Shown here piece after piece: positions 1-64,000 of a stretch of 64,000 bases of DNA. Made by a program: the position numbers and the translations under genes. Where the stretch lies: contig NCHA01000001.1 in assembly GCA_002257025.1 (NCBI GenBank), positions 62,001 to 126,000 on the forward strand, read 5' to 3'. The notes beneath the pieces are model-generated. The model was not told the origin of the DNA and did not search any database. It was given only the letters and a program-made list of their open reading frames with translations. Each line of letters opens with the position of its first letter. The first letter of the stretch is position 1. The stretch comes from Sphingobacteriales bacterium 16-39-50 (GTDB lineage: Bacteria; Bacteroidota; Bacteroidia; Sphingobacteriales; Sphingobacteriaceae).

Positions 1-221
1 TCAATAGGGCCCGCCTTTAGGCGGGTTGTAATCGGCGTGATTCAATTGGGGCTTCAGCCCCACATATGGCAGGTTAGAAAATAAGGTAAACCGGTGCTTC
101 AGCGCCGACAACATTTAATCGGGCTTAAGCCCGATGCGGGTGTTCCGGTATAAACGGATTATTTTGGGCTGAAGCCTGGAATATCCTCCTTGTTTACCCC
201 GCTTAAAAGCGGGGCCTATTG
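1..221. repeat. REP/MITE-like palindrome-rich element, copy 1
   Basis: Gene-free stretch made of short GC-rich palindromes in AT-rich DNA: CCCGCC-TTTA-GGCGGG (10-25), GGGGC-TTCA-GCCCC (48-61), an imperfect GGTGC/GCGCC (93-106), CGGGCTTAAGCCCG (120-133), GGGCT/AGCCT (166-177) and CCCCGCTT-AA-AAGCGGGG (197-214). Its two ends are near-perfect inverted repeats: TCAATAGGGCCCGC (1-14) against GCGGGGCCTATTGA (208-221). The element may begin exactly at the window edge or extend left of it. Related end sequences recur near 35576 and 42657. No coding potential is seen. Function is unknown; REP-like families are typically moved by Y1 (RAYT) transposases, none of which lies here. Confidence 0.7.
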
Positions 222-348
222 AGCGAGTGCGCTAACAGCGGGGCTTGCTTTTTGAAATCAGGAAATAAAATTGTTAACGATACTTTTTAAAAGGATATTT
301 TTAAACTTTTTATTTTTACCGGACAACAGTGATTCCAAAATCAGTTTT

Positions 349-1080
349 ATGAATAAAATTCTATTGACATTCTTACTGACATGCTTATGGATCTTTCCTT
401 CTGATCTCAAAGCACAGAAACATCCCAAAAAGATCCTTTTATTTTATAAAACAGCAGCTTACAAGCATGCTTCCATTCCGGCAGGGATTGCGGCTATAGT
501 CAAACTCGGAAAGGAATTCAAATTTCAGACCGATACCAGTTCTGATTCAAACCTGTTTACTGTTGAGAACCTGAAAAAATACAATGCAGTAGTGTTTTTA
601 AGCACCTCAGGGGATATGCTGGATAGTTTGCAGCAAAGGTCATTTGAAAATTATATACGCACGGGAGGAGGATATATGGGTATTCATGGTGCTTCGGCCG
701 GGGGATATAACTGGCCCTGGTATGGTAAACTGGTTGGAGCAATATTTAACGGTCACCCGGTTCAGCAGTTTGCCACTTTTAATGTAATTGACAGAAAAAA
801 TAGAGCCACAAGACACCTTCCTGAGAGCTGGAATATCAAGGAGGAACTTTATAATTTTAAGAATATCAGCAATGATATAAAAGTATTGATTACTGTTGAT
901 GAAAGTACCTACAAAGGAGGAACCAATGGTTCTTTTCATCCAATGGCATGGTATCGTGACTTTGAAGGCGGCAGGTCGTTTTATACAGCCTTGGGTCATG
1001 CTGATGAAAAATATACAAACCCCTTATTTCTGAAGCATATACTGGAAGGGATTCGGTATGCTATGGGAAGAAAGAGTTAG
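349..1080 (+). CDS. Secreted ThuA-like domain protein
   Basis: A 243-residue protein starting at the ATG at 349, which gives a clean signal peptide (residues 1-22, hydrophobic core followed by a KAQ-type cleavage end); an upstream in-frame start at 271 would add an unlikely hydrophobic leader. The mature part fits the ThuA-like family, a class I glutamine-amidotransferase-like fold: early strand KILLFYKTAAYKH, a GGGYMGIHGASAGG loop, a GHPVQQF segment and C-terminal ALGHADEKY. The family is named after the Rhizobium trehalose-utilisation protein; in Bacteroidetes such secreted members often accompany sugar catabolism but the reaction is not established. No sugar genes are adjacent. It converges on the LytTR regulator 23 nt downstream. 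Confidence 0.8.
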   Translation: MNKILLTFLLTCLWIFPSDLKAQKHPKKILLFYKTAAYKHASIPAGIAAIVKLGKEFKFQTDTSSDSNLFTVENLKKYNAVVFLSTSGDMLDSLQQRSFENYIRTGGGYMGIHGASAGGYNWPWYGKLVGAIFNGHPVQQFATFNVIDRKNRATRHLPESWNIKEELYNFKNISNDIKVLITVDESTYKGGTNGSFHPMAWYRDFEGGRSFYTALGHADEKYTNPLFLKHILEGIRYAMGRKS

Positions 1081-1103
1081 GGAAGCTGAAAGCAAGACTG
1101 ATT

Positions 1104-1823
1104 TTAATACTGATTAAGACGTCTCTGGCAATCGTTTTTATAATTCCTGCCGATTGGTAACTCCTTGCCGTCTATCTCGATTTTACTGGAGTTAAAACTT
1201 TCAATCTTATTCATAGAAATAATAAAAGAGCGATGTATTCTCAGAAATTCATCATCAGGCAGTAATTCTTCCAATATGCTGATCTTCTGTTTGGAGATTA
1301 ATTCCTTGTCACTGAGCACTACTTTGATATAATCTTTCTGACTCTCGATCCATAAAATATCCTTCACATCTACTTTGACCATTTTTCTTTCAACCCTGAG
1401 ATACAGAAAGATATCCTGGTTTCTTGCAGGCATTGTTCCGGTTTGAATATTCTGTCGTGCGGTAAATCCAAAATGCTCATAAACCTTCTCCATAGCTTTC
1501 AGGAAACGGTCAAAGGATACAGGTTTAAGCAAATAATCCAGGGCATTCAGCTCGAACCCTTCAACAGCATAATCATGGTAAGCTGTTGTAAAAATTACTT
1601 TTGGAGGATTTTTAAGACTCTTTAATAGTTCTGTCCCATTAAGTCCGGGCATTTTAACATCCAGGAACATGAGATCGGCTTTTTTTTGCTGCAGCGTATT
1701 AAATGCCTGTATACCATCTCCGCATTTTGCAATGATCTCAATATCACTGAAATTCTTGAGATAGGTTTCAATGACCTCTATAGCAAGTGGTTCATCATCA
1801 ACGATCACTGTTCTTATTTTCAT
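1104..1823 (-). CDS. LytTR-family response regulator
   Basis: A 239-residue response regulator. The N-terminal receiver domain (about 1-118) has the acidic pair D9/D10, phospho-acceptor D55 in LMFLDVKMPG, a TTAYHDYA switch-threonine segment and a conserved lysine in LLKPVSF. The C-terminal LytTR DNA-binding domain (about 135-236) shows the typical run of short strands, including DILWIESQKDYIKVV and FLRIHRSFIISMNKI. It lies 3 nt downstream of the sensor kinase gene on the same strand, so the two form an operon and almost certainly a phosphorelay pair. Targets cannot be told from this window; LytTR regulators bind pairs of short direct repeats. Confidence 0.93.
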   Translation of the reverse strand: MKIRTVIVDDEPLAIEVIETYLKNFSDIEIIAKCGDGIQAFNTLQQKKADLMFLDVKMPGLNGTELLKSLKNPPKVIFTTAYHDYAVEGFELNALDYLLKPVSFDRFLKAMEKVYEHFGFTARQNIQTGTMPARNQDIFLYLRVERKMVKVDVKDILWIESQKDYIKVVLSDKELISKQKISILEELLPDDEFLRIHRSFIISMNKIESFNSSKIEIDGKELPIGRNYKNDCQRRLNQY

Positions 1824-1826
1824 GCA

Positions 1827-2924
1827 CTAAAAAACAATATGCTTATCCGTCTGTATCTCTAAAACTGCAAGAAACATATCCTGTTCATCAAATAGTTTGA
1901 GATCATAGGCATTAGGGTATAAAATCTCAAGTCTCTTCTTCAGATTGGCAAGACCTATATTGCCTTTATTCTTTTCACTGTTATCAGAAATAGTTTCCGG
2001 TTTACTATTTGATATTTTAAGTTTCAAAATGTTACTTTTTAACTTCAGATCAATATTAATCCAGGCATCACCTACTTTTTCACCAACACCGTGTTTAAAA
2101 GCATTTTCAACCAGTGGAAGCATCAGAAGCGGGGCAATTTCAATATTATCAATATTGCCGCTTATGCTTAAATTTAATTCCAGTCGATTATCATACCTGA
2201 TCTTTTCGAGCGCTATATAGCTCTCAATTAGTTCAATTTCGCGTTTTAAAGCGATTGAATCCGTATTACATTCATAAAGCATGTACCGCAAAATATCAGA
2301 TAATCCCATTACTATAAATGGAGATTTCGGAGACATCTGTATCGTAAGTGAATACAGGTTATTGAGTGTATTGAACAGAAAATGCGGATGAATTTGTCCT
2401 TTCAGGAAGTTGAGTTCGGCTTCTATTGCTGCCTGCCGGCGTTCATACCACATCTTGAAAAACTTGATGCTTAATGCAATCCAAACAATCAGGTTTGAGC
2501 CTTTGATTGCATTGACATAATAATAGGGTTTTTGAAGCTTATCAAAAAAATCACCTTCCATTTTATCCCAGATGAACTTGATATTCATTTCTTTCTGAAT
2601 GCTGTATAAGTATGGATCCACAAAGAAAATATCAATCAGACGGGTAAAAAATCCGGTGACAAGAATAAGACCGATGAGTGATACGAAAAACCGAAGATAT
2701 TCCCGGGTGTATAAATACTTAGGAATTAAGTAATAGGCAAGAAAATAGAAATAGCCAATATGTACAGGGAGATAGAAGAGGTTATTTCTTAAAGGAATCA
2801 GATAATTGGGTTTATCTGCACCAAAATAGAAGGTAAGTAAGGCCAGAGCAATGATCCAGAAGATTAGATGCTCAATAAGCCGCCTGAGCTTTGGCCCTCT
2901 TAAAAGTCTGTGATTGAGATTCAT
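1827..2924 (-). CDS. LytS-like membrane histidine kinase
   Basis: A sensor kinase of about 365 residues. I start it at the ATG at 2924 rather than the in-frame TTG two codons upstream. The N-terminal half has about four hydrophobic membrane segments (residues 20-160), followed by a cytoplasmic linker and the His_kinase domain (PF06580 type) with the motif IHPHFLFNTLNNLYSL near residue 180, where the histidine of HPHF is the phospho-acceptor. The ATPase part follows, with LPLVENAFKHGVG as the N box and IGLANLKKRL near the end. It is the first gene of a two-gene operon with the LytTR regulator. A TAnnTTTG promoter element touches the start codon, so the mRNA is probably leaderless or nearly so. 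Confidence 0.9.
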   Translation of the reverse strand: MNLNHRLLRGPKLRRLIEHLIFWIIALALLTFYFGADKPNYLIPLRNNLFYLPVHIGYFYFLAYYLIPKYLYTREYLRFFVSLIGLILVTGFFTRLIDIFFVDPYLYSIQKEMNIKFIWDKMEGDFFDKLQKPYYYVNAIKGSNLIVWIALSIKFFKMWYERRQAAIEAELNFLKGQIHPHFLFNTLNNLYSLTIQMSPKSPFIVMGLSDILRYMLYECNTDSIALKREIELIESYIALEKIRYDNRLELNLSISGNIDNIEIAPLLMLPLVENAFKHGVGEKVGDAWINIDLKLKSNILKLKISNSKPETISDNSEKNKGNIGLANLKKRLEILYPNAYDLKLFDEQDMFLAVLEIQTDKHIVF

Positions 2925-2927
2925 ACC

Positions 2928-2935
2928 CAAAAATA
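2928..2935 (-). promoter_or_regulatory. Bacteroidetes -7 box of the lytS-lytR operon
   Basis: Minus-strand TATTTTTG matches the Bacteroidetes -7 consensus TAnnTTTG. It ends 4 nt before the chosen start codon at 2924, which places transcription initiation at or very near the ATG. No convincing -33 TTTG was found. Confidence 0.45.
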
Positions 2936-3256
2936 CTTTTTTATAAAATTTTACTAAATGTGATCAGATGATTATCGATGTAAAGCTCAATTCTGTCGAT
3001 AAACGACCTCCGGCATTGGCATTTGAACCATTTTTGATTATAAACGGCCTTTAACCATCATATCAGGTTATTCAAATGGCTTCATAATACCTGTGTCTGT
3101 ATTTATTTTTTTGAGATCGCACAGAATACAATTTTGGATAAAATTTAAAATTATAAATGGGACATGATTAAATAAAGATTAAACCCTAAAGGCAATTTTA
3201 ATTCAAATAATCAATGTTCAATCCCGCAGGTGCGGATTAATAAACGATAAAAATAA
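2936..3256. other. Gene-free region between lytS and a small secreted protein gene
   Basis: About 320 nt, AT-rich, holding the upstream regions of two divergent genes. The only structure I see is a short inverted repeat, CCGCA-GG-TGCGG, at 3224-3235, of the small GC palindrome sort scattered over the window. No RNA gene or ORF is supported. Confidence 0.4.
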
Positions 3257-3583
3257 ATGAAAATGAAAAAAGTATTTACAGCAGCAGTATTGTTCTGTTC
3301 TATTCAGGTTGCAATAGCACAGGATATTAAAAACGACAAATCAAAAGGAACATGGGTGGTTGAAAGCAATGTCATGAGTCCGAAAATCCAGGTGATTAAA
3401 TTCTATAATTCCAGACAGGAATTGATACATCAGGAAGAAGTTAAAAATAAAAGAATACGCATCGAGAAGGAGAGGGTAAGGAGGTCTCTTGATAAGGCTC
3501 TGAATTATGCACTGTTAAATGAGAAAATGCTGGAACGAGATAGTCTAACGGCATCTATAAGGCAGCTTAGAAGAGACAATTGA
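3257..3583 (+). CDS. Small secreted protein of unknown function
   Basis: A 108-residue protein with a signal peptide (about residues 1-21, MKMKKVFTAAVLF followed by a hydrophobic core ending in AIAQ). The mature part is short, charged and probably helical in its second half (KNKRIRIEKERVRRSL and an alternating acid/base tail), with a beta-like start (GTWVVESNV, IQVIKFYNS). I do not recognise a family. Start could also be the ATG two codons later at 3263. It stands alone, divergent from the LytS-LytR pair, and its stop codon overlaps a GATAGCTATCGGG palindrome. A periplasmic or secreted role is an inference from the signal peptide only. Confidence 0.65.
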   Translation: MKMKKVFTAAVLFCSIQVAIAQDIKNDKSKGTWVVESNVMSPKIQVIKFYNSRQELIHQEEVKNKRIRIEKERVRRSLDKALNYALLNEKMLERDSLTASIRQLRRDN

Positions 3584-3594
3584 TAGCTATCGGG
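3582..3594. repeat. GATAGCTATC palindrome, partial copy
   Basis: GATAGCTATCGGG overlaps the last two bases of the stop codon of the preceding gene. It is a truncated copy of the 16-bp palindrome found whole at 4692-4707. Confidence 0.6.
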
Positions 3595-3718
3595 TTGAAA
3601 ATCACTAGAGTCCGGTTATAATTGAAATCCCAATAAAATATGCTTTTAAGTTTAGCATTGAATGTTTTTTACCCGATTTTAAAAAGTATGCCGCACTATA
3701 TAGATTTCATGTAGGCTT

Positions 3719-3829
3719 GACCCCGAAGGTGGTCACATGTTTATAGAAAAGTTCATTTCAGTCCTTTTCCCGACCCCAAAGGTGGTCGTATGTGTTCGAA
3801 ATTTTCACATACGACCACCTTCGGGGTCG
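3719..3829. repeat. GACCCC/GGTGGTC repeat with a 24-bp hairpin
   Basis: Three copies of a 16-nt unit GACCCCRAAGGTGGTC sit here. One is at 3719-3734. Two more face each other as arms of a hairpin: 3771-3794 and 3806-3829 are complementary over 24 nt with a single G-T mismatch, separated by an 11-nt loop. Downstream there is no T-run on either strand, so it is not a classical intrinsic terminator. It lies in a 467-nt gene-free interval (3584-4050) in which I find nothing else. It resembles the small dispersed palindromes common in Sphingobacteriaceae. Confidence 0.65.
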
Positions 3830-4050
3830 AAAAGCAAAATCTTTCCCAGGACACATTGATTGAAATCTGATTGTTTTTTTACCTCCTGATGGCAGAACTA
3901 GGGCATGGAATCTTGTGTCCAATAGTATTTTACGGCTAAATTGATTGATATTTGTTCTGAAATTTGATACTTTGAGAAAAGAGATATTTTCTCAGGATAA
4001 GTGCAAATCAATCAGACACCTGTATTGGTGCGGTTTATCATAAAATTCCA

Positions 4051-4629
4051 ATGAGTAAAAAGAAGATTGTCGTTGCAGTAACAGGAGCAAGTGGTTCAAT
4101 TTATGCAAAAGTTTTATTTGATAAATTAAAAGATCTGCAGGATCAGATTTCAGAAATTGGTATCATCATGTCTGATAATGCCAAAGATGTTTGGTTGCAT
4201 GAACTCGGAAATAAGGAATATTCATCCTATAATTTCAGGTTTTATGATAAACGCGATTTCATGGCTCCATTTGCTTCAGGATCTGCAGGTTTTGATACGA
4301 TGATTGTATGTCCATGCTCAATGGGTACACTGGGCCGTGTGGCAAGCGGTGTATCGGATGATCTGATTACACGTTCTGCGGATGTGATTCTTAAGGAAAG
4401 ACGCAAATTGATTCTGCTGGTAAGGGAAACCCCATATAACCTGATTCATATCAATAATATGAAAACTGTCACTGAAGCCGGAGGGATAATTTGTCCGGCA
4501 ACACCGTCTTTTTACAGTCTTCCTAAAACGATTGAAGAAGTTGCAGGAACCGTGATTAACAGGGTGATAGATTTGGTTGGTTTTGATCATGAATCCTATC
4601 AGTGGGGTCAAAACCAAACTGAAAACTAA
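4051..4629 (+). CDS. ubiX: UbiX-type flavin prenyltransferase
   Basis: A 192-residue flavoprotein of the UbiX/Pad1 family, the usual length. UbiX joins a dimethylallyl group to FMN to make prenylated FMN, the cofactor of UbiD-type decarboxylases. The N-terminal FMN-binding segment AVTGASGSIYAK, the middle VCPCSMGTLGRVASG, the VRETPYNLIHINNM phosphate-binding stretch and the ending PATPSFYSLPKTIEEV are all characteristic. No ubiD lies in this window. The start ATG at 4051 is preceded by an AT-rich region without a strong Shine-Dalgarno site, as usual for Bacteroidetes. mtaB follows after a 112-nt gap that carries its own promoter element, so the two are probably separate units. Confidence 0.93.
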   Translation: MSKKKIVVAVTGASGSIYAKVLFDKLKDLQDQISEIGIIMSDNAKDVWLHELGNKEYSSYNFRFYDKRDFMAPFASGSAGFDTMIVCPCSMGTLGRVASGVSDDLITRSADVILKERRKLILLVRETPYNLIHINNMKTVTEAGGIICPATPSFYSLPKTIEEVAGTVINRVIDLVGFDHESYQWGQNQTEN

Positions 4630-4691
4630 AAATTAATTATTGATGTTGGATAATATGTTTATCCGGATAGAGAATTTCCTTCCATTTCCCA

Positions 4692-4707
4692 CCCGATAGC
4701 TATCGGG
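4692..4707. repeat. 16-bp palindrome CCCGATAGCTATCGGG
   Basis: Perfect 16-bp palindrome, the best copy of a motif that recurs complete or degraded at 3582, 36448, 42789, 45631 and 47455. All copies are intergenic or overlap a stop codon. Confidence 0.8.
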
Positions 4708-4724
4708 TTCCCCTCCACATTCCT

Positions 4725-4732
4725 TATCTTTG
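4725..4732 (+). promoter_or_regulatory. -7 box of mtaB
   Basis: TATCTTTG fits TAnnTTTG exactly and is followed within 10 nt by the mtaB ATG at 4742, so the transcript would have a leader of only a few bases. No clear -33 box is visible. Confidence 0.55.
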
Positions 4733-4741
4733 CAAACAATT

Positions 4742-6061
4742 ATGAACAAAAAGGTTGCATTTTATACACTGGGTTGTAAGCTGAACTTTTCAGAAAGTTC
4801 TGCAATCGGGCGTCAGTTTAATGATGCCGGTTTTGATACTGTATCTTTTACAGACAAAGCAGATGTGTACCTGATCAATACCTGTTCTGTGACAGATCAT
4901 GCTGATAAAAAATGCCGCAAAGTTGTTAAGGAGGCTTTAAAACATTCTCCAAATGCCTATATCGCCATTGTTGGTTGTTATGCTCAGCTCAAACCTCAGG
5001 AAATTTCTGAAATACCGGGTGTTGATATTGTGCTGGGTGCCGCCGAGAAATTCAGGATTATAGAATACATCAGTGATTTAACCAAGCAGGAGAAAACGCA
5101 GGTATTCAATCAGGATATTAGTGAAACCAGGGATTTTATTCCTTCTTATTCAATAGGAGACAGGACCCGAACCTTTCTTAAGGTTCAGGATGGCTGCGAT
5201 TATACCTGTTCATTCTGTACCATTCCTCTTGCCCGTGGAGCAAGCAGAAGTGAAACAATTGAAAACGTTATCGAGCAGGCAAATGAAATCGCTCATTCGG
5301 GTGTGAAGGAAATTGTACTCACCGGTGTAAATCTTGGTGATTTTGGAATCCGGAACGGACAGAGAGAGGATAAGTTTTTTGATCTGGTCAAAGCCCTTAA
5401 TCAGGTGGAGGGAATTGATAGGATACGGATTTCTTCTATTGAACCCAATCTGTTGAGTAATGAGATTATAGAATTTGTTTCCTTGTCCAATAAATTTGTT
5501 CCGCACTTTCATATTCCTCTTCAATCAGGCAGTAATAAAATTTTGGGTTTGATGCGCAGACGATACAAGCGGGAATTATATGCCGACCGGATTAAGGAAA
5601 TAAAAAGACTAATGCCCGATTGTTGCATTGGGGTTGATGTTATTGTTGGATTCCCCGGTGAAAGCCGCGAAGACTTTCTTGAAACCTATAACTTTCTGAA
5701 TGAACTGGATGTTTCCTACTTACACGTATTTACTTATTCAGAGCGTGAAAATACAGATGCAGCTGAGATGAAAGGTTCTGTTCCCGGAGCACAAAGAGCC
5801 GACAGGAGTAAAATGCTGCATATCCTTTCCGAGAAAAAACGCCGGGGCTTCTATGAAAGCCAGTTAGGAAAAACGACAGAGGTGCTTTTTGAAGCTGATC
5901 ATAAAAATGGTTTCATGCATGGATTCAGTCGCAATTATGTAAAGGTGAAGGCACCTTATGATCCGCTGCTTATCAATGAGAAACGACAAGTAAGACTGGA
6001 AAGAATTGCCTCTGACGGTGATATGGAAATTACTGAATTGGCAGAAACCTTTGTTCATTGA
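4742..6061 (+). CDS. mtaB: tRNA t6A37 methylthiotransferase MtaB
   Basis: A 439-residue radical-SAM methylthiotransferase. MtaB converts t6A to ms2t6A at position 37 of tRNAs reading ANN codons. The N-terminal MTTase domain carries the three cluster cysteines (TLGCKLN, INTCSVT, IVGCYAQ), and the radical-SAM core has CDYTCSFCTIPLARG (CxxxCxxC) near residue 155. A short TRAM-like tail ends the protein. CKLN after the first cysteine and the C-terminal arrangement favour MtaB over MiaB or RimO. I start at the ATG at 4742; the TTG four codons upstream lies within the promoter region. Confidence 0.92.
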   Translation: MNKKVAFYTLGCKLNFSESSAIGRQFNDAGFDTVSFTDKADVYLINTCSVTDHADKKCRKVVKEALKHSPNAYIAIVGCYAQLKPQEISEIPGVDIVLGAAEKFRIIEYISDLTKQEKTQVFNQDISETRDFIPSYSIGDRTRTFLKVQDGCDYTCSFCTIPLARGASRSETIENVIEQANEIAHSGVKEIVLTGVNLGDFGIRNGQREDKFFDLVKALNQVEGIDRIRISSIEPNLLSNEIIEFVSLSNKFVPHFHIPLQSGSNKILGLMRRRYKRELYADRIKEIKRLMPDCCIGVDVIVGFPGESREDFLETYNFLNELDVSYLHVFTYSERENTDAAEMKGSVPGAQRADRSKMLHILSEKKRRGFYESQLGKTTEVLFEADHKNGFMHGFSRNYVKVKAPYDPLLINEKRQVRLERIASDGDMEITELAETFVH

Positions 6062-6156
6062 TCATTTAGCCTTTCTACTCAGGATTTCTTATTCCTTATT
6101 TATTTCTTTAGCTTTTATTAACATTGTAAATTATAACAAGATTGTATATTTAGCCT

Positions 6157-7326
6157 ATGTTTCCAACCATAACCCACCTCATTGAATATTTAACAGGAAT
6201 TAATATTCCTCTGCCAATTCAAACCTTCGGATTTTTCGTTGCTATAGCTTTTGCAGCGGGTTACTGGGCGCTTTCTCAGGAGTTTAAAAGAAAGGAAAAA
6301 CTGGGACTTGTGCTGCCTTTTACCCGTGAGGTGAAGGTAGGACTGCCAGCAAGTACTCAGGAATTGGTATTTAATGGAATATTTGGTTTTTTGGTGGGTT
6401 ATAAACTTCTGGATGGATTATTAAATTATTCTGCCTTTGTAGCCAATCCTCAGAGTTTTATTTTATCTGCAAGGGGAAGCTTTCTTGGAGGTTTATTGTT
6501 AGGAGCACTATTTATCTATTGGGCTTATTCTGAAAAGAAGAAAGAACAGCTAAGTCATCCTAAAATTGTAAAGGAGTTGGTTCATCCTTACCAGATTATG
6601 GGCACACTATTGATGTGGGCAGCTATTTGGGGTTTTCTTGGCGCCAAAATATTTCATAATCTGGAATATTGGGATGACTTTGTTCAGGATCCGATTGGAG
6701 GACTGTTATCCTTTAGTGGATTAACCTTCTATGGTGGTTTGATTATGGGTGGTGCTGCAGTGATTTATCATGCCAATAAATATGGTGTCAAATGGATTCA
6801 CATGCTTGACATTGCCGGTCCGGGAATGATGCTGGCTTATGCTGTTGGCCGGATAGGATGCCATCTTTCAGGTGATGGCGACTGGGGCATAGAAAATATT
6901 GCTTCAAAACCCTCATGGCTGAGCTGGGCTCCTGATTGGGTATGGGCCTTTAAATATCCTCATAATGTGGTGAACAGCGGTGTTCCGATACCCGGTTGTA
7001 ACGGCCCGTTTTGTAATGAACTTCCTGTACCGGTGTTTCCTACTCCATTTTACGAGGTACTTATGGGTCTGTTTATATTTGCACTCTTATGGGGATTCAG
7101 ACACAAAATTAAAACTCCGGGTATCATGTGGTCTTTATACCTGATATTTAACGGTCTGGAACGTTTTCTGATTGAAAGTATCCGGGTAAATTCTCAATAC
7201 CATGCCTTTGGACTTGCTTTTACACAGGCCGAGATGATATCTACCATTCTTATATTACTGGGTATTGCAGGCATATTCTGGTCCCGGAAAAATGCTGACA
7301 AATATTCAATGCCAATAAAATCCTGA
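6157..7326 (+). CDS. lgt: Prolipoprotein diacylglyceryl transferase Lgt
   Basis: A 389-residue polytopic inner-membrane enzyme that transfers diacylglyceryl from phosphatidylglycerol to the lipobox cysteine of prolipoproteins. At least seven hydrophobic segments are visible. The Lgt signature appears as [17 protein letters not shown] around residue 230 with the essential arginine kept, although the usual GRxGNFxN is changed to GRIGCHLS. Later [11 protein letters not shown] and [10 protein letters not shown] match the conserved C-terminal parts. It is about 100 residues longer than proteobacterial Lgt, the extra sequence lying in the first third, as is usual in Bacteroidetes. Its many clients would include the lipoproteins annotated in this window. 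Only 3 nt separate it from the next gene. Confidence 0.92.
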
Positions 7327-7329
7327 TCA

Positions 7330-8121
7330 ATGGATCTTTCAAAACTTACAGCAGGTGTAATCTCCTTATCCAAAGAGGTTGGTGAATTTATTCGAAAAGA
7401 GGCTCTGGTCTTTGAGCGCGATCAGGTTGAGTATAAGGGACTTCATGATATGGTGTCTTACGTTGACAAAACAGCGGAAATAGCCCTTGTTAAAGGCCTT
7501 AGATTGTTGCTTCCTGAAGCAGGATTTGTAACGGAAGAAAAAACCACCACCATCACCGGTGAGAAATATGATTGGATCATTGATCCGCTCGACGGAACAA
7601 CAAACTTTATACACGGACTTCCTACTTATTCCATCAGTATAGCCCTTCAATGTGATGATGAACTCATTCTTGGAGTGGTTTATGAGATCAACAGGGATGA
7701 ATGTTTTTCAGCCTGGAAAAATGGAGGGGCGTACTTAAACAGTAAACGTATCTCGGTATCGAAGGCTTCCCGGATTGAAAATACGCTGCTTGCGACCGGT
7801 TTTCCTTATTACGAATTCGGTAAACTGGATGCTTATCTGGCTGTTTTGAAAGAATTGATGCAGCGATGCCATGGAGTCAGAAGAATTGGTTCGGCTGCCA
7901 TTGATCTTGCCTATGTAGCCTGTGGGAGGTTTGATGGTTATTTCGAGTTTAACCTCAACTCATACGATGTAGCTGCCGGAATCGTGTTGGTTAGGGAAGC
8001 AGGGGGACATGTATTTGATTTTACCGGTGGAAATAATAGTATTGAACGCAGGGAAATGGTGGCAACAAATGGATTAATTTCTTCTGAATTACTTCTTATA
8101 TTGGAGGAAAAATTTAATTAA
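7330..8121 (+). CDS. Inositol-monophosphatase family protein
   Basis: A 263-residue Mg-dependent phosphatase of the FIG superfamily. The metal-binding motifs are present: TEEKTT (Glu of motif 1), WIIDPLDGTTNFIHG near residue 84-96 (the DPLDGT signature) and SYDVAAGIVLVREAGG near residue 216. Length and layout match SuhB-type inositol-1-monophosphatases, but related enzymes hydrolyse histidinol phosphate or 3'-phosphoadenosine 5'-phosphate, and the sequence alone does not decide the substrate. It begins 3 nt after the lgt stop codon and is followed 18 nt later by the haem-binding gene, so lgt, this gene and the next are probably cotranscribed. Confidence 0.88.
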   Translation: MDLSKLTAGVISLSKEVGEFIRKEALVFERDQVEYKGLHDMVSYVDKTAEIALVKGLRLLLPEAGFVTEEKTTTITGEKYDWIIDPLDGTTNFIHGLPTYSISIALQCDDELILGVVYEINRDECFSAWKNGGAYLNSKRISVSKASRIENTLLATGFPYYEFGKLDAYLAVLKELMQRCHGVRRIGSAAIDLAYVACGRFDGYFEFNLNSYDVAAGIVLVREAGGHVFDFTGGNNSIERREMVATNGLISSELLLILEEKFN

Positions 8122-8139
8122 TTCTAAATACAAATTATT

Positions 8140-8607
8140 ATGTCGACCACAAGAAAAATTCTGATTGCCTTGTTAGCCGTGTTTATTATTATTCAGTTGT
8201 TCAGACCAGATAAAAATCAATCGACTGCTGAAACTCCCAATGATATTTTTGCTCATTATCAGGCATCTGAGAATACAAAGCAGCTCATTCATACTGCATG
8301 TTACGATTGCCATTCCAACAATACAGTATATCCCTGGTATGCCGAAATTCAGCCTGTTGCCTGGTGGCTTGCAGATCACGTTAACGAAGGGAAATCAGAA
8401 TTGAACTTTTCTGAATTTGCAAGCTATGCACCAAAAAAAGCAGATCATAAAATGGAGGAATTTATTGAAATGATTAAAGAAGGGGAGATGCCGCTTAAAT
8501 CGTACACAATGATACACGGTGATGCTAAATTGTCTGATGAACAGCGTGCTGAACTATCGAAATGGGCAGAAGAGCTTAGGGCTCAGATTCAACCAAACAT
8601 AAAGTGA
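8140..8607 (+). CDS. Haem-binding domain protein (c-type, periplasmic)
   Basis: A 155-residue protein with one N-terminal hydrophobic anchor (about 8-20), then a domain with a single CxxCH haem attachment site (ACYDCHSNN, near residue 54) followed by VYPWYAEIQPVAWWLADHV. This order fits the Bacteroidetes haem-binding domain family (Haem_bd). A methionine near the end of the domain (GEMPLKSYTMIHG) is a plausible distal ligand. It is probably a membrane-tethered periplasmic electron carrier or sensor; the partner is unknown. It ends the lgt-imp-haem unit and is followed by a 7-nt periodic tract and a strong bidirectional terminator. Confidence 0.85.
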   Translation: MSTTRKILIALLAVFIIIQLFRPDKNQSTAETPNDIFAHYQASENTKQLIHTACYDCHSNNTVYPWYAEIQPVAWWLADHVNEGKSELNFSEFASYAPKKADHKMEEFIEMIKEGEMPLKSYTMIHGDAKLSDEQRAELSKWAEELRAQIQPNIK

Positions 8608-8612
8608 TTTAG

Positions 8613-8675
8613 GCATCAGACCTCATAACTCAGACATCTGACCTCAGACAACTGACAACTGATAACCGACAAAAG
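8613..8675. repeat. Heptad tract 1 (nine 7-nt units)
   Basis: Nine consecutive degenerate 7-mers without slippage: GCATCAG, ACCTCAT, AACTCAG, ACATCTG, ACCTCAG, ACAACTG twice, ATAACCG, ACAAAAG. It begins 6 nt after the stop codon of the haem-binding gene and runs into the following terminator. Confidence 0.8.
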
Positions 8676-8718
8676 AAAAGCCCCTCTTAGAACATTTCTG
8701 AAGAGGGGCTTTTCTTTT
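8671..8718. terminator. Bidirectional intrinsic terminator
   Basis: Perfect 18-bp inverted repeat (AAAAGAAAAGCCCCTCTT against its complement at 8701-8718) with a 12-nt loop. A-rich and T-rich flanks make it work both ways, between the haem-binding gene on the plus strand and the Nfu gene on the minus strand. Confidence 0.9.
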
Positions 8719-8732
8719 GCTGATATTATTCT

Positions 8733-9296
8733 TTATAAAGCTTCGGATACTACCTCTGTTACTTCAGGTACCATACGCTTTAAAAGATTCTCAATTCCTG
8801 ATTTAAGGGTAATTGTTGAAGAAGGACATCCGCTGCAAGAACCGCGTAACTCAACGGTAACAATGCCTTCTTTAAATGATCTGTAACTGATTGCACCACC
8901 ATCCTGCTCAACTGCAGGGCGAACATAATCATGCAGTATCTGCTGTATTTTTATTTCAGTTTCAGAACCTTCAAAACTCGCAAGCGCTTCTTCTTTCTCA
9001 ACGATATTAAGTTCCGACTCCACTGCTCCTTTTACAAATTCTTTTAAAATCGGTTCAATATCCTGCCAGTCTGCAGTTTCAGATTTGGTGATCGTAACAA
9101 AATTGCTTGCAAAAAACACACCGGTAACAAAATTGAATTTAAAGAGCTCACGTGCAAAATGCGACTTCTCAGCACTTTCCTTATTAGGGAAGTCAATACT
9201 GTTATTTGTAAGCAACTTGTTAACCAAAAACTTACGGGTAGCAGGATTTGGAGTAATTTCAGTATATACGTTTGTTGTTGATGTTGCAGTGCTCAT
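8733..9296 (-). CDS. NifU/Nfu-type Fe-S scaffold protein
   Basis: A 187-residue protein with two domains: an Nfu N-terminal domain (about 10-95, TPNPATRKFLVNKLL and the DFPNKESAEKSHFARELF segment) and a C-terminal NifU-like domain (about 115-185) with the cluster-binding CxxC in RGSCSGCPSS. Such proteins hold and deliver [4Fe-4S] clusters to apo-enzymes; candidates here include NuoB and MtaB, but that is inference. The N-terminal domain rules out a simple NifU tail. It is monocistronic, ends against the bidirectional terminator and has a -7 box upstream. Confidence 0.9.
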   Translation of the reverse strand: MSTATSTTNVYTEITPNPATRKFLVNKLLTNNSIDFPNKESAEKSHFARELFKFNFVTGVFFASNFVTITKSETADWQDIEPILKEFVKGAVESELNIVEKEEALASFEGSETEIKIQQILHDYVRPAVEQDGGAISYRSFKEGIVTVELRGSCSGCPSSTITLKSGIENLLKRMVPEVTEVVSEAL

Positions 9297-9313
9297 ATTC
9301 TTGTGTTTATATG

Positions 9314-9321
9314 CAAATTTA
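9314..9321 (-). promoter_or_regulatory. -7 box of the nfu gene
   Basis: Minus-strand TAAATTTG is an exact TAnnTTTG match 17 nt upstream of the start codon at 9296. Confidence 0.55.
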
Positions 9322-9355
9322 CTAATTTTTAAACTCCTGAACAGTCGAATTAAAG

Positions 9356-10720
9356 TTATGACACATGAATGACTGCCTGAATTCCAGTGTAATTGGAAGG
9401 AGAAATAGCTTTCAATTCCTGTTTCACTTCATCTGATATATCCAGTTTGTCAACAAATTCAGCAATAGTATTTCTATTGATTTGCTGATTGGTTCTGGTA
9501 AGATCTTTCAGTGCTTCATAGGGATTTGGATAGGCCTCACGTCTCAGAATGGTTTGTATAGCCTCGGCAACCACTGCCCAGTTTGATTCAAGATCTGCCT
9601 GAATACTTTCCTCATTAAGCAATAGTTTTTTAAAACCTCTTAAAGTCGATTTTATCGCAATCAGGGTATGTGCAACCGGCACTCCAATGTTTCTTAGCAC
9701 TGTCGAGTCTGTAAGGTCACGCTGTAATCTTGAAACAGGAAGCTTTGCTGCCAGGTGTTCAAAAATAGCATTTGCCAGACCCAGGTTACCTTCAGAATTT
9801 TCGAAGTCGATTGGATTGACCTTATGCGGCATTGCAGATGAACCTACTTCTCCTGCTTTGATTTGCTGCTTGAAGTAATTCATTGAAATATACGACCAGA
9901 TGTCTCTATTCAGATCTATCAGAATGCTGTTTATACGTTTCATAGCATCACAATGTGCTGCAAAATTATCGTAGTGTTCTATTTGAGTGGTATACTGAGA
10001 ACGGTTTAATTCCAGACGCTCATTCACGAACTTATTTGCAAAATCTGTCCAGTTAATTTCTGGGTAGGCTACATGGTGGGCATTAAAATTCCCTGTTGCA
10101 CCACCGAATTTAGCTGAAAACGGAATGGATTTCAGTTGTTCGAGCTGGGTTTCAATCCGCTCTACAAATACCTGAAACTCCTTGCCCAATAAAGTGGGTG
10201 AGGCTGGTTGCCCATGGGTATGAGCCAGCATAGGTATGGCCGACCATTCTGATACCCTTCCTTTGATATGGTCCAGTAGTTCGTTTATCGCAGGGAGATA
10301 GGATGAATGGACAGAAAGTTTAAAAGAGTGAGGAATAGCTGTATTATTTATATCCTGTGAAGTCAATCCAAAATGTATAAATTCTTTGAACTCATTTAAT
10401 CCCAGTTCATTAAACTTATCCTTAATAAAGTATTCGACAGCTTTTACATCATGATTGGTTGTTTTTTCTATCAGTTTAACTGCTTCAGCATCAGATTCAG
10501 AAAAATGCAAATACACTTTTCTCAAGGCTTCAAATTTACTTTTATCGAAATTTTTTAATTGGGGTAGAGGAATTTCGCATAATGAAATAAAATATTCTAC
10601 TTCAACATATACCCTGAACTTTATTAAAGCGGCTTCAGAGAAGTATGAGGATAGTTCCTGGGTAGAATTATGATAGCGTCCATCGATGGGAGAAATAGCA
10701 GATAATGGAGAAAAGTTCAT
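9356..10720 (-). CDS. purB: Adenylosuccinate lyase
   Basis: A 454-residue fumarase/aspartase-superfamily lyase that splits adenylosuccinate to AMP and SAICAR to AICAR, both releasing fumarate, in purine synthesis. The superfamily signature is GSSAMPHKVNPIDFENSEGN (about residue 295). MLAHTHGQPASPT and TTNHDVKAVEYF are further active-site segments, the His of THGQ being catalytic in the family. It belongs to the longer PurB subtype of proteobacteria and Bacteroidetes. It is not clustered with purE/purK, which lie 13 kb away. A near-consensus -7 box (TAACTTCG, minus strand, about 10734-10741) lies close upstream. Confidence 0.95.
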   Translation of the reverse strand: MNFSPLSAISPIDGRYHNSTQELSSYFSEAALIKFRVYVEVEYFISLCEIPLPQLKNFDKSKFEALRKVYLHFSESDAEAVKLIEKTTNHDVKAVEYFIKDKFNELGLNEFKEFIHFGLTSQDINNTAIPHSFKLSVHSSYLPAINELLDHIKGRVSEWSAIPMLAHTHGQPASPTLLGKEFQVFVERIETQLEQLKSIPFSAKFGGATGNFNAHHVAYPEINWTDFANKFVNERLELNRSQYTTQIEHYDNFAAHCDAMKRINSILIDLNRDIWSYISMNYFKQQIKAGEVGSSAMPHKVNPIDFENSEGNLGLANAIFEHLAAKLPVSRLQRDLTDSTVLRNIGVPVAHTLIAIKSTLRGFKKLLLNEESIQADLESNWAVVAEAIQTILRREAYPNPYEALKDLTRTNQQINRNTIAEFVDKLDISDEVKQELKAISPSNYTGIQAVIHVS

Positions 10721-10761
10721 GTCGGGATTTTTTGCGAAGTTACGATTTTTATTTATTGTCT

Positions 10762-10858
10762 GAGGTGAGAGTATGAGGTATGAGGTATGAGGTCTGAAGT
10801 ATGAGGTATGAGGTCAGACTTCCGACCTCAGACTTCCGACTCCTGGCTTCCGACCTCC
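10762..10858. repeat. Heptad tract 2 (two opposed arms)
   Basis: Thirteen 7-nt units and one 6-nt unit. The left arm is built of GAGGTAT-like units (10762-10116 boundary at 10816) and the right arm of their complements, GACTTCC/GACCTCA-like units (10817-10858), giving an inverted structure. It lies between purB and the TetR operator and is non-coding. Confidence 0.8.
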
Positions 10859-10883
10859 AATCTCATTAAATTAAATATTTTTT

Positions 10884-10917
10884 TATGGAAACTTTGGAAT
10901 TGTTAAAAGTTTCCATA
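10884..10917. promoter_or_regulatory. TetR operator and promoter of the efflux operon
   Basis: Perfect 12-bp inverted repeat, TATGGAAACTTT (10884-10895) and AAAGTTTCCATA (10906-10917), with a 10-bp spacer. It overlaps a probable -7 element (TAGTTTTA, 10916-10923), a position where bound repressor would block RNA polymerase. It lies 32 nt upstream of the tetR start. Confidence 0.8.
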
Positions 10918-10948
10918 GTTTTACCGCCGAATTAAAAAGAGGTGTGAA

Positions 10949-11566
10949 TTGGAAGTAGAAGAGTACATAATTTCTGAGTCTGATAAGCTTTTCTGCCAGT
11001 ATGGTTTTAAAAGTGTAACGATGGATGATATTGCCAGACATCTGGGAATGTCTAAAAAGACTATTTACACTCATTTTTGTGATAAGAATGAGATTGTGAA
11101 TATTGTTATTGACATGAAATTAAATTGTCAGAAATGTGTGATTAAAGAAAATATTGAGACAGCTGAAAATGCAGTTCATGAAGTATTTTTTTCTGTAACA
11201 AACATGAAGGAACTTTTATCTAATGTGAACCCGACGCTTTTTTATGATCTTCAGAAGTATCATCCACAGGCATGGATTTATTTTAAGGAGTTCAGGGAAA
11301 AGCACCTTTATTCAACTATTCATGAAAATTTGTTACGCGGAATCAAAGAGGGTTATTACCGGGATAATATTAAACCGGATATTTTGACTCAAATGAGATT
11401 GGAACAAATTGACCTGATCTTTAATGGCAATTCGACGTACACGAGCGGTAAATATGGAATTGTTCAGGTAATGTCAGAATTGACAGAACATTTTTTATAC
11501 GGGATATGTACTCTTAAAGGACATAAATTAATAAATAAGTACAAGGAAATAACTGAAGAAGAATAA
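10949..11566 (+). CDS. TetR-family repressor of the RND efflux operon
   Basis: A 205-residue TetR-type regulator. The N-terminal helix-turn-helix (about 5-50) has the family pattern SVTMDDIARHLGMSKKTIYTHF; the C-terminal ligand domain is divergent, as usual. The start is a TTG at 10949 with an unusually good Shine-Dalgarno site (AGAGG, 10938-10942) 6 nt upstream; no in-frame ATG lies nearby. It is the first gene of an operon with tolC-like, adaptor and pump genes (7-nt gap to the next). A palindromic operator directly upstream suggests autorepression relieved by a pump substrate, whose identity is unknown. Confidence 0.92.
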   Translation: MEVEEYIISESDKLFCQYGFKSVTMDDIARHLGMSKKTIYTHFCDKNEIVNIVIDMKLNCQKCVIKENIETAENAVHEVFFSVTNMKELLSNVNPTLFYDLQKYHPQAWIYFKEFREKHLYSTIHENLLRGIKEGYYRDNIKPDILTQMRLEQIDLIFNGNSTYTSGKYGIVQVMSELTEHFLYGICTLKGHKLINKYKEITEEE

Positions 11567-11573
11567 TACTACT

Positions 11574-12911
11574 ATGAAATACAAATACCTTACACTAATC
11601 CTGTGTCTTTTTAGCATAACTGATGTCAGGGCACAATTGACTGATACTGTTGCCCATTTTAGTCTACAGGAGGCTATCGAATATGCACAGAGAAATCAGA
11701 GTTCTATACAGAACGCTAAAATTGATGAAGAAATTGCAGCAAATACGGTTAAGCAGACTGTCGGAATTGGTTTGCCTCAGGTGAATGGAAGTGTAAACTT
11801 TCAGGATTTTCTGAAGGTCCCAACTAATTTAGTGCCGGGTGAAATCTTTGGACAACCAGGTAAATTATTGCCGGTTCAATTTGGTGTTAAATATCAATCT
11901 TCCTTTGGATTGGAACTCAATCAATTATTATTTGATGGTACTTATCTCGTTGGATTACAGGCCTCAAAGACCTACAAAGAACTCTCGAGTAAGAGCTTGA
12001 AGCGTAGCCGTATTGAAACTGCAGTTGCTGTCACTAAAGCATATTACTCAGTGCTCGTAAGTAATGAACAGTTAAATCTTCTGGATGCAAACATGCTTCG
12101 CTTAAAAAAGTCGCTGGATGATACGAAAGCCCTTTATAAGAATGGTTTCGTAGAAAAAATTGATGTTGATAGGCTCACAGTGCTTAATAATAACCTTGAA
12201 ACTGAACGTGAAAATGTAATCAGGCTTTTAGATCTCAATGTGAATCTGTTGAAGTTTCAGATGGGAATGAGTATTCAAAGTAAGCTTACATTAAAAGATT
12301 CTATAGCCGGGCTTCAGGTGGTTCAAACTTTCGCTGTTTCGGATACCAGTGCTTATAAAAACAGGATTGAATATTCATTACTTGAAACTCAGAAAAAGTT
12401 GAATGAACTTGATTTGAAGAGATATAAGAGCCAGTTTTTGCCATCGCTTTCTGCATTTGGTAATACCTCGCAAAATTTATTGGCTAATAGTTTTGGAAGT
12501 TTGTTTGACAGAAGTTTCCCAACAACCATTATCGGTTTCCGTCTGTCCGTTCCTCTTATCTCAGGTGGTATTAAACTCTATCAGGTTCGAAATGCAAAGC
12601 TTGAAATTCTGAAAACTCATAACAATCTGATCAATTTAAAAAATGGAATCAGACTTGAGGTTGAACAGGCTCAGACAACTTATCGGAATGGTTTGAAATC
12701 ACTCGAAAATCAAAACCGTAATATGGAGCTTGCTCAGGAAGTATTAAGGGTAACAAAAATTAAGTACGAGCAGGGTGTTGGTTCAAGTATAGAAGTTACA
12801 ACAGCCGAAACCTCTCTCAAGGAGGCACAGAACAACTACATCAATGCATTATATGATCTTTTAATCAACAAGGTTAACATGGATAAGGCATCAGGTAAGA
12901 TAGTTTATTAA
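11574..12911 (+). CDS. TolC-family outer-membrane efflux protein
   Basis: A 445-residue outer-membrane factor with a signal peptide (about 1-20, ending DVRAQ). Two TolC/OEP repeats are visible: long coiled-coil helices in each half (for example LDDTKALYKNGFVEKIDV near 190 and LEVEQAQTTYRNGLKSL near 360), separated by beta segments. The trimer would form the outer-membrane channel and periplasmic tunnel of the tripartite pump encoded by this operon. Downstream, 12912-13007 holds two small hairpins, including TCCGC/GCGGA at 12966-12980, before the adaptor gene; these may tune downstream expression. Confidence 0.93.
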   Translation: MKYKYLTLILCLFSITDVRAQLTDTVAHFSLQEAIEYAQRNQSSIQNAKIDEEIAANTVKQTVGIGLPQVNGSVNFQDFLKVPTNLVPGEIFGQPGKLLPVQFGVKYQSSFGLELNQLLFDGTYLVGLQASKTYKELSSKSLKRSRIETAVAVTKAYYSVLVSNEQLNLLDANMLRLKKSLDDTKALYKNGFVEKIDVDRLTVLNNNLETERENVIRLLDLNVNLLKFQMGMSIQSKLTLKDSIAGLQVVQTFAVSDTSAYKNRIEYSLLETQKKLNELDLKRYKSQFLPSLSAFGNTSQNLLANSFGSLFDRSFPTTIIGFRLSVPLISGGIKLYQVRNAKLEILKTHNNLINLKNGIRLEVEQAQTTYRNGLKSLENQNRNMELAQEVLRVTKIKYEQGVGSSIEVTTAETSLKEAQNNYINALYDLLINKVNMDKASGKIVY

Positions 12912-13007
12912 AAGATTATAAAAAAAATACCAGCCAGTTTTGCCGGCTTAACAAATGAAGAACTATCCGCCCTGAGCGGAACATTGAAAAACTCAAAAAT
13001 CACTCAA

Positions 13008-14102
13008 ATGAAAAGAATACTATTAATCTCTACTGTTTTTTTTCTGGCGTCTTGCGGAGGAAAACCAACCGATAAAAAATCTGAGCTTGAAGCCCTGAAG
13101 AAGGAGCGTGCAGAGTTAAACTCAAAAATAGAAAAACTTGAAGCTGAAGTTGGAAGTGTTTCTGCAGCCGAGGATGTAAAAGATGTATCTGTTTTAGAGC
13201 TGAAGGAAACTTCTTTCAAAAATTATTTGGAGGTTCAGGGAAAAGTTGATGCAGAAGAGAATGTACAGGTAAATCCTCAAGCCCAGGGTATTGTTACTGC
13301 TGTTTATGCTGTTATCGGACAAAATGTTAGTAAAGGACAGGTATTGGCACAAATAGATGATCAGGTTTTGCGCCAGAATATTTCTGAACTAGAAACTCAA
13401 CTCGACCTCGCAACAACGCTTTATGAGCGCCAAAAGAGTCTTTGGGATCAGAAGATTGGAACGGAAGTCCAGTTTTTGAATGCAAAAACCCAGCGTGATG
13501 CAGCTCAGCGCCGTATTGCGACCCTGAAGACCCAGGTTTCGATGTTCAAAATAAAATCTCCGATCTCCGGAACTATCGATGCGATGGATCTAAAAGTCGG
13601 ACAGGCAGTTTCACCGGGAATGTCAGGAATCAGGGTGGTGAATGCAAGTAAACTAAAGGCCAAAGCTTTGGTTGCCGAGTCGTACGCAAGCAGGGTTAAC
13701 CAGGGAGATAATGTTCAGGTAATATTACCTGATGTTCCTGATACGGTTTCAACAAAAATCTCATTCGCATCTAAAACCATAGATCCGGTATCAAGGAGCT
13801 TTAGTGTTGAAATAAAGCTTCCTTCAAATAGTAAGTATCGCCCTAATATGCTTTCAATTCTGAAAATAATTGATTATCAAAATCTAAAAGCATTGGTAGT
13901 TCCGGTAAATGCGATACAAAAGGCCGAAAATGGTGATTATCTATTTATTGAAGAAGGTGGTAAAGCAAAGCGTGTTAATGTACAGACAGGTAAAATTTCT
14001 GAAGGACAGGCTGAAATTATTTCTGGTCTCAAAGTAGGAGACAAGGTTATTATTGCAGGCACTAATGGTTTAAGTCCGGGTGACATAGTTAAAGCTAATT
14101 AA
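13008..14102 (+). CDS. RND efflux periplasmic adaptor lipoprotein
   Basis: A 364-residue membrane-fusion protein. I start at the ATG at 13008, which gives a lipoprotein signal ending in the lipobox FLASC; an upstream TTG would spoil it. Directly after the lipid-anchored cysteine is a charged helical stretch (about 24-50, LEALKKERAELNSKIEKLEA) that looks like an extra coiled coil. Then follow the biotinyl-lipoyl halves (VNPQAQGIVTAVYAVIGQNVSKGQVLAQI and its partner PISGTIDAMDLKVGQAV), the alpha hairpin, and the beta-barrel and membrane-proximal domains. It bridges the TolC-like channel and the RND pump. Confidence 0.93.
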   Translation: MKRILLISTVFFLASCGGKPTDKKSELEALKKERAELNSKIEKLEAEVGSVSAAEDVKDVSVLELKETSFKNYLEVQGKVDAEENVQVNPQAQGIVTAVYAVIGQNVSKGQVLAQIDDQVLRQNISELETQLDLATTLYERQKSLWDQKIGTEVQFLNAKTQRDAAQRRIATLKTQVSMFKIKSPISGTIDAMDLKVGQAVSPGMSGIRVVNASKLKAKALVAESYASRVNQGDNVQVILPDVPDTVSTKISFASKTIDPVSRSFSVEIKLPSNSKYRPNMLSILKIIDYQNLKALVVPVNAIQKAENGDYLFIEEGGKAKRVNVQTGKISEGQAEIISGLKVGDKVIIAGTNGLSPGDIVKAN

Positions 14103-14145
14103 TTGTATCTACCAATTAAAGACAGCATCATAATTTTAAAATAAG

Positions 14146-17100
14146 ATGGAAGACATTAACAAAGAATTTAAACCATCCAGTTGGGCAATTGAAAATAGAA
14201 CAGCCATTTATGTGCTGACTGTTATTATTGCAGTGATTGGATATTTTTCATACAAAGGATTGCCAAAGGAGAATTTTCCCGAAGTTGTAATCCCTAAAAT
14301 ATTTATTCAGACGGTTTATCCGGGTACTTCTCCAGCCAATATGGAGAATCTGGTGACTAAACAGATCGAAAAGCAATTGAAGTCGGCTTCTGGTTTAAAA
14401 AGGATCACCTCTAATTCTTACCAGGATTTCTCAATAATTACAGCTGAATTTAACACGAATGTTGAAACCAAAGATGCCAAACAAAGGGTTAAGGACGCGG
14501 TTGATAAGGCAAGACAGGATCTTCCTTCTGATCTGCCCAATGAACCCAATGTGATGGACATTAACCTTTCGGATTTACCGATCATGTACCTGAATATATC
14601 GGGTGATTATGACCTGAAAAGCCTGAAGAAATATGCTGAGGAAGTTCAGGATCAGATTGAAAGCCTGAAAGAAATTTCCGGTGTTGACATTGTCGGTGCT
14701 CTTGAACAGGAGGTTCAGATCAATGCCGACCTGAATAAGATGGCAGCAGCTCAGATTTCCTTTGGTGATATAGAACGTGCCGTGGGTTATGAAAACCTTA
14801 CCATTTCTGGAGGAACCATAAAAATGGATGGGGTTCGTAGAACGCTGAATGTAAAAAAAGAATTCGTCAGTGCTCAGGAATTATCCAATCTGATTATTAA
14901 AACCCCTACAGGATCCTCTGTATACCTAAGAGATATTGCTGAAGTTAAAGATTCATTCAAGGAGCAGGAAAGTTATGCGCGTTTGTATGGAAAGAATGTA
15001 ATCACTCTGAATGTTAAAAAGAGAAGCGGTGAAAATCTGATCGATGCATCTGATAAGATTAATGCATTGATCAAGGAGATGAAAGTCAGTTCATTGCCTA
15101 AAAATCTGAATATAACAGTAACTGGCGATCAATCGGACAGAACCCGTATCACTTTACATGACCTTATTAACACCATTATTATAGGATTCATTCTGGTAAC
15201 GGTTATCCTGATGTTCTTCATGGGTATCACCAATGCCTTGTTTGTCGCATTATCGGTTCCATTGTCCATGTTCATCGCTTTTATGGCTATGCCTGCCCTT
15301 GGGGGAATAATGGGCTTCAGCTTTACCATGAATATGATGGTTTTGTTCTCTTTCCTGCTGGGACTTGGAATTGTTGTGGATGATGCAATCGTAGTGATTG
15401 AAAACACACACCGAATCTTCGACAATGGAAAGGTTCCAATTAAGAAAGCAGCAAAAATTGCTGCTGCAGAGGTGTTCTTGCCGGTGCTTTCGGGTACACT
15501 GACTACATTGGCTCCCTTCGTGCCATTATTATTCTGGCCTGGGGTGATAGGTGAATTTATGTTCTTCCTGCCAATGACATTGATCATCACTCTTCTTGCT
15601 TCGCTATTGGTGGCTTATATAATTAACCCTGTATTTGCAGTTGATTTCATGGAACCTGAAGATCACTCGGTTAAAAAGCCATCCTTTGACAAAAGTGTAA
15701 GAAAGAATCTGCTTATATTTTTAGGTGCTGCAATACTAGGATATGTGATCAATTTTGGAATCGGAAATCTGGTGGTTTTCGTTGGATTACTTTATCTGCT
15801 GAACCATTTTTATCTGAGCAATGCGATCCGGAATTTCCAAACAAAAATTTGGCCTCGTGCACAGGATAAATATGTATCACTGCTTAAATGGGCGATATTA
15901 AGACCAAGAACTATGCTTTGGGGTACTGTAGGATTGTTTTTTCTAACTCTTCTTCTGATCTCAGTGGTTCCTCCAAAAATTGTGTTCTTTCCAAAGTCAG
16001 ATCCGAATTTTGTTTATGTCTATATCCAGTTACCGGTTGGCACAGATCAGGCATATACAAATGAGGTAGTGAAGAAGGTCGAAGAAAATGTGACCAAAGT
16101 TGTAGGAAGGGATAATAAGGATGTATCCTCAATTCTGTCAAATGTTACAATTGGAGTAACAGATCCTCAAAGTGAAGATCAGGGACAGTATTCCAATATG
16201 GGAAAGGTCACTGTAGCATTTGTGAGTTTTGGAAAACGTACGGGTGAAAGCACTTCGGTTTACCTTGATAGAATAAGGGAGGCAGTAAAAGGAATTCCCG
16301 GTGCTGAAATTACAGTAGCTCAGGAACAATCGGGTCCGCCAACAGCCAAGCCGATTAGTATTGAGATTACTGGAGATAATCTTGATTCTCTCGTAAAAGT
16401 CTCAGAAAACCTGAAACAATATCTTGATAGTCGTCAGATTGCCGGTGTTGAAGAGTTGAAGTCAGATTTTCAGAATAATAAGCCTGAGATTATTTTCGAT
16501 ATAGATCGTGAACGGGCTAACCGTGAGGGAATTTCCAGCGGACAAATTGGAATGGATTTGCGTACGGCTATTTTTGGAAAAGAAGTTTCGAAGTTCCGTG
16601 ATGCAAATGAAGATTATGAGATCAACCTGAGGGCGAACGAAAGCCAGAAAAACAATCTGGATGCTTTAAGGAATATGAAAGTTACTTACCGCGATATGGG
16701 TATGGGTGGAATTATCCGCCAGGTACCACTTTCTTCTTTTGCGACTATAGATTATGTAAATACATACGGAGGAATCAAACGCAAGCAGGAGAAGAGAATC
16801 ATCATTCTTTCATCCAATGTGTTAGGTGAGTATAATCCGAATGAGGTTGTGGCTAATATACAACGTGAAATTGATCAGTTTAAGGCTCCTGCCGGGGTTG
16901 AAGTTAATATGGCAGGTGAACAGGAAGAACAGCAGGAAACAATGCTTTTCCTTGGCACTGCATTGATGATCTCCTTAGGACTTATTCTTATTATTCTGGT
17001 AACTCAGTTTAACTCAATTACAAAGCCACTGATTATCCTGAGCGAGATATTATTAAGTATAATTGGGGTATTGCTTGGTGTTACCATATTCCGAATGGAG

Positions 17101-17532
17101 ATGTCTATTGTAATGTCGGGAGTGGGTATTATTGCTCTTGCAGGTATTGTTGTTCGAAATGGAATTCTGTTGGTAGAATTTACTGATTTAATGATTGAAC
17201 AGGGAATGGATATCAAGGATGCCATTATTGAAGCCGGCAGAACCAGGATGACTCCGGTATTGCTAACGGCTACAGCAACCATGTTAGGCTTAATTCCACT
17301 GGCTGTAGGTTTGAATATGGATTTTGTTACTCTGTTTACAGAGTTTGACGCAAACCTTTATTTCGGTGGAGATAACGTTGCTTTCTGGGGACCGCTATCA
17401 TGGACCATGATATTCGGCCTTGGTTTTGCAACCTTCCTGACCTTGATTCTGGTTCCATGTATGTTATTGATTGGAGATTCAAACTCAAAACGAATAAAAG
17501 GCTGGTTTAAGAAAAAACCTGAAGCAGTTTAG
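14146..17532 (+). CDS. AcrB/HAE1-type RND efflux permease
   Basis: A 1128-residue inner-membrane proton-driven pump, about 80 residues longer than E. coli AcrB. Twelve transmembrane segments fall in two groups, with two large periplasmic loops. Two adjacent aspartates of the proton relay are kept in LGIVVDDAIVVIENTHR. The second half has the equivalent VGIIALAGIVVRNGILLVEF. An extra hydrophobic insertion near residues 515-560 (between the first and second halves) accounts for much of the added length. Substrates cannot be predicted; the operon organisation TetR-OMF-MFP-RND indicates inducible multidrug or toxic-compound export. Confidence 0.95.
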   Translation: MEDINKEFKPSSWAIENRTAIYVLTVIIAVIGYFSYKGLPKENFPEVVIPKIFIQTVYPGTSPANMENLVTKQIEKQLKSASGLKRITSNSYQDFSIITAEFNTNVETKDAKQRVKDAVDKARQDLPSDLPNEPNVMDINLSDLPIMYLNISGDYDLKSLKKYAEEVQDQIESLKEISGVDIVGALEQEVQINADLNKMAAAQISFGDIERAVGYENLTISGGTIKMDGVRRTLNVKKEFVSAQELSNLIIKTPTGSSVYLRDIAEVKDSFKEQESYARLYGKNVITLNVKKRSGENLIDASDKINALIKEMKVSSLPKNLNITVTGDQSDRTRITLHDLINTIIIGFILVTVILMFFMGITNALFVALSVPLSMFIAFMAMPALGGIMGFSFTMNMMVLFSFLLGLGIVVDDAIVVIENTHRIFDNGKVPIKKAAKIAAAEVFLPVLSGTLTTLAPFVPLLFWPGVIGEFMFFLPMTLIITLLASLLVAYIINPVFAVDFMEPEDHSVKKPSFDKSVRKNLLIFLGAAILGYVINFGIGNLVVFVGLLYLLNHFYLSNAIRNFQTKIWPRAQDKYVSLLKWAILRPRTMLWGTVGLFFLTLLLISVVPPKIVFFPKSDPNFVYVYIQLPVGTDQAYTNEVVKKVEENVTKVVGRDNKDVSSILSNVTIGVTDPQSEDQGQYSNMGKVTVAFVSFGKRTGESTSVYLDRIREAVKGIPGAEITVAQEQSGPPTAKPISIEITGDNLDSLVKVSENLKQYLDSRQIAGVEELKSDFQNNKPEIIFDIDRERANREGISSGQIGMDLRTAIFGKEVSKFRDANEDYEINLRANESQKNNLDALRNMKVTYRDMGMGGIIRQVPLSSFATIDYVNTYGGIKRKQEKRIIILSSNVLGEYNPNEVVANIQREIDQFKAPAGVEVNMAGEQEEQQETMLFLGTALMISLGLILIILVTQFNSITKPLIILSEILLSIIGVLLGVTIFRMEMSIVMSGVGIIALAGIVVRNGILLVEFTDLMIEQGMDIKDAIIEAGRTRMTPVLLTATATMLGLIPLAVGLNMDFVTLFTEFDANLYFGGDNVAFWGPLSWTMIFGLGFATFLTLILVPCMLLIGDSNSKRIKGWFKKKPEAV

Positions 17533-17554
17533 AGCTTGTGCTGAAATATTCTGA

Positions 17555-17586
17555 GGCGGGTCATATTAACATGACCCGCTTTTTTA
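17555..17586 (+). terminator. Intrinsic terminator of the efflux operon
   Basis: Stem GCGGGTCAT/ATGACCCGC with a 6-nt loop followed by TTTTTTATT, 23 nt after the pump stop codon. Confidence 0.9.
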
Positions 17587-18048
17587 TTGGATTTAGTTTT
17601 AACGTGAACTCGACATAAAATAAAAAACCGCATATAAACATAGTATTTTATAGCGACCACCCTTCATTTTAGACACAGATAGCCTTGAAGCTTAACTTCA
17701 ATCTATATGATTTAAAATCTATGGTTCCTTTAAAGCAGAATATAAGTCTATCTATGTGGTTAAATATTAGTCTTTAGATATTTATATATTCGAACTCACC
17801 TTAGTTTTAGTATTCTTCTTTTCAATATCAGTTTTGCTGGTGTTAATCTGTGTTATATATTTTCAAAATTCAGGCTTAATCTTAATAAATGATTGAATTT
17901 ATACTAATCCTGATTAGGGAAATCCTATTTAACCTGAAAGCACTTTTCGGGATCATTTAAGTCTTCTAAATCTATTTTTTCGCTCCTTTTCGTTTTACCA
18001 TTTAGTAAATTTCAGATAAACAAGAGTATAAACAAACAGAATTTCGTT
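17587..18048. other. Gene-free interval after the efflux operon
   Basis: About 460 nt of AT-rich sequence with no open frame of coding character on either strand and no recognised RNA. Frames near 17990-18048 run open into the pseudogene described next and may be its decayed 5' part; no start codon is identifiable there. Confidence 0.5.
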
Positions 18049-18298
18049 TCAGGGGAGAACAAGAATGAACTTCCGGCCTATCCGGTTTATCCTTGTGATG
18101 AAGATATTTTTCAGAATAATCAAAAGCCACCTTTTGATGAGTCAGAAATAAGCGATGAAAGGAAAATTAAATCAGATTCCTGAATTGATGTAGCCGGAAC
18201 CAACCCGATGATGCCAATGAACTGATAGGAGAGGAGGATGAGGAAAATAATTATTGTAGTCTGTGGGTGATGATCATACTGGCCTGGATGAAAATTAA
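18049..18298 (+). pseudogene. Decayed gene for a small acidic Sphingobacteriaceae protein
   Basis: Three reading frames in succession give pieces of one plausible acidic protein. Frame one (18049-18200) reads SGENKNELPAYPVYPCDEDI and on to SDS, broken by a TGA at 18181, then IDVAGT. A shift near 18203 gives DDANELIGEEDEENNYCSL (18207-18263). A second shift near 18264 gives GDDHTGLDEN and a stop at 18298. The continuity of acidic, tyrosine/proline-rich sequence through two frameshifts and one nonsense codon is strong evidence of an inactivated gene. From memory, Pedobacter-like genomes carry intact small proteins with a similar DEENNYYSLGGD ending; this should be confirmed by search. Function unknown. 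Confidence 0.65.
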
Positions 18299-18373
18299 TT
18301 ATTCTCTTCAGGTCCAGGGACTTGCTGAACAGCTTTAATCAGGTTCCCCATAAACTTAACCGGGACGATAGAA

Positions 18374-18406
18374 ATAAAAAACCCTCCAGGATTATATCAT
18401 GGAGGG
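18374..18406 (-). terminator. Intrinsic terminator of the small lipoprotein gene
   Basis: On the minus strand a CCCTCCA/TGGAGGG stem (18382-18388 and 18400-18406) is followed by a run of T (plus-strand A-run at 18374-18381), 22 nt beyond the stop codon of the small lipoprotein gene. Confidence 0.85.
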
Positions 18407-18427
18407 CCAATTGTAATTTTGGTTTAA

Positions 18428-18610
18428 TTACTGAGCAGCAGCAGTATCAACAGCAGCAGCAGTATCAACAGCAACTGAATCAACAACTACAGTTGTATCC
18501 ATAACAGCAACTGAATCAGTAGCAACTTCTTCAGTTTTGTTTGAGTTACAAGCAGCAACTGATAAAGAGATAGCTAAAGCTAAAAAACCGAATTTGAAAG
18601 AATTTTTCAT
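18428..18610 (-). CDS. Small alanine/valine/threonine-repeat lipoprotein
   Basis: A 60-residue protein: signal peptide with lipobox (LSVAAC, cysteine at 21), then a mature part of only about 40 residues made of repeats such as DSVAVMDTTVVVDSVAV and DTAAAVDTAAA. The DNA shows matching tandem repeats of GCAGCAGCAGTATCAACA type, so repeat number could vary between strains. It has its own terminator and is divergent from the ECF sigma gene with a symmetrical upstream element between them, hinting at shared control. Many Bacteroidetes have such tiny lipoproteins, without known function; an entericidin-like or envelope-stress role is only a guess. Confidence 0.75.
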   Translation of the reverse strand: MKNSFKFGFLALAISLSVAACNSNKTEEVATDSVAVMDTTVVVDSVAVDTAAAVDTAAAQ

Positions 18611-18668
18611 TGTTTAGTGTTTTAATTTATTTATAAATAATTACTCTTAATACTCAATTACAAAAAAG

Positions 18669-18722
18669 GTAACCCAAGCTATTCAAAAAAAATAAAAAAT
18701 TATTTTCCTATCATTGGGTTAC
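18669..18722. promoter_or_regulatory. Divergent GTAACCCAA inverted elements
   Basis: Two perfect inverted 9-mers, GTAACCCAA (18669-18677) and TTGGGTTAC (18714-18722), lie in the 136-nt region between the small lipoprotein gene and the ECF sigma gene. Each contains an AAC core like those of ECF-type -35 elements and each points inward. They may be two sigma-dependent promoters or a distant-arm operator. This is inference from symmetry. Confidence 0.4.
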
Positions 18723-18746
18723 AATTCCTGATAAAAAGTATTAATA

Positions 18747-19313
18747 GTGAAAAAAGAGGTAAAAAGTTCAGTTCCAGCAGATAGTGAGATTGTATTGGGG
18801 ATACTGAATGATTCAAAGGAAACACTTAGCCGTTTATATATTTCCTATTTTCCTATGGTACTTCAATTAGTGCTAAAAAACAGTGGAAATGAGGATGACG
18901 CTAAAGATGTATTTCAGGAATCGGTTATCGTTCTTTACAATAAGGTTAAAGCTGGAAACTTTGAGCTAAACAGTAAGCTTAAAACATTTCTGTATTCTGT
19001 ATGCAGAAGGTTATGGCTTAAACGTTTAAATGAGCAAAGCAAGACGACCAGGAACATACAGGATTTTTCTGAGATCATTGCAGTTGAAGATGACCTTGAA
19101 AAGCATGAAGAAAAGGATAGACAGTTTGAACTAATGGAATCAGCTCTCATTCAATTGGGAGAACCTTGTAAAACTATTATTGAAGATTATTATATACACA
19201 ACAGATCAATGCAGGAGATCTGTGAGAAATTTGGTTATACTAATGCGGACAATGCCAAAACTCAGAAATATAAATGCTTGCAGCGTTTGAAAAAACTATT
19301 TTTTCAAACTTAA
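18747..19313 (+). CDS. ECF-type RNA polymerase sigma factor
   Basis: A 188-residue sigma-70 family protein of the extracytoplasmic-function class. Region 2 (about 25-95) includes NEDDAKDVFQESVIVLYNKV and the promoter-melting helix LKTFLYSVCRRLWLKRL; region 4 (about 130-185) has the helix-turn-helix NRSMQEICEKFGYTNADNAK. The start is a GTG at 18747. It is followed 10 nt later by a gene with an anti-sigma-like N-terminus, so the pair is cotranscribed and probably forms a membrane-controlled regulon switch. The symmetrical GTAACCCAA elements upstream could be its own promoter. Confidence 0.9.
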   Translation: MKKEVKSSVPADSEIVLGILNDSKETLSRLYISYFPMVLQLVLKNSGNEDDAKDVFQESVIVLYNKVKAGNFELNSKLKTFLYSVCRRLWLKRLNEQSKTTRNIQDFSEIIAVEDDLEKHEEKDRQFELMESALIQLGEPCKTIIEDYYIHNRSMQEICEKFGYTNADNAKTQKYKCLQRLKKLFFQT

Positions 19314-19323
19314 TCAGAAGAAG

Positions 19324-20415
19324 ATGAAAAGTGATTTGGAGTTAACGAATTTAATAGATGCTTATCTTAAGGGGGAATTAACAGGATCTGTCCTGGCTGA
19401 TTTTGAGCAATTGAGAAAAAGTGATCCTTCCTTTGATATGAAGGTTGTTGAGCATCGCAACTTTATTTTAAATTTATCTGATTACGGAAGCAGGGTTAAG
19501 CTTTCATCTGATATGAATGCAATTCATGAATCACTTGATATTCAAGCTATTAAAGATGAAGTAGCTCCCGAAGCACCAAAGCTAAGGCGCTTGTGGAAGA
19601 AATATCGTGTCAATACAGCTATTGCAGCTTCAGTTGCCTTTATAGCAGTTTCGGCTACCTTACTTTCAACTGGTTATTTTTCGAAGTCTATCTCAACTAA
19701 TGTTAACCTATTGCGTCGTGAAATTAACAGTATCAAACGTTCTCAGAATGCTTTGATCAAGAATATTAATGACAAACCTTCAAAAGGTCCCGCTGATCCG
19801 GGAGAGTTTGGAGGCACAGGTTTTGCTCTCTCATCAAATGGCTATGTAGTTACGAATTTTCATGTGGTTAAAGGTGCTGACTCGGTCTATGTACAAAACT
19901 CTGAAGGTGAAGCTTTTAAAGTAAAATTGATCTATATTGATCCTGCTTATGATCTGGCAGTACTTCAAATTACTGATCCTTCATTTGAGAAGCTGGCGAG
20001 TTTGCCTTATACATTTAAAAAGGCTGCTTCAGATGTGGGCGAAGATGTATTTACCATAGGATTTCCAAGAGATGAGCAGGTTTTAGGAAAAGGATATGTC
20101 AGCGCAAAAAATGGTTATGCTGGAGATACAGTCGCTTACCAGGTTTCAATTCCTGTTAATCCTGGAAATAGTGGTGGGCCATTACTGGATAATCGTGGAA
20201 ATGTTATTGGTATTATCAATGGCAAGCAAGCCTTGCTTGACGGTGCAGCATTCGCAATAAAATCATCTTTTATACTTAAATCAATAGAAGCAATCCCACA
20301 GGATTCTTTGGATGAAAAGTTGGTTGTGAACAAAAGAAATACCCTGGCTGGTTTAAGCCGTAAAGATCAGTTCAAGAAACTTGAACCATATATTTATATG
20401 GTTAAGGTTTATTAA
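19324..20415 (+). CDS. Anti-sigma-like membrane protein fused to a trypsin-like protease
   Basis: A 363-residue protein with three parts. Residues 1-95 are cytoplasmic and resemble the sigma-binding region of anti-sigma factors (LTNLIDAYLKGELTGSVLADFEQL), without a zinc HxxxCxxC motif. One membrane segment follows (about 98-118), then a coiled linker. Residues about 155-335 form a periplasmic S1C/HtrA-like serine protease with triad H180 (VVTNFHVV), D210 (AYDLAVL) and S283 (NPGNSGGPL). There is no PDZ domain after the protease. It lies 10 nt behind the ECF sigma gene. A likely role is sensing an envelope signal and holding or releasing the sigma factor; whether the protease cuts itself, the lipoprotein or other targets is unknown. 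Confidence 0.85.
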   Translation: MKSDLELTNLIDAYLKGELTGSVLADFEQLRKSDPSFDMKVVEHRNFILNLSDYGSRVKLSSDMNAIHESLDIQAIKDEVAPEAPKLRRLWKKYRVNTAIAASVAFIAVSATLLSTGYFSKSISTNVNLLRREINSIKRSQNALIKNINDKPSKGPADPGEFGGTGFALSSNGYVVTNFHVVKGADSVYVQNSEGEAFKVKLIYIDPAYDLAVLQITDPSFEKLASLPYTFKKAASDVGEDVFTIGFPRDEQVLGKGYVSAKNGYAGDTVAYQVSIPVNPGNSGGPLLDNRGNVIGIINGKQALLDGAAFAIKSSFILKSIEAIPQDSLDEKLVVNKRNTLAGLSRKDQFKKLEPYIYMVKVY

Positions 20416-20435
20416 ATATTTTGTTTTGTGTTTAT

Positions 20436-20470
20436 AAAGGCTGATGGAATTTTAAATTCTTTCAGCTTTT
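20436..20470. terminator. Bidirectional terminator between the protease gene and nuoD
   Basis: Imperfect 17-bp inverted repeat (AAAGGCTGATGGAATTT against AAATTCTTTCAGCTTTT, three mismatches) with A-rich and T-rich edges, between convergent genes. Confidence 0.65.
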
Positions 20471-20475
20471 TTAAT

Positions 20476-21657
20476 TTAGCGGTCTACCTCTCCAAGTACA
20501 ATATCAATTGATCCTAGTATAGCTACCAGATCTGCAATTAAAACGCCCCTGGATATTTCGGGAAGTACAGATAGATTATTGAAACTGGGGGCTCTGGCTT
20601 TTACTCGTTTTGGAATTTCAGTCTTGCCATCGCAAATAAAATAATAGCCAAGTTCACCTTTTGGATTTTCAGCCCGGATATAGAAATCCTGTTCTTTGGG
20701 TATAATCTTTTTTGGAAGTTTAGCTCTTGGGTCGAATTCAGGACTTCGTTTTAATTCCTTTTGCAATCTGTTTAGACATTGTTCAATGATCCGAATGGAC
20801 TCAGCAATCTCATCGGTTCGTATTTTATACCGGTCCCAGCAATCACCTGTCTTACCCATTTCACCCTTTCCAACAGGAATATCGAAATCAAGCTCTGGAT
20901 AGACAGAATATTCATCCACGCGCCTCAGATCCCATTTTAATCCTGATCCTCTGAGCATGGGTCCGGAGCAGCCATAATTAATTGCCACATCGAGCGGGAG
21001 CACCCCGATGCCTGCTGTTCTTCCAATGAAGATCTGATTATCAGTAAGTAACTGATTTAACTCAGTGAGTTTTGGCTTGAAATAGGAGATGAATTCCGCG
21101 CATCGTTCTTCGAAACCTACCGGCAAATCATAGAAAAGACCGCCTACCCATATATAATTATATAACATTCTTGAACCTGATGCCCATTCAAGCATATTCA
21201 TGATGTGCTCACGATCACGAAAACACCAAAGAAAAGGAGTGAAGGCACCTATGTCAATTCCATAGGTTCCAATTGCAATGAGGTGCGAACTAATTCGGTT
21301 TAACTCACAAACCAGCACCCGGATGTATTCAACTCTCTTAGGAATATCCTTGTCAATGCCCATCATTCGTTCAACACCCATTACAAATGCATGGTCGTTA
21401 TTCATTGAAGCCAGATAGTCCATGCGATCTACAAAGGGGATTATTTGCTGATAAGTGAGGCTTTCGCAATGCTTTTCAAAGCACCTGTGCAAATAGCCCA
21501 TATGAGGGATTACTTCTTTCACAATCTCTCCATCAGTGATTAGTTCAAGCCTTAAGACACCATGTGTGGAGGGGTGCTGCGGACCCATATTGATCAGCAT
21601 CTCTTCAGGCTTGAGGCCTTCAGTTAATTGAGCATATCTGGTTTTATTAAGCTGCAT
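20476..21657 (-). CDS. nuoD: NADH-quinone oxidoreductase subunit D
   Basis: A 393-residue 49-kDa-type subunit of complex I, which with NuoB forms the quinone-binding cavity. The family landmarks are [16 protein letters not shown] (about 25), [34 protein letters not shown] and the C-terminal end [11 protein letters not shown] and VLGEVDR. Length matches stand-alone NuoD rather than a NuoCD fusion. It follows nuoC with a 14-nt gap. Downstream there is a terminator and a convergent gene, so nuoE-N are not in this operon and must lie elsewhere. Confidence 0.96.
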
Positions 21658-21671
21658 GAGGGGTAATTAGC

Positions 21672-22169
21672 TCAGTTAATTTTTATTCCTTTATATTCTT
21701 CTGCCGCCTGGTAGTCCTTACGCAGTGGATAACCCTCCCAGTCATCAGGAAGCAGGATTCTTCGCAGATCAGGATGGCCGTCGAAATGAATTCCAAACAG
21801 ATCAAATGCTTCACGCTCATGCCATTCAGCTGTACGCCAGACTTCTGAAACACTATAAAAAGATGGCAATGTGCCGCTATTTCTATCGTGATCTTTTATT
21901 GTTTTGAGAACAAGTTGTTGTTTGTACGGTATTGAGGCGAGATGATACACTATTTCAAATTTGTTCTTTTCAAGCCCATGATCTACTCCGCTGAGGCAGG
22001 AGAGAAAATCAAACCAGGTTTTATTATTGTCTCTGAGCTCTTCGCAAACCTGAACAATAAGTTCCGGATCTATTTGTAAAGCCGATTGTAAACCATTGTT
22101 TTCAATAGCTTTTATCACACCATTCCCGAATTTATCCCTTAGCAGATCTGTTATTTCATCAAAATTCAT
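21672..22169 (-). CDS. nuoC: NADH-quinone oxidoreductase subunit C
   Basis: A 165-residue 30-kDa-type complex I subunit. SVSEVWRTAEWHEREAFDLFGIHFDGHPDLRR is the conserved core (quoted only by position: about 105-136; key residues W-R-x-A-E-W-x-E-R-E and D-L-F-G-I), followed by LPDDWEGYPLRKDY. It lies between pdxH (9 nt upstream) and nuoD (14 nt downstream), all on the minus strand, which makes pdxH-nuoC-nuoD a unit. It belongs to the peripheral arm of complex I in the cytoplasm. Confidence 0.95.
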   Translation of the reverse strand: MNFDEITDLLRDKFGNGVIKAIENNGLQSALQIDPELIVQVCEELRDNNKTWFDFLSCLSGVDHGLEKNKFEIVYHLASIPYKQQLVLKTIKDHDRNSGTLPSFYSVSEVWRTAEWHEREAFDLFGIHFDGHPDLRRILLPDDWEGYPLRKDYQAAEEYKGIKIN

Positions 22170-22178
22170 AGGTAAAGA

Positions 22179-22832
22179 TCAGGGTGCAAGCCTTACAATT
22201 TTCCAACTGGTTTTATCAGCTTTTTTATAAACAATTCTGTCGTGCAAGCGGCTTGGACGACCCTGCCAGAATTCAATCACCTGTGGTTTTATCAGATAAC
22301 CACCCCAAAATGCCGGTTTGGGTATCGTTTTATTCTCATATCTTATTTCAGCCTCTTTCCAATCCTTTTCAAGGTCTTCACGGTCTTCAATTACCTGACT
22401 TTGCGGGGATATCAGGGCGCCAATCTGGCTTTGTTTCGGACGGCTTTGAAAATAACGATCAGATTCTTCTTTACTGAGTTTTTCTACCGTTCCCTCGATT
22501 CTTACCTGTCTTGCCAGCTCAGCCCAGTGGAAAACTATGGCTACAACAGGATTTTTAGACATTTCCTTTCCCTTCGCGCTCAGATAATTGGTATAGAACA
22601 TAAAGCCACGTTCTTCATATCCTTTTAACAATACAATTCTTGCACTGGGTTTGCGGTCAATGCTGGTTGTAGCCAAGGTCATCGCATTAGGCTCATGAAT
22701 GCCTGCATCCATTGCTTCTTTAAACCATTTACCAAATTGTTTGATCGGATCTTTATCTACATCCCTTTTGGATAGTTTTTCAGAAATATATTCCTGACGG
22801 AGGTTTTCAAGTGTTTCTTTTTTTACTGCCAT
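22179..22832 (-). CDS. pdxH: Pyridoxamine 5'-phosphate oxidase
   Basis: A 217-residue FMN enzyme that oxidises pyridoxine or pyridoxamine 5'-phosphate to pyridoxal 5'-phosphate. The flavin and substrate segments are present: PSARIVLLKGYEERGFMFYT, NPVVAIVFHWAELARQVRIEG, SRPKQSQIGA and the C-terminal EFWQGRPSRLHDRI signature. Length is that of E. coli PdxH. It opens the pdxH-nuoC-nuoD unit; coupling of vitamin B6 and complex I genes is positional only. A -7 box lies upstream and the divergent yqgE gene begins 147 nt away. Confidence 0.95.
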   Translation of the reverse strand: MAVKKETLENLRQEYISEKLSKRDVDKDPIKQFGKWFKEAMDAGIHEPNAMTLATTSIDRKPSARIVLLKGYEERGFMFYTNYLSAKGKEMSKNPVVAIVFHWAELARQVRIEGTVEKLSKEESDRYFQSRPKQSQIGALISPQSQVIEDREDLEKDWKEAEIRYENKTIPKPAFWGGYLIKPQVIEFWQGRPSRLHDRIVYKKADKTSWKIVRLAP

Positions 22833-22880
22833 TTTAATTGTTTTTCACCTACTAGGTATAAGCTTTGCTGTCTTATATTA

Positions 22881-22888
22881 CAAACTTA
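22881..22888 (-). promoter_or_regulatory. -7 box of the pdxH-nuoCD unit
   Basis: Minus-strand TAAGTTTG matches TAnnTTTG exactly, 49 nt upstream of the pdxH start. Confidence 0.5.
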
Positions 22889-22978
22889 ACAATTGCAGAT
22901 TGCATTCTATCATTTGAATGATTATTAGATATATATTGTAATTTTAATTACAATAAACGATGTTTAATTGATTTCTTT

Positions 22979-23542
22979 ATGCTAAGTCCCCTTAAACCCA
23001 AAAGTGGAAGCCTGATCGTTTCAGAACCATTTATGTCTGATCCTAATTTTAAAAGGTCTGTTGTTTTACTGACAGAATGTGAAGAGGCTGGGGCAGTTGG
23101 CTTTATCTTAAACCAACGAAGTGATCTTTTGTTGAATGATCTTATTCCTGATCTGAAGGGAGCGGATTTTCCGGTTTACTTCGGAGGTCCGGTAGCAGGA
23201 GATACCCTGCATTTTGTTCATTCTTGTTATGATAAACTCAATAGCGGGGTTATGATCAGAGAAGGAGTCTATTGGGGAGGTAATTTCGAAACAATTAAGA
23301 TTCTTATTAATAATAAAAGCCTAAATAATGAAGAGATCAAATTTTTTGTTGGTTATTCTGGATGGGGTGCAGGACAATTAGATGATGAGATTGATCAGAA
23401 TTCATGGCTTGTAACTGATAAATATAGTCCGGAGGTAATCTTTGTGGAAGATGAAGAAAATCTATGGAGAGAAGTGGTTATTGGCCTTGGACCGAAATAT
23501 GCGCACATTGCTAATTTCCCGGAAAACCCGCAGTGGAATTGA
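22979..23542 (+). CDS. YqgE/AlgH family protein (DUF179)
   Basis: A 187-residue cytoplasmic protein of the YqgE/AlgH family. The conserved pieces are LKPKSGSLIVSEPFMSDPNF at the N-terminus, VGFILNQRSD, PVYFGGPVAGDTLHFVH, and FFVGYSGWGAGQLDDEI. The biochemical role is not settled; in Pseudomonas AlgH affects alginate regulation. It is the only plus-strand gene in a 6-kb minus-strand block of nuo, pdxH and pur genes, so it is transcribed alone. The stop codon is followed after 13 nt by heptad tract 3. Confidence 0.93.
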   Translation: MLSPLKPKSGSLIVSEPFMSDPNFKRSVVLLTECEEAGAVGFILNQRSDLLLNDLIPDLKGADFPVYFGGPVAGDTLHFVHSCYDKLNSGVMIREGVYWGGNFETIKILINNKSLNNEEIKFFVGYSGWGAGQLDDEIDQNSWLVTDKYSPEVIFVEDEENLWREVVIGLGPKYAHIANFPENPQWN

Positions 23543-23555
23543 GGTAGTCTGTTTT

Positions 23556-23629
23556 CAGTTGCCAGTTGTCAGTTAACTGATCGTTGGTTATTCAACTCTT
23601 CTCAATTGTCAACTGTCAACTGTCAATTG
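23556..23629. repeat. Heptad tract 3 overlapping the purE stop codon
   Basis: Two opposed sets of 7-mers: CAGTTGC, CAGTTGT, CAGTTAA, CTGATCG (23556-23583) and TCAATTG, TCAACTG, TCAACTG, TCAATTG (23602-23629). The purE stop codon (23623-23625) lies inside the last unit, so the tract forms the final codons of purE. Confidence 0.8.
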
Positions 23630-24123
23630 CTCTCCATCTCCCTCGCACTTTCCTCAACCTTACGCTTTAGTTCTTCTTTATAGTCCATAAGTCTTTGAGA
23701 TAGGGCGGAATCAGACGTTCCTAAGATCTGGGCAGCAAGTATTCCTGCATTTTTAGCGGCATTTAATGCAACTGTGGCAACTGGAATTCCATTCGGCATC
23801 TGAAGTATTGATAGGATTGAATCCCAGCCATCAATAGAATTACTTGATTTTACCGGAACTCCGATTACCGGAAGCTGTGTTATAGAAGCAACCATACCGG
23901 GTAGGTGTGCAGCTCCGCCAGCACCTGCAATGATTACTTTTAAGCCTCTGTCAGATGCAGTTCTTGCATATTCAAACATCCGTTCCGGAGTGCGATGGGC
24001 AGAAACAACAGTAATTTCAAATTGAACTTTAAGCTCTTTTAATACATCTGCTGCATCCTGCATAACACCCAGATCAGACTTACTACCCATAATAATGCCG
24101 ACCTTAATCGCTTCACTTGCCAT
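23623..24123 (-). CDS. purE: N5-carboxyaminoimidazole ribonucleotide mutase
   Basis: A 166-residue class I PurE, which converts N5-CAIR to CAIR in purine synthesis. The active-site loops [33 protein letters not shown] and [14 protein letters not shown] are intact. It works after PurK, encoded 50 nt upstream on the same strand, so purK-purE is an operon. The last three codons (Ser-Asn-stop) fall in the heptad tract, meaning that the natural C-terminus may have been reshaped by the repeat. Confidence 0.96.
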
Positions 24124-24173
24124 AATACTTTTTATAGATATAATACTGTATATAAATAATTTATGTAATTTAT

Positions 24174-25313
24174 TTAAATCTTTACTATGATTTTATTTTG
24201 AACAAATCTTGCCTTTTCAATAGCTTTCTGACGGTCATCATCCATAATCGTTACATGCCCCATTTTCCGGAAAGGCTTCGTAAATTTCTTTCCATATAAA
24301 TGGATATAGACGCCTTCCAGTTCAAGCACTTCATGTAATCCTTCATATTCTGCTGCCCCTTCATATCCCTTTTCTCCGAGCAGATTAATCATTACTGAAT
24401 TACTGATTGCCCTTGTATCTCCTGGAGGCAGGTTGAATATTGCTCTTAACAATTGCTCATATTGAGAAGTGAAATTACCCTCAATGCTTTGATGTCCGCT
24501 GTTATGTGGGCGTGGTGCAATTTCATTTACCAGAATGTCGCCTTTCTTTGTAAGGAATAGTTCAACAGCCAGAATGCCAACAATCTTCAAATCAGCAGCA
24601 ATTTTTATTGCCAGTTGATCGGCCTTTTGAAGTATTTCAAAATCCAGAGTAGAAGGCGAGATAAGAAATTCAACAAGGTTTGCTTCTGCATTGAACTCCA
24701 TTTCTACACAGGGAAATGTTTTTATTTCGCCGTCTTCATTCCTTGAAACAATTACAGATAGTTCTTTATCAAAATCAATCAGTTCTTCTATCAGACTTGG
24801 CTCTTCAAATGCTTTCTCAAGATCTGAAGCTGATTTTATCGTTTTTACACCCCTTCCATCATAACCATCCCTGCGAAGTTTTTGTATATACGGAAATGGA
24901 ATATTTGCAGATATCAGTTCCTGCTTATTAGCAAATACCTTAAATGGAGCGGTAGGAATATCATTTTCCTTAAAGAACTGTTTTTGGATTCCTTTATCCT
25001 GAATAAGTCTGATTACTCTCGACTGGGGATAAACAGTCAGGCCCTCTTTCTCAAGCTTTTCAAGCGCATCAACATTAACTTTTTCAATCTCTATGGTTAG
25101 AATATCAACCTCTTTCCCAAAATTATAAACCGCATCAAAATCAGTTAAAGAACCATGCACAAATTTCCGGCAGAGATCCTTGCATGGAGCCTCTTTGTCA
25201 GGATCCATAACATAGGTAGTAATGTTATAATTTATTGATTCCTGTATAAGCATGCGCCCCAGTTGGCCGCCACCAAGTATTCCAAGCTTAAGGTCTCCGT
25301 AAAATGCTTTCAT
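24174..25313 (-). CDS. purK: N5-carboxyaminoimidazole ribonucleotide synthase
   Basis: A 379-residue ATP-grasp enzyme that makes N5-CAIR from AIR, ATP and bicarbonate. The N-terminal pre-ATP-grasp fold begins [17 protein letters not shown]; the ATP-grasp segments include [27 protein letters not shown] and [17 protein letters not shown], and the C-terminal lid has [18 protein letters not shown]. It is the first gene of purK-purE. A near-consensus -7 sequence (TAAACTTG, minus strand, about 25321-25328) lies just upstream, giving a short leader. Confidence 0.96.
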
Positions 25314-25429
25314 ATTGCTGCAAGTTTAGGCGAAATCTGTGAGAATATCCAATTTTCGGTATGTTTCATATCCTGAAAGGAGAATATAAAATATTATTGT
25401 TAGGCTGGAGAATGATTTAATAGCCCGAA

Positions 25430-25912
25430 TCAGCTGTTTAAAAGGCTCTCCTGTTCAATCTTCTTTTGAAGTTCAAGTATTGCACCAATAAGTGCTTCGG
25501 GCCTTGGGGGGCATCCCTGAACGTATACATCAACAGGGATGATTCTGTCAACACCTTTTACCACATGGTATCCATGCTGCCAGTATGGGCCTCCGCAATT
25601 GGAACATGAACCCATAGAGATAACATATTTTGGTTCCGGCATTTGTTCATAAAGGCGTTTAATGCGTTCAGCCATTTTAAATGTTACGGTACCCGCAATG
25701 ATTATAACATCTGATTGCCTTGGCGAGGGACGGGGAAATACTCCAAAACGATCCAGGTCGTAGGTAGACGCCATGGAACCCATCATTTCTATCGCACAAC
25801 ATGCTATACCAAAACTCATTGGCCAGAGTGATGATAATCTTGCCCAGTTAAGCAAATCATCAACCTTCACAATCATTACTGAACCGGTATCGTTTTTTAT
25901 TTCTAAACTCAC
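25430..25912 (-). CDS. nuoB: NADH-quinone oxidoreductase subunit B
   Basis: A 160-residue PSST-type complex I subunit that carries the terminal [4Fe-4S] cluster N2. The ligand cysteines are present: the tandem pair in [11 protein letters not shown], one in [11 protein letters not shown] and one in [11 protein letters not shown]. Its start overlaps the end of nuoA by 4 nt, so the two are translationally coupled. After nuoB the operon stops: purK follows 116 nt later and nuoC/nuoD are 3.3 kb away. Confidence 0.96.
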
Positions 25913-26502
25913 AAGGCGGGTCTTTTAAATTTCGGGGTAAATCCTGGTTTATTTGAGGATAATGGTGATTCTGTTTGCACCTTTTCGGACATTGGAATTT
26001 CAGAGTCTACACTAAAGGATTTTATTTGATAGCTTTCATTATTCAAGGCTTTATACGCAGAAAGCGGGATCCTGGAAGGCGAAACCGGCGAATATTGCTC
26101 AGGCCTGATCCAGTTCAGGTCACCCTTTTTCCAAACATAGACCAATCCGATTAATAAAATACCTACAAAAATGAACATTTCAATCAGGCTTAACCATCCC
26201 CAGTAAGGATCTGCATTTATTAGCTCCTGCTGACTGAAAACTGTTGCCCATGGAAAAATAAATGCTAATTCTACATCAAAAAGCAGGAAAACTAATGCAA
26301 TGACATAGAAACGTGAATTAAATTGTATCCAGGAATTTCCCTGTGGTTCTTCACCGCATTCGTAGGAAGTCAATTTTTCGGGATTAGGCTTTTTAGGTGC
26401 GACCAGTTTCCCAATAAAAAATGTAAAGAGCACAAATAAAACCCCCATAATCAGGTAGATAAATATCTTGCCGAACTCGCTTAACTGAGAAGTTTCATCC
26501 AT
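25909..26502 (-). CDS. nuoA: NADH-quinone oxidoreductase subunit A with extended tail
   Basis: A 197-residue membrane subunit of complex I. Three transmembrane segments, [19 protein letters not shown] in the conserved loop, and [12 protein letters not shown] are diagnostic. The normal protein would end near residue 135; here a hydrophilic tail of about 60 residues follows (from [16 protein letters not shown] to KFKRPAL), rich in Ser, Pro and Lys. Tail function is unknown. It is the first gene of a nuoA-nuoB pair with 4-nt overlap. Confidence 0.94.
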
Positions 26503-26639
26503 TGATCAAAATTAAGAATAATTGAATTAAAGTATTCAAACGGTTTATTATTTCTCAAATAATTATCATTAATTGTGGATAAGCTTTTTTTGAAATGAGA
26601 ATAGATAGCATCAAATTCGCAGGGAATATCTGATTGAAT

Positions 26640-28916
26640 ATGACATTGAATAAATATAAAAAGATTGCTGATGAGCTGTCAGTGACTGAGAAGCAGGTTA
26701 AAGTAACCATTGAACTACTTGATGAGGGAGGAACGGTGCCTTTTATAGCAAGATACCGTAAGGAAGCAACAGGGAGCCTTGACGAGGTTCAGATTGCGGC
26801 TATCCGCGATAGAAAGCAGCAGCTCGAGGAGCTTGATAAGCGGAGGGAAGCGATTCTGAAATCGATGAAGGAACTTGAGAAACTAACTCCGGAACTTGAG
26901 AAGCAAATAATGGAAGCTGAAACCATGACCATCCTGGAGGATATTTATCTTCCGTTTAAGCCAAAACGTAAGACCAAAGCATCTGTTGCAAGAGAAAAGG
27001 GTTTACAAGGTTTGGCAGATTTCATAATGAACCAGGATAGCACAGATCTTGATACCGAGGCCTCAAAATACATCAATGAGGAATCAGGAGTATTGAATAT
27101 AGATGACGCATTGAGCGGAGCAAGGGATATTCTGGCTGAGTTTATGGCAGAGCAGCCTGAACTTCGCAGCCGAATGCGTGAACTGTTCATTCAGACTGGC
27201 ACTTTTCATTCTAAACTCATCAAAGGGAAAGAGACAGAAGGGCAGAAATATAAAGATTATTTCGACTGGTCTGAACCCGTGAAAACCGCACCTTCCCATC
27301 GGGTATTAGCTTTGAGAAGGGCCGAGAAGGAAATTATTCTCACACTAGATATCGAAGTGCCTGAAGACGATGCGATCAGAATCCTGGAGGACTTATATAT
27401 AAAAGGATCAAACCTTTGTTCAGAACAGGTACGGCAAGCTGCTGCCGATGCATTTAAGCGTCTGATCAAACCTTCTATGGAAACAGAAATCCGTTTAATG
27501 ACCAAAAAGCAGGCGGATACAGAGGCAATTCGGGTCTTTGCGGAAAACGCCCGTCAATTGCTGTTAGCAGCACCGGTTGGCCAGAAACGTATAATGGCTA
27601 TCGATCCAGGTTTCAGGACAGGCTGTAAGCTTGTTTGCCTCGATGATCAGGGACAGTTAATTGAGAATACCAATATTTATCCTCATAATGGAGCTGAGGC
27701 CTCTAAGGAAGCTGCTAAAACCATAAAATTTCTGGTCGAAAAGTATAGAATTGAGGCTATTGCTATAGGAAACGGTACTGCTGGAAGGGAAACTGAAACT
27801 TTTGTTAGGTCATTGCAATTAACTGATATTGTTGTGGTTATGGTTAATGAAAGTGGTGCTTCCATATATTCAGCATCGGATGTGGCGCGGGAAGAGTTTC
27901 CGGATAAGGATATTACTGTCAGGGGAGCAGTTTCTATTGGCCGTCGCTTAATGGACCCTCTGGCAGAGTTGGTAAAGATCGATCCAAAATCGATCGGCGT
28001 CGGACAATATCAGCACGATGTAGATCAGAATCAATTACAGGCCTCACTAGATGATACCGTGATTAGTTGTGTGAATTCGATCGGAGTAGAATTGAATACT
28101 GCTTCAAAGCAGATTCTGGCTTATATTTCAGGGCTTGGTCCGCAACTGGCGCAAAATATTGTCGAGTACCGCAATAAAAATGGGGCTTTTAAAAGAAGAT
28201 CCGAACTAAGGCAAATTCCACGGCTTGGAGATAAGGCATTTGAACAGGCAGCAGGTTTTTTACGCATCAGGAATGCTGAACATCCACTAGACAGCAGTGC
28301 AGTGCATCCTGAGCGTTATGGTCTTGTTGAACAAATGGCTAAAGATCTGAACTGCAAAGTGGAAGACCTCATGAAAGATGAACAGCTGCGTCAAAAGATC
28401 AAATTGCAGAATTATGTCACTGAAACCGTTGGTCTGCCAACACTAAATGATATTTTAAAAGAACTGGCAAAGCCTGGTCTTGACCCGAGAGAGCAATTTG
28501 AAGCCTTTAGTTTTTCTGATGGGATCAATGCAATTACCGACCTCCATGTCGGGATGACTTTGCCGGGAATAATTACGAATATCACTGCTTTTGGCGCTTT
28601 TGTTGATATTGGTGTTCATCAAGACGGGCTGGTGCACCTGAGTCAAATGGCCGATAAATTTATTAAAGATCCAAATGAAGTCGTAAAAGTAAGTCAGAAG
28701 GTGATGGTCAGAGTAACTGAGGTAGATGTGAACAGAAAGCGTATCGCACTTTCAATGAAATCGGAAAATAAGCCGGAGCCAAGACCAAAACAGAATTATA
28801 ATCCTGCTCCAAAGCAATCAACTGTAAATCAGGTTAAAAAGGCCAGAGAGAAGGAAGCTGCTCCGGAAACCGATATAGCCATTAAGCTTGCTGCATTAAA
28901 GAATAAGTTTTCATGA
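26640..28916 (+). CDS. Tex-family RNA-binding protein (S1 domain)
   Basis: A 758-residue Tex/YhgF protein starting at the ATG at 26640 (an in-frame TTG lies two codons before). The Tex N-terminal helical domain, the YqgF/RNase H-like core (MAIDPGFRTGCKLVCLD near residue 320), the tandem helix-hairpin-helix part (ISGLGPQLAQNIVEYRNKNGAFKRR region, residues about 500-560) and a C-terminal S1 domain (MTLPGIITNITAFGAFVDIG, about 645-720) appear in the usual order. Family members bind nucleic acid and affect transcription and stress tolerance. A basic, proline/lysine-rich tail ends the protein. Confidence 0.94.
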   Translation: MTLNKYKKIADELSVTEKQVKVTIELLDEGGTVPFIARYRKEATGSLDEVQIAAIRDRKQQLEELDKRREAILKSMKELEKLTPELEKQIMEAETMTILEDIYLPFKPKRKTKASVAREKGLQGLADFIMNQDSTDLDTEASKYINEESGVLNIDDALSGARDILAEFMAEQPELRSRMRELFIQTGTFHSKLIKGKETEGQKYKDYFDWSEPVKTAPSHRVLALRRAEKEIILTLDIEVPEDDAIRILEDLYIKGSNLCSEQVRQAAADAFKRLIKPSMETEIRLMTKKQADTEAIRVFAENARQLLLAAPVGQKRIMAIDPGFRTGCKLVCLDDQGQLIENTNIYPHNGAEASKEAAKTIKFLVEKYRIEAIAIGNGTAGRETETFVRSLQLTDIVVVMVNESGASIYSASDVAREEFPDKDITVRGAVSIGRRLMDPLAELVKIDPKSIGVGQYQHDVDQNQLQASLDDTVISCVNSIGVELNTASKQILAYISGLGPQLAQNIVEYRNKNGAFKRRSELRQIPRLGDKAFEQAAGFLRIRNAEHPLDSSAVHPERYGLVEQMAKDLNCKVEDLMKDEQLRQKIKLQNYVTETVGLPTLNDILKELAKPGLDPREQFEAFSFSDGINAITDLHVGMTLPGIITNITAFGAFVDIGVHQDGLVHLSQMADKFIKDPNEVVKVSQKVMVRVTEVDVNRKRIALSMKSENKPEPRPKQNYNPAPKQSTVNQVKKAREKEAAPETDIAIKLAALKNKFS

Positions 28917-28943
28917 GGATATCCATTTATATTTACTAGCTAA

Positions 28944-30149
28944 ATGAGAATGGGAGATAATTTTGATGCTGTAATTATTGGTGGTGGTGCCTGCGGACTC
29001 ATGTGTGCTGTTCAGGCAGGATATCTCGAAAAAAGAACCCTTATTCTTGAGAAAAATGAAAAAATTGGAGCTAAAATTCTAATTTCAGGAGGTGGAAGAT
29101 GCAATTATACCAATTTGTACGCTTCAGAATCCAATTTTATTTCCGGAAATCCACATTTCAGCAAATCTGCCTTTTCGCAGTTTACTATTGAGGATACGAT
29201 TAGCTTTTTTGAGGCAAATGGTATTTTGGGTAAGGAAAAAACTCTTGGGCAATTATTTCCGCTTAGCAATAATGCAAAGGATATAGTGAGGGTTTTTGAG
29301 TCGCTTTGTGCTGACCTTGATCAGCAGATCATTTGTAATGCCGATGTTAAGGATGTTTTGAAAATGGAGGAGGGTGATTTTAAAATCAGCTATTCCAGAG
29401 CCGGAAAACTAAAGGAGATCAGGGTACCAAAGGTGGTAATTGCAACAGGTGGACTTCCTGTTCAGAAAATGGGCGCTACTGATTTCGGTCTTAGGGTAGC
29501 TCGGCAATTCGGGCTAAAGATAACCGATACAGCACCTGCACTCGTGCCGCTAACAATTACCGGGAAAGATGCTGAATGGTATGCTCAGCTTTCCGGAAAT
29601 TCAATATTCAGCAGGGTTTCCAATGACCGGATTAGTTTTGAAGAAAATATATTGTTCACACATTGGGGCTTAAGTGGCCCTGCTATCCTTCAGATTTCAT
29701 CCTATTGGCGGCCCGGAGAACATATTTCGATCGATCTGCTGCCCAATGATAGTATTACAGAGCTTATTCAGACCCAGAAATTAATTAATGGCCGTAAATC
29801 GCTTTCAGGTTTATTATCAGATCTGTTTACAAAGAAATTTGCCGATGCCTTAGCGAAATTTTTACCAGTTGAGAAGAATCTGGCATCATTATCAAAAGAA
29901 GATATTCAGAAAATTGATCAGTACATCCATCATTTCGATGTGAAACCTGCCGGTGACAAAGGTTATGATAAAGCCGAAGTGATGAGGGGAGGAGTGGCTA
30001 CCGATGAATTATCATCCAAAACACTGGAAGCAAAAAAAGTGCCTGGTTTATATTTTGGTGGGGAATGTGTGGATGTAACCGGATGGCTGGGTGGATATAA
30101 TTTTCAATGGGCCTGGTCGGCTGGTTTTGTTATTGCGCAGAATATTTAA
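28944..30149 (+). CDS. YhiN/HI0933-family NAD(P)/FAD-dependent oxidoreductase
   Basis: A 401-residue flavoprotein. The dinucleotide-binding motif VIIGGGACGLMCAVQAG begins near residue 10, GAKILISGGGRCNYTN is the family hallmark, VVIATGGLPVQKMGATDFG and the C-terminal YFGGECVDVTGWLGGYNFQWA complete it. Proteins of the HI0933 family have no settled reaction. It starts 27 nt after the tex gene on the same strand and may be cotranscribed. The start could also be the ATG two codons on (28950). A perfect hairpin follows the stop codon. Confidence 0.92.
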   Translation: MRMGDNFDAVIIGGGACGLMCAVQAGYLEKRTLILEKNEKIGAKILISGGGRCNYTNLYASESNFISGNPHFSKSAFSQFTIEDTISFFEANGILGKEKTLGQLFPLSNNAKDIVRVFESLCADLDQQIICNADVKDVLKMEEGDFKISYSRAGKLKEIRVPKVVIATGGLPVQKMGATDFGLRVARQFGLKITDTAPALVPLTITGKDAEWYAQLSGNSIFSRVSNDRISFEENILFTHWGLSGPAILQISSYWRPGEHISIDLLPNDSITELIQTQKLINGRKSLSGLLSDLFTKKFADALAKFLPVEKNLASLSKEDIQKIDQYIHHFDVKPAGDKGYDKAEVMRGGVATDELSSKTLEAKKVPGLYFGGECVDVTGWLGGYNFQWAWSAGFVIAQNI

Positions 30150-30150
30150 A

Positions 30151-30205
30151 AACGCAGACAGGGTTTTGAACCCTGTCTGCGTTATACAAAACCCTGTCTG
30201 CGTTT
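30151..30205. terminator. 15-bp hairpin plus a third arm copy between convergent genes
   Basis: AACGCAGACAGGGTT (30151-30165) and its exact complement (30169-30183) form a hairpin with a 3-nt loop. A second copy of the right arm follows at 30190-30205. It lies between the convergent flavoprotein and amidohydrolase genes, so termination in both directions is likely, although the T-run is weak. Confidence 0.6.
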
Positions 30206-30217
30206 ACCCCCAACTTT

Positions 30218-33200
30218 TTAATCACATTCCGGATGAGTGAAAGTATAGGTTTCAACATCTCCCGTTGGAATGCTAAAACTTTCTGATCTGCTCATCTGCC
30301 ACCAAAATAGGTTGCGCGCTTTTTCCCTGCTGATAGTTTCATTCATTGTTTCAGTATCATACACACGGCCATTAATGATCACATACTTGATTTTTTCGGT
30401 ATTTCTGATGTCATCAAGAGGATTTGCATCCAGAATAAGCATATCAGCCAATTTTCCGGTCTCCAGTGAGCCGATCTCTTTTGCCATGCCTAAATGCTCT
30501 GCACCATTCAATGTGGCACTTCTGATGGCCTGCAGGGACGACATGCCCCCCTGGGCAAACATCCATAACTCCCAGTGTGCTCCAAGTCCCTGTAGCTGAC
30601 CGTGTGCTCCCAGGTTTATTTTAGTTCCGCCATCTGACAGTTCTTTCGCAGCTCTGGCAACTTTAATATGGCCATAATCTGCAAATTCGGATGTAGTTCT
30701 TCTTCTTGACCTTGAGTCAACTATATATCTTGGTGTATAACTTAAGAGTCGTTCATTTTCCCAGACATTGGTACGGTCGTACCAGTAGTTTTCACCTGAC
30801 TGTGAACCATAGCTTACAATAAGTGTTGGAGTATAAGATGTTGTACTCTTATTCCATAATGCCTTTACGTCTTTAAACAAGGGAACCTGTGGTATATTAT
30901 GTTCTAAACTGGTATGTCCATCCTGGATATGAGTCAGATTATGAAAAAAGGTAGATCCGCCTTCAGGAACAACCTCTAACTGTAATTCCCTTGCAGCCTG
31001 TATTATTTGCTGACGCTGATCCCGCCTTGGCTGATTGTAGGACTTTACAGAAAAGGCCCCAACAGCTTTCATTCTTCTCAATGCTGAACGCGCATCATCC
31101 AGACTATTGACAACAGTTTTAAAATCCCCATCTGCACCATACAAAATAGTTCCTGTTGAATAAACCCTGGGTCCAACCATCGCACCTGATCTCACCATAT
31201 CTGCCTGGCTGAATACCATTTCTGTATTCGCAGATGGATCATGTGAAGTGGTAACACCAAAGGCAAGATTAGCATAATAACTCCAGTCCTGCTGCGGACT
31301 AACCCCATCAGAACTGGCTCTAAGATGACTGTGAACATCAATAATACCAGGCATAATAGTTTTTCCACTCGCATTGATGACTTTGACGCCTTCGGGAAGG
31401 CTTACATTTGTACCAATAGCTGTTATTTTGTTTTTATCTATTACAATTGTGCCATTTTCAATGACTTCATCACCTTTCATCGTTATAATCCTGGCATTGG
31501 TAATTGCAATTTTTCCTTCCGGAAGATCAGATTTTAAACGCAGATCAATATCTAATCCCAAAGAGTCTGATTTTGCTGTTTTTTCAGCGCCTGTCAGGAA
31601 GTTGAATGAACTTTTAATATCCTTTGAAAAATATTTAGGGCCAAGTGTCCAGTTCAATCGCTGTGAGTCTTTGCTCCAGTGAATATAGGTTCCGGCATCT
31701 TTACTCACTTTAGTAAGCGGCAATGATTTGTTATTAGATGAAAGATCCAATGCCATCCCGGTATTTGCAAAAGGAGTGATGTAAACATTGAAAAGTTCAG
31801 TAAATGCGATCCATTTGCCATCGGGGCTCGGACTAAACGCATTTGCATAGGTTGAAGTGTAGTGTGTTCTGATACTTCCACCATTCAAATCCATGCTTTT
31901 CAGTGCTTTTTTTCCTGCCTCAGAACTCTGGAAAAATATACGGCTGTCATTTGAATTAAAACCAGGACGAATACCATTGTTAAGAACTAAGCTGGGTGTC
32001 CCTCCGTTTGCCGGCATAATATAGATACCCGGATTTTTCCCGAATGCATAACCTAACACATCATTACCTACCCCTTTTCTATAAACAATTTTATCCCCCT
32101 GGTTTGAGAATTTCGGACTGTAATAATAACCCTTTTCAGTGCTGAGCCTCACAAATGAGGAGTCGGCTAAACTATATTTCATGATTGATCCGCGGTTATC
32201 ATCCGACCAGCTTACGTAAACCAGGGATTTGCCATCGGGACTGAATTCAGGTTCAAATTCAAATTCATTTCCCGTTGAGATCCGAGCCGGTTTTCCATTT
32301 GGAAGATCCTTTAAATAGATAAATCCGGCTGCATTGAATGCAATTTTTTTCCCATCAGGAGATGTACTTAACTGACGAATCATCTTAACTAAAAATTCTT
32401 CATTAAATACCTTCTGTTCATAATGAAGGGCATCAGTGATTGTTTGATTAACACTTACTTCAAATGGAATTTCAGACAGATATTGAGTCAATACCTCTAG
32501 TTTTATGATCTTTCCTTCTGCGTAAAAGATGATTTCCCTGCTGTCGGGGGTCCAGGCGAAATTGGGATAAAGCCCGAAAATTGCCCAGGCTTCCTGCTGA
32601 TCATGTGTAAGGTCATCATAAACCGACCATTCTTCACCGGTTTGCAGGTCCTGTATAAATAATTCAGTATTCAATCTAACTCTTCTGACAAATGCCAGAA
32701 ACTTACCGTCTGGTGAAATCTGAGGACGCATTGCACCCCCGCTGCCTCCGGCAACAGTTTCAATGATACCTGTTTCACGATTAAGTCTTCGGATATTGTA
32801 AATTTCACCGTTCGGGTCTTTGTTGTACTGAAATAAAGGGCCCGGACTTACATCCTCAGAGAAATAGACGTATTTTCCATCAGGTGAAATTTCAGGTTCG
32901 CCTGCATCCTGCTGGTCATTTTTTCTTTTTGTTAACTGAACCCCTTCACCACCTCCGGCAATATGATACATCCACATTTCTCCCGCTCCAAGTGAACGAC
33001 CACTTGTAAAATGCTTTCTGGCGATTAAATATTCACTGTCAGGAGTCCAGACGGCATTATTCAATAAGCGGAATGTTTCTTTGGTTATTGCCCTCTTACC
33101 TGATCCGTCAGCATTCATAATCCAGATATTATCTCCACCATCTTTATCACTGGTATAGGAAATATATTTACCATTAGGGCTAAATCTAGGTTGTACCTCT

Positions 33201-33454
33201 GAAGCCATACCCCCTGCGAGCAATGTTGCTTTTCCCCCTGTTACCGGCATTTTATAAATGTCGCCCAGGAGGTCAAAAACAATTACCTGCCCATCCGGAC
33301 TAAGATCAAGGTTCATCCATGTACCCTCATTGGTCTGAAAGTTTAATGATTTTGACGGTCCAGTAGGTTTTTCAACATTCCATTTTGGATTTTGCTGTGC
33401 AGATAGCTGGGAAGCCAGCAAAGCTAAAAAAGTAAGTATAAGTGCTCTCATCAT
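30218..33454 (-). CDS. Secreted beta-propeller amidohydrolase
   Basis: A protein of about 1078 residues, starting at the ATG at 33454 which yields a signal peptide (MMRALILTFLALLASQLSAQ). Residues about 30-640 form TolB/WD40-like propeller blades, with repeated SPDGKxIxF units (for example LSPDGQVIVFDLLGD, ISPDGKYVYFSED). Residues about 650-1050 are an amidohydrolase with metal ligands in IIDVHSHLRASSDG, SHDPSANTEMVF, HNLTHIQDGHTSLEH and INLGAHGQLQGLGAHWE. Such secreted Bacteroidetes proteins are probably periplasmic hydrolases of peptides or modified amino acids; the substrate is unknown. Confidence 0.9.
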   Translation of the reverse strand: MMRALILTFLALLASQLSAQQNPKWNVEKPTGPSKSLNFQTNEGTWMNLDLSPDGQVIVFDLLGDIYKMPVTGGKATLLAGGMASEVQPRFSPNGKYISYTSDKDGGDNIWIMNADGSGKRAITKETFRLLNNAVWTPDSEYLIARKHFTSGRSLGAGEMWMYHIAGGGEGVQLTKRKNDQQDAGEPEISPDGKYVYFSEDVSPGPLFQYNKDPNGEIYNIRRLNRETGIIETVAGGSGGAMRPQISPDGKFLAFVRRVRLNTELFIQDLQTGEEWSVYDDLTHDQQEAWAIFGLYPNFAWTPDSREIIFYAEGKIIKLEVLTQYLSEIPFEVSVNQTITDALHYEQKVFNEEFLVKMIRQLSTSPDGKKIAFNAAGFIYLKDLPNGKPARISTGNEFEFEPEFSPDGKSLVYVSWSDDNRGSIMKYSLADSSFVRLSTEKGYYYSPKFSNQGDKIVYRKGVGNDVLGYAFGKNPGIYIMPANGGTPSLVLNNGIRPGFNSNDSRIFFQSSEAGKKALKSMDLNGGSIRTHYTSTYANAFSPSPDGKWIAFTELFNVYITPFANTGMALDLSSNNKSLPLTKVSKDAGTYIHWSKDSQRLNWTLGPKYFSKDIKSSFNFLTGAEKTAKSDSLGLDIDLRLKSDLPEGKIAITNARIITMKGDEVIENGTIVIDKNKITAIGTNVSLPEGVKVINASGKTIMPGIIDVHSHLRASSDGVSPQQDWSYYANLAFGVTTSHDPSANTEMVFSQADMVRSGAMVGPRVYSTGTILYGADGDFKTVVNSLDDARSALRRMKAVGAFSVKSYNQPRRDQRQQIIQAARELQLEVVPEGGSTFFHNLTHIQDGHTSLEHNIPQVPLFKDVKALWNKSTTSYTPTLIVSYGSQSGENYWYDRTNVWENERLLSYTPRYIVDSRSRRRTTSEFADYGHIKVARAAKELSDGGTKINLGAHGQLQGLGAHWELWMFAQGGMSSLQAIRSATLNGAEHLGMAKEIGSLETGKLADMLILDANPLDDIRNTEKIKYVIINGRVYDTETMNETISREKARNLFWWQMSRSESFSIPTGDVETYTFTHPECD

Positions 33455-33493
33455 GTAATTATTCAATTGGACCCGCAATTTAGTAAATATTCA

Positions 33494-33501
33494 TAGTTTT
33501 G
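33494..33501 (+). promoter_or_regulatory. -7 box upstream of recQ
   Basis: TAGTTTTG matches TAnnTTTG, 71 nt upstream of the recQ start in the divergent region between recQ and the amidohydrolase gene. Confidence 0.4.
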
Positions 33502-33572
33502 AGTTTATCACCTATTAAATGAAGATTTCTTGATTTTATTGTGATAAATGATCTAAACCCGAGCGAACAAGA

Positions 33573-35471
33573 ATGACAATTCAATCTATCCTTTCTAAAT
33601 ACTGGGGTTTTTCAACATTCCGGCCATTGCAGGAGGATATTATTCAGTCAGTTCTGGAGGGTAATGATACACTTGCCCTTATGCCAACAGGCGGGGGTAA
33701 GTCACTGTGTTTCCAGGTTCCGGCACTTTTAAAGCCCGGTATTTGCATTGTTGTTTCGCCGCTCATTGCCCTGATGAAAGATCAGGTCGAGAATCTTAAA
33801 GAAAAGGGTATAAAGGCAATCGCAATTATTTCGGGTATGGGGAAAAGGGAAGTAGATATCGCACTGGATAATTGTATTTATGGAGACATTAAGTTTCTCT
33901 ATCTTTCACCTGAAAGACTTCTATCAGACCTTGTAAGAGAGCGTATCAGGTACATGAAAGTCAATCTGATTGCAATAGATGAAGCGCATTGTATATCGCA
34001 ATGGGGTTATGATTTCAGACCACCTTATCTTCATCTGACCGAACTAAGGGAGCTTCATCCGGAGATTCCGGTGCTCGCACTTACAGCAACAGCTACCGAA
34101 CGTGTTGCAGCAGATATTCAGGTAAAACTCAATTTTAAAAACAGACTGGTATTCAGGAAGTCATTTGAACGCTTAAATCTGAGTTATCTGGTTTATAATG
34201 AGGAAAATAAGCTTCGAAAGCTTATCTCTATTGCAAGGAATGTAAAGGGTTCCGGCATTATTTACGTCAGAAACCGACGGGAGACTCAGGAAGTTTCAAG
34301 ACAGCTTAATCTGGAAGGTATTATTAGTGATTTTTATCATGCCGGACTTGATACTCCATTAAGAATGAAAAAGCAGTCTGCCTGGAAGAATTCTGAGATC
34401 AGGATAATGGTTGCCACAAACGCATTTGGTATGGGGATTGATAAAGCAGATGTTCGTTTTGTAGTCCATCTGGATCTGCCCGAAAGCCTTGAAGCCTATT
34501 ATCAGGAAGCGGGCAGGTGTGGTCGGGATGAGAAAAAGGCTTATGCAGTTTTATTGTATAATAATGCAGACAAAGCACTAATTACAAAAAGACTAGATCA
34601 GCATTATCCTTCAATTGACGAGATTAAGCAAATTTACCATAATCTTGGAAATTATTACCAGCTTGCCTACGGGGCAGGGGAAGGCCTTTCTTTAGAATTT
34701 GATCTCGCAGACTTTTGCAACAGATTCAAGCTGGATCCGGTAAGAGCCATACATGCATTTAAGTTTCTTGAGCATGATGAATATCTTGCTTTGAGTGAAA
34801 CCGTGTTTCTACCCTCCAGGGTTCAGGTGCTCTTAACACATGAAGATCTTTATCGTTTTCAGGTCGGTCAACCGGCATATGATCACTTCATTAAGGTTTT
34901 ATTAAGATCATATGGAGGTATTTTTGAGCAGTTAGTAGGTATAAAGGAAAGCGACCTCGCCAAGAGGGTAGATATAAGCAGAACTGAAACAGTAAAAATA
35001 TTAAGTAAACTACATGAGCTCCAGATAATTACTTACATACCACTAACAGATAAACCTCATCTTAATTTTATAAAGCCAAGGGTCGACTCGCAGCATCTGT
35101 ATATTGACAGAAAATATCATGCTGATCGCTATCAGATTCATAAATCACAAATTGAGGCAGTTCTTGCTTATGCCGAAAACTATAAATGCAGGAGTCAGCA
35201 ATTACTCAATTATTTCAATGAAACTCATGCCAAGGTTTGCGGAGTGTGTGATGTTTGTATCGAAAATAGAAAGTTGAATAAGAAGGATAGCCAGAATGAT
35301 GAAATTATCAAGGAAATTTTGAATGAATTAAGCAAAAGTCCTTCTCATCTCGACCAGTTAATGGAAGCTATAAATACAGGTAATTCTAACGAAAGACTCA
35401 AAGTGATCAGAATGCTCCTTGATGCCGGAACGATAAAAGTGAATGGGGAGTTTTATTATTTAAAAGGGTGA
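33573..35471 (+). CDS. recQ: RecQ-type ATP-dependent DNA helicase
   Basis: A 632-residue superfamily 2 helicase, 3'-5' direction in the family. Walker A is MPTGGGKSLCF (K43), Walker B with the DEAH box is IAIDEAHCISQWGYDFRP, motif III is LALTATATERV, and motif VI is YYQEAGRCGRDEK. The RQC part ends in the zinc-binding set CRSQQLL and VCGVCDVC around residues 530-560. No clear HRDC domain follows; the last 70 residues are a short winged-helix-like tail. It belongs to the short RecQ type common beside a longer paralogue in Bacteroidetes. Role: recombination and repair of stalled forks. Confidence 0.94.
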   Translation: MTIQSILSKYWGFSTFRPLQEDIIQSVLEGNDTLALMPTGGGKSLCFQVPALLKPGICIVVSPLIALMKDQVENLKEKGIKAIAIISGMGKREVDIALDNCIYGDIKFLYLSPERLLSDLVRERIRYMKVNLIAIDEAHCISQWGYDFRPPYLHLTELRELHPEIPVLALTATATERVAADIQVKLNFKNRLVFRKSFERLNLSYLVYNEENKLRKLISIARNVKGSGIIYVRNRRETQEVSRQLNLEGIISDFYHAGLDTPLRMKKQSAWKNSEIRIMVATNAFGMGIDKADVRFVVHLDLPESLEAYYQEAGRCGRDEKKAYAVLLYNNADKALITKRLDQHYPSIDEIKQIYHNLGNYYQLAYGAGEGLSLEFDLADFCNRFKLDPVRAIHAFKFLEHDEYLALSETVFLPSRVQVLLTHEDLYRFQVGQPAYDHFIKVLLRSYGGIFEQLVGIKESDLAKRVDISRTETVKILSKLHELQIITYIPLTDKPHLNFIKPRVDSQHLYIDRKYHADRYQIHKSQIEAVLAYAENYKCRSQQLLNYFNETHAKVCGVCDVCIENRKLNKKDSQNDEIIKEILNELSKSPSHLDQLMEAINTGNSNERLKVIRMLLDAGTIKVNGEFYYLKG

Positions 35472-35575
35472 TAGCTTGTACTAAAATATGGGAATAAAAT
35501 CTCCACATTCCTGCTCAGTTACCGTTTGCCTACCAATATACCCATTAGAAATTTTGCAAATTCTCGCCTGCTATT

Positions 35576-35631
35576 AATAGCCTGCAGCTTTAGCTGGAGG
35601 TGTATGATGGTCTATAAATGGGCTTTAGCCT
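35576..35631. repeat. REP/MITE-like element, truncated copy
   Basis: AATAGCCTGCAGCTTTAGCTGGAGG (key parts AATAG, CAGC-TTTA-GCTG) at 35576-35600 resembles the left end of the element at 42657. GGGC-TTTA-GCC follows at 35620-35630. Located between recQ and the DUF2807 gene. Confidence 0.6.
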
Positions 35632-35721
35632 CAAAGTTCGACTTAAAATCCCGATTTCCAATTCTTATTTAATTATATTGTAACATAATTATTGCATCTG
35701 TTGTCAAAAGAAAAAAAGACC

Positions 35722-36444
35722 ATGAGAAATTTTTCGCTGAATTCAATTGCTTTTCTATCTGCAGCTGTTCTTTTATTATCATCCTGCAATGGATTTGACT
35801 GTATCAATGGCTCTGGTAATCAGGTTACTGAGAGCAGAGACATAGGAACATTTAATCAGGTTGAGACTAGTGGTTCTCTTAAAATAGTACTTAGTCAGGA
35901 TTCAACAAGTTCTATCAGAATTTTAGCAGATGATAATATTCAGAAAGAGATTCAGACTAGGCTTAGTGGAAATACGCTAAAAATTGACATTGAGGGGAAT
36001 TTTTGTGATGCCGGTCCGGTTACGATTTATCTGGGATCAAAGGACTATCAAAAAATTGAGTCTTCAGGTTCTGTTGAAGTTTTGAGCGAAGGAAAATTGA
36101 ACTTAAACGAGCTTGATCTGGAACTTCATGGTTCATCAAAAGTAATGCTCGATCTGAACGTAAAATCATTAAGGACATCTTCAAGCGGTTCCTCTGAAAT
36201 AGTTTTGAAAGGACAGGCAGGAATTCATGATCTGGATATGACCGGATCCAGTTCTGTTGAAGCTCTTGACTTTGTTGTAGGTGAATACCAGATTAACAGT
36301 ACAGGAGCAAGCAAATCCCGCATTAATGTATTGAACTCACTGGAAGTTAATTCCCGCGGAGCTAGTGAAGTTGAATATAAAGGAAAACCCTCTAAAATTG
36401 AAAAAGATAACTCAGGTGCTTCTGTGGTCAGAAGCATTAATTGA
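35722..36444 (+). CDS. DUF2807 (head-GIN) lipoprotein
   Basis: A 240-residue lipoprotein. I start at the ATG at 35722, giving a signal peptide with lipobox LLSSC; the in-frame ATG ten codons upstream adds a charged extension that does not fit. The mature part is a repetitive right-handed beta fold of the DUF2807/head-GIN type: GSGNQVTESRDIGTFNQVE, then repeats such as KIESSGSVEVL, LELHGSSKVMLDL, RTSSSGSSEIVLKG and NSTGASKSRINV. Such proteins are common in Bacteroidetes envelopes with unknown function. It stands alone between recQ and a transporter. Confidence 0.88.
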   Translation: MRNFSLNSIAFLSAAVLLLSSCNGFDCINGSGNQVTESRDIGTFNQVETSGSLKIVLSQDSTSSIRILADDNIQKEIQTRLSGNTLKIDIEGNFCDAGPVTIYLGSKDYQKIESSGSVEVLSEGKLNLNELDLELHGSSKVMLDLNVKSLRTSSSGSSEIVLKGQAGIHDLDMTGSSSVEALDFVVGEYQINSTGASKSRINVLNSLEVNSRGASEVEYKGKPSKIEKDNSGASVVRSIN

Positions 36445-36447
36445 TTC

Positions 36448-36463
36448 TCAATAGCTATCAGGT
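36448..36463. repeat. GATAGCTATC palindrome, degraded copy
   Basis: CTCAATAGCTATCAGG is a degenerate copy of CCCGATAGCTATCGGG, 4 nt after the DUF2807 stop codon. Confidence 0.5.
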
Positions 36464-36492
36464 TTTATAAATTTCGCGCAGATTAAATAAAT

Positions 36493-36522
36493 TATTAATT
36501 TAAGCTCTTTGTTAAATTAATA
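36493..36522. repeat. AT-only 11-bp inverted repeat
   Basis: TATTAATTTAA (36493-36503) and TTAAATTAATA (36512-36522) form a perfect 11-bp hairpin with an 8-nt loop. It lies 46 nt upstream of the UMF1 transporter gene and may be an operator. No regulator is indicated. Confidence 0.45.
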
Positions 36523-36568
36523 GGAGCAATGATAGACTAAGTCTGATCATCTGTTACAGCCCATATCT

Positions 36569-37879
36569 ATGCGAAATAATAAAGAGACAATTAAAGCCTG
36601 GGCCATGTTCGACTGGTCTAACTCTGCATATAATCTGGTCATTACCTCTACAATTTTCCCCGCTTATTATACAATAATTACCACTACTGAGGAATTTGGG
36701 GACAAGGTAGTTTTCATGGGCAGGACTTTTACTAACACAGCACTTTCAAACTATGCGCTGTCGGTAGCCTATCTGATTATGGCCTTGTTACTTCCGGTAT
36801 TATCTTCAATCGCAGATTTTAGAGGAAATAAGAAAATATTTATGAAGGTTTTCACCTACATAGGAAGTATTTCATGTGCAGGATTATTCTTTTTTAAACT
36901 TGAAACACTTGAACTTGGTATCATCTGTTTCACATTAGCTGCAATAGGATATATCGGTGGAGTGATGTTTAATAATTCATATTTACCTGAAATTGCCACA
37001 ATTGATCAACAGGACAGAGTAAGTGCCAAAGGTTTTGCTTATGGGTATATCGGCAGTGTTTTACTTCAGATCATCTGTTTTGTTTTTGTTTTAAAACCTG
37101 AACTTTTTGGTATAACTGATGCCTCATTGCCTGCCCGTTTATCATTTCTTCTGGTAGGAATCTGGTGGATAGGTTTTGCTCAGATACCATTCAGGAAGTT
37201 ACCTGCCGGAAGTCCCAATTACGATAAGATTACAAAAAGCACGGTTAAGAATGGTTTTCAGGAACTTCTTAAAGTCTGGAATCAGCTAAAATCCATGGCT
37301 CTGCTAAAAAGATTTTTGTTCGCATTCTTTTTTTACTCAATGGGAGTACAGACAATTATGCTTGTTGCGGCCGGATTTGGAGAAAAAGTATTGAAACTTG
37401 GCACTTCAAAATTGATTGCCATCATTCTAATTATTCAGCTGGTGGCCATCATTGGGGCATTAATTATGTCATTTTTTGCAAAAAGATACGGTAATATCCA
37501 GGTTATTATAGTTGTTCTGACTATTTGGATTGGTGTATGTGTTGCAGCCTATTATATTCAGAATGAGACCCAATTCTATGTAATTGCAGCAGTTGTGGGT
37601 TTGGTAATGGGAGGGATACAGTCGATATCCAGATCAACCTATTCTAAATTTTTGCCTGAAAACACACCTGATACAGCATCTTTTTTTAGTTTCTATGATG
37701 TTACTGAGAAGATTGCGATTGTTATTGGTCTGTTTAGCTTTGCCTATATCGAAGAGTTTACAGGAAGTATGCGAAATTCAGCAATTAGTCTTGCCGGATT
37801 TTTTATATGTGGATTATTGATCCTTTTTTCTATCTTTTTTATAAAGTCAAAAAAAACAGATAGTTTGCGTTCAGTATAG
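36569..37879 (+). CDS. UMF1/ATG22-type MFS transporter
   Basis: A 436-residue membrane protein with about 12 hydrophobic segments. The N-terminal signature IKAWAMFDWSNSAYNLVITST is typical of the UMF1 branch of the major facilitator superfamily, related to yeast vacuolar Atg22. VGLVMGGIQSISRSTYSKFLPENT in the second half (positions about 350-375) is the other landmark. In fungi Atg22 exports amino acids from vacuoles; bacterial substrates are not established. The next gene, a LutA-like protein, begins 57 nt downstream on the same strand. Confidence 0.9.
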   Translation: MRNNKETIKAWAMFDWSNSAYNLVITSTIFPAYYTIITTTEEFGDKVVFMGRTFTNTALSNYALSVAYLIMALLLPVLSSIADFRGNKKIFMKVFTYIGSISCAGLFFFKLETLELGIICFTLAAIGYIGGVMFNNSYLPEIATIDQQDRVSAKGFAYGYIGSVLLQIICFVFVLKPELFGITDASLPARLSFLLVGIWWIGFAQIPFRKLPAGSPNYDKITKSTVKNGFQELLKVWNQLKSMALLKRFLFAFFFYSMGVQTIMLVAAGFGEKVLKLGTSKLIAIILIIQLVAIIGALIMSFFAKRYGNIQVIIVVLTIWIGVCVAAYYIQNETQFYVIAAVVGLVMGGIQSISRSTYSKFLPENTPDTASFFSFYDVTEKIAIVIGLFSFAYIEEFTGSMRNSAISLAGFFICGLLILFSIFFIKSKKTDSLRSV

Positions 37880-37936
37880 TTTTTTTTCGGAATTTAGCAG
37901 CATTCCCTTCCTCCGGATAAAATCTATTTTTAGAAT

Positions 37937-38665
37937 ATGAATGTTGAATTATTTATTCCCTGCTTTATTGATCAGCTGTACCCTCAGACTGCATTTAACA
38001 CTATCAAAATTCTTGAAAAAGCAGGATGTAAGGTAATTTATAATGCCGAACAAACCTGTTGTGGTCAGCCGGCTTATAATGCAGGATTCTGGGAGGAAGC
38101 TAAAGTGGTTGGAGCAAAATTTTTGAATGATTTTTCAGAAAGTACTTATATAGTTTCTCCATCTGCTTCCTGTACCGGTATGGTTAAGAATTCATTTAAT
38201 GACCTTTTTACGAATACCACAGTACATAATAAATGCCGTTCAATTCAAAATAACATTCATGAACTTTCTGGCTTTCTGGTTAATATATTGAAGAAAGATT
38301 ATTTCGGTGCTGAATTGGAAGGCAGGGCGGTCTATCACGATTCTTGTTCAGGATTAAGGGAATGTAATATTAAAGCCGAACCCAGGCAATTGCTAAGTAA
38401 GGTGCATGGCCTTGATCTTGTTGAGATGAAGGATACCGATGTTTGCTGTGGTTTTGGAGGCACATTTGCAGTCAAATTTGATTCTATCTCCAGTGCTATG
38501 GCAGAGCAAAAGGTTAATAATGCGCTTGAAATGGAGGCGGATTATATTATTTCAACCGATGCATCCTGTTTAATTAACCTTCAGGCTTATATTGATCAGC
38601 ATAATCTTAAGCTAAAAACTATGCATATTGCTGATGTTTTGGCCAGTGGTTGGGGGAATGTATAA
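37937..38665 (+). CDS. LutA/YkgE-like Fe-S oxidoreductase subunit
   Basis: A 242-residue cytoplasmic protein with two CCG domains: FIPCFIDQLYP, EQTCCGQPAYN and SASCTGMV in the first half, and HDSCSGLREC, TDVCCGFGGTF and TDASCLINL in the second. This set matches LutA/YkgE, the (Fe-S)-binding subunit of the lactate-oxidising LutABC complex, and is related to GlpC and HdrB. LutB and LutC are not in this window, so it may work with partners encoded elsewhere or be a separate quinone-linked dehydrogenase subunit. It ends convergent with the nitrosative-stress operon. Confidence 0.87.
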   Translation: MNVELFIPCFIDQLYPQTAFNTIKILEKAGCKVIYNAEQTCCGQPAYNAGFWEEAKVVGAKFLNDFSESTYIVSPSASCTGMVKNSFNDLFTNTTVHNKCRSIQNNIHELSGFLVNILKKDYFGAELEGRAVYHDSCSGLRECNIKAEPRQLLSKVHGLDLVEMKDTDVCCGFGGTFAVKFDSISSAMAEQKVNNALEMEADYIISTDASCLINLQAYIDQHNLKLKTMHIADVLASGWGNV

Positions 38666-38687
38666 ACCTGTTTTTAAAAGGTTTTAT
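38662..38687. terminator. Weak bidirectional hairpin between lutA-like and rrf2 genes
   Basis: TAAACCT (38663-38669) and AGGTTTTA (38679-38686) pair around a T-rich loop between two convergent stop codons. Stem is short, so function is uncertain. Confidence 0.4.
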
Positions 38688-39115
38688 CCAATCAAAAACG
38701 CAAGCCCATTGCTTACAGGGTCACAAAGATCCTTTACTTTTTTCTCCCTGAATAATTTTTCTATCAGATCCCTTGCAACCTTATAATCGTCATGAATAGG
38801 GCATGGGTGTGAGGCTGAACACTTACTTAAACCCAGACCACAAGCTTTAAATACCTGATCTCCTTCAACAGACTCAACAATATTGATTATTGGTTGCTTA
38901 CGTTGTGAATCATTGATAAAAAAACCTCCGGATGGACCTTTAGTACTATTTATTATGCCCTGCCGCACCAAGGTTTGCAATATTTTTCCAACTGTATGCT
39001 CGCTTGCATGTATGTGTTTTGCAATTTCTATCATACCGGCTTTATCACTATCCTCAGCCCTGGATGCCAGATAAATAACGGCTTTTATTGCTGTTTTACA
39101 GGTATAACTTAACAT
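38684..39115 (-). CDS. Rrf2-family regulator (NsrR/IscR type)
   Basis: A 143-residue winged-helix regulator. The HTH lies at about 25-65 (MIEIAKHIHASEHTVGKIL). Three cysteines, C92, C99 and C105 (ACGLGLSKCSASHPCPIH), have the spacing of Fe-S-binding Rrf2 proteins such as NsrR and IscR. It is the last gene of an operon with RIC and DUF2249 genes, which argues for a nitric-oxide-responsive NsrR-like role and autoregulation. A 24-bp palindrome upstream of the first gene is the natural candidate for its operator. Confidence 0.88.
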   Translation of the reverse strand: MLSYTCKTAIKAVIYLASRAEDSDKAGMIEIAKHIHASEHTVGKILQTLVRQGIINSTKGPSGGFFINDSQRKQPIINIVESVEGDQVFKACGLGLSKCSASHPCPIHDDYKVARDLIEKLFREKKVKDLCDPVSNGLAFLIG

Positions 39116-39117
39116 TT

Positions 39118-39441
39118 CTAACGGTCTAAATATTCTTTGCCTTCAGGTGAGATCCTATCCGGACTCCAGGCAGGGTCAAATACAAGGTTAATACTGATCT
39201 GATAGTCCTTAAAAGCATTACTAAGCGATTGCTGTACATCAGCGGTGATGCTTTCTCCCATCGGGCAAAATTGTGTAGTCAGGGTCATCGTAATGATTAT
39301 TATTTTATCTTCATCGTTAAAATCTATCCGGTAGATCAGTCCGAGATCAACCACATTTAATCCTATCTCCGGATCAAACACATCGTAAAGTCCGGCAAGA
39401 GCTGCACTACAGTAAAGATTATTATTACTTAATACCTCCAT
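39118..39441 (-). CDS. DUF59/MIP18-family Fe-S assembly factor
   Basis: A 107-residue protein of the MIP18/PaaD/SufT-like family. The conserved GLYDVFDPEIGLNVVDLGLIY and TMTLTTQFCPMGES with its cysteine are diagnostic, and FDPAWSPDRIS matches the C-terminal part. Such proteins help load Fe-S clusters. Within this operon it probably supports repair of clusters damaged by nitric oxide. It begins at the last base of the preceding membrane-protein gene and ends 2 nt before rrf2, so translation is coupled. Confidence 0.88.
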   Translation of the reverse strand: MEVLSNNNLYCSAALAGLYDVFDPEIGLNVVDLGLIYRIDFNDEDKIIIITMTLTTQFCPMGESITADVQQSLSNAFKDYQISINLVFDPAWSPDRISPEGKEYLDR

Positions 39442-40721
39442 TATTCTTTGACCCGATGAAATACCGTTTTTACTACATTGATTACATATAAAATAGCCGA
39501 TGCAAGTAATATTGCCGCACCGGCTTTCAAAAGCAAATCATTTAATATAAGGATGCCCGCCACGAATAGTATAAAGCCTGTAAGATAAAGCAAGCCCATG
39601 ACTTTGAAAAGATTTTCGCTGAATAATTCTTTTGGTGCAGGGGTTTTCCCCATTGCCCTTGTATGATAAACCTTATTCCAGATTATGAAAGGTAATGTTT
39701 TAAAGGTCATACCTATAATTAATGCAGTTATCCATCCAAAAAAAATGCAAAATCCGTACAATAATACAATAGTCGGTTTTGAATCTTCCCTGATGAAATA
39801 AATAACCACTATTAAACATAGTAAGGGCAGGAGCAACATGGCAACTGATAATAGCGAAATTTTCATTTGCTCATCTACATGCTTTCTTATCCGTGTTCTA
39901 TAAGCTCTGTAGTTATAAATCCCGAATAAAACTAATGCAATTAGTACAAGCAAAAATGGGCTATAGTATAAGTTGGGATAAGCCCCGGAGGTTTTTAAAA
40001 TTATAAAAGCAAAAAGGGCGATATTGATCAGGGCAAAAATCCACCATAAGGTTACAGAACTTGAATATTTGGAGATCAGGAACATAGGAATCAGTCGCGA
40101 AGCAACCCCAATAATCAACAATAAAAACCATCCTGCAAGGCCCATATGGGCATGGATTGATAGGTATTCAATCGAATTCTCAGGCAGCCATGAACGGCTG
40201 AAATTAAAAACTAACAATAGCCCGAAAAAGGTTGTTGTGAATAACCAAAGTGAGGCTGTGGCAATAAAAAAGGCATGTATATTGTATTTTTTGCTTTCTA
40301 CGATACTTCCGATAACATTCAGAAAATAGCAAATCACAGAAGCATTGACCAGAATAGCACCTGTTTGCAGAATCAGTCCGGTATTAAACAGATAAAATCC
40401 GGTTACAAGAAGCGGAATGCCGGCTGCAGCAAAAATAAAGGATAATAAGGCAAGTAAATAACTGTCAAGCTTTCCTTCAATCAGTACAGGAAGCAACTGG
40501 TGACTGGCGCCAAGAATGATCATTGTTCCCCATCCTAATGCCATCAGATGTGTTATAGCCAGGGTTTTAGGATTAAAATAATGTTGTGTGATAATATCCG
40601 TATTTAGCAGTAGCAGGGCGCATGATATTAAAAAGGAAGCTGCCGCAAAAACATAGAAGGGGAGCACAACCTTATGAGAAGTTGTTTGCTGTAATCCCGA
40701 AGCTGAATCGCCTGCTAACAT
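39441..40721 (-). CDS. Oxidase subunit I-like multipass membrane protein
   Basis: A 426-residue protein with about 12 transmembrane segments. Histidines in membrane contexts resemble haem-copper oxidase subunit I and NnrS: ITHLMALGWGTMIILGASHQLLP (residues about 57-79) and LSIHAHMGLAGWF (about 190). The full copper-site pattern of a respiratory oxidase is not evident. Its operon with RIC, DUF2249, DUF59 and Rrf2 genes suggests a role in nitric oxide handling or sensing, perhaps as a haem-binding protein. I cannot choose between an NnrS-like and a degenerate oxidase origin. It is tightly packed: 1 nt after the DUF2249 gene and overlapping the DUF59 gene by a base. Confidence 0.7.
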   Translation of the reverse strand: MLAGDSASGLQQTTSHKVVLPFYVFAAASFLISCALLLLNTDIITQHYFNPKTLAITHLMALGWGTMIILGASHQLLPVLIEGKLDSYLLALLSFIFAAAGIPLLVTGFYLFNTGLILQTGAILVNASVICYFLNVIGSIVESKKYNIHAFFIATASLWLFTTTFFGLLLVFNFSRSWLPENSIEYLSIHAHMGLAGWFLLLIIGVASRLIPMFLISKYSSSVTLWWIFALINIALFAFIILKTSGAYPNLYYSPFLLVLIALVLFGIYNYRAYRTRIRKHVDEQMKISLLSVAMLLLPLLCLIVVIYFIREDSKPTIVLLYGFCIFFGWITALIIGMTFKTLPFIIWNKVYHTRAMGKTPAPKELFSENLFKVMGLLYLTGFILFVAGILILNDLLLKAGAAILLASAILYVINVVKTVFHRVKE

Positions 40722-40722
40722 A

Positions 40723-41532
40723 TTATTTCTTAAATATCAACAGAAAAACTTCATTCGCACTGATTTCATTGATTCGATATTCGAAGTCCCTGTCTTTAAG
40801 TTCGCTTAATAGAAATACCGGAATGCGTTTATGATGAACGAATAATGCTTTGCCATGTTCCAGTTTTTCCAGTTCACTCAGAATAGTCATCATTGGGGCA
40901 GGCATTTCCAGATGCCGTACATCAACTTTAATCATTCTGTTTTCATATTGTTTTAAAAGCTGGTTCCAGTCAGCATCGACTCCTTCAGGGGTAGCTTGCT
41001 GTATTCTTTCAGCCTGTTTGTTTCTATAGAAATAAGTTTCAATCAGGTTCTTTTCAATCAAATCAACATAGGAATCAAAACCTTGCTTCTCCAATAATTT
41101 GATCAGAGGAGTAGGTTCGAAGGTGTTAATTATCTTCAATACCTGGCCTTCCTTCAGCTCTTTTATATGCCTCTGAATTAGTTTTAACGGGTCATTGCCT
41201 TCTGCAAGCATCGCCCTGACATCCAAAGGGATAATATGGGCGGTTTCAATGTCCTTTACAAATTCTTTCAGAGATTTTCGCAATACAAGATCCTGTTCCT
41301 GAACTGAATTGTCGGAAACAAAGCCGAGAGGTTTCAATATTTCAAAGAAATCCTCCGGTTTGCATCCGCCAATCTTTGAAGCCATAGCTATGCTGGTTCT
41401 GCCGGCCATAAGTTTCCTGAGAACCGGATTACGCAGTTTCTTAAAATCGGGACTTAAAGTTATTATTGCTTCAAGCGCATCCGGATGAAACTTTATTAAG
41501 TCCGCGATTTTAGTTTTAGAATTTATCTGCAT
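40723..41532 (-). CDS. DUF1858 plus tandem DUF2249 protein
   Basis: A 269-residue cytoplasmic protein, starting at the ATG at 41532. A longer frame back to 41574 exists, but its extra codons are heptad tract 4, so I reject it. Residues about 5-70 are a DUF1858-like domain (TKIADLIKFHPDALEAI). Two DUF2249 domains follow: LDVRAMLAEGNDPLKLIQRH with FEPTPLIKLLEKQGF, and VDVRHLEMPAPMMTILSELE with HHKRIPVFLL. DUF2249 is a SirA/TusA-like fold often found beside RIC and NO reductase genes. A role in protecting or repairing metal centres is inferred from context. Confidence 0.85.
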   Translation of the reverse strand: MQINSKTKIADLIKFHPDALEAIITLSPDFKKLRNPVLRKLMAGRTSIAMASKIGGCKPEDFFEILKPLGFVSDNSVQEQDLVLRKSLKEFVKDIETAHIIPLDVRAMLAEGNDPLKLIQRHIKELKEGQVLKIINTFEPTPLIKLLEKQGFDSYVDLIEKNLIETYFYRNKQAERIQQATPEGVDADWNQLLKQYENRMIKVDVRHLEMPAPMMTILSELEKLEHGKALFVHHKRIPVFLLSELKDRDFEYRINEISANEVFLLIFKK

Positions 41533-41553
41533 CTCTTTTTTATTTTCAAAATT

Positions 41554-41581
41554 CTCATATCTCATATCTCCCATCTCATCT
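41554..41581. repeat. Heptad tract 4 touching the ric stop codon
   Basis: Four 7-mers: CTCATAT, CTCATAT, CTCCCAT, CTCATCT. The last base is shared with the stop codon of the ric gene (41581-41583, minus strand). Confidence 0.7.
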
Positions 41582-42522
41582 TACACCTTCTCCATCTCAA
41601 TTGCTTTTGGAAATAAAATATTGTTCTCTAAGTGGATATGAAGGTGAAGGTCATTTTCAAAGTCCTGAAGCATCTTAAACAGTAATTTGTAGCTGGCACA
41701 GGCATCAGCAGGTAAAGCATATTCCTTACTCAGCTCACGAATCTTATCAAATGCCCTTCCTACATGGTCATGGTCTTTCTCAAGATCATCAATTAAACCG
41801 GCCAGGTCTTTTTCCTGTCTGAGCAATGGAAGGTTGCCTTTACGGGCTTCAACAATCTTTTTAATATAAGTAAACAATACATTCTCTTCCTCTTCGAGGT
41901 GCTCAGTAAGTTCTTTATTGATCTCAGCAACCAGCTTTTGTATCTGTATAAGTTCAGGATGCTGTGCGCCATGGACCTGTGCTACTTTTGAACCATAAGT
42001 CATTAGTTCCGGCAAATACTTCCTGACATAATGGTGATGTGTATTGACTATATAATCAGCAAGAAAATCCAAGCCCCAGTCATTATAGGAAATATTGCTT
42101 GCCTTGTTTTCAGTTTCAATCTGTCTTAATTCTGTTTGTACTTTCGTGGCATCAATATTCTTTTCAGCACATACCTCGGCAATTGTCTTTTTACCACCAC
42201 AACAGAAGTCGATTCCATATTTTTTGAATACTTCTACCTTGCGGAGGTCTTTCACTGCGATCTCTCCAATGGTTTCCTTCCCATCTTCACGTTTTGTTAC
42301 TTTTACATCCCACCACTCAGGGCCTTCTTCAAGGTATTCCCAGGTAAAGATATCCCCACGCTCACCAAGTAGTTGATAATAAACTGGCTTAGGGTCATGG
42401 TCATTGTGTATAGTCAGGCTTTCTCCGGCTTTCAGATCATCAAATACCCTGAATATTGTTGGGTGTTTTAATTTTGGTTCGATCAGGGTAACATTAATAA
42501 AGTTGTTTTCAAGGATTTCCAT
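41581..42522 (-). CDS. ric: Iron-sulfur cluster repair di-iron protein (RIC/ScdA) with N-terminal DUF2249
   Basis: A 313-residue protein starting at the ATG at 42522; the upstream in-frame start at 42549 adds nine unlikely residues. Residues 1-85 form a DUF2249 domain (FDDLKAGESLTIHNDHDPKP). Then comes the ScdA_N segment (FKKYGIDFCCGGKKTIAEVC) and the hemerythrin-like di-iron domain with HHHYVRKYLPEL, HLEEEENVLF and the final HLHIHLENNILFPKA. E. coli YtfE and S. aureus ScdA repair clusters damaged by NO or oxidants. It is the promoter-proximal gene of a five-gene operon and has a palindromic operator-like site 42 nt upstream. Confidence 0.92.
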   Translation of the reverse strand: MEILENNFINVTLIEPKLKHPTIFRVFDDLKAGESLTIHNDHDPKPVYYQLLGERGDIFTWEYLEEGPEWWDVKVTKREDGKETIGEIAVKDLRKVEVFKKYGIDFCCGGKKTIAEVCAEKNIDATKVQTELRQIETENKASNISYNDWGLDFLADYIVNTHHHYVRKYLPELMTYGSKVAQVHGAQHPELIQIQKLVAEINKELTEHLEEEENVLFTYIKKIVEARKGNLPLLRQEKDLAGLIDDLEKDHDHVGRAFDKIRELSKEYALPADACASYKLLFKMLQDFENDLHLHIHLENNILFPKAIEMEKV

Positions 42523-42563
42523 AGTATGTTGTATTAGTTTTCGAATCAAATGTAATATAATAA

Positions 42564-42587
42564 AAGTATTAAAGTACTTTTATACTT
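42564..42587. promoter_or_regulatory. 24-bp palindromic operator upstream of ric
   Basis: AAGTATTAAAGT followed directly by ACTTTTATACTT: a 24-bp palindrome with one mismatched pair, 42 nt upstream of the ric start. Size and symmetry suit a dimeric Rrf2 regulator such as the one encoded last in this operon. Confidence 0.65.
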
Positions 42588-42656
42588 ATAAAATTACAAT
42601 TCTGTGTAAATTGATATGCTTCTTCTAAGAGAGGCTAGTGTTATTAACACTACGCT

Positions 42657-42916
42657 CGCTGAATAGGCCCCAGCTTTAGCTGGGGATAATGAGATTGCTC
42701 GTTGTCGGGCCAGTCCGAAAGGAGTTCATCCGGGCGGGCTTCAGCCCAACATTCAGCAACAGCTTAGGAAAATTAGATTGGACTTTATCCCGATAGCTCG
42801 AAATTTTGGCGCTGAAGCACCATTATTTGTTCCGTTCTGGTCGCTTAGGTTTTGGGCTAAAGCCCCATCTAAGAACCCGATCATTACCCGGAGCTAAAGC
42901 ATCGGGCTATTTAGCG
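42657..42916. repeat. REP/MITE-like palindrome-rich element, copy 2
   Basis: A 260-nt element with terminal inverted repeats CGCTGAATAGGCCC (42657-42670) and CGGGCTATTTAGCG (42903-42916). Internal palindromes: CCCCAGC-TTTA-GCTGGGG (42668-42685), GGGCTTCAGCCC (42736-42747), GGGCTAAAGCCC (42854-42865), and a CCCG/CGGG pair at 42887-42906. Its left end is the reverse complement of the right end of copy 1 over GGGGCCTATT-AGCGAG. It contains no gene and fills most of the 500-nt gap between ric and thrS. Confidence 0.75.
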
Positions 42917-43028
42917 TTGTGGCAAATGGTTTGATTTATTTTGACCTAAAAATGAAATATTCTTATGTTATCGCCTATTTACCTTACTCAAACATTTGTC
43001 TCTGCATGAAAAATCACCCAAATTATCT

Positions 43029-43036
43029 TATTTTTG
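43029..43036 (+). promoter_or_regulatory. -7 box of thrS-infC-rpmI-rplT
   Basis: TATTTTTG fits TAnnTTTG and would start the transcript near 43041, just before the first leader hairpin. The 5' leader would be about 65 nt. Confidence 0.6.
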
Positions 43037-43048
43037 CAATGAATTGAA

Positions 43049-43067
43049 GATCACTTTGTAGGTGATC
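43049..43067 (+). promoter_or_regulatory. thrS leader hairpin 1, tRNA-Thr anticodon-arm mimic
   Basis: GATCAC (43049-43054), loop TTTGTAG (43055-43061), GTGATC (43062-43067): a perfect 6-bp stem with a 7-nt loop. Numbered as a tRNA anticodon loop (32-38), it has U33, UGU at 34-36 and A37, that is the threonine anticodon UGU. E. coli ThrRS represses thrS by binding such mimics. Confidence 0.75.
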
Positions 43068-43096
43068 ATTTGAATATTTTAAATTATAACATATAA

Positions 43097-43113
43097 ATCA
43101 TTTTGTAGATGAT
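43097..43113 (+). promoter_or_regulatory. thrS leader hairpin 2, containing the start codon
   Basis: ATCAT (43097-43101), loop TTTGTAG (43102-43108), ATGAT (43109-43113): a perfect 5-bp stem with the same 7-nt loop as hairpin 1. The loop-closing pair is T-A here and C-G in hairpin 1, a compensatory difference. The thrS ATG is the first part of the 3' arm, so pairing or ThrRS binding would block initiation. Confidence 0.75.
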
Positions 43114-45034
43114 CAAGATTACCCTTCCTGATGGTTCTGTTCGTGAATATGAGCAGGGAATCACAGCACATCAAATCGCACTTTCAATTTCTGAAGGATT
43201 AGCCAGAAATGTCTTAGCAGCAGAGGTTAACGGACAAGTATGGGATTCGAGCCGGCCGATAGAATCAGATTCAGCAGTAAAATTACTTACCTGGAATGAT
43301 CAGGATGGAAAAGCTACCTTCTGGCATTCATCTGCGCATTTAATGGCAGAGGCTCTTGAATCCTTATACCCGGGTACCAAGTTTGGTATCGGTCCGGCAA
43401 TTGAGACCGGGTTTTACTATGATGTTGACTTTGGTGACCGTGAATTCTCTTCTGATGATTTTAAGCAGATTGAAGATAAAATCCTTGAGCTTGCCCGGCA
43501 GAAATCTGATTTCTCAAGACAAGCAGTCTCTAAAGCAGATGCCATTAAATATTTTACAGAAAAAGATGATGAATATAAGCTGGATCTGATCAAAGATCTT
43601 AGCGATGGTTCAATTACTTTTTATACTCAGGGAAATTTTACTGATCTGTGCCGCGGACCACATATTCCAAATACAGGATTCATCAAGGCTGTAAAGCTGA
43701 TGAATGTGGCCGGGGCATACTGGAGAGGGGATGAGAGCAGAAAGCAATTGACCCGTATCTACGGAGTAACCTATCCCAAACAAAGTGAGCTTACTGATTA
43801 TCTTCATATGATTGAAGAGGCAAAAAAGCGTGACCACCGTAAATTGGGTAAGGAACTGGAGCTATTTGCATTTTCAGATAAGGTGGGCATGGGATTGCCC
43901 TTATGGCTCCCAAAAGGTACAGCACTGAGAGAAAAGCTCGTAAATTTCCTTCAGCGGGCACAGGTTAAATCTGGATATGAGCAGGTAATTACCCCGCATA
44001 TAGGCCATAAGAACCTCTATATTACTTCTGGCCATTATGAAAAATATGGTGCTGATTCATTTCAGCCGATCAAAACACCGCAGGAAGGAGAGGAGTTCTT
44101 TTTAAAACCGATGAACTGCCCACACCACTGCGAGATCTATAAAACCAAACCCCGTTCCTACAAGGATCTTCCGGTCAGATATGCAGAGTTTGGAACAGTT
44201 TACCGTTACGAGCAGAGTGGTGAGTTACATGGTTTAACCCGTGTTCGTGGCTTTACTCAGGATGATGCACATTTATTTTGCCGTCCTGATCAGGTTAAGG
44301 AGGAATTTAAAAAGGTAATTGACCTGGTTTTATATGTTTTTAAGGCATTAGGGTTCGATAATTATACCGCACAAATTTCCCTTCGTGATCCGGAAAATAA
44401 AACGAAATATATTGGCACGGATGAAAACTGGAAGCTTGCTGAATCTGCGATCATTGAAGCGGCAGAAGAAAAAGGTCTGACAACTGTTATTGAATTTGGA
44501 GAAGCCGCGTTTTATGGGCCAAAACTCGACTTTATGGTGAAGGATGCGCTTGGAAGGAAGTGGCAGTTGGGTACCATTCAGGTTGATTATAATTTACCTG
44601 AGCGTTTTGAACTGGAATATACCGGAAGCGATAATCAGAAGCATCGTCCGGTGATGATTCACAGGGCACCTTTTGGCTCACTTGAGCGCTTTGTTGCCGT
44701 ATTGATCGAACACTGTGCCGGAGAATTTCCATTGTGGTTAACCCCGGAGCAATTTATCGTTCTACCTATCTCCGAAAAATATGAGGATTATGCAAAAAAA
44801 GTTTTAGAATCGCTTAATAATTCCGATATTCGCGGCTTGATTGACTCTCGTGACGAGAAGATTGGCCGTAAAATAAGAGATGCGGAAGTGAAAAAGATTC
44901 CCTACATGCTCATAATTGGGGAGAAGGAAATGAATGAAGGCATGGTTTCTGTTAGAAGACATGGGCAGGGAGATGTGGGCAGTATGAAGATAGAAGAGTT
45001 TAGTAATCAATTAGTTAAAGAAATAACAATTTAA
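43109..45034 (+). CDS. thrS: Threonyl-tRNA synthetase
   Basis: A 641-residue class II synthetase. The TGS domain comes first ([21 protein letters not shown]), then the editing domain with [11 protein letters not shown] (H73, H77) and [12 protein letters not shown], the catalytic core with [15 protein letters not shown] (zinc cysteine), [24 protein letters not shown] and [20 protein letters not shown], and the C-terminal anticodon-binding domain ending in ISEKYEDYA and VRRHGQGD. All domains of full-length ThrRS are kept. The start codon lies inside a tRNA-Thr anticodon-like hairpin, suggesting autoregulation. infC begins 11 nt downstream. Confidence 0.97.
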
Positions 45035-45045
45035 GTAAATATAAT

Positions 45046-45618
45046 TTGGCATTAGGAAGACCAGGCTTTAACAGAGGACCACGACCTCCGTTTAAAAAGA
45101 AAGAAGCAGAACATAAGATCAATGATTTGATCAGGGCGCCTGAAGTGCGCTTAACTGGTGATAACGTGGAAACTGGTATATATCCGTTCAGAGAAGCTTT
45201 AGCTATGGCTATCGAGCAGGATTTAGACCTTGTTGAGATTTCTCCAAATGCAGTTCCGCCTGTATGTAAGATTGTTGATTACAACAAATTTATCTACGAG
45301 CAGAAGAAAAAGATGAAGGAAATTAAGTCCAATGCAAAACAAACGGTCATTAAAGAGATCCGTTTTGGACCTAATACCAATGATCATGATTTTCAGTTCA
45401 AACTGAAACATGCGATAGGCTTCCTTGAAAATGGTGAGAAAGTACGTGCTTATGTTCATTTCAAAGGCCGTGCAATTGTGTACAAAGAGCAGGGAGAGAT
45501 CCTTTTATTGAAATTTGCACAGGCATTGGAGGATGTTGGTAAAGTAGAACAGCTTCCTAAGCTGGAAGGAAAACGGATGTTTTTGACCGTTGCTCCTAAA
45601 CATGCTGGGAAAAAATAA
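45046..45618 (+). CDS. infC: Translation initiation factor IF-3
   Basis: A 190-residue IF-3. N-domain ([19 protein letters not shown]), linker and C-domain ([35 protein letters not shown]) are all present. The start is the TTG at 45046: the only canonical start codon in frame between the upstream stop TAA (45016-45018) and the conserved IF-3 sequence. Non-AUG starts of infC allow IF-3 to repress itself, since IF-3 rejects weak start codons; E. coli uses AUU for this. An N-terminal arm of about 25 residues rich in Arg, Pro and Lys precedes the N-domain. Confidence 0.96.
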
Positions 45619-45630
45619 TTCAATTTGTCA

Positions 45631-45727
45631 TCCGATAGCTATCGGATTTATCGATTTGTCCATTGAGACGTAGCCCCATTGACAAATCGAATAATAGACA
45701 AATAGACAAATAGAATAATAGACAAAT
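45631..45727. repeat. Palindrome and octad tract 5 in the infC-rpmI spacer
   Basis: Begins with TCCGATAGCTATCGGA (45631-45646). TCGATTTGTC (45651-45660) and GACAAATCGA (45681-45690) form perfect 10-bp inverted arms. Four 8-mers follow at 45696-45727: AGACAAAT, AGACAAAT, AGAATAAT, AGACAAAT. The tract starts 12 nt after the infC stop codon. Confidence 0.75.
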
Positions 45728-45742
45728 AAATATAATAGAGTT

Positions 45743-45943
45743 ATGCCAAAAATGAAAACGTGCTCCAGTGCAAAAAAGCGTTTTAAGCTTACTGGAACAG
45801 GTAAAATCAAAAGAAAGAACGCTTTCAAGAGCCACATCTTAACCAAGATGAGCAACAAGCGTAAGCGCGCTTTAGGTCAGACAAGTTTAGTTTCTGACGC
45901 AGATATGGGCAACGTAAAACGTATGCTTACAATCGGCAAATAA
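45743..45943 (+). CDS. rpmI: 50S ribosomal protein L35
   Basis: A 66-residue ribosomal protein, basic throughout: [20 protein letters not shown] at the N-terminus and [19 protein letters not shown], as in bacterial L35. It lies between infC and rplT in the conserved infC-rpmI-rplT order. The 124-nt spacer from infC is unusually long for this operon and is filled with a palindrome and an 8-nt repeat tract. In E. coli and B. subtilis L20 represses this operon; a Bacteroidetes L20 site cannot be recognised here. Confidence 0.97.
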
Positions 45944-46020
45944 TTAACAAATTAATTTAACCAGGTATCAGGTTTTAAAGTTTCTTAAAAGGAACACCGC
46001 TTACCAAAAAACAACACAAC

Positions 46021-46365
46021 ATGCCACGTTCGGTTAACGCAGTAGCGTCAAGAAGAAGAAGAAAAAAGGTCTTAGATTTAGCCAAAGGCTATTGGGGATC
46101 AAGAAGCAAGGTTTTTACCGTTGCTAAAAACACTGTCGAGAAAGGTTTGCAATATGCTTACCGTGACCGTAAAACCAAGAAAAGAGAATTCAGAGCTTTG
46201 TGGATTCAGCGTATTAACGCTGGGGCACGTCAGCACGGACTATCATACTCTGTATTAATGGGTAAATTAACTGCAAAAGGAAACGGATTAAACCGTAAAG
46301 TTTTAGCTGATTTGGCTATGAACCATCCTGAAGCGTTTAAAGCTGTCGTTGATTCAGTAAAATAG
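46021..46365 (+). CDS. rplT: 50S ribosomal protein L20
   Basis: A 114-residue ribosomal protein of usual length: [20 protein letters not shown], then [41 protein letters not shown] and [18 protein letters not shown]. It is an early-assembling 23S rRNA binder. It closes the thrS-infC-rpmI-rplT operon and is followed 23 nt later by an intrinsic terminator. Confidence 0.98.
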
Positions 46366-46387
46366 TTTTATTTCTAATATATTATAA

Positions 46388-46416
46388 AAGGGAGCCTCTT
46401 CAGGTTCCCTTTTTTG
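46388..46416 (+). terminator. Terminator of the thrS-rplT operon
   Basis: Stem GGGAGCCT/AGGTTCCC (one G-T pair) with a 4-nt loop, followed by TTTTTT. Confidence 0.9.
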
Positions 46417-46478
46417 TTAGCTAAATTTTTTAGATTAATCTTTGTATACCTATATTGTGATGAATCAACAAGTAAAAT

Positions 46479-47393
46479 ATGGATTTTGGTCGCCTGCCTG
46501 ATAATGAATTCCCCCTGGTAGATTTTACTCTTCCCTCTGATACAAACCTAACAAAACAGGTCCTTAAGGAAGCAGAAAAAGCTCCAGGGTCTGATTTATA
46601 TGTTGGATGCGCTAAATGGGGTAGAAAGGAGTGGATAGGAATGATTTATCCTCCTAAGACTAAAGAAGCCAATTTTTTAGGAGAATATGTTAAGCATTTC
46701 AACAGTATTGAGCTGAATGCTATTTTTTATGGAATGCCAAAAAAGGAGCAGGTAAATGCCTGGAGGGAAAAGGCCGAAGCATCCCGTTCAGATTTCAAAT
46801 TTTTTCCTAAGTTCACCCAAAGCATAAGCCATATTAAAAGATTGAAAGATGCTGAAGAGCTTACTTCTCAATATTTGGACAGTATATCAGAATTTGGAAA
46901 CACTTTAGGTCCGGCATTCCTTCAATTGAGTGATAATTTTGGACCTAAAAATTTTGATATTCTTAAGCATTATCTCGAAAAACTCCCCATAGACTTCGAA
47001 GTTTTTGTAGAAGTGAGACATAAAGACTGGTATGAGGACACTGTTGCCAGAAGAGAACTTTTTGATATGATGCATTCGCTTAAAAAAGGTTCTGTCATTA
47101 CAGATGCAAGCGGGAGAAGGGATTGTGTGCATATGGAATTAACGATCCCAAATGCATTTATCCGTTTTGTTGGTAATGGCCTGCATTCCACAGATTTCAG
47201 TCGTATTGATGCCTGGGTAGAGCGTTTAGCAAATTGGAAAGATCTGGGACTAAATAAGATCTGTTTCTTTCTTCACCAGCATGATGAAAAGGACACCCCG
47301 ATTCTGGCAGATTATACAATCAAAAAATTCAACGAAAAGCTGGGCACAGATCTGCAACCTCCGGGTCTTATTCAAACCTCAACTCTCTTTTAA
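46479..47393 (+). CDS. DUF72 domain protein
   Basis: A 304-residue DUF72 (YecE-like) protein with a TIM-barrel-type layout. The conserved stretches are YVGCAKWGRKEWIGMIYPP near residue 42, NSIELNAIFYGMP, FFPKFTQSISHIKRL, FVEVRHKDWYE and the C-terminal FFLHQHDEKDTP. The biochemical function of DUF72 proteins is unknown. It stands alone, between the terminators of rplT and its own, and converges on sucC. Confidence 0.9.
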   Translation: MDFGRLPDNEFPLVDFTLPSDTNLTKQVLKEAEKAPGSDLYVGCAKWGRKEWIGMIYPPKTKEANFLGEYVKHFNSIELNAIFYGMPKKEQVNAWREKAEASRSDFKFFPKFTQSISHIKRLKDAEELTSQYLDSISEFGNTLGPAFLQLSDNFGPKNFDILKHYLEKLPIDFEVFVEVRHKDWYEDTVARRELFDMMHSLKKGSVITDASGRRDCVHMELTIPNAFIRFVGNGLHSTDFSRIDAWVERLANWKDLGLNKICFFLHQHDEKDTPILADYTIKKFNEKLGTDLQPPGLIQTSTLF

Positions 47394-47397
47394 CAAC

Positions 47398-47434
47398 AAA
47401 GCCGCTGATATGAAAATATCAGCGGCTTTTATTT
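47398..47434 (+). terminator. Intrinsic terminator after the DUF72 gene
   Basis: Perfect 13-bp stem AAAGCCGCTGATA (47398-47410) with its complement at 47417-47429 and a 6-nt loop, followed by T-rich sequence. Confidence 0.9.
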
Positions 47435-47454
47435 TATCAATCACAATCCATTCC

Positions 47455-47470
47455 CCCGGTAGCTATTGGG
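47455..47470. repeat. GATAGCTATC palindrome, degraded copy next to tract 6
   Basis: CCCGGTAGCTATTGGG differs from the 16-bp palindrome at two positions and directly precedes heptad tract 6. Confidence 0.55.
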
Positions 47471-47519
47471 TCTCTATTCTCTATTTCCTATTTCCTATTT
47501 CCTATTCCCTTTACTACTC
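47471..47519. repeat. Heptad tract 6 touching the sucC stop codon
   Basis: Seven 7-mers in register: TCTCTAT twice, TTCCTAT three times, TCCCTTT, ACTACTC. The last base is shared with the stop codon of sucC (47519-47521, minus strand). Confidence 0.75.
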
Positions 47520-48712
47520 TATTCCTCTAACACCTTAGTCACCAGTGCCGCAGCCTCCTTTAGCAGAATCGCAGAATAAACCTTCAATCCTGATTCATCA
47601 ATCAGTTTTTTAGCTTCTACAGCGTTAGTTCCTTGCAAACGAACAATGATCGGTACCGGAATATTTCCTATTTCCTTGTAAGCATCAATAACACCCTGAG
47701 CTACACGGTCGCAGCGTACAATACCACCGAAGATATTGATCAGGATTGCTTTTACATTCGGATCTGAAAGTATGATATTAAATCCTGCTTTTACAGTCTC
47801 AGCATTTGCAGTTCCACCCACATCCAGGAAATTTGCCGGCTCACCGCCTGCAAGTTTAATGATATCCATGGTAGCCATCGCTAGTCCGGCACCATTAACC
47901 ATACAGCCAACATTACCATCTAACTTTACGTAGTTCAGATTTGATTTGCTTGCTTCAACTTCGGTTGGATCTTCTTCACTGGTATCGCGCATCGCTGCAT
48001 AATCCGGATGACGGAATAAACCATTGTCATCAAGATTCACTTTTGCATCAACTGCAAGTATTTTATTATCAGATGTTTTTAAAACAGGATTGATCTCAAA
48101 CATAGAAGAATCAGTTCCTTCATAAGCTTTGCACAATGCTGCAATGAACTTGATCATGTCTTTAAAAGCATCACCGCTTAATCCAAGATTGAAGGCGATT
48201 TTACGTGCCTGAAATCCCTGAAGACCAACTTTAGGATCAATTTCTTCTTTGAAAATAAGATGAGGAGTATGTTCTGCAACTTCTTCAATATCCATACCTC
48301 CTTCGGTTGAGTACATAATGATGTTACGGCCTCTTGAACGATCGAGTAATACACTGATATAGAACTCTTTTGTTTCACTCTCTCCCGGATAATAAACATC
48401 CTGAGCAACTAAAACTTTACTTACCAACTTACCTTCAGGACCAGTTTGAGGGGTCACTAATTGCATTCCGATAATCTGTCCTGCTTTTTCCTTAACTTCT
48501 TCCAGGTTTTTCGCAAGCTTTACGCCTCCGCCTTTTCCTCTGCCACCGGCATGGATTTGAGCCTTTATAACAACCCAGTCTGAATTATAATCTACTTTTA
48601 GCTTCTTCGCGGCGTCAACAGCCTGTTCTGCAGTATCAGCAACAATGCCTTCCTGAACTCTGACACCAAAGCTTTTTAAAATTGCTTTACCCTGATATTC
48701 GTGAATATTCAT
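47519..48712 (-). CDS. sucC: Succinyl-CoA ligase (ADP-forming) subunit beta
   Basis: A 397-residue ATP-grasp subunit of the citric-acid-cycle enzyme that interconverts succinyl-CoA and succinate with NTP synthesis. [17 protein letters not shown] starts it; [56 protein letters not shown] and [16 protein letters not shown] are the diagnostic segments. The alpha subunit sucD is not in the window, so the usual sucCD pairing is broken here. The tract of 7-mers at its 3' end shares a base with the stop codon. Confidence 0.97.
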
Positions 48713-48861
48713 TTACTTATTATTTGTCGTAAAACTACGTTTTTATTACTAACCTGAAAATAGTAAAGGCTGTTTTTTTTCAAAAATTAAGCTATTATTT
48801 TACAGGAAGCGATAGTTTAGTAAACAATTCACACATTTGCATATTCATAAGATCTATATTC

Positions 48862-49518
48862 ATGCTTGAGGCAAGGGGAATTCAGAAATCATACGGTAAC
48901 TTACAGATATTAAAGGGTGTTGATCTGGATATTAAAAAGGCTGAAATTGTAACTATTATTGGGGCATCGGGTGCTGGTAAAAGCACCTTACTTCATATTA
49001 TTGGAACCCTCGACAAACCAGATCAAGGGACTCTTCTATTAAATAATATTGACGTTAACTCTCTTTCTTCAAAGAAGTTAAGTGCCTTTAGAAACGAGCA
49101 AATTGGTTTTATCTTCCAGTTTCACCATTTGCTGCCCGAGTTTACAGCATTAGAAAATATCTGTATACCTGCATATATTGCCAAAAAGGGCAAAAGAGAA
49201 GCTGAAAAAAGGGCATTAGAGCTTCTTGATCTTCTTGGTTTAAGAGAAAGGGCAAATCATAAACCAAATGAACTTTCAGGTGGTGAGCAGCAGCGGGTGG
49301 CTGTTGCCAGAGCAATGGTAAATAGCCCGGCGATTATTCTGGCAGATGAACCATCAGGTAATCTGGATTCTGCCAATGCAGAAAGTTTACATCGCTTGTT
49401 TTTAGACCTGCGGGATAGCTTGCAACAGACCTTTGTAATCGTTACCCATAATGAAAATCTGGCCGAAATGGCAGACCGGAAGGTGTTGATGAAAGACGGT
49501 ATGATAATCAATTATTAA
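48862..49518 (+). CDS. lolD: LolD-type ABC transporter ATP-binding protein
   Basis: A 218-residue ABC ATPase. Walker A is [13 protein letters not shown] (K40), Q-loop [14 protein letters not shown], signature [16 protein letters not shown], Walker [13 protein letters not shown] and the H-loop [17 protein letters not shown] is typical of LolD, which powers release of lipoproteins from the inner membrane by LolCE. No LolC/LolE lies next to it. The MacB/FtsE branch is related, so the exact substrate is probable rather than proven. The following small gene starts 1 nt after its stop codon. Confidence 0.87.
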
Positions 49519-49519
49519 G

Positions 49520-49828
49520 ATGGCGATTCTGATTACAGCAGCTTCCTTCGCTGTTGCATATAAACTGGAGCGATTCCTCAATGAACCTGAAGACTATTTT
49601 GCCGAGCAAATTGAAATGCCTGCAATTCCAGGCAAAAAATTCATTCGCATACCCAATGCTTTATCACCAATCTTTATAAGTGAAATGTTAAAGATTTGCC
49701 TTGATAATCAAATAGTTAAGATTTTTCCTTTGAAGAGATCAGAGATTGAAGAGTTATCTAAGGCAAATCAGCTCTTTAGCGAATATGGAATTAGTATCAT
49801 AATACCGTCAGATGAATGGATTCTGTAA
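49520..49828 (+). CDS. Orphan pre-ATP-grasp-like small protein
   Basis: A 102-residue protein, probably translationally coupled to lolD (1-nt gap). The start MAILITAASFAVAYKLERFL and the later ICLDNQIVKIFPLKRSEIEE with LFSEYGISIIIPSDE follow the pattern of the pre-ATP-grasp (Rossmann-like) domain at the N-terminus of ATP-grasp ligases, but no ATP-grasp domain follows. From memory, similar 100-residue proteins occur in other Sphingobacteriaceae, so it may be a genuine stand-alone protein. Function unknown; a nucleotide or sugar-nucleotide binding role is possible. A HAD-like gene follows. Confidence 0.65.
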   Translation: MAILITAASFAVAYKLERFLNEPEDYFAEQIEMPAIPGKKFIRIPNALSPIFISEMLKICLDNQIVKIFPLKRSEIEELSKANQLFSEYGISIIIPSDEWIL

Positions 49829-49876
49829 TCAGCATTAAACGATTTGAATACCGATTGGTCTAATATTTGTATTCTC

Positions 49877-49963
49877 ATGAATTGTTATTTGTTTGCGGAT
49901 GGATTATCTGGGAGTGGGAATTACCTGACAATGAGAAACCTGGTATTTTTACCTGGGGAATGA
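49877..49963 (+). CDS. Candidate 28-residue ORF coupled to the HAD gene
   Basis: ATG at 49877 opens a short frame with two segments of 18 and 10 residues (MNCYLFADGLSGSGNYLT, MRNLVFLPGE). Its stop codon overlaps the likely HAD start as ATGA (49960-49963), a classic coupling arrangement. A near-consensus -7 sequence TAATATTTG lies 8 nt before the ATG, which would put transcription start at the ORF. No homology is known to me, and the frame may be chance. Confidence 0.35.
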   Translation: MNCYLFADGLSGSGNYLTMRNLVFLPGE

Positions 49964-50616
49964 GTTATGGAAGTATCGATTTTGATTTCATAAATTTGAA
50001 TATGCTTAAATATAAGGATCTCGATAAGCGCATAAAGGCTTTTGTATTTGAATTAGATGATGTTATTTATCCTGAGAAAGATTATCTGTTACAGGTCTAT
50101 TATCTTTTTACCAATTTTATTGAGTTTACCGAAGGCTTTCCATCTGCTCATGATCTTACTGAATTTTTCAAAACAGCTTATACTCATCATGGAGATGAAG
50201 GTATTTTTGACAGGGCAAAAGAGGCTTTTGGTTTAGAGGAAAAATATCGCGATAATTTTGAAAGACTGTATTTTACAGCACGATTACCTTTGAAATTATT
50301 ATTGTTTTCAGGGATTTTAGAACTGATGCAGGAGATTGTTGTAGACAGAAAGCATTTGTTTTTGGTTACAAACGGAAAGCCTGAAATACAGTTGAACAAG
50401 ATCAGACAGATCGAGTGGAATGGACTCGAGAAATATTTGAGGGTTTATTATGCATCAGAGATAAACCTGAAACCAAATCCTGACGTATTATCGTATATTA
50501 TGGATGAACATCAGTTAATAAGAAAAGATATTATGGTCATTGGAGCCACAGAAACTGATCTGGAATTTGCAATATCCTCAGGCGTTGATTATTTAGCTGT
50601 AGATGAATTTCTGTAA
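49960..50616 (+). CDS. HAD-superfamily protein lacking catalytic aspartates
   Basis: A 218-residue HAD-like protein when started at the ATG at 49960 (an ATG at 50002 is possible; the frame is open further up to a TTG at 49867). Motif I reads AFVFELDDVIYPEKDYL, with Glu (E31) where the family has the nucleophilic Asp. Motif II LFLVTNGKP and the motif III lysine in INLKPNPDVL look intact, but motif IV reads IGATETDLE instead of IGDSxxD, losing the first acidic residue. Fold is therefore retained while phosphatase activity is doubtful. It follows lolD and the pre-ATP-grasp-like gene and may act with them. Confidence 0.75.
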   Translation: MSYGSIDFDFINLNMLKYKDLDKRIKAFVFELDDVIYPEKDYLLQVYYLFTNFIEFTEGFPSAHDLTEFFKTAYTHHGDEGIFDRAKEAFGLEEKYRDNFERLYFTARLPLKLLLFSGILELMQEIVVDRKHLFLVTNGKPEIQLNKIRQIEWNGLEKYLRVYYASEINLKPNPDVLSYIMDEHQLIRKDIMVIGATETDLEFAISSGVDYLAVDEFL

Positions 50617-50671
50617 ATTGAATTTAAATTTGGACTACCAATTCTAAACTATATAAAAACTAACCAAAAAA

Positions 50672-52237
50672 ATGTTGAATAAAATGAATTTAAGATCAAT
50701 AAATAAACTGTTAATTTTCTCTCTGAGTTTATTAATACTTGCTTCCTCTTGTAAAAAAGATCCTAAAGCCAGCGTTACACCGACACCAACAACGTCACCT
50801 GTTGTTGTAGCTTCAAGATCAGATCTTACCAAGGACTCTATCTATCTCTATGCAAAGGAAACCTATTACTGGAATGAAGGTATGCCTACTTATGCAGTTT
50901 TTAATCCCAGGGGTTTCGGAAGCAATGAGGCAGTGTTGGATGCTATAATAGCTTTACCTGGAACAAATAAACCTACAGATAAGTATTCATTTCTGGATGA
51001 TGGAGCGGTATCAAGTTCATTGAGTGGTGTAAGCGGAGACTATGGTTTTTCTGTATTTTATCATGATACAGATGGCATAAGTTCAACTCCAACAGATGAC
51101 TTGCGTATAAAGTACGTTTCACCAAACTCACCTGCAGCATCTAAAGGTCTGAGAAGAGGTTACCGAATTACAAAATTAAATGGCAGAACCGACTTGAGTA
51201 CTGCTCAAAGTGCGACTTTGAATTTTGTTGGTAATGCAGTATTTGGTTCAGCTAGCTCTGTGTCTATGACTATTTTGAAACCGGATGGTAGTTTGGAAGA
51301 AGATGTAACGATTACTCGGGCGACTTATTCAAACAATCCTATATTTTTGACTAAAATACTCAATGTAGGATCAAAAAATGTTGGATATATTGTTTATAAT
51401 AGTTTCACTACCAATTCAAGAGATGCATTAACTACTGAAATAGGTAAATTTCAGGCAGCTGGTGTCACTGAACTAATTGTAGATCTTCGTTATAACGGCG
51501 GTGGCTCTGTTGCTACTTCAGATGTGTTCACAAATTTAATTGCTCCCTCAGCCTATAGTGGGCAGGTAATGTATACCACTTACTGGACTAAAACGATGCA
51601 GGATGGAAACGCAAAAATCTTATCCAATCAGCCACTTCTTGATGCTCAGGGTAAATTGCAAAATTTTACGGGAGGTGTAAATGGGGTATATGCTACCTAT
51701 GCTGATATTGATTACAGGCCTACCAAGAGTGCGGGAAATGTAGAAAATTTTGAGAAAGTGGGTATTGCTGAGTTTAAAAAGATTTACTTCCTGGTTTTAA
51801 GCGGAACTGCTTCTGCATCTGAATTATTGATAAATAGTCTTAAAGGAGTGATGCCTGGTGATGTTAAATTGATCGGGCAAAAAACCTACGGCAAGCCTGT
51901 TGGATTTTTCGCTATTAAGATAGATAAACTTGACCTTTATGTGCCTCAGTTTGAAACTAAAAACCAAAAGAATGAGGGTGGTTATTATAGTGGTATGGCC
52001 GTTGATTATACAGTTTCGGATGATGTAACTAAGGATTTTGGTGACCCAACAGAACGTTTGCTGGCAGCGGCTTTAAGCTATTCTGAAAAAGGAACCTTCT
52101 CAATCAGTAATATTCCATCTAAGATTGCAAGTATATCTGGTATGTCTGCTTATGAAACTGAAAGATTGAACGAAGTCTTTGATAGGAATGTGTTTAAAGG
52201 AATGATCGACGATAAACTAAAGCTTAAAAAACAGTAA
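50672..52237 (+). CDS. S41-family peptidase lipoprotein with PDZ domain
   Basis: A 521-residue lipoprotein. The signal ends in lipobox LASSC with the cysteine near residue 27 (an internal ATG at 50687 is an alternative start). A low-complexity threonine/proline linker follows, then an N-terminal helical part (SIYLYAKETYYWNEGMP), a PDZ domain (about 125-225, KYVSPNSPAASKGLRRGYRI) and the S41 (CPP/TSP) protease core. The nucleophile is in VLSGTASASELL and the lysine base is in IGQKTYGKPVG. It is anchored to a membrane facing the periplasm or surface. Substrates are unknown. Confidence 0.92.
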   Translation: MLNKMNLRSINKLLIFSLSLLILASSCKKDPKASVTPTPTTSPVVVASRSDLTKDSIYLYAKETYYWNEGMPTYAVFNPRGFGSNEAVLDAIIALPGTNKPTDKYSFLDDGAVSSSLSGVSGDYGFSVFYHDTDGISSTPTDDLRIKYVSPNSPAASKGLRRGYRITKLNGRTDLSTAQSATLNFVGNAVFGSASSVSMTILKPDGSLEEDVTITRATYSNNPIFLTKILNVGSKNVGYIVYNSFTTNSRDALTTEIGKFQAAGVTELIVDLRYNGGGSVATSDVFTNLIAPSAYSGQVMYTTYWTKTMQDGNAKILSNQPLLDAQGKLQNFTGGVNGVYATYADIDYRPTKSAGNVENFEKVGIAEFKKIYFLVLSGTASASELLINSLKGVMPGDVKLIGQKTYGKPVGFFAIKIDKLDLYVPQFETKNQKNEGGYYSGMAVDYTVSDDVTKDFGDPTERLLAAALSYSEKGTFSISNIPSKIASISGMSAYETERLNEVFDRNVFKGMIDDKLKLKKQ

Positions 52238-52274
52238 AGTTGAAGCACTGATTTGCACTTAAACATATCTTTGT

Positions 52275-52312
52275 AAAAAAGCACTTCATAACATTATGAG
52301 GTGCTTTTTTTT
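52275..52312 (+). terminator. Intrinsic terminator after the S41 protease gene
   Basis: A 17-nt arm AAAAAAGCACTTCATAA (52275-52291) pairs with 52294-52310 (one G-T pair) and ends in an 8-nt T-run. Confidence 0.85.
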
Positions 52313-52387
52313 GAAATCAATCCAAAATATCCCTTAAATTAGTGATTGAATAGTTTTGTATATCACATCTGTTTAAATTTTATAATT

Positions 52388-53023
52388 ATGAATCTAAAAC
52401 TGGGCGATTTAGCCCCAAATTTTAAAGCAAAAACTTCTCAGGGAGATATTAGTTTTTACGATTATTTAGGTGATAGCTGGGCCGTTCTTTTTTCTCACCC
52501 GGCAGATTATACACCTGTTTGTACTACAGAACTAGGAAAAACGGCTTCTTTGAAGAATGAGTTTGATAAACGGAATGTTAAGGTTATTGCATTAAGTGTT
52601 GATTCAGTTGAATCACATAAAGACTGGATCAAAGATATCAACGAAACTCAGCATGTGGAAGTAAATTTTCCGATTATTGCTGATGAGAACAGGGAAATTG
52701 CAGAAATGTATGGCATGATGCACCCGAATGCTTCTGAGACCTTTACAGTTCGTTCACTTTTCATCATTGGACCTGATAAAAAGATAAAACTGATGATTAC
52801 TTATCCAGCATCTACAGGAAGAAATTTCCAGGAAATTCTGAGAGTAATTGACTCGCTTCAGTTAACTGCTAATTACAGCGTTGCTACCCCTGCCGACTGG
52901 AAGGAAGGTGAAGATGTAGTTGTTATCCCTGCGATTAAAACAGCAGATATTCCAGCGAAATTCCCTAAAGGATTCACTGAAATAAAACCTTATTTAAGAA
53001 TGACCCCTCAACCTGATAAATAA
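52388..53023 (+). CDS. 1-Cys peroxiredoxin (Prx6 type)
   Basis: A 211-residue peroxiredoxin starting at the ATG at 52388; the frame extends to 52346 but that part is not family-like. The peroxidatic motif is SHPADYTPVCTTELG with C45. No resolving cysteine is seen in the C-terminal dimerisation region (WKEGEDVVVIPAIKTADIPAKFP), which is of the Prx6 type. The SVDSVESHKDWIKDI and TVRSLFIIGPDKKIKL stretches support this. It reduces hydrogen peroxide and organic peroxides in the cytoplasm. It is monocistronic between a terminator and the cold-shock gene. Confidence 0.94.
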   Translation: MNLKLGDLAPNFKAKTSQGDISFYDYLGDSWAVLFSHPADYTPVCTTELGKTASLKNEFDKRNVKVIALSVDSVESHKDWIKDINETQHVEVNFPIIADENREIAEMYGMMHPNASETFTVRSLFIIGPDKKIKLMITYPASTGRNFQEILRVIDSLQLTANYSVATPADWKEGEDVVVIPAIKTADIPAKFPKGFTEIKPYLRMTPQPDK

Positions 53024-53091
53024 GTTCAAATTTCTTCAAATTTATTTGTAGATGGATCATTTATAAAGACTCAGAAATAAATATATTTTGT

Positions 53092-53289
53092 ATGCAAACA
53101 GGTAAAGTTAAATGGTTTAACAGCCAAAAAGGTTATGGATTTATCACTCAGGAAGATGGTAAAGAAATTTTTGTCCATTTTAAGGATATAGTAGGCGGAG
53201 CTAATGCCCTTCGTGATAATGATGAGGTTGAATTTGAGGTTGAAGAGGGTAGAAAAGGCTTGCAGGCAGTAAGTGTAAGGAAAATTTAA
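53092..53289 (+). CDS. Cold-shock domain protein
   Basis: A 65-residue CspA-type nucleic-acid-binding protein. RNP1 KGYGFITQ (residues 13-20) and RNP2 IFVHFKDI (26-33) are intact, with the N-terminal GKVKWFN. It binds single-stranded RNA/DNA; members act as RNA chaperones or in cold adaptation. It is monocistronic with a strong terminator and a promoter-like TATATTTTG directly upstream of the start. Cold induction cannot be inferred from sequence. Confidence 0.95.
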   Translation: MQTGKVKWFNSQKGYGFITQEDGKEIFVHFKDIVGGANALRDNDEVEFEVEEGRKGLQAVSVRKI

Positions 53290-53364
53290 GGATTACGGGA
53301 AATAGGAGAATCTTTACTTGCCAAGCCTCAAAGGCTATTCCTGTCTATAATCTAAACCTATTTT

Positions 53365-53400
53365 AAAAAAAATGGAGCTATTATTGGCTCCATTTTTTTT
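53365..53400. terminator. Terminator after the cold-shock gene
   Basis: Perfect 14-bp inverted repeat (AAAAAAAATGGAGC, 53365-53378, and complement 53387-53400) with an 8-nt loop; T-runs on both strands. Confidence 0.9.
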
Positions 53401-53509
53401 ATATAACCTGAGAAAGGAAGGTCTGTGCTTTTTCGGTTGTGCCTTCCCGTGTTCTGCTGTTATTTTTGTAGCAGATTTAGCATATACAATGATTCAGTAT
53501 TGCAAAAAG

Positions 53510-53752
53510 CTAAAGCTGCCACAGGTTTATTTCAAATGGCCTTGATAGCACGCGTGTCGTACATGTGCTTTTATATTTAATTCCCGGAACCCGCGGCACG
53601 CGCATCAGGCTGCCCGTTCGGATGAAATACAGCCCAGGGTAAAATAAACCTTGCCTGAGGAGGTATCTTCCGGCTGATGGTAATTTTAAATAATGCGTGA
53701 TTTCTTGCCGGAAATACTCCGGAGGAAAGGGCTGAACCAGACTATAACACAC
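53510..53752 (-). pseudogene. Fragment resembling the cNMP-binding domain of a Crp/Fnr regulator
   Basis: An open frame of 80 codons (GTG start at 53752, in-frame stop upstream) encodes PFPPEYFRQEITHYL, then RYLLRQGLFYPGLYFIRTGS, which has the pattern of the cyclic-nucleotide-binding domain N-terminal half (LxxxGxxxxxLYFIxxG). The rest (MRVPRVPGIKYKS onward) does not continue the family, and no HTH follows. The stretch is noticeably GC-richer than its surroundings (for example CCCGCGGCACGCGC near 53588). I take it as a decayed or truncated gene remnant, perhaps foreign. It lies in a 560-nt gap that holds no other gene. Confidence 0.35.
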
Positions 53753-53852
53753 TTGTATTGATTTCCAAAATCAAATTTTATTCACTCCAGAGTCTTGTTT
53801 TATCAATTACATCCGGGTTAATTAACCTTCCTTATATCAAACTCAGGTTAAT

Positions 53853-55031
53853 TTAATTTCTGCAACAGCTCAAAACAATAAGCTCATTATTCTTACTTGT
53901 ACAGAACAAGAGATATTCATCCCCACCATCACTTATTTTGAGTTTTTTCTTCAAATTTTCCGGACTTACTGGAAAATTACGGCAAATAATATTCGCCTTT
54001 TTAAAGCTTTGTTCTTTAATGAATGTGCCATAGTTCCAGATCTTGTTTAATTTAAACTTACGCCCTGGAAATGAACTGTTAAGTTTGTCGGAAGTATATA
54101 AATGGGTGTGCGGATGGATTTTATGTATACCGAAGTCGCGCGTAATGAGTTTAAAACAACCGGCTTTTAGTAGGGCAACATCTGGCAGATATATAAAATC
54201 CAAAGGGTTTGAATATTCTGTGATTCCGAAATTTCTTTCTTCACTAATTCTGAATGAATAAGTTATGGTTTCATCAGCAGCAATCAATGCACAGATAATC
54301 ATTGGATCATTACTACAGTTTTTACTATCAATAAGATAGAGAAGCTCTTTACATTCATTTTTTATACTTACAATATGTATACTGCTAACTTCCTTTAATT
54401 CATTTATTGTTGAATGAATATCCAACAGAGGGGCTGTTTTGATCATCAGCAATTCCGAGCGGCTTCGTAATAGCTCCAGATTAATAATAATATCAGGTTC
54501 ACAATCTTTGAGCAGGAAAACTTTTTTTGAGTTTACTCTTCTGGATGGATCAATGTAAATAGTATTGTATTTATTAGTGTTGCAATGAAGATATTCGATG
54601 CCATCAACCCGATGATATTCGATTTTTACTCCAAGAACATCTGAATTATATTTTGAGATTTCAGAAAGCTCTGTATTCAGTTCACAATGAGTTACATTCA
54701 TTGCTTTCTTAGCAAAAAAGCAGGTATCCACACCAAAGCCACCTGTGAGGTCTATTATATCATCTCCTGATATTAAATTCGATTTGTAAATGGCAGCAAG
54801 TTCTGATGAAGCCTGTTCAATAGCTAATTTGGGTGGGTAATAGATTCCCTGTGTTTGAAACCACAATGGAAGTTTGTGCTCACATCTTTTTTTACTATCA
54901 ACCTGCTCAGCCAGTTCTTTGGACCTAATCTTTGGAAAAGGACTTTTTTTAAGACTTAGAGAAGGAATATCTGAATTTAAATTATCCTTAATAAAGTTCT
55001 GAACTTCGATATTTAAAAGATCCTTATTCAC
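53853..55031 (-). CDS. SAM-dependent methyltransferase with THUMP-like domain
   Basis: A 392-residue class I methyltransferase. The N-terminal region (1-80) is helical; motif I of the Rossmann fold is IIDLTGGFGVDTCFFAKK near residue 90. An acidic ribose site CELNTELSEI and a motif IV-like IYIDPSRRVN follow. The C-terminal part (about 290-392) fits the THUMP-like domain found in this family. RNA is the likely substrate but has not been shown. It is the last gene of a minus-strand run with aspartate kinase 3 nt upstream. Confidence 0.85.
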   Translation of the reverse strand: MNKDLLNIEVQNFIKDNLNSDIPSLSLKKSPFPKIRSKELAEQVDSKKRCEHKLPLWFQTQGIYYPPKLAIEQASSELAAIYKSNLISGDDIIDLTGGFGVDTCFFAKKAMNVTHCELNTELSEISKYNSDVLGVKIEYHRVDGIEYLHCNTNKYNTIYIDPSRRVNSKKVFLLKDCEPDIIINLELLRSRSELLMIKTAPLLDIHSTINELKEVSSIHIVSIKNECKELLYLIDSKNCSNDPMIICALIAADETITYSFRISEERNFGITEYSNPLDFIYLPDVALLKAGCFKLITRDFGIHKIHPHTHLYTSDKLNSSFPGRKFKLNKIWNYGTFIKEQSFKKANIICRNFPVSPENLKKKLKISDGGDEYLLFCTSKNNELIVLSCCRN

Positions 55032-55034
55032 AGC

Positions 55035-56291
55035 CTATTTCATGACTAATTGTGCTGTTTTTTTGCTGAATTGCTCCATTACTATTGTTTTCCCCTTTAT
55101 AAGTTGTTGAATTTCTTCTTCTTTGAAATAAATCACGGTTAGTAATTCAAGACCTTCAGTAGCTGAAAACAATAATTTGTCATGAAACTTATCAGTCATT
55201 CTTTTCAATTTTCCAGCATCCTGATCAAAGCATACTGAAACACTGAGTGCAGATAATTGCATCATGTTCAGTTTAATATGAGCTTCACTAAAGGATTTCA
55301 ATAATTCACTTAAATACATCTCATCCATGTATGAGAAATCCCTGGTAGAAATAGTTAATAAAATCTGATTCTTTTTTAAAATAATTGCCTGAATATCAGT
55401 ATCTAATTTAGCAGACTGGTCAATTCTTGTTCCACTTTCTTCTGGCTTTAAAAATGGCTTAACATATAAAGGAATACCCGCATTTTGTAAAGGTTTTATT
55501 GTTTTAGGGTGGATAATATTAGCCCCATAATATGCCAGTTCCAATGCTTCTGAGTAGGGGAGTTCTTCATATTTCTGTGCTGAACTAAATAGTGCAGGAT
55601 CTGCATTCATAATTCCAGGCACATCTTTCCAGACGGTTAATGATTTAGCCTGAATACATGATGAAAAAATAGCGGCAGAATAATCAGAACCTTCCCTTCC
55701 AAGTGTGGTAGTAAAGTTTTCGCTTGTGCCGCCAATAAAGCCCTGGCTAATAATGATTTGGTTCTTTAACTGATCTTTTAGTGATAGGATCGAAGCCGCG
55801 GTTTTATCCCAGTCGATTATTCCTTCCCGGTAAGAATTATCTGTATGTATATAGCTTCTGGCATCGATCCATTTAGTATTGATGTTACATTCTGTTAAAT
55901 AAGCTGCTATTATTTTACTGGAAACTAGTTCTCCGATAGAAACGATCTGATCGTAATTGAAATCATAATCAGGATGGGGTTCATCCTCAAGCATCCATTC
56001 AATTTCAATAAAGGTATTGGCAACTTCGTCATAAACCGGATGTTCCTTAAGTTCAAAGAGTCCGGCTATAATCTGTTCATGGAAATCCTTAATTTCTTGA
56101 AGTAGCAGGATCGCCTCTTCTCTACTTTTGATATATGCTGCACAAAGTTTTTCAAGTGCATCAGTGGTTTTCCCCATCGCAGATACAATGATCAGAAGCT
56201 GATCCGTACTGTTAATGTTAATTATCCTGACCAGATTTTTAATGTTTGCAGCAGAAGAAACGGCAAACCCTCCAAATTTAAATACCTTCAC
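55035..56291 (-). CDS. Aspartate kinase
   Basis: A 418-residue monofunctional aspartokinase that makes aspartyl phosphate, the first step to lysine, threonine and methionine. The N-terminal motif is MKVFKFGGFAVSSAANIKNL (KFGG, usually followed by SV). SQGFIGGTSENFTTTLGREGSDYSAAIF is the catalytic/aspartate-binding core (positions about 188-215), and YYGANIIHPKTIKPL follows. The C-terminal half has ACT-domain regulatory repeats (LLTISTRDFSYMDEMYL). It is not fused to homoserine dehydrogenase. It is in a packed minus-strand cluster with methyltransferase, GNAT and YggS genes. Confidence 0.94.
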   Translation of the reverse strand: MKVFKFGGFAVSSAANIKNLVRIININSTDQLLIIVSAMGKTTDALEKLCAAYIKSREEAILLLQEIKDFHEQIIAGLFELKEHPVYDEVANTFIEIEWMLEDEPHPDYDFNYDQIVSIGELVSSKIIAAYLTECNINTKWIDARSYIHTDNSYREGIIDWDKTAASILSLKDQLKNQIIISQGFIGGTSENFTTTLGREGSDYSAAIFSSCIQAKSLTVWKDVPGIMNADPALFSSAQKYEELPYSEALELAYYGANIIHPKTIKPLQNAGIPLYVKPFLKPEESGTRIDQSAKLDTDIQAIILKKNQILLTISTRDFSYMDEMYLSELLKSFSEAHIKLNMMQLSALSVSVCFDQDAGKLKRMTDKFHDKLLFSATEGLELLTVIYFKEEEIQQLIKGKTIVMEQFSKKTAQLVMK

Positions 56292-56320
56292 TAAGTTTGT
56301 TTTATATTGATTAAAAGAAT

Positions 56321-56788
56321 CTAAAGCTTATCAATCTGTTCCTTTGAAAGGGATACATTGATCCATCCGGAATCAAACTCTGCATTATACTTTTCGTAAA
56401 AATTGATCGCCGGATCATTCCAGTCAAGAACCTGCCAGGTCATTCCTTTAAAATTCTTTTCTTTGGCTTCCTCAATCAGTCGGTCGAATATCATTTTTCC
56501 GAGGCCTTTTCCACGCATTTTTTCAGTCACTAACAAATCTTCAAGATACATACGGCATCCTTTCCAGGTGGAGTAGCGGATGTAATACAGGCCAAAACCC
56601 TGAATAATCCCATTTTCTTCCGCAACAAAAGCCTTCCACACCGGATTTTCTCCAAAACCGGCATTCTCAAATTCCGCCAGACTTACCGTGACCTCATCCG
56701 GAGCTTTCTCGTAAACGGCAAGTTCTTTTATTAGCTCGAGTAATCGGCTGCAGTCTGCCTTAACTGCTGTTCGAATAATTATTGACAT
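56321..56788 (-). CDS. GNAT-family N-acetyltransferase
   Basis: A 155-residue GNAT enzyme resembling spermidine/spermine and diamine acetyltransferases. ELIKELAVYEKAPDEVTVSL near the N-terminus, YLEDLLVTEKMRGKGLGKMIF (the acetyl-CoA pyrophosphate loop RGKGLG near residue 96) and WQVLDWNDPAINFYEKYNAE are typical of that branch. Substrate remains to be tested; polyamine or thialysine acetylation is likely from family similarity. It is 29 nt from the aspartate kinase start and 3 nt from yggS. Confidence 0.9.
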   Translation of the reverse strand: MSIIIRTAVKADCSRLLELIKELAVYEKAPDEVTVSLAEFENAGFGENPVWKAFVAEENGIIQGFGLYYIRYSTWKGCRMYLEDLLVTEKMRGKGLGKMIFDRLIEEAKEKNFKGMTWQVLDWNDPAINFYEKYNAEFDSGWINVSLSKEQIDKL

Positions 56789-56791
56789 ATG

Positions 56792-57472
56792 TTAAACTGT
56801 CTTCTTTGATCTGTTTCCAAAAATTGTACTACCCAGTCGGATCATTGTGCTTCCCTGTTCAATGGCAAGTTTATAATCTCCCGACATACCCATAGAAATT
56901 TCAGTAAATGCCGGATCCTTTCTGAAAAATGTATCCTTCAGTCCTTTAAAGAAGGTATTTAGCTCATAGAATTCTTCTTTAGTCATTCTTGGATTGTCTG
57001 TAAGGGTTGCAATTCCCATTACTCCGCAAATCCGGATGTTTTTTAATTGTTTAAACTCCTCGGAGCGCAGCAATTCGACTGCTTCCGCCAGATCCATACC
57101 ATACTTTGTATCTTCATCAGCAATTTCCAGCTGTAGCAGGCAATCAATGACTCGATTATTCTTTAAAGCATGCTTGTTGATTTCCATCAATAGTTTCATA
57201 CTATCAACAGAATGAATCATACTGATAAATGGAGCGATATATTTAACTTTATTCGTTTGAAGATGCCCAATCAAATGCCATTCTATGTCTTTAGGAAGCT
57301 TTTCCTGTTTATCGACAAGTTCCTGAACCATGTTTTCTCCAAATATCCGCTGTCCGGCATTATACGCTTCAGTAATACTTTCTAAAGGTTTTGTTTTAGA
57401 CACTGCTATCAATTTCACTCCGGTATCCCCGATCTCTTTCTTTATAGCCGATATATTATCTGCAATGCTCAT
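56792..57472 (-). CDS. YggS/PLPBP pyridoxal phosphate homeostasis protein
   Basis: A 226-residue PLP-binding protein of the alanine-racemase N-domain family, starting at the ATG at 57472 (an upstream in-frame start at 57523 is weaker). The PLP lysine is in LIAVSKTKPLESI; further motifs are IFGENMVQELVDK, WHLIGHLQTNKVKYI, ISMGMSGDYKLAIEQGSTMIRLG (about 195-217) and GSTIFG. Members regulate vitamin B6 and amino-acid pools without known catalytic activity. It heads the cluster yggS-GNAT-ask-methyltransferase. Confidence 0.95.
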   Translation of the reverse strand: MSIADNISAIKKEIGDTGVKLIAVSKTKPLESITEAYNAGQRIFGENMVQELVDKQEKLPKDIEWHLIGHLQTNKVKYIAPFISMIHSVDSMKLLMEINKHALKNNRVIDCLLQLEIADEDTKYGMDLAEAVELLRSEEFKQLKNIRICGVMGIATLTDNPRMTKEEFYELNTFFKGLKDTFFRKDPAFTEISMGMSGDYKLAIEQGSTMIRLGSTIFGNRSKKTV

Positions 57473-57583
57473 TAATCTGTATTTTTGAATGAATTTTTTA
57501 ATTGCTAAACCTACGGGATACAATACTAATATGCAACAGAATTTACGTCAAATCTTAATTGTTGATCTGCAAAATGAATTAAA

Positions 57584-57958
57584 ATGAAAGTGATTAAAAT
57601 CCTATTTCTTTTTGTTCCCCTTTTATTTGCCTGCGGGCAGGATAAAATACCTGAGGACATTATAGATCGAAAAAAGATGATTCTTATTATGGCAGATCTC
57701 CATACTATGGATGGTTACATGTCCACTATAATTTACAATGATACAATCAGAAAGAATAGCAAGAATCTTTATGCTACAGTTTATAAAACTCATAAAACCA
57801 CACCAGCATTGTACGAGAAAAGCCTGAAGTATTATAGTATGAAACCGGCACTTCTTGACACAATGTATAATAGTGTTCAGGCTATATTGGATGAAAAGGA
57901 ACATAAACTCAATAGAGCAGAGATTAATAAACCGAACAGGATACAGAAGCAGAAATGA
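57584..57958 (+). CDS. DUF4296 lipoprotein
   Basis: A 124-residue lipoprotein with lipobox LLFAC (cysteine 17) and the DUF4296 domain (IIDRKKMILIMADLHTMDGY, then YYSMKPALLDTMYNSVQAIL). DUF4296 proteins are peculiar to Bacteroidetes and have no known function. Its stop codon overlaps the mutS2 start as ATGA (57955-57958), so the two are translationally coupled, even though one is an envelope protein and the other a cytoplasmic nuclease-like protein. YggS is divergent upstream. Confidence 0.88.
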   Translation: MKVIKILFLFVPLLFACGQDKIPEDIIDRKKMILIMADLHTMDGYMSTIIYNDTIRKNSKNLYATVYKTHKTTPALYEKSLKYYSMKPALLDTMYNSVQAILDEKEHKLNRAEINKPNRIQKQK

Positions 57959-60318
57959 TATACCCCAATAATGCCGGTGAAAAGCTGGGTTTTCTGGATA
58001 TAAAGGAACTTATTAAGTTGTATTGCCTAAGCCCAATGGGGCGGGAAATGGTCGATAAGATCCAGGTAATGCACAACTATGATCACATTAATAAGTTTCT
58101 TCGTCAAACCAATGAATTTAAGAGCATTCTTCAAAATGATTCTCCCTTAACTATTCATAATTTCTTTGATATCAAAAGTATGGTTGAGAAGGCCAGAATC
58201 GAAGGAACCTATCTCTCTGAGGATGAATTTTTTAAGGTATCGGCCTCGCTTACGACAGTGTTTTCTATTATCCAGTATTTTTCTGACCGAGAGGGTCTTT
58301 ACCCTAATCTTGAGGCACTTTTCGAACATCTCCCGATTGAAAAGTCTATCATTCAGAAGATTGAAAAAATTATAGATCCCAAAGGTAAGATTAAACCCAA
58401 TGCATCAGCTGCTTTAATGGAGATCACATCAGGGATTTCGAAGGCTGAGCAGGAAGCCCGAAAGAAAATAGATCATATCTATAAAAATGCTCAAAATAAT
58501 GGCTGGACAGCCGATGGGAATCTGACAATCCGGGATGGTAGACTATGCATTCCGGTACTCGCTGAAAATAAACGTAAATTAAAGGGTTTTATTCACGATG
58601 AGTCTGCTTCAGGCCAGACTGTTTACATGGAGCCCGAAGAGGTATTTCAGTTAAACAATCTGCTTAGAGATCTTGAATTTGAGAGAAAAAGAGAGATTAT
58701 TAAATTGCTTATTGCACTCACTAATGAATTAAGGCCATATGTACCCTTATTATTATCCTATCATGGCTTATTAACAAAACTTGATTTTGTTCGTGCTAAA
58801 GCCCTTTTTGCGATAAGCATTGACGGTGAAATGCCTGTATTAGTCAGGGAGTCAGAAATTAATCTGATTAATGCAAGGCACCCTTTACTAATGATTAGTT
58901 TAAAAAAGGAAAATCAGTCGGTTGTACCTCTGAATATTAAAATTGATGAACAGGATCGGGTTATTGTCGTATCAGGGCCAAATGCCGGAGGTAAATCGGT
59001 GTGTATGAAGACAGTTGGTCTTCTTCAGATCATGGTACAGGCTGGTTTGTTAATCCCTGCTGATGAACACTCAAAAATTGGTATTTTTAAACAGATCTTT
59101 GCGGATATTGGTGATGATCAATCTATTGAGAGTGATTTGAGTACCTATAGCGCCCATCTTTCTAAGATGAAATATTTTATGGAATGGGCCAATGCAAAAA
59201 CATTAATTCTGATTGATGAATTTGGTACCGGTACAGATCCACAGTTTGGGGGACCGATTGCCGAATCAGTTTTGGAATCATTGAACAGGAAGAATGTCAG
59301 GGGGGTGCTCACCACGCATTATTCAAACCTGAAAACCTTTGCTAATTCTACTTCGGGACTGGAAAATGCATCCATGTTATTTGATAACGCAAAGATGCTT
59401 CCACTTTATATACTTTCTTTAGGCAAGCCCGGAAGTTCGTATGCCTTTGAAATTGCACAGAAAATTGGTCTTGGAGCCGATGTAATTGAATCTGCCAAAC
59501 GAAAAGTGGGTAATTACCAGAAAAAGGTTGATACGCTGCTTGTTGACCTCGAACGGGATAAGAAAGACCTGATTGAAGCAAAAAGATCAGTAGATAAGAA
59601 AGAAGAAAGAGTTAAGGCCTTACTTGCTGAAAACGAGCAATTAAAGGTATATCTGGAAGAAAATAAGAAGTTAATTATCAAGGATGCCAAAGTTGAGGCT
59701 CAAAATATTATTAAAAATGCCAACAAGCTGATCGAAAACACGATTTCAGAAATCAAGGAAAGCAGGGCAGAAAAGGTGAAAACCCAAAATCTGAGACAAA
59801 ATCTGCAACATGAATTGAAGAAACATGATGTTCAGGAAAAGAAGATCATAAAGATCAAGGAAACTGTTGAAATCAAGTCAGGCGATTGGGTGAAGCTTAT
59901 CGATTCTGAAACCGTTGGTCAGGTAATGGAAATTGCACGGGACAATGTTATTCTGGCTATGGGCGATCTGCGCTCAGTTGTAAAATTAAGCCGTGTCGAA
60001 AAAGTCTCAAACCGCTCTGTACCCAAAGAGATCAGAAAATCACACGGGACTGATCTTACCGAGAGTTTTTCAACCTTTAATACAGAACTTGATCTTCGTG
60101 GAAGAAGGGGGGAAGAGGCTCTCTATGAGATTGAAAAGTACCTCGACAGAGCTGTAATGCTGGGTTTATCCTCTTTGAAGATTATTCATGGCAAAGGTGA
60201 TGGAATATTACGCAAACTTATTCGTGAGTATTTACGTAAATATTCTCAGGTTAGCCGGATTGAGGACGAACATGCTGACAGAGGTGGGGATGGCATAACT
60301 TATGTTTATCTGAAGTAG
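57955..60318 (+). CDS. mutS2: MutS2 family protein
   Basis: A 787-residue MutS2. Core and clamp regions lead to the ATPase: Walker A VSGPNAGGKSVCMKT (from residue 340), LSTYSAHLSKMKYFM, Walker B LILIDEFGTGTDPQFGG. A long charged coiled coil follows (about 510-640), then the C-terminal Smr nuclease domain with LDLRGRRGEEALYEI and IIHGKGDGILRKLIREYL. MutS2 lacks mismatch-recognition domain I; it suppresses recombination and, in B. subtilis, acts on collided ribosomes. Both roles are family knowledge. It is coupled by a 4-nt overlap to the DUF4296 gene. Confidence 0.96.
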   Translation: MIYPNNAGEKLGFLDIKELIKLYCLSPMGREMVDKIQVMHNYDHINKFLRQTNEFKSILQNDSPLTIHNFFDIKSMVEKARIEGTYLSEDEFFKVSASLTTVFSIIQYFSDREGLYPNLEALFEHLPIEKSIIQKIEKIIDPKGKIKPNASAALMEITSGISKAEQEARKKIDHIYKNAQNNGWTADGNLTIRDGRLCIPVLAENKRKLKGFIHDESASGQTVYMEPEEVFQLNNLLRDLEFERKREIIKLLIALTNELRPYVPLLLSYHGLLTKLDFVRAKALFAISIDGEMPVLVRESEINLINARHPLLMISLKKENQSVVPLNIKIDEQDRVIVVSGPNAGGKSVCMKTVGLLQIMVQAGLLIPADEHSKIGIFKQIFADIGDDQSIESDLSTYSAHLSKMKYFMEWANAKTLILIDEFGTGTDPQFGGPIAESVLESLNRKNVRGVLTTHYSNLKTFANSTSGLENASMLFDNAKMLPLYILSLGKPGSSYAFEIAQKIGLGADVIESAKRKVGNYQKKVDTLLVDLERDKKDLIEAKRSVDKKEERVKALLAENEQLKVYLEENKKLIIKDAKVEAQNIIKNANKLIENTISEIKESRAEKVKTQNLRQNLQHELKKHDVQEKKIIKIKETVEIKSGDWVKLIDSETVGQVMEIARDNVILAMGDLRSVVKLSRVEKVSNRSVPKEIRKSHGTDLTESFSTFNTELDLRGRRGEEALYEIEKYLDRAVMLGLSSLKIIHGKGDGILRKLIREYLRKYSQVSRIEDEHADRGGDGITYVYLK

Positions 60319-60359
60319 ATAATTTATACCACTAATGCGTTATATAATAAATAAGGAGC

Positions 60360-61469
60360 ATGAAAATAGCATTGATCTTTTTTATTTCTGCATTAATTAT
60401 TTCTGGAACATCCTGTAAAAAACCATCTAAAAATCCGGTTAGTCCTACTGAAACCGTGCAGGATGCAAGCATTGATATTCAGATTCTTTCACAGAATTTA
60501 ACTTACCCCTGGGAATTATTATGGGGTCCTGATAATTTTATCTGGATGACTGAGAGAGGGGGTAAGATTAGTCGGGTTAACCCTGATAATGGAACTGCAA
60601 ACATTGTTTTTACAGTTCCTGATGCTAAATCGGTCGGAGAGGGCGGATTATTGGGAATGGTTTTGCACCCAACCTTTACTTTGAATCCTCATGTATTTGT
60701 GGCCTATAATTATGATAAGGCTGGCACTTATACCGAGAAAATAGTCAGATATACCTACAACGGAACCACATTGGTAAATCCACAAATTATTCTGGATAAT
60801 ATACCTGCATCTAGCATTCATAATGGCTGCCGTTTGCTGATCAGCACAGATCTGAAATTGTTTATTAGTACCGGTGATGCCTCAAATCAGGCATCGGCTC
60901 AGAATATTAATTCCTTAAGCGGAAAGATTCTTCGTTTAAATCTGGATGGTTCTATTCCTTCAGATAACCCTTTAAATTCGAATCCTCTTTGGACTTTTGG
61001 TCATCGAAATCCGCAGGGACTGGTTTTTGTTAAGGAAAATCTCTTTAGTTCGGAGCATGGCCCAAATATGGATGATGAAATTAACCTGATTCTAAAAAAC
61101 AGAAACTTCGGATGGCCAACAGTCAATGGCTTTTGCAATGAAAGTGGAGAACAATCCTTCTGTAACTCAAATAATGTGGCAGTCCCACTTAAAAGCTGGG
61201 CCCCAACACTCGCTGTATCCGGAATGGATTTCTATAATAATGATGCTATTCCTCAATGGAAGAACTCCTTAATACTGGCAACATTAAAGGATCAGACTCT
61301 TTACCAACTAAAACTAAGTTCCGGTACTGATAAAATAGAAGAGACAAAAGAGATATTCAGAGCCAACTATGGTCGCTTGAGGGATGTTTGTGTGGCACCG
61401 GATGGCAGGGTATTTGTAGCTACCAGTAATGGTTCAAATGATAAAATTATTGTGCTTAAAAAGAAATAG
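60360..61469 (+). CDS. PQQ-dependent sugar dehydrogenase-like lipoprotein
   Basis: A 369-residue lipoprotein (signal peptide with lipobox ISGTSC) of the glucose/sorbosone dehydrogenase family, a six-bladed propeller. PWELLWGPDNFIWMTERGG opens the first blade, GEGGLLGMVLHPTF, ISTGDASNQASAQN, FGHRNPQGLVF and SEHGPNMDDEINLI (with the family histidine) follow. The enzyme would oxidise aldose sugars in the periplasm using PQQ. PQQ synthesis genes are not in the window, so cofactor supply is open. It is 42 nt downstream of mutS2. Confidence 0.9.
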   Translation: MKIALIFFISALIISGTSCKKPSKNPVSPTETVQDASIDIQILSQNLTYPWELLWGPDNFIWMTERGGKISRVNPDNGTANIVFTVPDAKSVGEGGLLGMVLHPTFTLNPHVFVAYNYDKAGTYTEKIVRYTYNGTTLVNPQIILDNIPASSIHNGCRLLISTDLKLFISTGDASNQASAQNINSLSGKILRLNLDGSIPSDNPLNSNPLWTFGHRNPQGLVFVKENLFSSEHGPNMDDEINLILKNRNFGWPTVNGFCNESGEQSFCNSNNVAVPLKSWAPTLAVSGMDFYNNDAIPQWKNSLILATLKDQTLYQLKLSSGTDKIEETKEIFRANYGRLRDVCVAPDGRVFVATSNGSNDKIIVLKKK

Positions 61470-61522
61470 AACTAAGGTATTTCAATGCTGATTTATTAAT
61501 TTCAGCCTTCCAAAAATAAAAT

Positions 61523-62221
61523 ATGATCAATAAAGTAGTGGCAAATGCCGATGAGGCAATAAGAGACATTGAGAGTGGGATGACATTGATGCTCGGCGGA
61601 TTTGGCCTTTGTGGCATACCTGAAAATTGTATTAATGCCTTAGTGAAGAAAGGGATCAAGCAGCTTACTTGTATTTCTAATAATGCAGGCGTTGATGATT
61701 TCGGAATCGGGTTAATGCTACAGAAAAGACAGGTTAAGAAAATGGTATCTTCCTATGTTGGTGAGAATGCTGAATTTGAAAGACAGCTTCTCAGTGGCGA
61801 ACTGGAAGTGGAACTCATACCGCAGGGTACTCTTGCTACACGATGTATGGCGGCTGGTTACGGAATGCCGGCAATATTCACTCCCGCAGGGGTTGGTACA
61901 GAGGTTGCTGTTGGTAAGGAAGTACGTAATTTTAATGGCAAGGATTATCTGATGGAAATGGCCTTTGATGCTGATTTTGCAATTGTCAAGGCCTGGAAAG
62001 GCGATACAGCCGGCAATCTGATTTTTCGTTCAACGGCCCGTAACTTTAACCCGGTAATGGCTATGGCAGGAAAAATTACTATTGCCGAAGTAGAACAGCT
62101 TGTTGAGATCGGTGAACTTGATCCCGATCAGATTCATACTCCCGGTATTTATGTTCACCGGATATTTCAGGGCAAGGATTATGAGAAAAGGATTGAGCAA
62201 AGGACGGTGAGATCGATTTGA
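61523..62221 (+). CDS. scoA: 3-oxoacid CoA-transferase subunit A
   Basis: A 232-residue alpha subunit of succinyl-CoA:3-ketoacid CoA-transferase type. [36 protein letters not shown] (the oxyanion/CoA loop), [16 protein letters not shown] and [21 protein letters not shown] are diagnostic. It activates acetoacetate with succinyl-CoA together with ScoB, encoded after a 448-nt interruption holding another gene. The stop codon (62219-62221) lies inside the first 8-nt unit of a flanking repeat array, so the natural C-terminus may have been altered by the insertion. Confidence 0.95.
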
Positions 62222-62263
62222 TGATTTGGAGATTTGGCAATTTGAAGATTTGAAAATTTGATG
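62216..62263 (+). repeat. Octad array, left arm of the four-helix-bundle element
   Basis: Six 8-mers of the form ATTTGNNN in perfect register: ATTTGATG, ATTTGGAG, ATTTGGCA, ATTTGAAG, ATTTGAAA, ATTTGATG. It overlaps the scoA stop codon and ends 4 nt before the start codon of the inserted gene. It is inverted relative to the array at 62634-62665. Confidence 0.85.
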
Positions 62264-62267
62264 ATGT

Positions 62268-62618
62268 ATGAGGAGTGATAAAGACAATCTAATTGTGAAT
62301 CTGACATTTGATTTTGCTATTGAAATCATAAAGTGTTCAAAAATCTTACAACAAAGTCATGCTTACGCCCTCTCAAATCAACTCTTACGGGCAGGTATTT
62401 CAATAGGTGCAAATGTAAGGGAGGCTCAAAATGCAGAGAGTAAAGCTGACTTTATACATAAAATGAAAATCGCAGCCAAAGAAGCAGATGAAGTGGAATA
62501 TTACCTTAGTTTAATACAGCATTCAGAAGATCTACCCACAATAGATTTACCTATAATCCAAATTCAATCTATAATCAAAATTATTTCCAAGATCATTTCA
62601 TCTTCAAAATCAAATTAA
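62268..62618 (+). CDS. Four-helix-bundle protein (23S rRNA IVS/S23 type)
   Basis: A 116-residue all-helical protein of the four helix bundle family first seen in 23S rRNA intervening sequences (S23-like, related to the bAvd accessory proteins of diversity-generating retroelements). Typical segments are LIVNLTFDFAIEIIKCSKIL, LSNQLLRAGISIGANVREAQ (conserved, near 45-60), SKADFIHKMKIAAKEADEVEYYL and IQSIIKIISKIISSSK at the end. It sits between scoA and scoB on the same strand, flanked by inverted 8-nt repeat arrays, so it looks inserted. Function is unknown; surface charge suggests nucleic-acid binding. Confidence 0.88.
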   Translation: MRSDKDNLIVNLTFDFAIEIIKCSKILQQSHAYALSNQLLRAGISIGANVREAQNAESKADFIHKMKIAAKEADEVEYYLSLIQHSEDLPTIDLPIIQIQSIIKIISKIISSSKSN

Positions 62619-62633
62619 TGCACTTGCGGATAT

Positions 62634-62665
62634 TTTCAAATCACCAAATCTTCAAATCATCAAAT
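62634..62665 (-). repeat. Octad array, right arm of the four-helix-bundle element
   Basis: Four 8-mers of the form NNNCAAAT: TTTCAAAT, CACCAAAT, CTTCAAAT, CATCAAAT. It is the reverse complement in style of the left array, matching it over GATTTGATGATTTG and AGATTTGG. It ends 4 nt before the scoB start codon. Confidence 0.85.
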
Positions 62666-62669
62666 CAAC

Positions 62670-63326
62670 ATGTTAGATAAAACCGGAATAGCAAAACGTA
62701 TCGCTAAAGAAATTAAAGATGGTTATTATGTGAATCTTGGTATCGGGATTCCAACCCTGGTGGCTAACTATATCCCGGAAGGGATAAATGTTGTGCTGCA
62801 GTCTGAAAATGGTTTATTAGGTATGGGCCCTTTTCCTTTTGAAGGGGAAGAAGATCCTGATTTGATTAATGCCGGCAAACAAACTATAACCACTTTGCCT
62901 GGTTCTGCAATTTTCGATTCGGCTATGAGTTTTGGTATGATCAGGTCCCAGAAAGTGGATCTCACGATATTAGGTGCGATGGAGGTTTCTGAGAATGGGG
63001 ATATTGCCAATTGGAAAATTCCGGGTAAAATGGTTAAGGGGATGGGAGGGGCAATGGATCTGGTGGCGTCTGCCAAGAACATTATTGTTGCAATGCAGCA
63101 TGTTAATAAAGCAGGGGAGAGTAAGTTACTACCTGAGTGCTCATTACCGCTTACCGGGGTAAACTGTGTTAAAAAAATCGTTACCGAACTTGCAGTACTT
63201 GAAGTTGCAGCAGAAGGTGGATTCAGACTGTTGGAACGTGCGCCGGGAGTAAGTATTGAAGATATATGCAATGCTACAGCAGGAAAGCTCATTATTGAGG
63301 GCGAAATTCCTGAAATGCAGATCTAG
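62670..63326 (+). CDS. scoB: 3-oxoacid CoA-transferase subunit B
   Basis: A 218-residue beta subunit. IAKRIAKEIKDGYYVNLGIGIPTL and VLQSENGLLGMGPFP carry the catalytic glutamate (SENG) that forms the CoA thioester intermediate; DLTILGAMEVSENGDIANW and KGMGGAMDLV are further signature stretches. It pairs with ScoA; normally the genes are adjacent. Whether the inserted element reduces coupling of the two subunits is not known. Its stop codon overlaps the convergent udk stop by 4 nt. Confidence 0.96.
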   Translation: MLDKTGIAKRIAKEIKDGYYVNLGIGIPTLVANYIPEGINVVLQSENGLLGMGPFPFEGEEDPDLINAGKQTITTLPGSAIFDSAMSFGMIRSQKVDLTILGAMEVSENGDIANWKIPGKMVKGMGGAMDLVASAKNIIVAMQHVNKAGESKLLPECSLPLTGVNCVKKIVTELAVLEVAAEGGFRLLERAPGVSIEDICNATAGKLIIEGEIPEMQI

Positions 63327-63973
63327 TTTATTTGTTCTGCCAGTACGCTCTTTCTTAATTTATCCGATATTTCACTGGTAATCTTGACGATGTCATCAGC
63401 AACATGTGTGTTATTTGTTATGATGATATCGCAAAGTTCCTTGTGAGGCAATAGATAATCTTTATATGCCGGTACAACATGATTTTCCCATTTATAAAGT
63501 ACATCACTCTCAGGATAACCCCGCTCAATAAGATCCCTTTTTAAACGGCGTTGTAAGGCAATTTCTTCATGGGTATCAATAAATATTTTGAGGTCAAGGA
63601 GATCAGCTATTTCTTTAAAATGTAAAATAAATAAGCCTTCAACCATGATGATTGGAGCAGGTTTTATTTCAAGCAGTTTTGGCTCAGCATCCGGATTATT
63701 GAAGGTGTACTCCTTTTGATGTACTGTTTCTCCATTAATTAATTTTTTGATGTCACTTATAAACTGATGATTATCAATAGTTGAGGGCAGATCAAAATTG
63801 TAGAATTTATTTTCTTCCGCCGTCATGGTATGGGCGATTCTGAAATAGTAATCATCCTGGGAGAGCAAACAAACTTCATTCTCTTTAAAATGATTTAAAA
63901 AACATTTTAAAAAAAATGTTTTTCCTGATCCGCTTCCACCCGCTATACCAATTACAAAAGGTTTTTTACTCAT
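63323..63973 (-). CDS. udk: Uridine kinase
   Basis: A 216-residue P-loop kinase starting at the ATG at 63973. Walker A is GIAGGSGSGKTFFLK (residues about 9-23). LLSQDDYYF and FDLPSTIDNHQF form the uridine site, and IIMVEGLFILHF and RRLKRDLIERGYPESD the LID region. It phosphorylates uridine and cytidine in nucleotide salvage. The upstream region lies at the window end, so promoter and neighbours are not visible. It overlaps scoB at the stop codons. Confidence 0.95.
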   Translation of the reverse strand: MSKKPFVIGIAGGSGSGKTFFLKCFLNHFKENEVCLLSQDDYYFRIAHTMTAEENKFYNFDLPSTIDNHQFISDIKKLINGETVHQKEYTFNNPDAEPKLLEIKPAPIIMVEGLFILHFKEIADLLDLKIFIDTHEEIALQRRLKRDLIERGYPESDVLYKWENHVVPAYKDYLLPHKELCDIIITNNTHVADDIVKITSEISDKLRKSVLAEQIN

Positions 63974-64000
63974 TGGGAACACCGTATACTAAAATTGCCT

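Follow-up and report, generated by a model that had tools for sequence, protein, structure and literature searches.

An anti-sigma factor fused to a DegS-like protease domain and its linked ECF sigma factor: a predicted envelope-stress module conserved across an order of Bacteroidota

The window analysed here, 64,000 nucleotides of contig NCHA01000001.1 from Sphingobacteriales bacterium 16-39-50, carries a gene for an ECF sigma factor followed by a gene whose single product joins an anti-sigma domain, one membrane helix and a DegS-like serine protease domain. The composition of this module, its synteny, its promoter and its invariant catalytic triad are established below by sequence comparison. 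On this evidence we consider it somewhat probable that the locus encodes an autoregulated envelope-stress module in which the anti-sigma factor carries its own site-1 protease and is then processed by a site-2 protease and ClpXP. A bolder version, which we regard as possible but would sooner doubt than adopt, is a three-gene, order-wide circuit in which the anti-sigma factor would be its own regulated, PDZ-less site-1 protease and a sigma-controlled divergent lipoprotein would serve as its ligand, substrate or feedback inhibitor. The features of the locus are as follows (window positions).

18428..18610, minus strand: gene for a small low-complexity lipoprotein of 60 aa with the lipobox VAAC; a divergent lipoprotein gene is present in 152/181 loci
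18647..18675, minus strand: second, divergent copy of the predicted promoter, facing the lipoprotein gene; a divergent copy is present in 138/181 loci
18716..18744, plus strand: predicted sigma promoter GGGTTAC-N15-GTATTAA (putative autoregulation), present 5' of the sigma gene in 177/181 loci
18747..19313, plus strand: ECF sigma factor gene, 188 aa, GTG start
19324..20415, plus strand: gene for the anti-sigma/membrane helix/DegS-like protease fusion, 363 aa
19324..19569, plus strand: anti-sigma domain, residues 1-82, with helices 4-15, 21-33, 35-70 and 73-80 (AF2 pLDDT ~97)
19612..19674, plus strand: single membrane helix, residues ~97-117 from the sequence (helix 87-115 in the model)
19624..19629, plus strand: A101-A102, candidate cryptic ClpXP tag, invariant in 182/182
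19675..19803, plus strand: periplasmic coil/linker, residues 118-160, with a helix at 126-147; candidate site-1 region, where cleavage is presumed
19807..20292, plus strand: HtrA/DegS-type serine protease domain, residues 162-323, triad H180/D210/S283
20293..20412, plus strand: C-terminal helix and last strand, residues 324-363, ending in VKVY and taking the place of a PDZ domain

An earlier note, made from the letters of the window alone, had called the upstream gene an ECF sigma factor, and profile searches bear this out. The open reading frame at 18747-19313 matches Sigma70_r2 of Pfam (E 1.9e-7) and, over residues 26-183, the NCBIfam sigma70-ECF family TIGR02937 (E 1.7e-22), both above cut-off, with a weak Pfam match to sigma region 4 (E 0.1). 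It holds sigma regions 2 and 4 only, as expected of an ECF member, and the autoregulated promoter common to members of the group is predicted here as well. The GTG start lies 2 nt 3' of the -10-like TATTAA. Throughout the order the sigma gene starts with GTG or TTG 2-4 nt past this box (18739-18749 in the window), and in distant families an ATG is placed further downstream of it; as the start codon follows TATTAA by only 2-4 nt, the sigma transcript is perhaps leaderless. The sigma and fusion reading frames lie on the same strand with 10 nt between them.

A full-length relative of the fusion was found in 150/151 sampled genomes of the order; in the wider class it occurs in a minority of the other families, at identities down to ~30%. 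Among named contigs the nearest, from Daejeonella MAGs, carry a fusion protein 94% identical to that of the window. Locus pairs were fetched and aligned for 182 cases, and in every checkable locus (182/182) the sigma gene lies directly 5' of the fusion gene on the same strand. The earlier note had named homologues consistently lacking a sigma gene as evidence against its reading, and we found no such pattern: those without a sigma neighbour were either truncated at the edge of a contig (L040, L043, L048, L060) or weaker relatives (L145, L248-L251). The latter, from other families of the class, share mainly residues 160-361 and have a different N-terminus. Conservation in 150/151 genomes, together with this synteny, rules out the fusion as a local accident, and the comparisons support the view that sigma factor and fusion form one genetic unit.

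The anti-sigma-like nature of the cytoplasmic part, also proposed in the earlier note, cannot be seen in the window protein alone, whose N-terminus has as its best Pfam match CnrY at E 0.06, below threshold. It emerges at the level of the family. Among 70 scanned fusion members, the NCBIfam anti-sigma factor model NF052375 matches 31 (best E 1.7e-6), zf-HC2 of Pfam matches 29, and two further anti-sigma families are also matched; no RsgI family was among the Pfam and NCBIfam matches of these members and the window protein. The only PDB matches of the N-terminal profile, PPAR nuclear receptors at E 0.015-0.04, were rejected as chance. When the domain profile was searched against 118 genomes of the phylum, shorter proteins lacking the protease were found besides the fusions, and in 20/20 fetched loci these adjoin a sigma gene. 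The C-termini of these 20 proteins (L280-L299) are TPR-, HEAT- or RskA-like, or are of no recognised type. Because such protease-less proteins adjoin sigma genes, the N-terminal domain appears to be a general Bacteroidota anti-sigma domain to which the protease is one of several attached parts. Judged from these family profiles, the N-terminal part of the fusion is an anti-sigma domain. Current models cover this domain poorly for many members across the phylum.

Contact between the domain and the sigma factor was approached by modelling and by covariation. In loci where both genes are in frame, the separating stop was read as glycine; the resulting read-through chain of sigma factor and N-terminal domain was modelled with a pLDDT of 88.8 and a pTM of 0.83. 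We count this model as supportive only, since linkage in one chain forces proximity. Its nearest solved chains are the sigma factors of the AlgU-MucA and sigmaE-RseA crystals, complexes of the type in which the anti-sigma domain is sandwiched by sigma2 and sigma4. Superposition on known sigma/anti-sigma complexes gave an rmsd of ~13 A and E 0.004 or weaker, so that the domain arrangement is no copy of AlgU-MucA or sigmaE-RseA. Weighted mutual information was computed over the 182 sigma/fusion pairs; with ancestry controlled by the comparison with linker and protease alone, the top sigma couplings were twofold enriched in the N-terminal domain, versus 0.9 in the linker and 0.5 in the protease. 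The column entropy of the linker is close to that of the N-terminal domain. The strongest covarying pairs join sigma region 2 to helices 3-4 of the domain. The prediction that residues 1-82 bind the sigma factor is strongly supported.

The AlphaFold2 model of the fusion protein, built from 126 sequences (mean pLDDT 88.8), shows in order four N-terminal helices, a long helix including the membrane segment, the linker helix, the protease, and a C-terminal helix and strand. The single membrane helix claimed earlier is thus recovered, and because the motif W-K-K-Y-R precedes it, the positive-inside rule places the N-terminus in the cytoplasm. Residues 164-297 match Trypsin_2 of Pfam (E 1.2e-28), with DegP/HtrA as the closest curated families, and the best PDB fold matches of the protease domain are DegS-deltaPDZ structures (3lgv, 2qf0, 2rce). 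The triad given in the earlier note proved exact to the residue: H180 (codon 19861-19863), D210 (19951-19953) and S283 (20170-20172) are identical in 182/182 aligned homologues, at identities down to 29%, which supports strong selection on the protease to remain catalytic. The protein has the His-Asp-Ser trypsin-like domain of the HtrA/DegS (S1C) group and lacks its C-terminal PDZ. The absence of PDZ, noted before, agrees with our searches, as no PDZ family of Pfam or NCBIfam matched the fusion protein, and the last 40 residues are modelled with confidence as one helix and one strand.

Among the N-terminal 160 residues, A101 and A102, at the start of the membrane helix, are the only invariant ones, in a context that is mostly V/I-A-A-S. 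In C. thermocellum RsgI, XAA motifs of the membrane helix turn into ClpXP tags after RseP cleavage (PMC12203970). By this analogy we infer that the fusion family may be processed like RsgI, via A101-A102. The genome holds one M50 site-2 protease. The linker (118-160) is poorly conserved, as expected of a flexible substrate, and points to no cleavage site.

The predicted promoter ties the locus to further genes. Exact matches to GGGTTAC-N15-GTATTAA were found in 80/81 genomes of the order, compared with 4 matches in all for the reversed pattern. Elsewhere in the class, the exact motif occurs in 14/25 genomes with the fusion and 0/25 without it, and is therefore tied to the sigma/fusion pair. 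In the genome of the window, matches with two mismatches (26, versus 51 for the reversed pattern) were treated as noise, and a site with one mismatch (G000:C71:161-189) is followed by no plausible gene. The interval described in the earlier note began at 18669, which falls at the divergent promoter pair. No Pfam family matched the divergent lipoprotein. These lipoproteins have low-complexity tails with repeats of the DSTAVDT or AAPAEE type, and their genes are sometimes two in tandem, each with its own GGGTTAC promoter. Sites away from the locus recur 5' of orthologous genes across genomes: before genes for DUF4294 secreted proteins in three Daejeonella genomes, for DUF4349 lipoproteins in six genomes from a single further genus as well as in one from Daejeonella, for DUF2459 membrane proteins in two genomes, and for a small membrane protein in three. 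As conserved sites precede them (L256, L258, L273; L257, L259-L264), the DUF4294 and DUF4349 families gain a predicted envelope-stress regulator. The regulon predicted from these sites is narrow and consists of envelope genes, and it is well supported by the promoter matches that the sigma factor drives, besides its own operon, the gene of the lipoprotein and a small number of envelope genes.

The mechanism that we propose runs as follows. In unstressed cells, residues 1-82 would tether the ECF sigma factor to the membrane, away from RNA polymerase. The periplasmic DegS-like domain would be both sensor and site-1 protease and, once activated by an envelope signal, would cut the linker of its own chain in cis, or that of a neighbour in trans within an HtrA-type oligomer. 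By analogy with RseA and RsgI, the single M50 protease would next cut the membrane helix, and the exposed Ala-Ala end would be captured by ClpXP, freeing the sigma factor. Transcription by the freed sigma from GGGTTAC-N15-GTATTAA would then cover its operon together with the divergent gene for the lipoprotein and the few envelope genes.

Invariant catalysis would be expected, too, of a protease acting on other envelope proteins, and this counts against the self-cleavage reading. In such a scheme the protease would act on misfolded or surplus envelope proteins, its occupancy would be relayed through the coil and the membrane helix, and the sigma factor would be released reversibly from an intact anti-sigma factor. 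The invariant triad, a linker without conservation as a cleavage site, and regulon sites preceding lipoprotein, secreted-protein and membrane-protein genes, as would fit envelope quality control, all favour it; we nevertheless judge it unlikely, if worth keeping in view, because the invariant A101-A102 fits intramembrane cleavage and ClpXP degradation and because, in those relatives of the design that are well studied, the anti-sigma factor is destroyed. It is also conceivable that the N-terminal domain is required for sigma activity and is no pure inhibitor, as some Gram-negative anti-sigma factors, FecR among them, activate. Such a dual role strikes us as very improbable, since the domain matches anti-sigma models, not FecR, and the autoregulated operon layout is typical of inhibitor pairs.

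Lastly, the site-1 cut could be made by another periplasmic enzyme, with the fused domain acting mainly as a ligand-binding sensor. RsgI9, whose S1C-like domain binds polysaccharide, offers a precedent (PMC12203970), but a domain that served for binding alone should have lost its triad in some lineages, whereas H, D and S are invariant in 182 sequences, and we judge this alternative improbable. Under our preferred reading, with the site-1 cut made by the fused protease, the module would be a clean system for studying how a PDZ-less DegS-type protease stays off. The order-wide Bacteroidota module also gains testable predictions: an anti-sigma factor, a promoter and a small regulon.

ECF sigma factors, class I anti-sigma factors and HtrA proteases are all known, and the joining of an anti-sigma factor to a protease-like domain has a partial precedent in RsgI9. 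Like the class I anti-sigma factors (ASDI; RseA, MucA, RsiW, RskA), the fusion has an N-terminal helical domain that matches anti-sigma models, and it shows two features of that class, a profile-recognised domain (31/70) and an adjacent sigma gene (182/182). In that class helix 4 bears most predicted contacts (PMC7406223), and here sigma region 2 covaries with helix 4. The fusion differs in having a protease as its output domain; its anti-sigma domain has no cysteines and hence no zinc site. Bacteroidota ECFs have been reported as rarely linked to recognised ASDIs (6%, PMC7406223). With HtrA, DegP and DegS (S1C) the fusion shares the protease domain and triad, but its full length scores far under the family cut-offs, a 40-residue helix-strand tail stands in for the PDZ, and an anti-sigma domain precedes the protease.

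The earlier note had contrasted known anti-sigma factors with the sensor and protease on one chain found here. Self-cleavage and signalling by protease state, which it suggested on that ground, are both candidate mechanisms; the promoter motif, the divergent lipoprotein, the invariant Ala-Ala pair and the conservation across the family go beyond that note. The single chain stands, but the implication that this occurs nowhere else was too strong: C. thermocellum RsgI9 is likewise a transmembrane anti-sigma factor with a C-terminal S1C protease-like domain, described as polysaccharide-binding, and a membrane-helix XAA motif (PMC12203970). RsgI9 is an orphan with another anti-sigma fold, and the self-cleavage of RsgI takes place in a separate periplasmic domain (PMC12203970), whereas the fusion is always linked to a sigma gene and its triad is invariant. 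The literature searched, with the ECF re-classification paper (NAR 2021) outside its range, yielded no description of the Bacteroidota fusion; what is new, to judge from that literature, is a pair whose members are always linked, with a triad that does not vary, a promoter of its own and a lipoprotein gene in divergent orientation. Another of its nearest known counterparts is RpoE-RseA-DegS-RseP of E. coli, with which it shares an ECF sigma factor, a single-pass anti-sigma factor, a DegS-type fold, an M50 protease and an autoregulated envelope regulon. It departs from that system in its GGGTTAC/GTATTAA promoter, in its divergent lipoprotein gene, in lacking the PDZ by which DegS reads OMP C-termini, and in uniting on one polypeptide an anti-sigma factor and a DegS-like protease that are two proteins in E. 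coli. If the fused protease makes the site-1 cut, the roles of RseA and DegS would be condensed in one protein.
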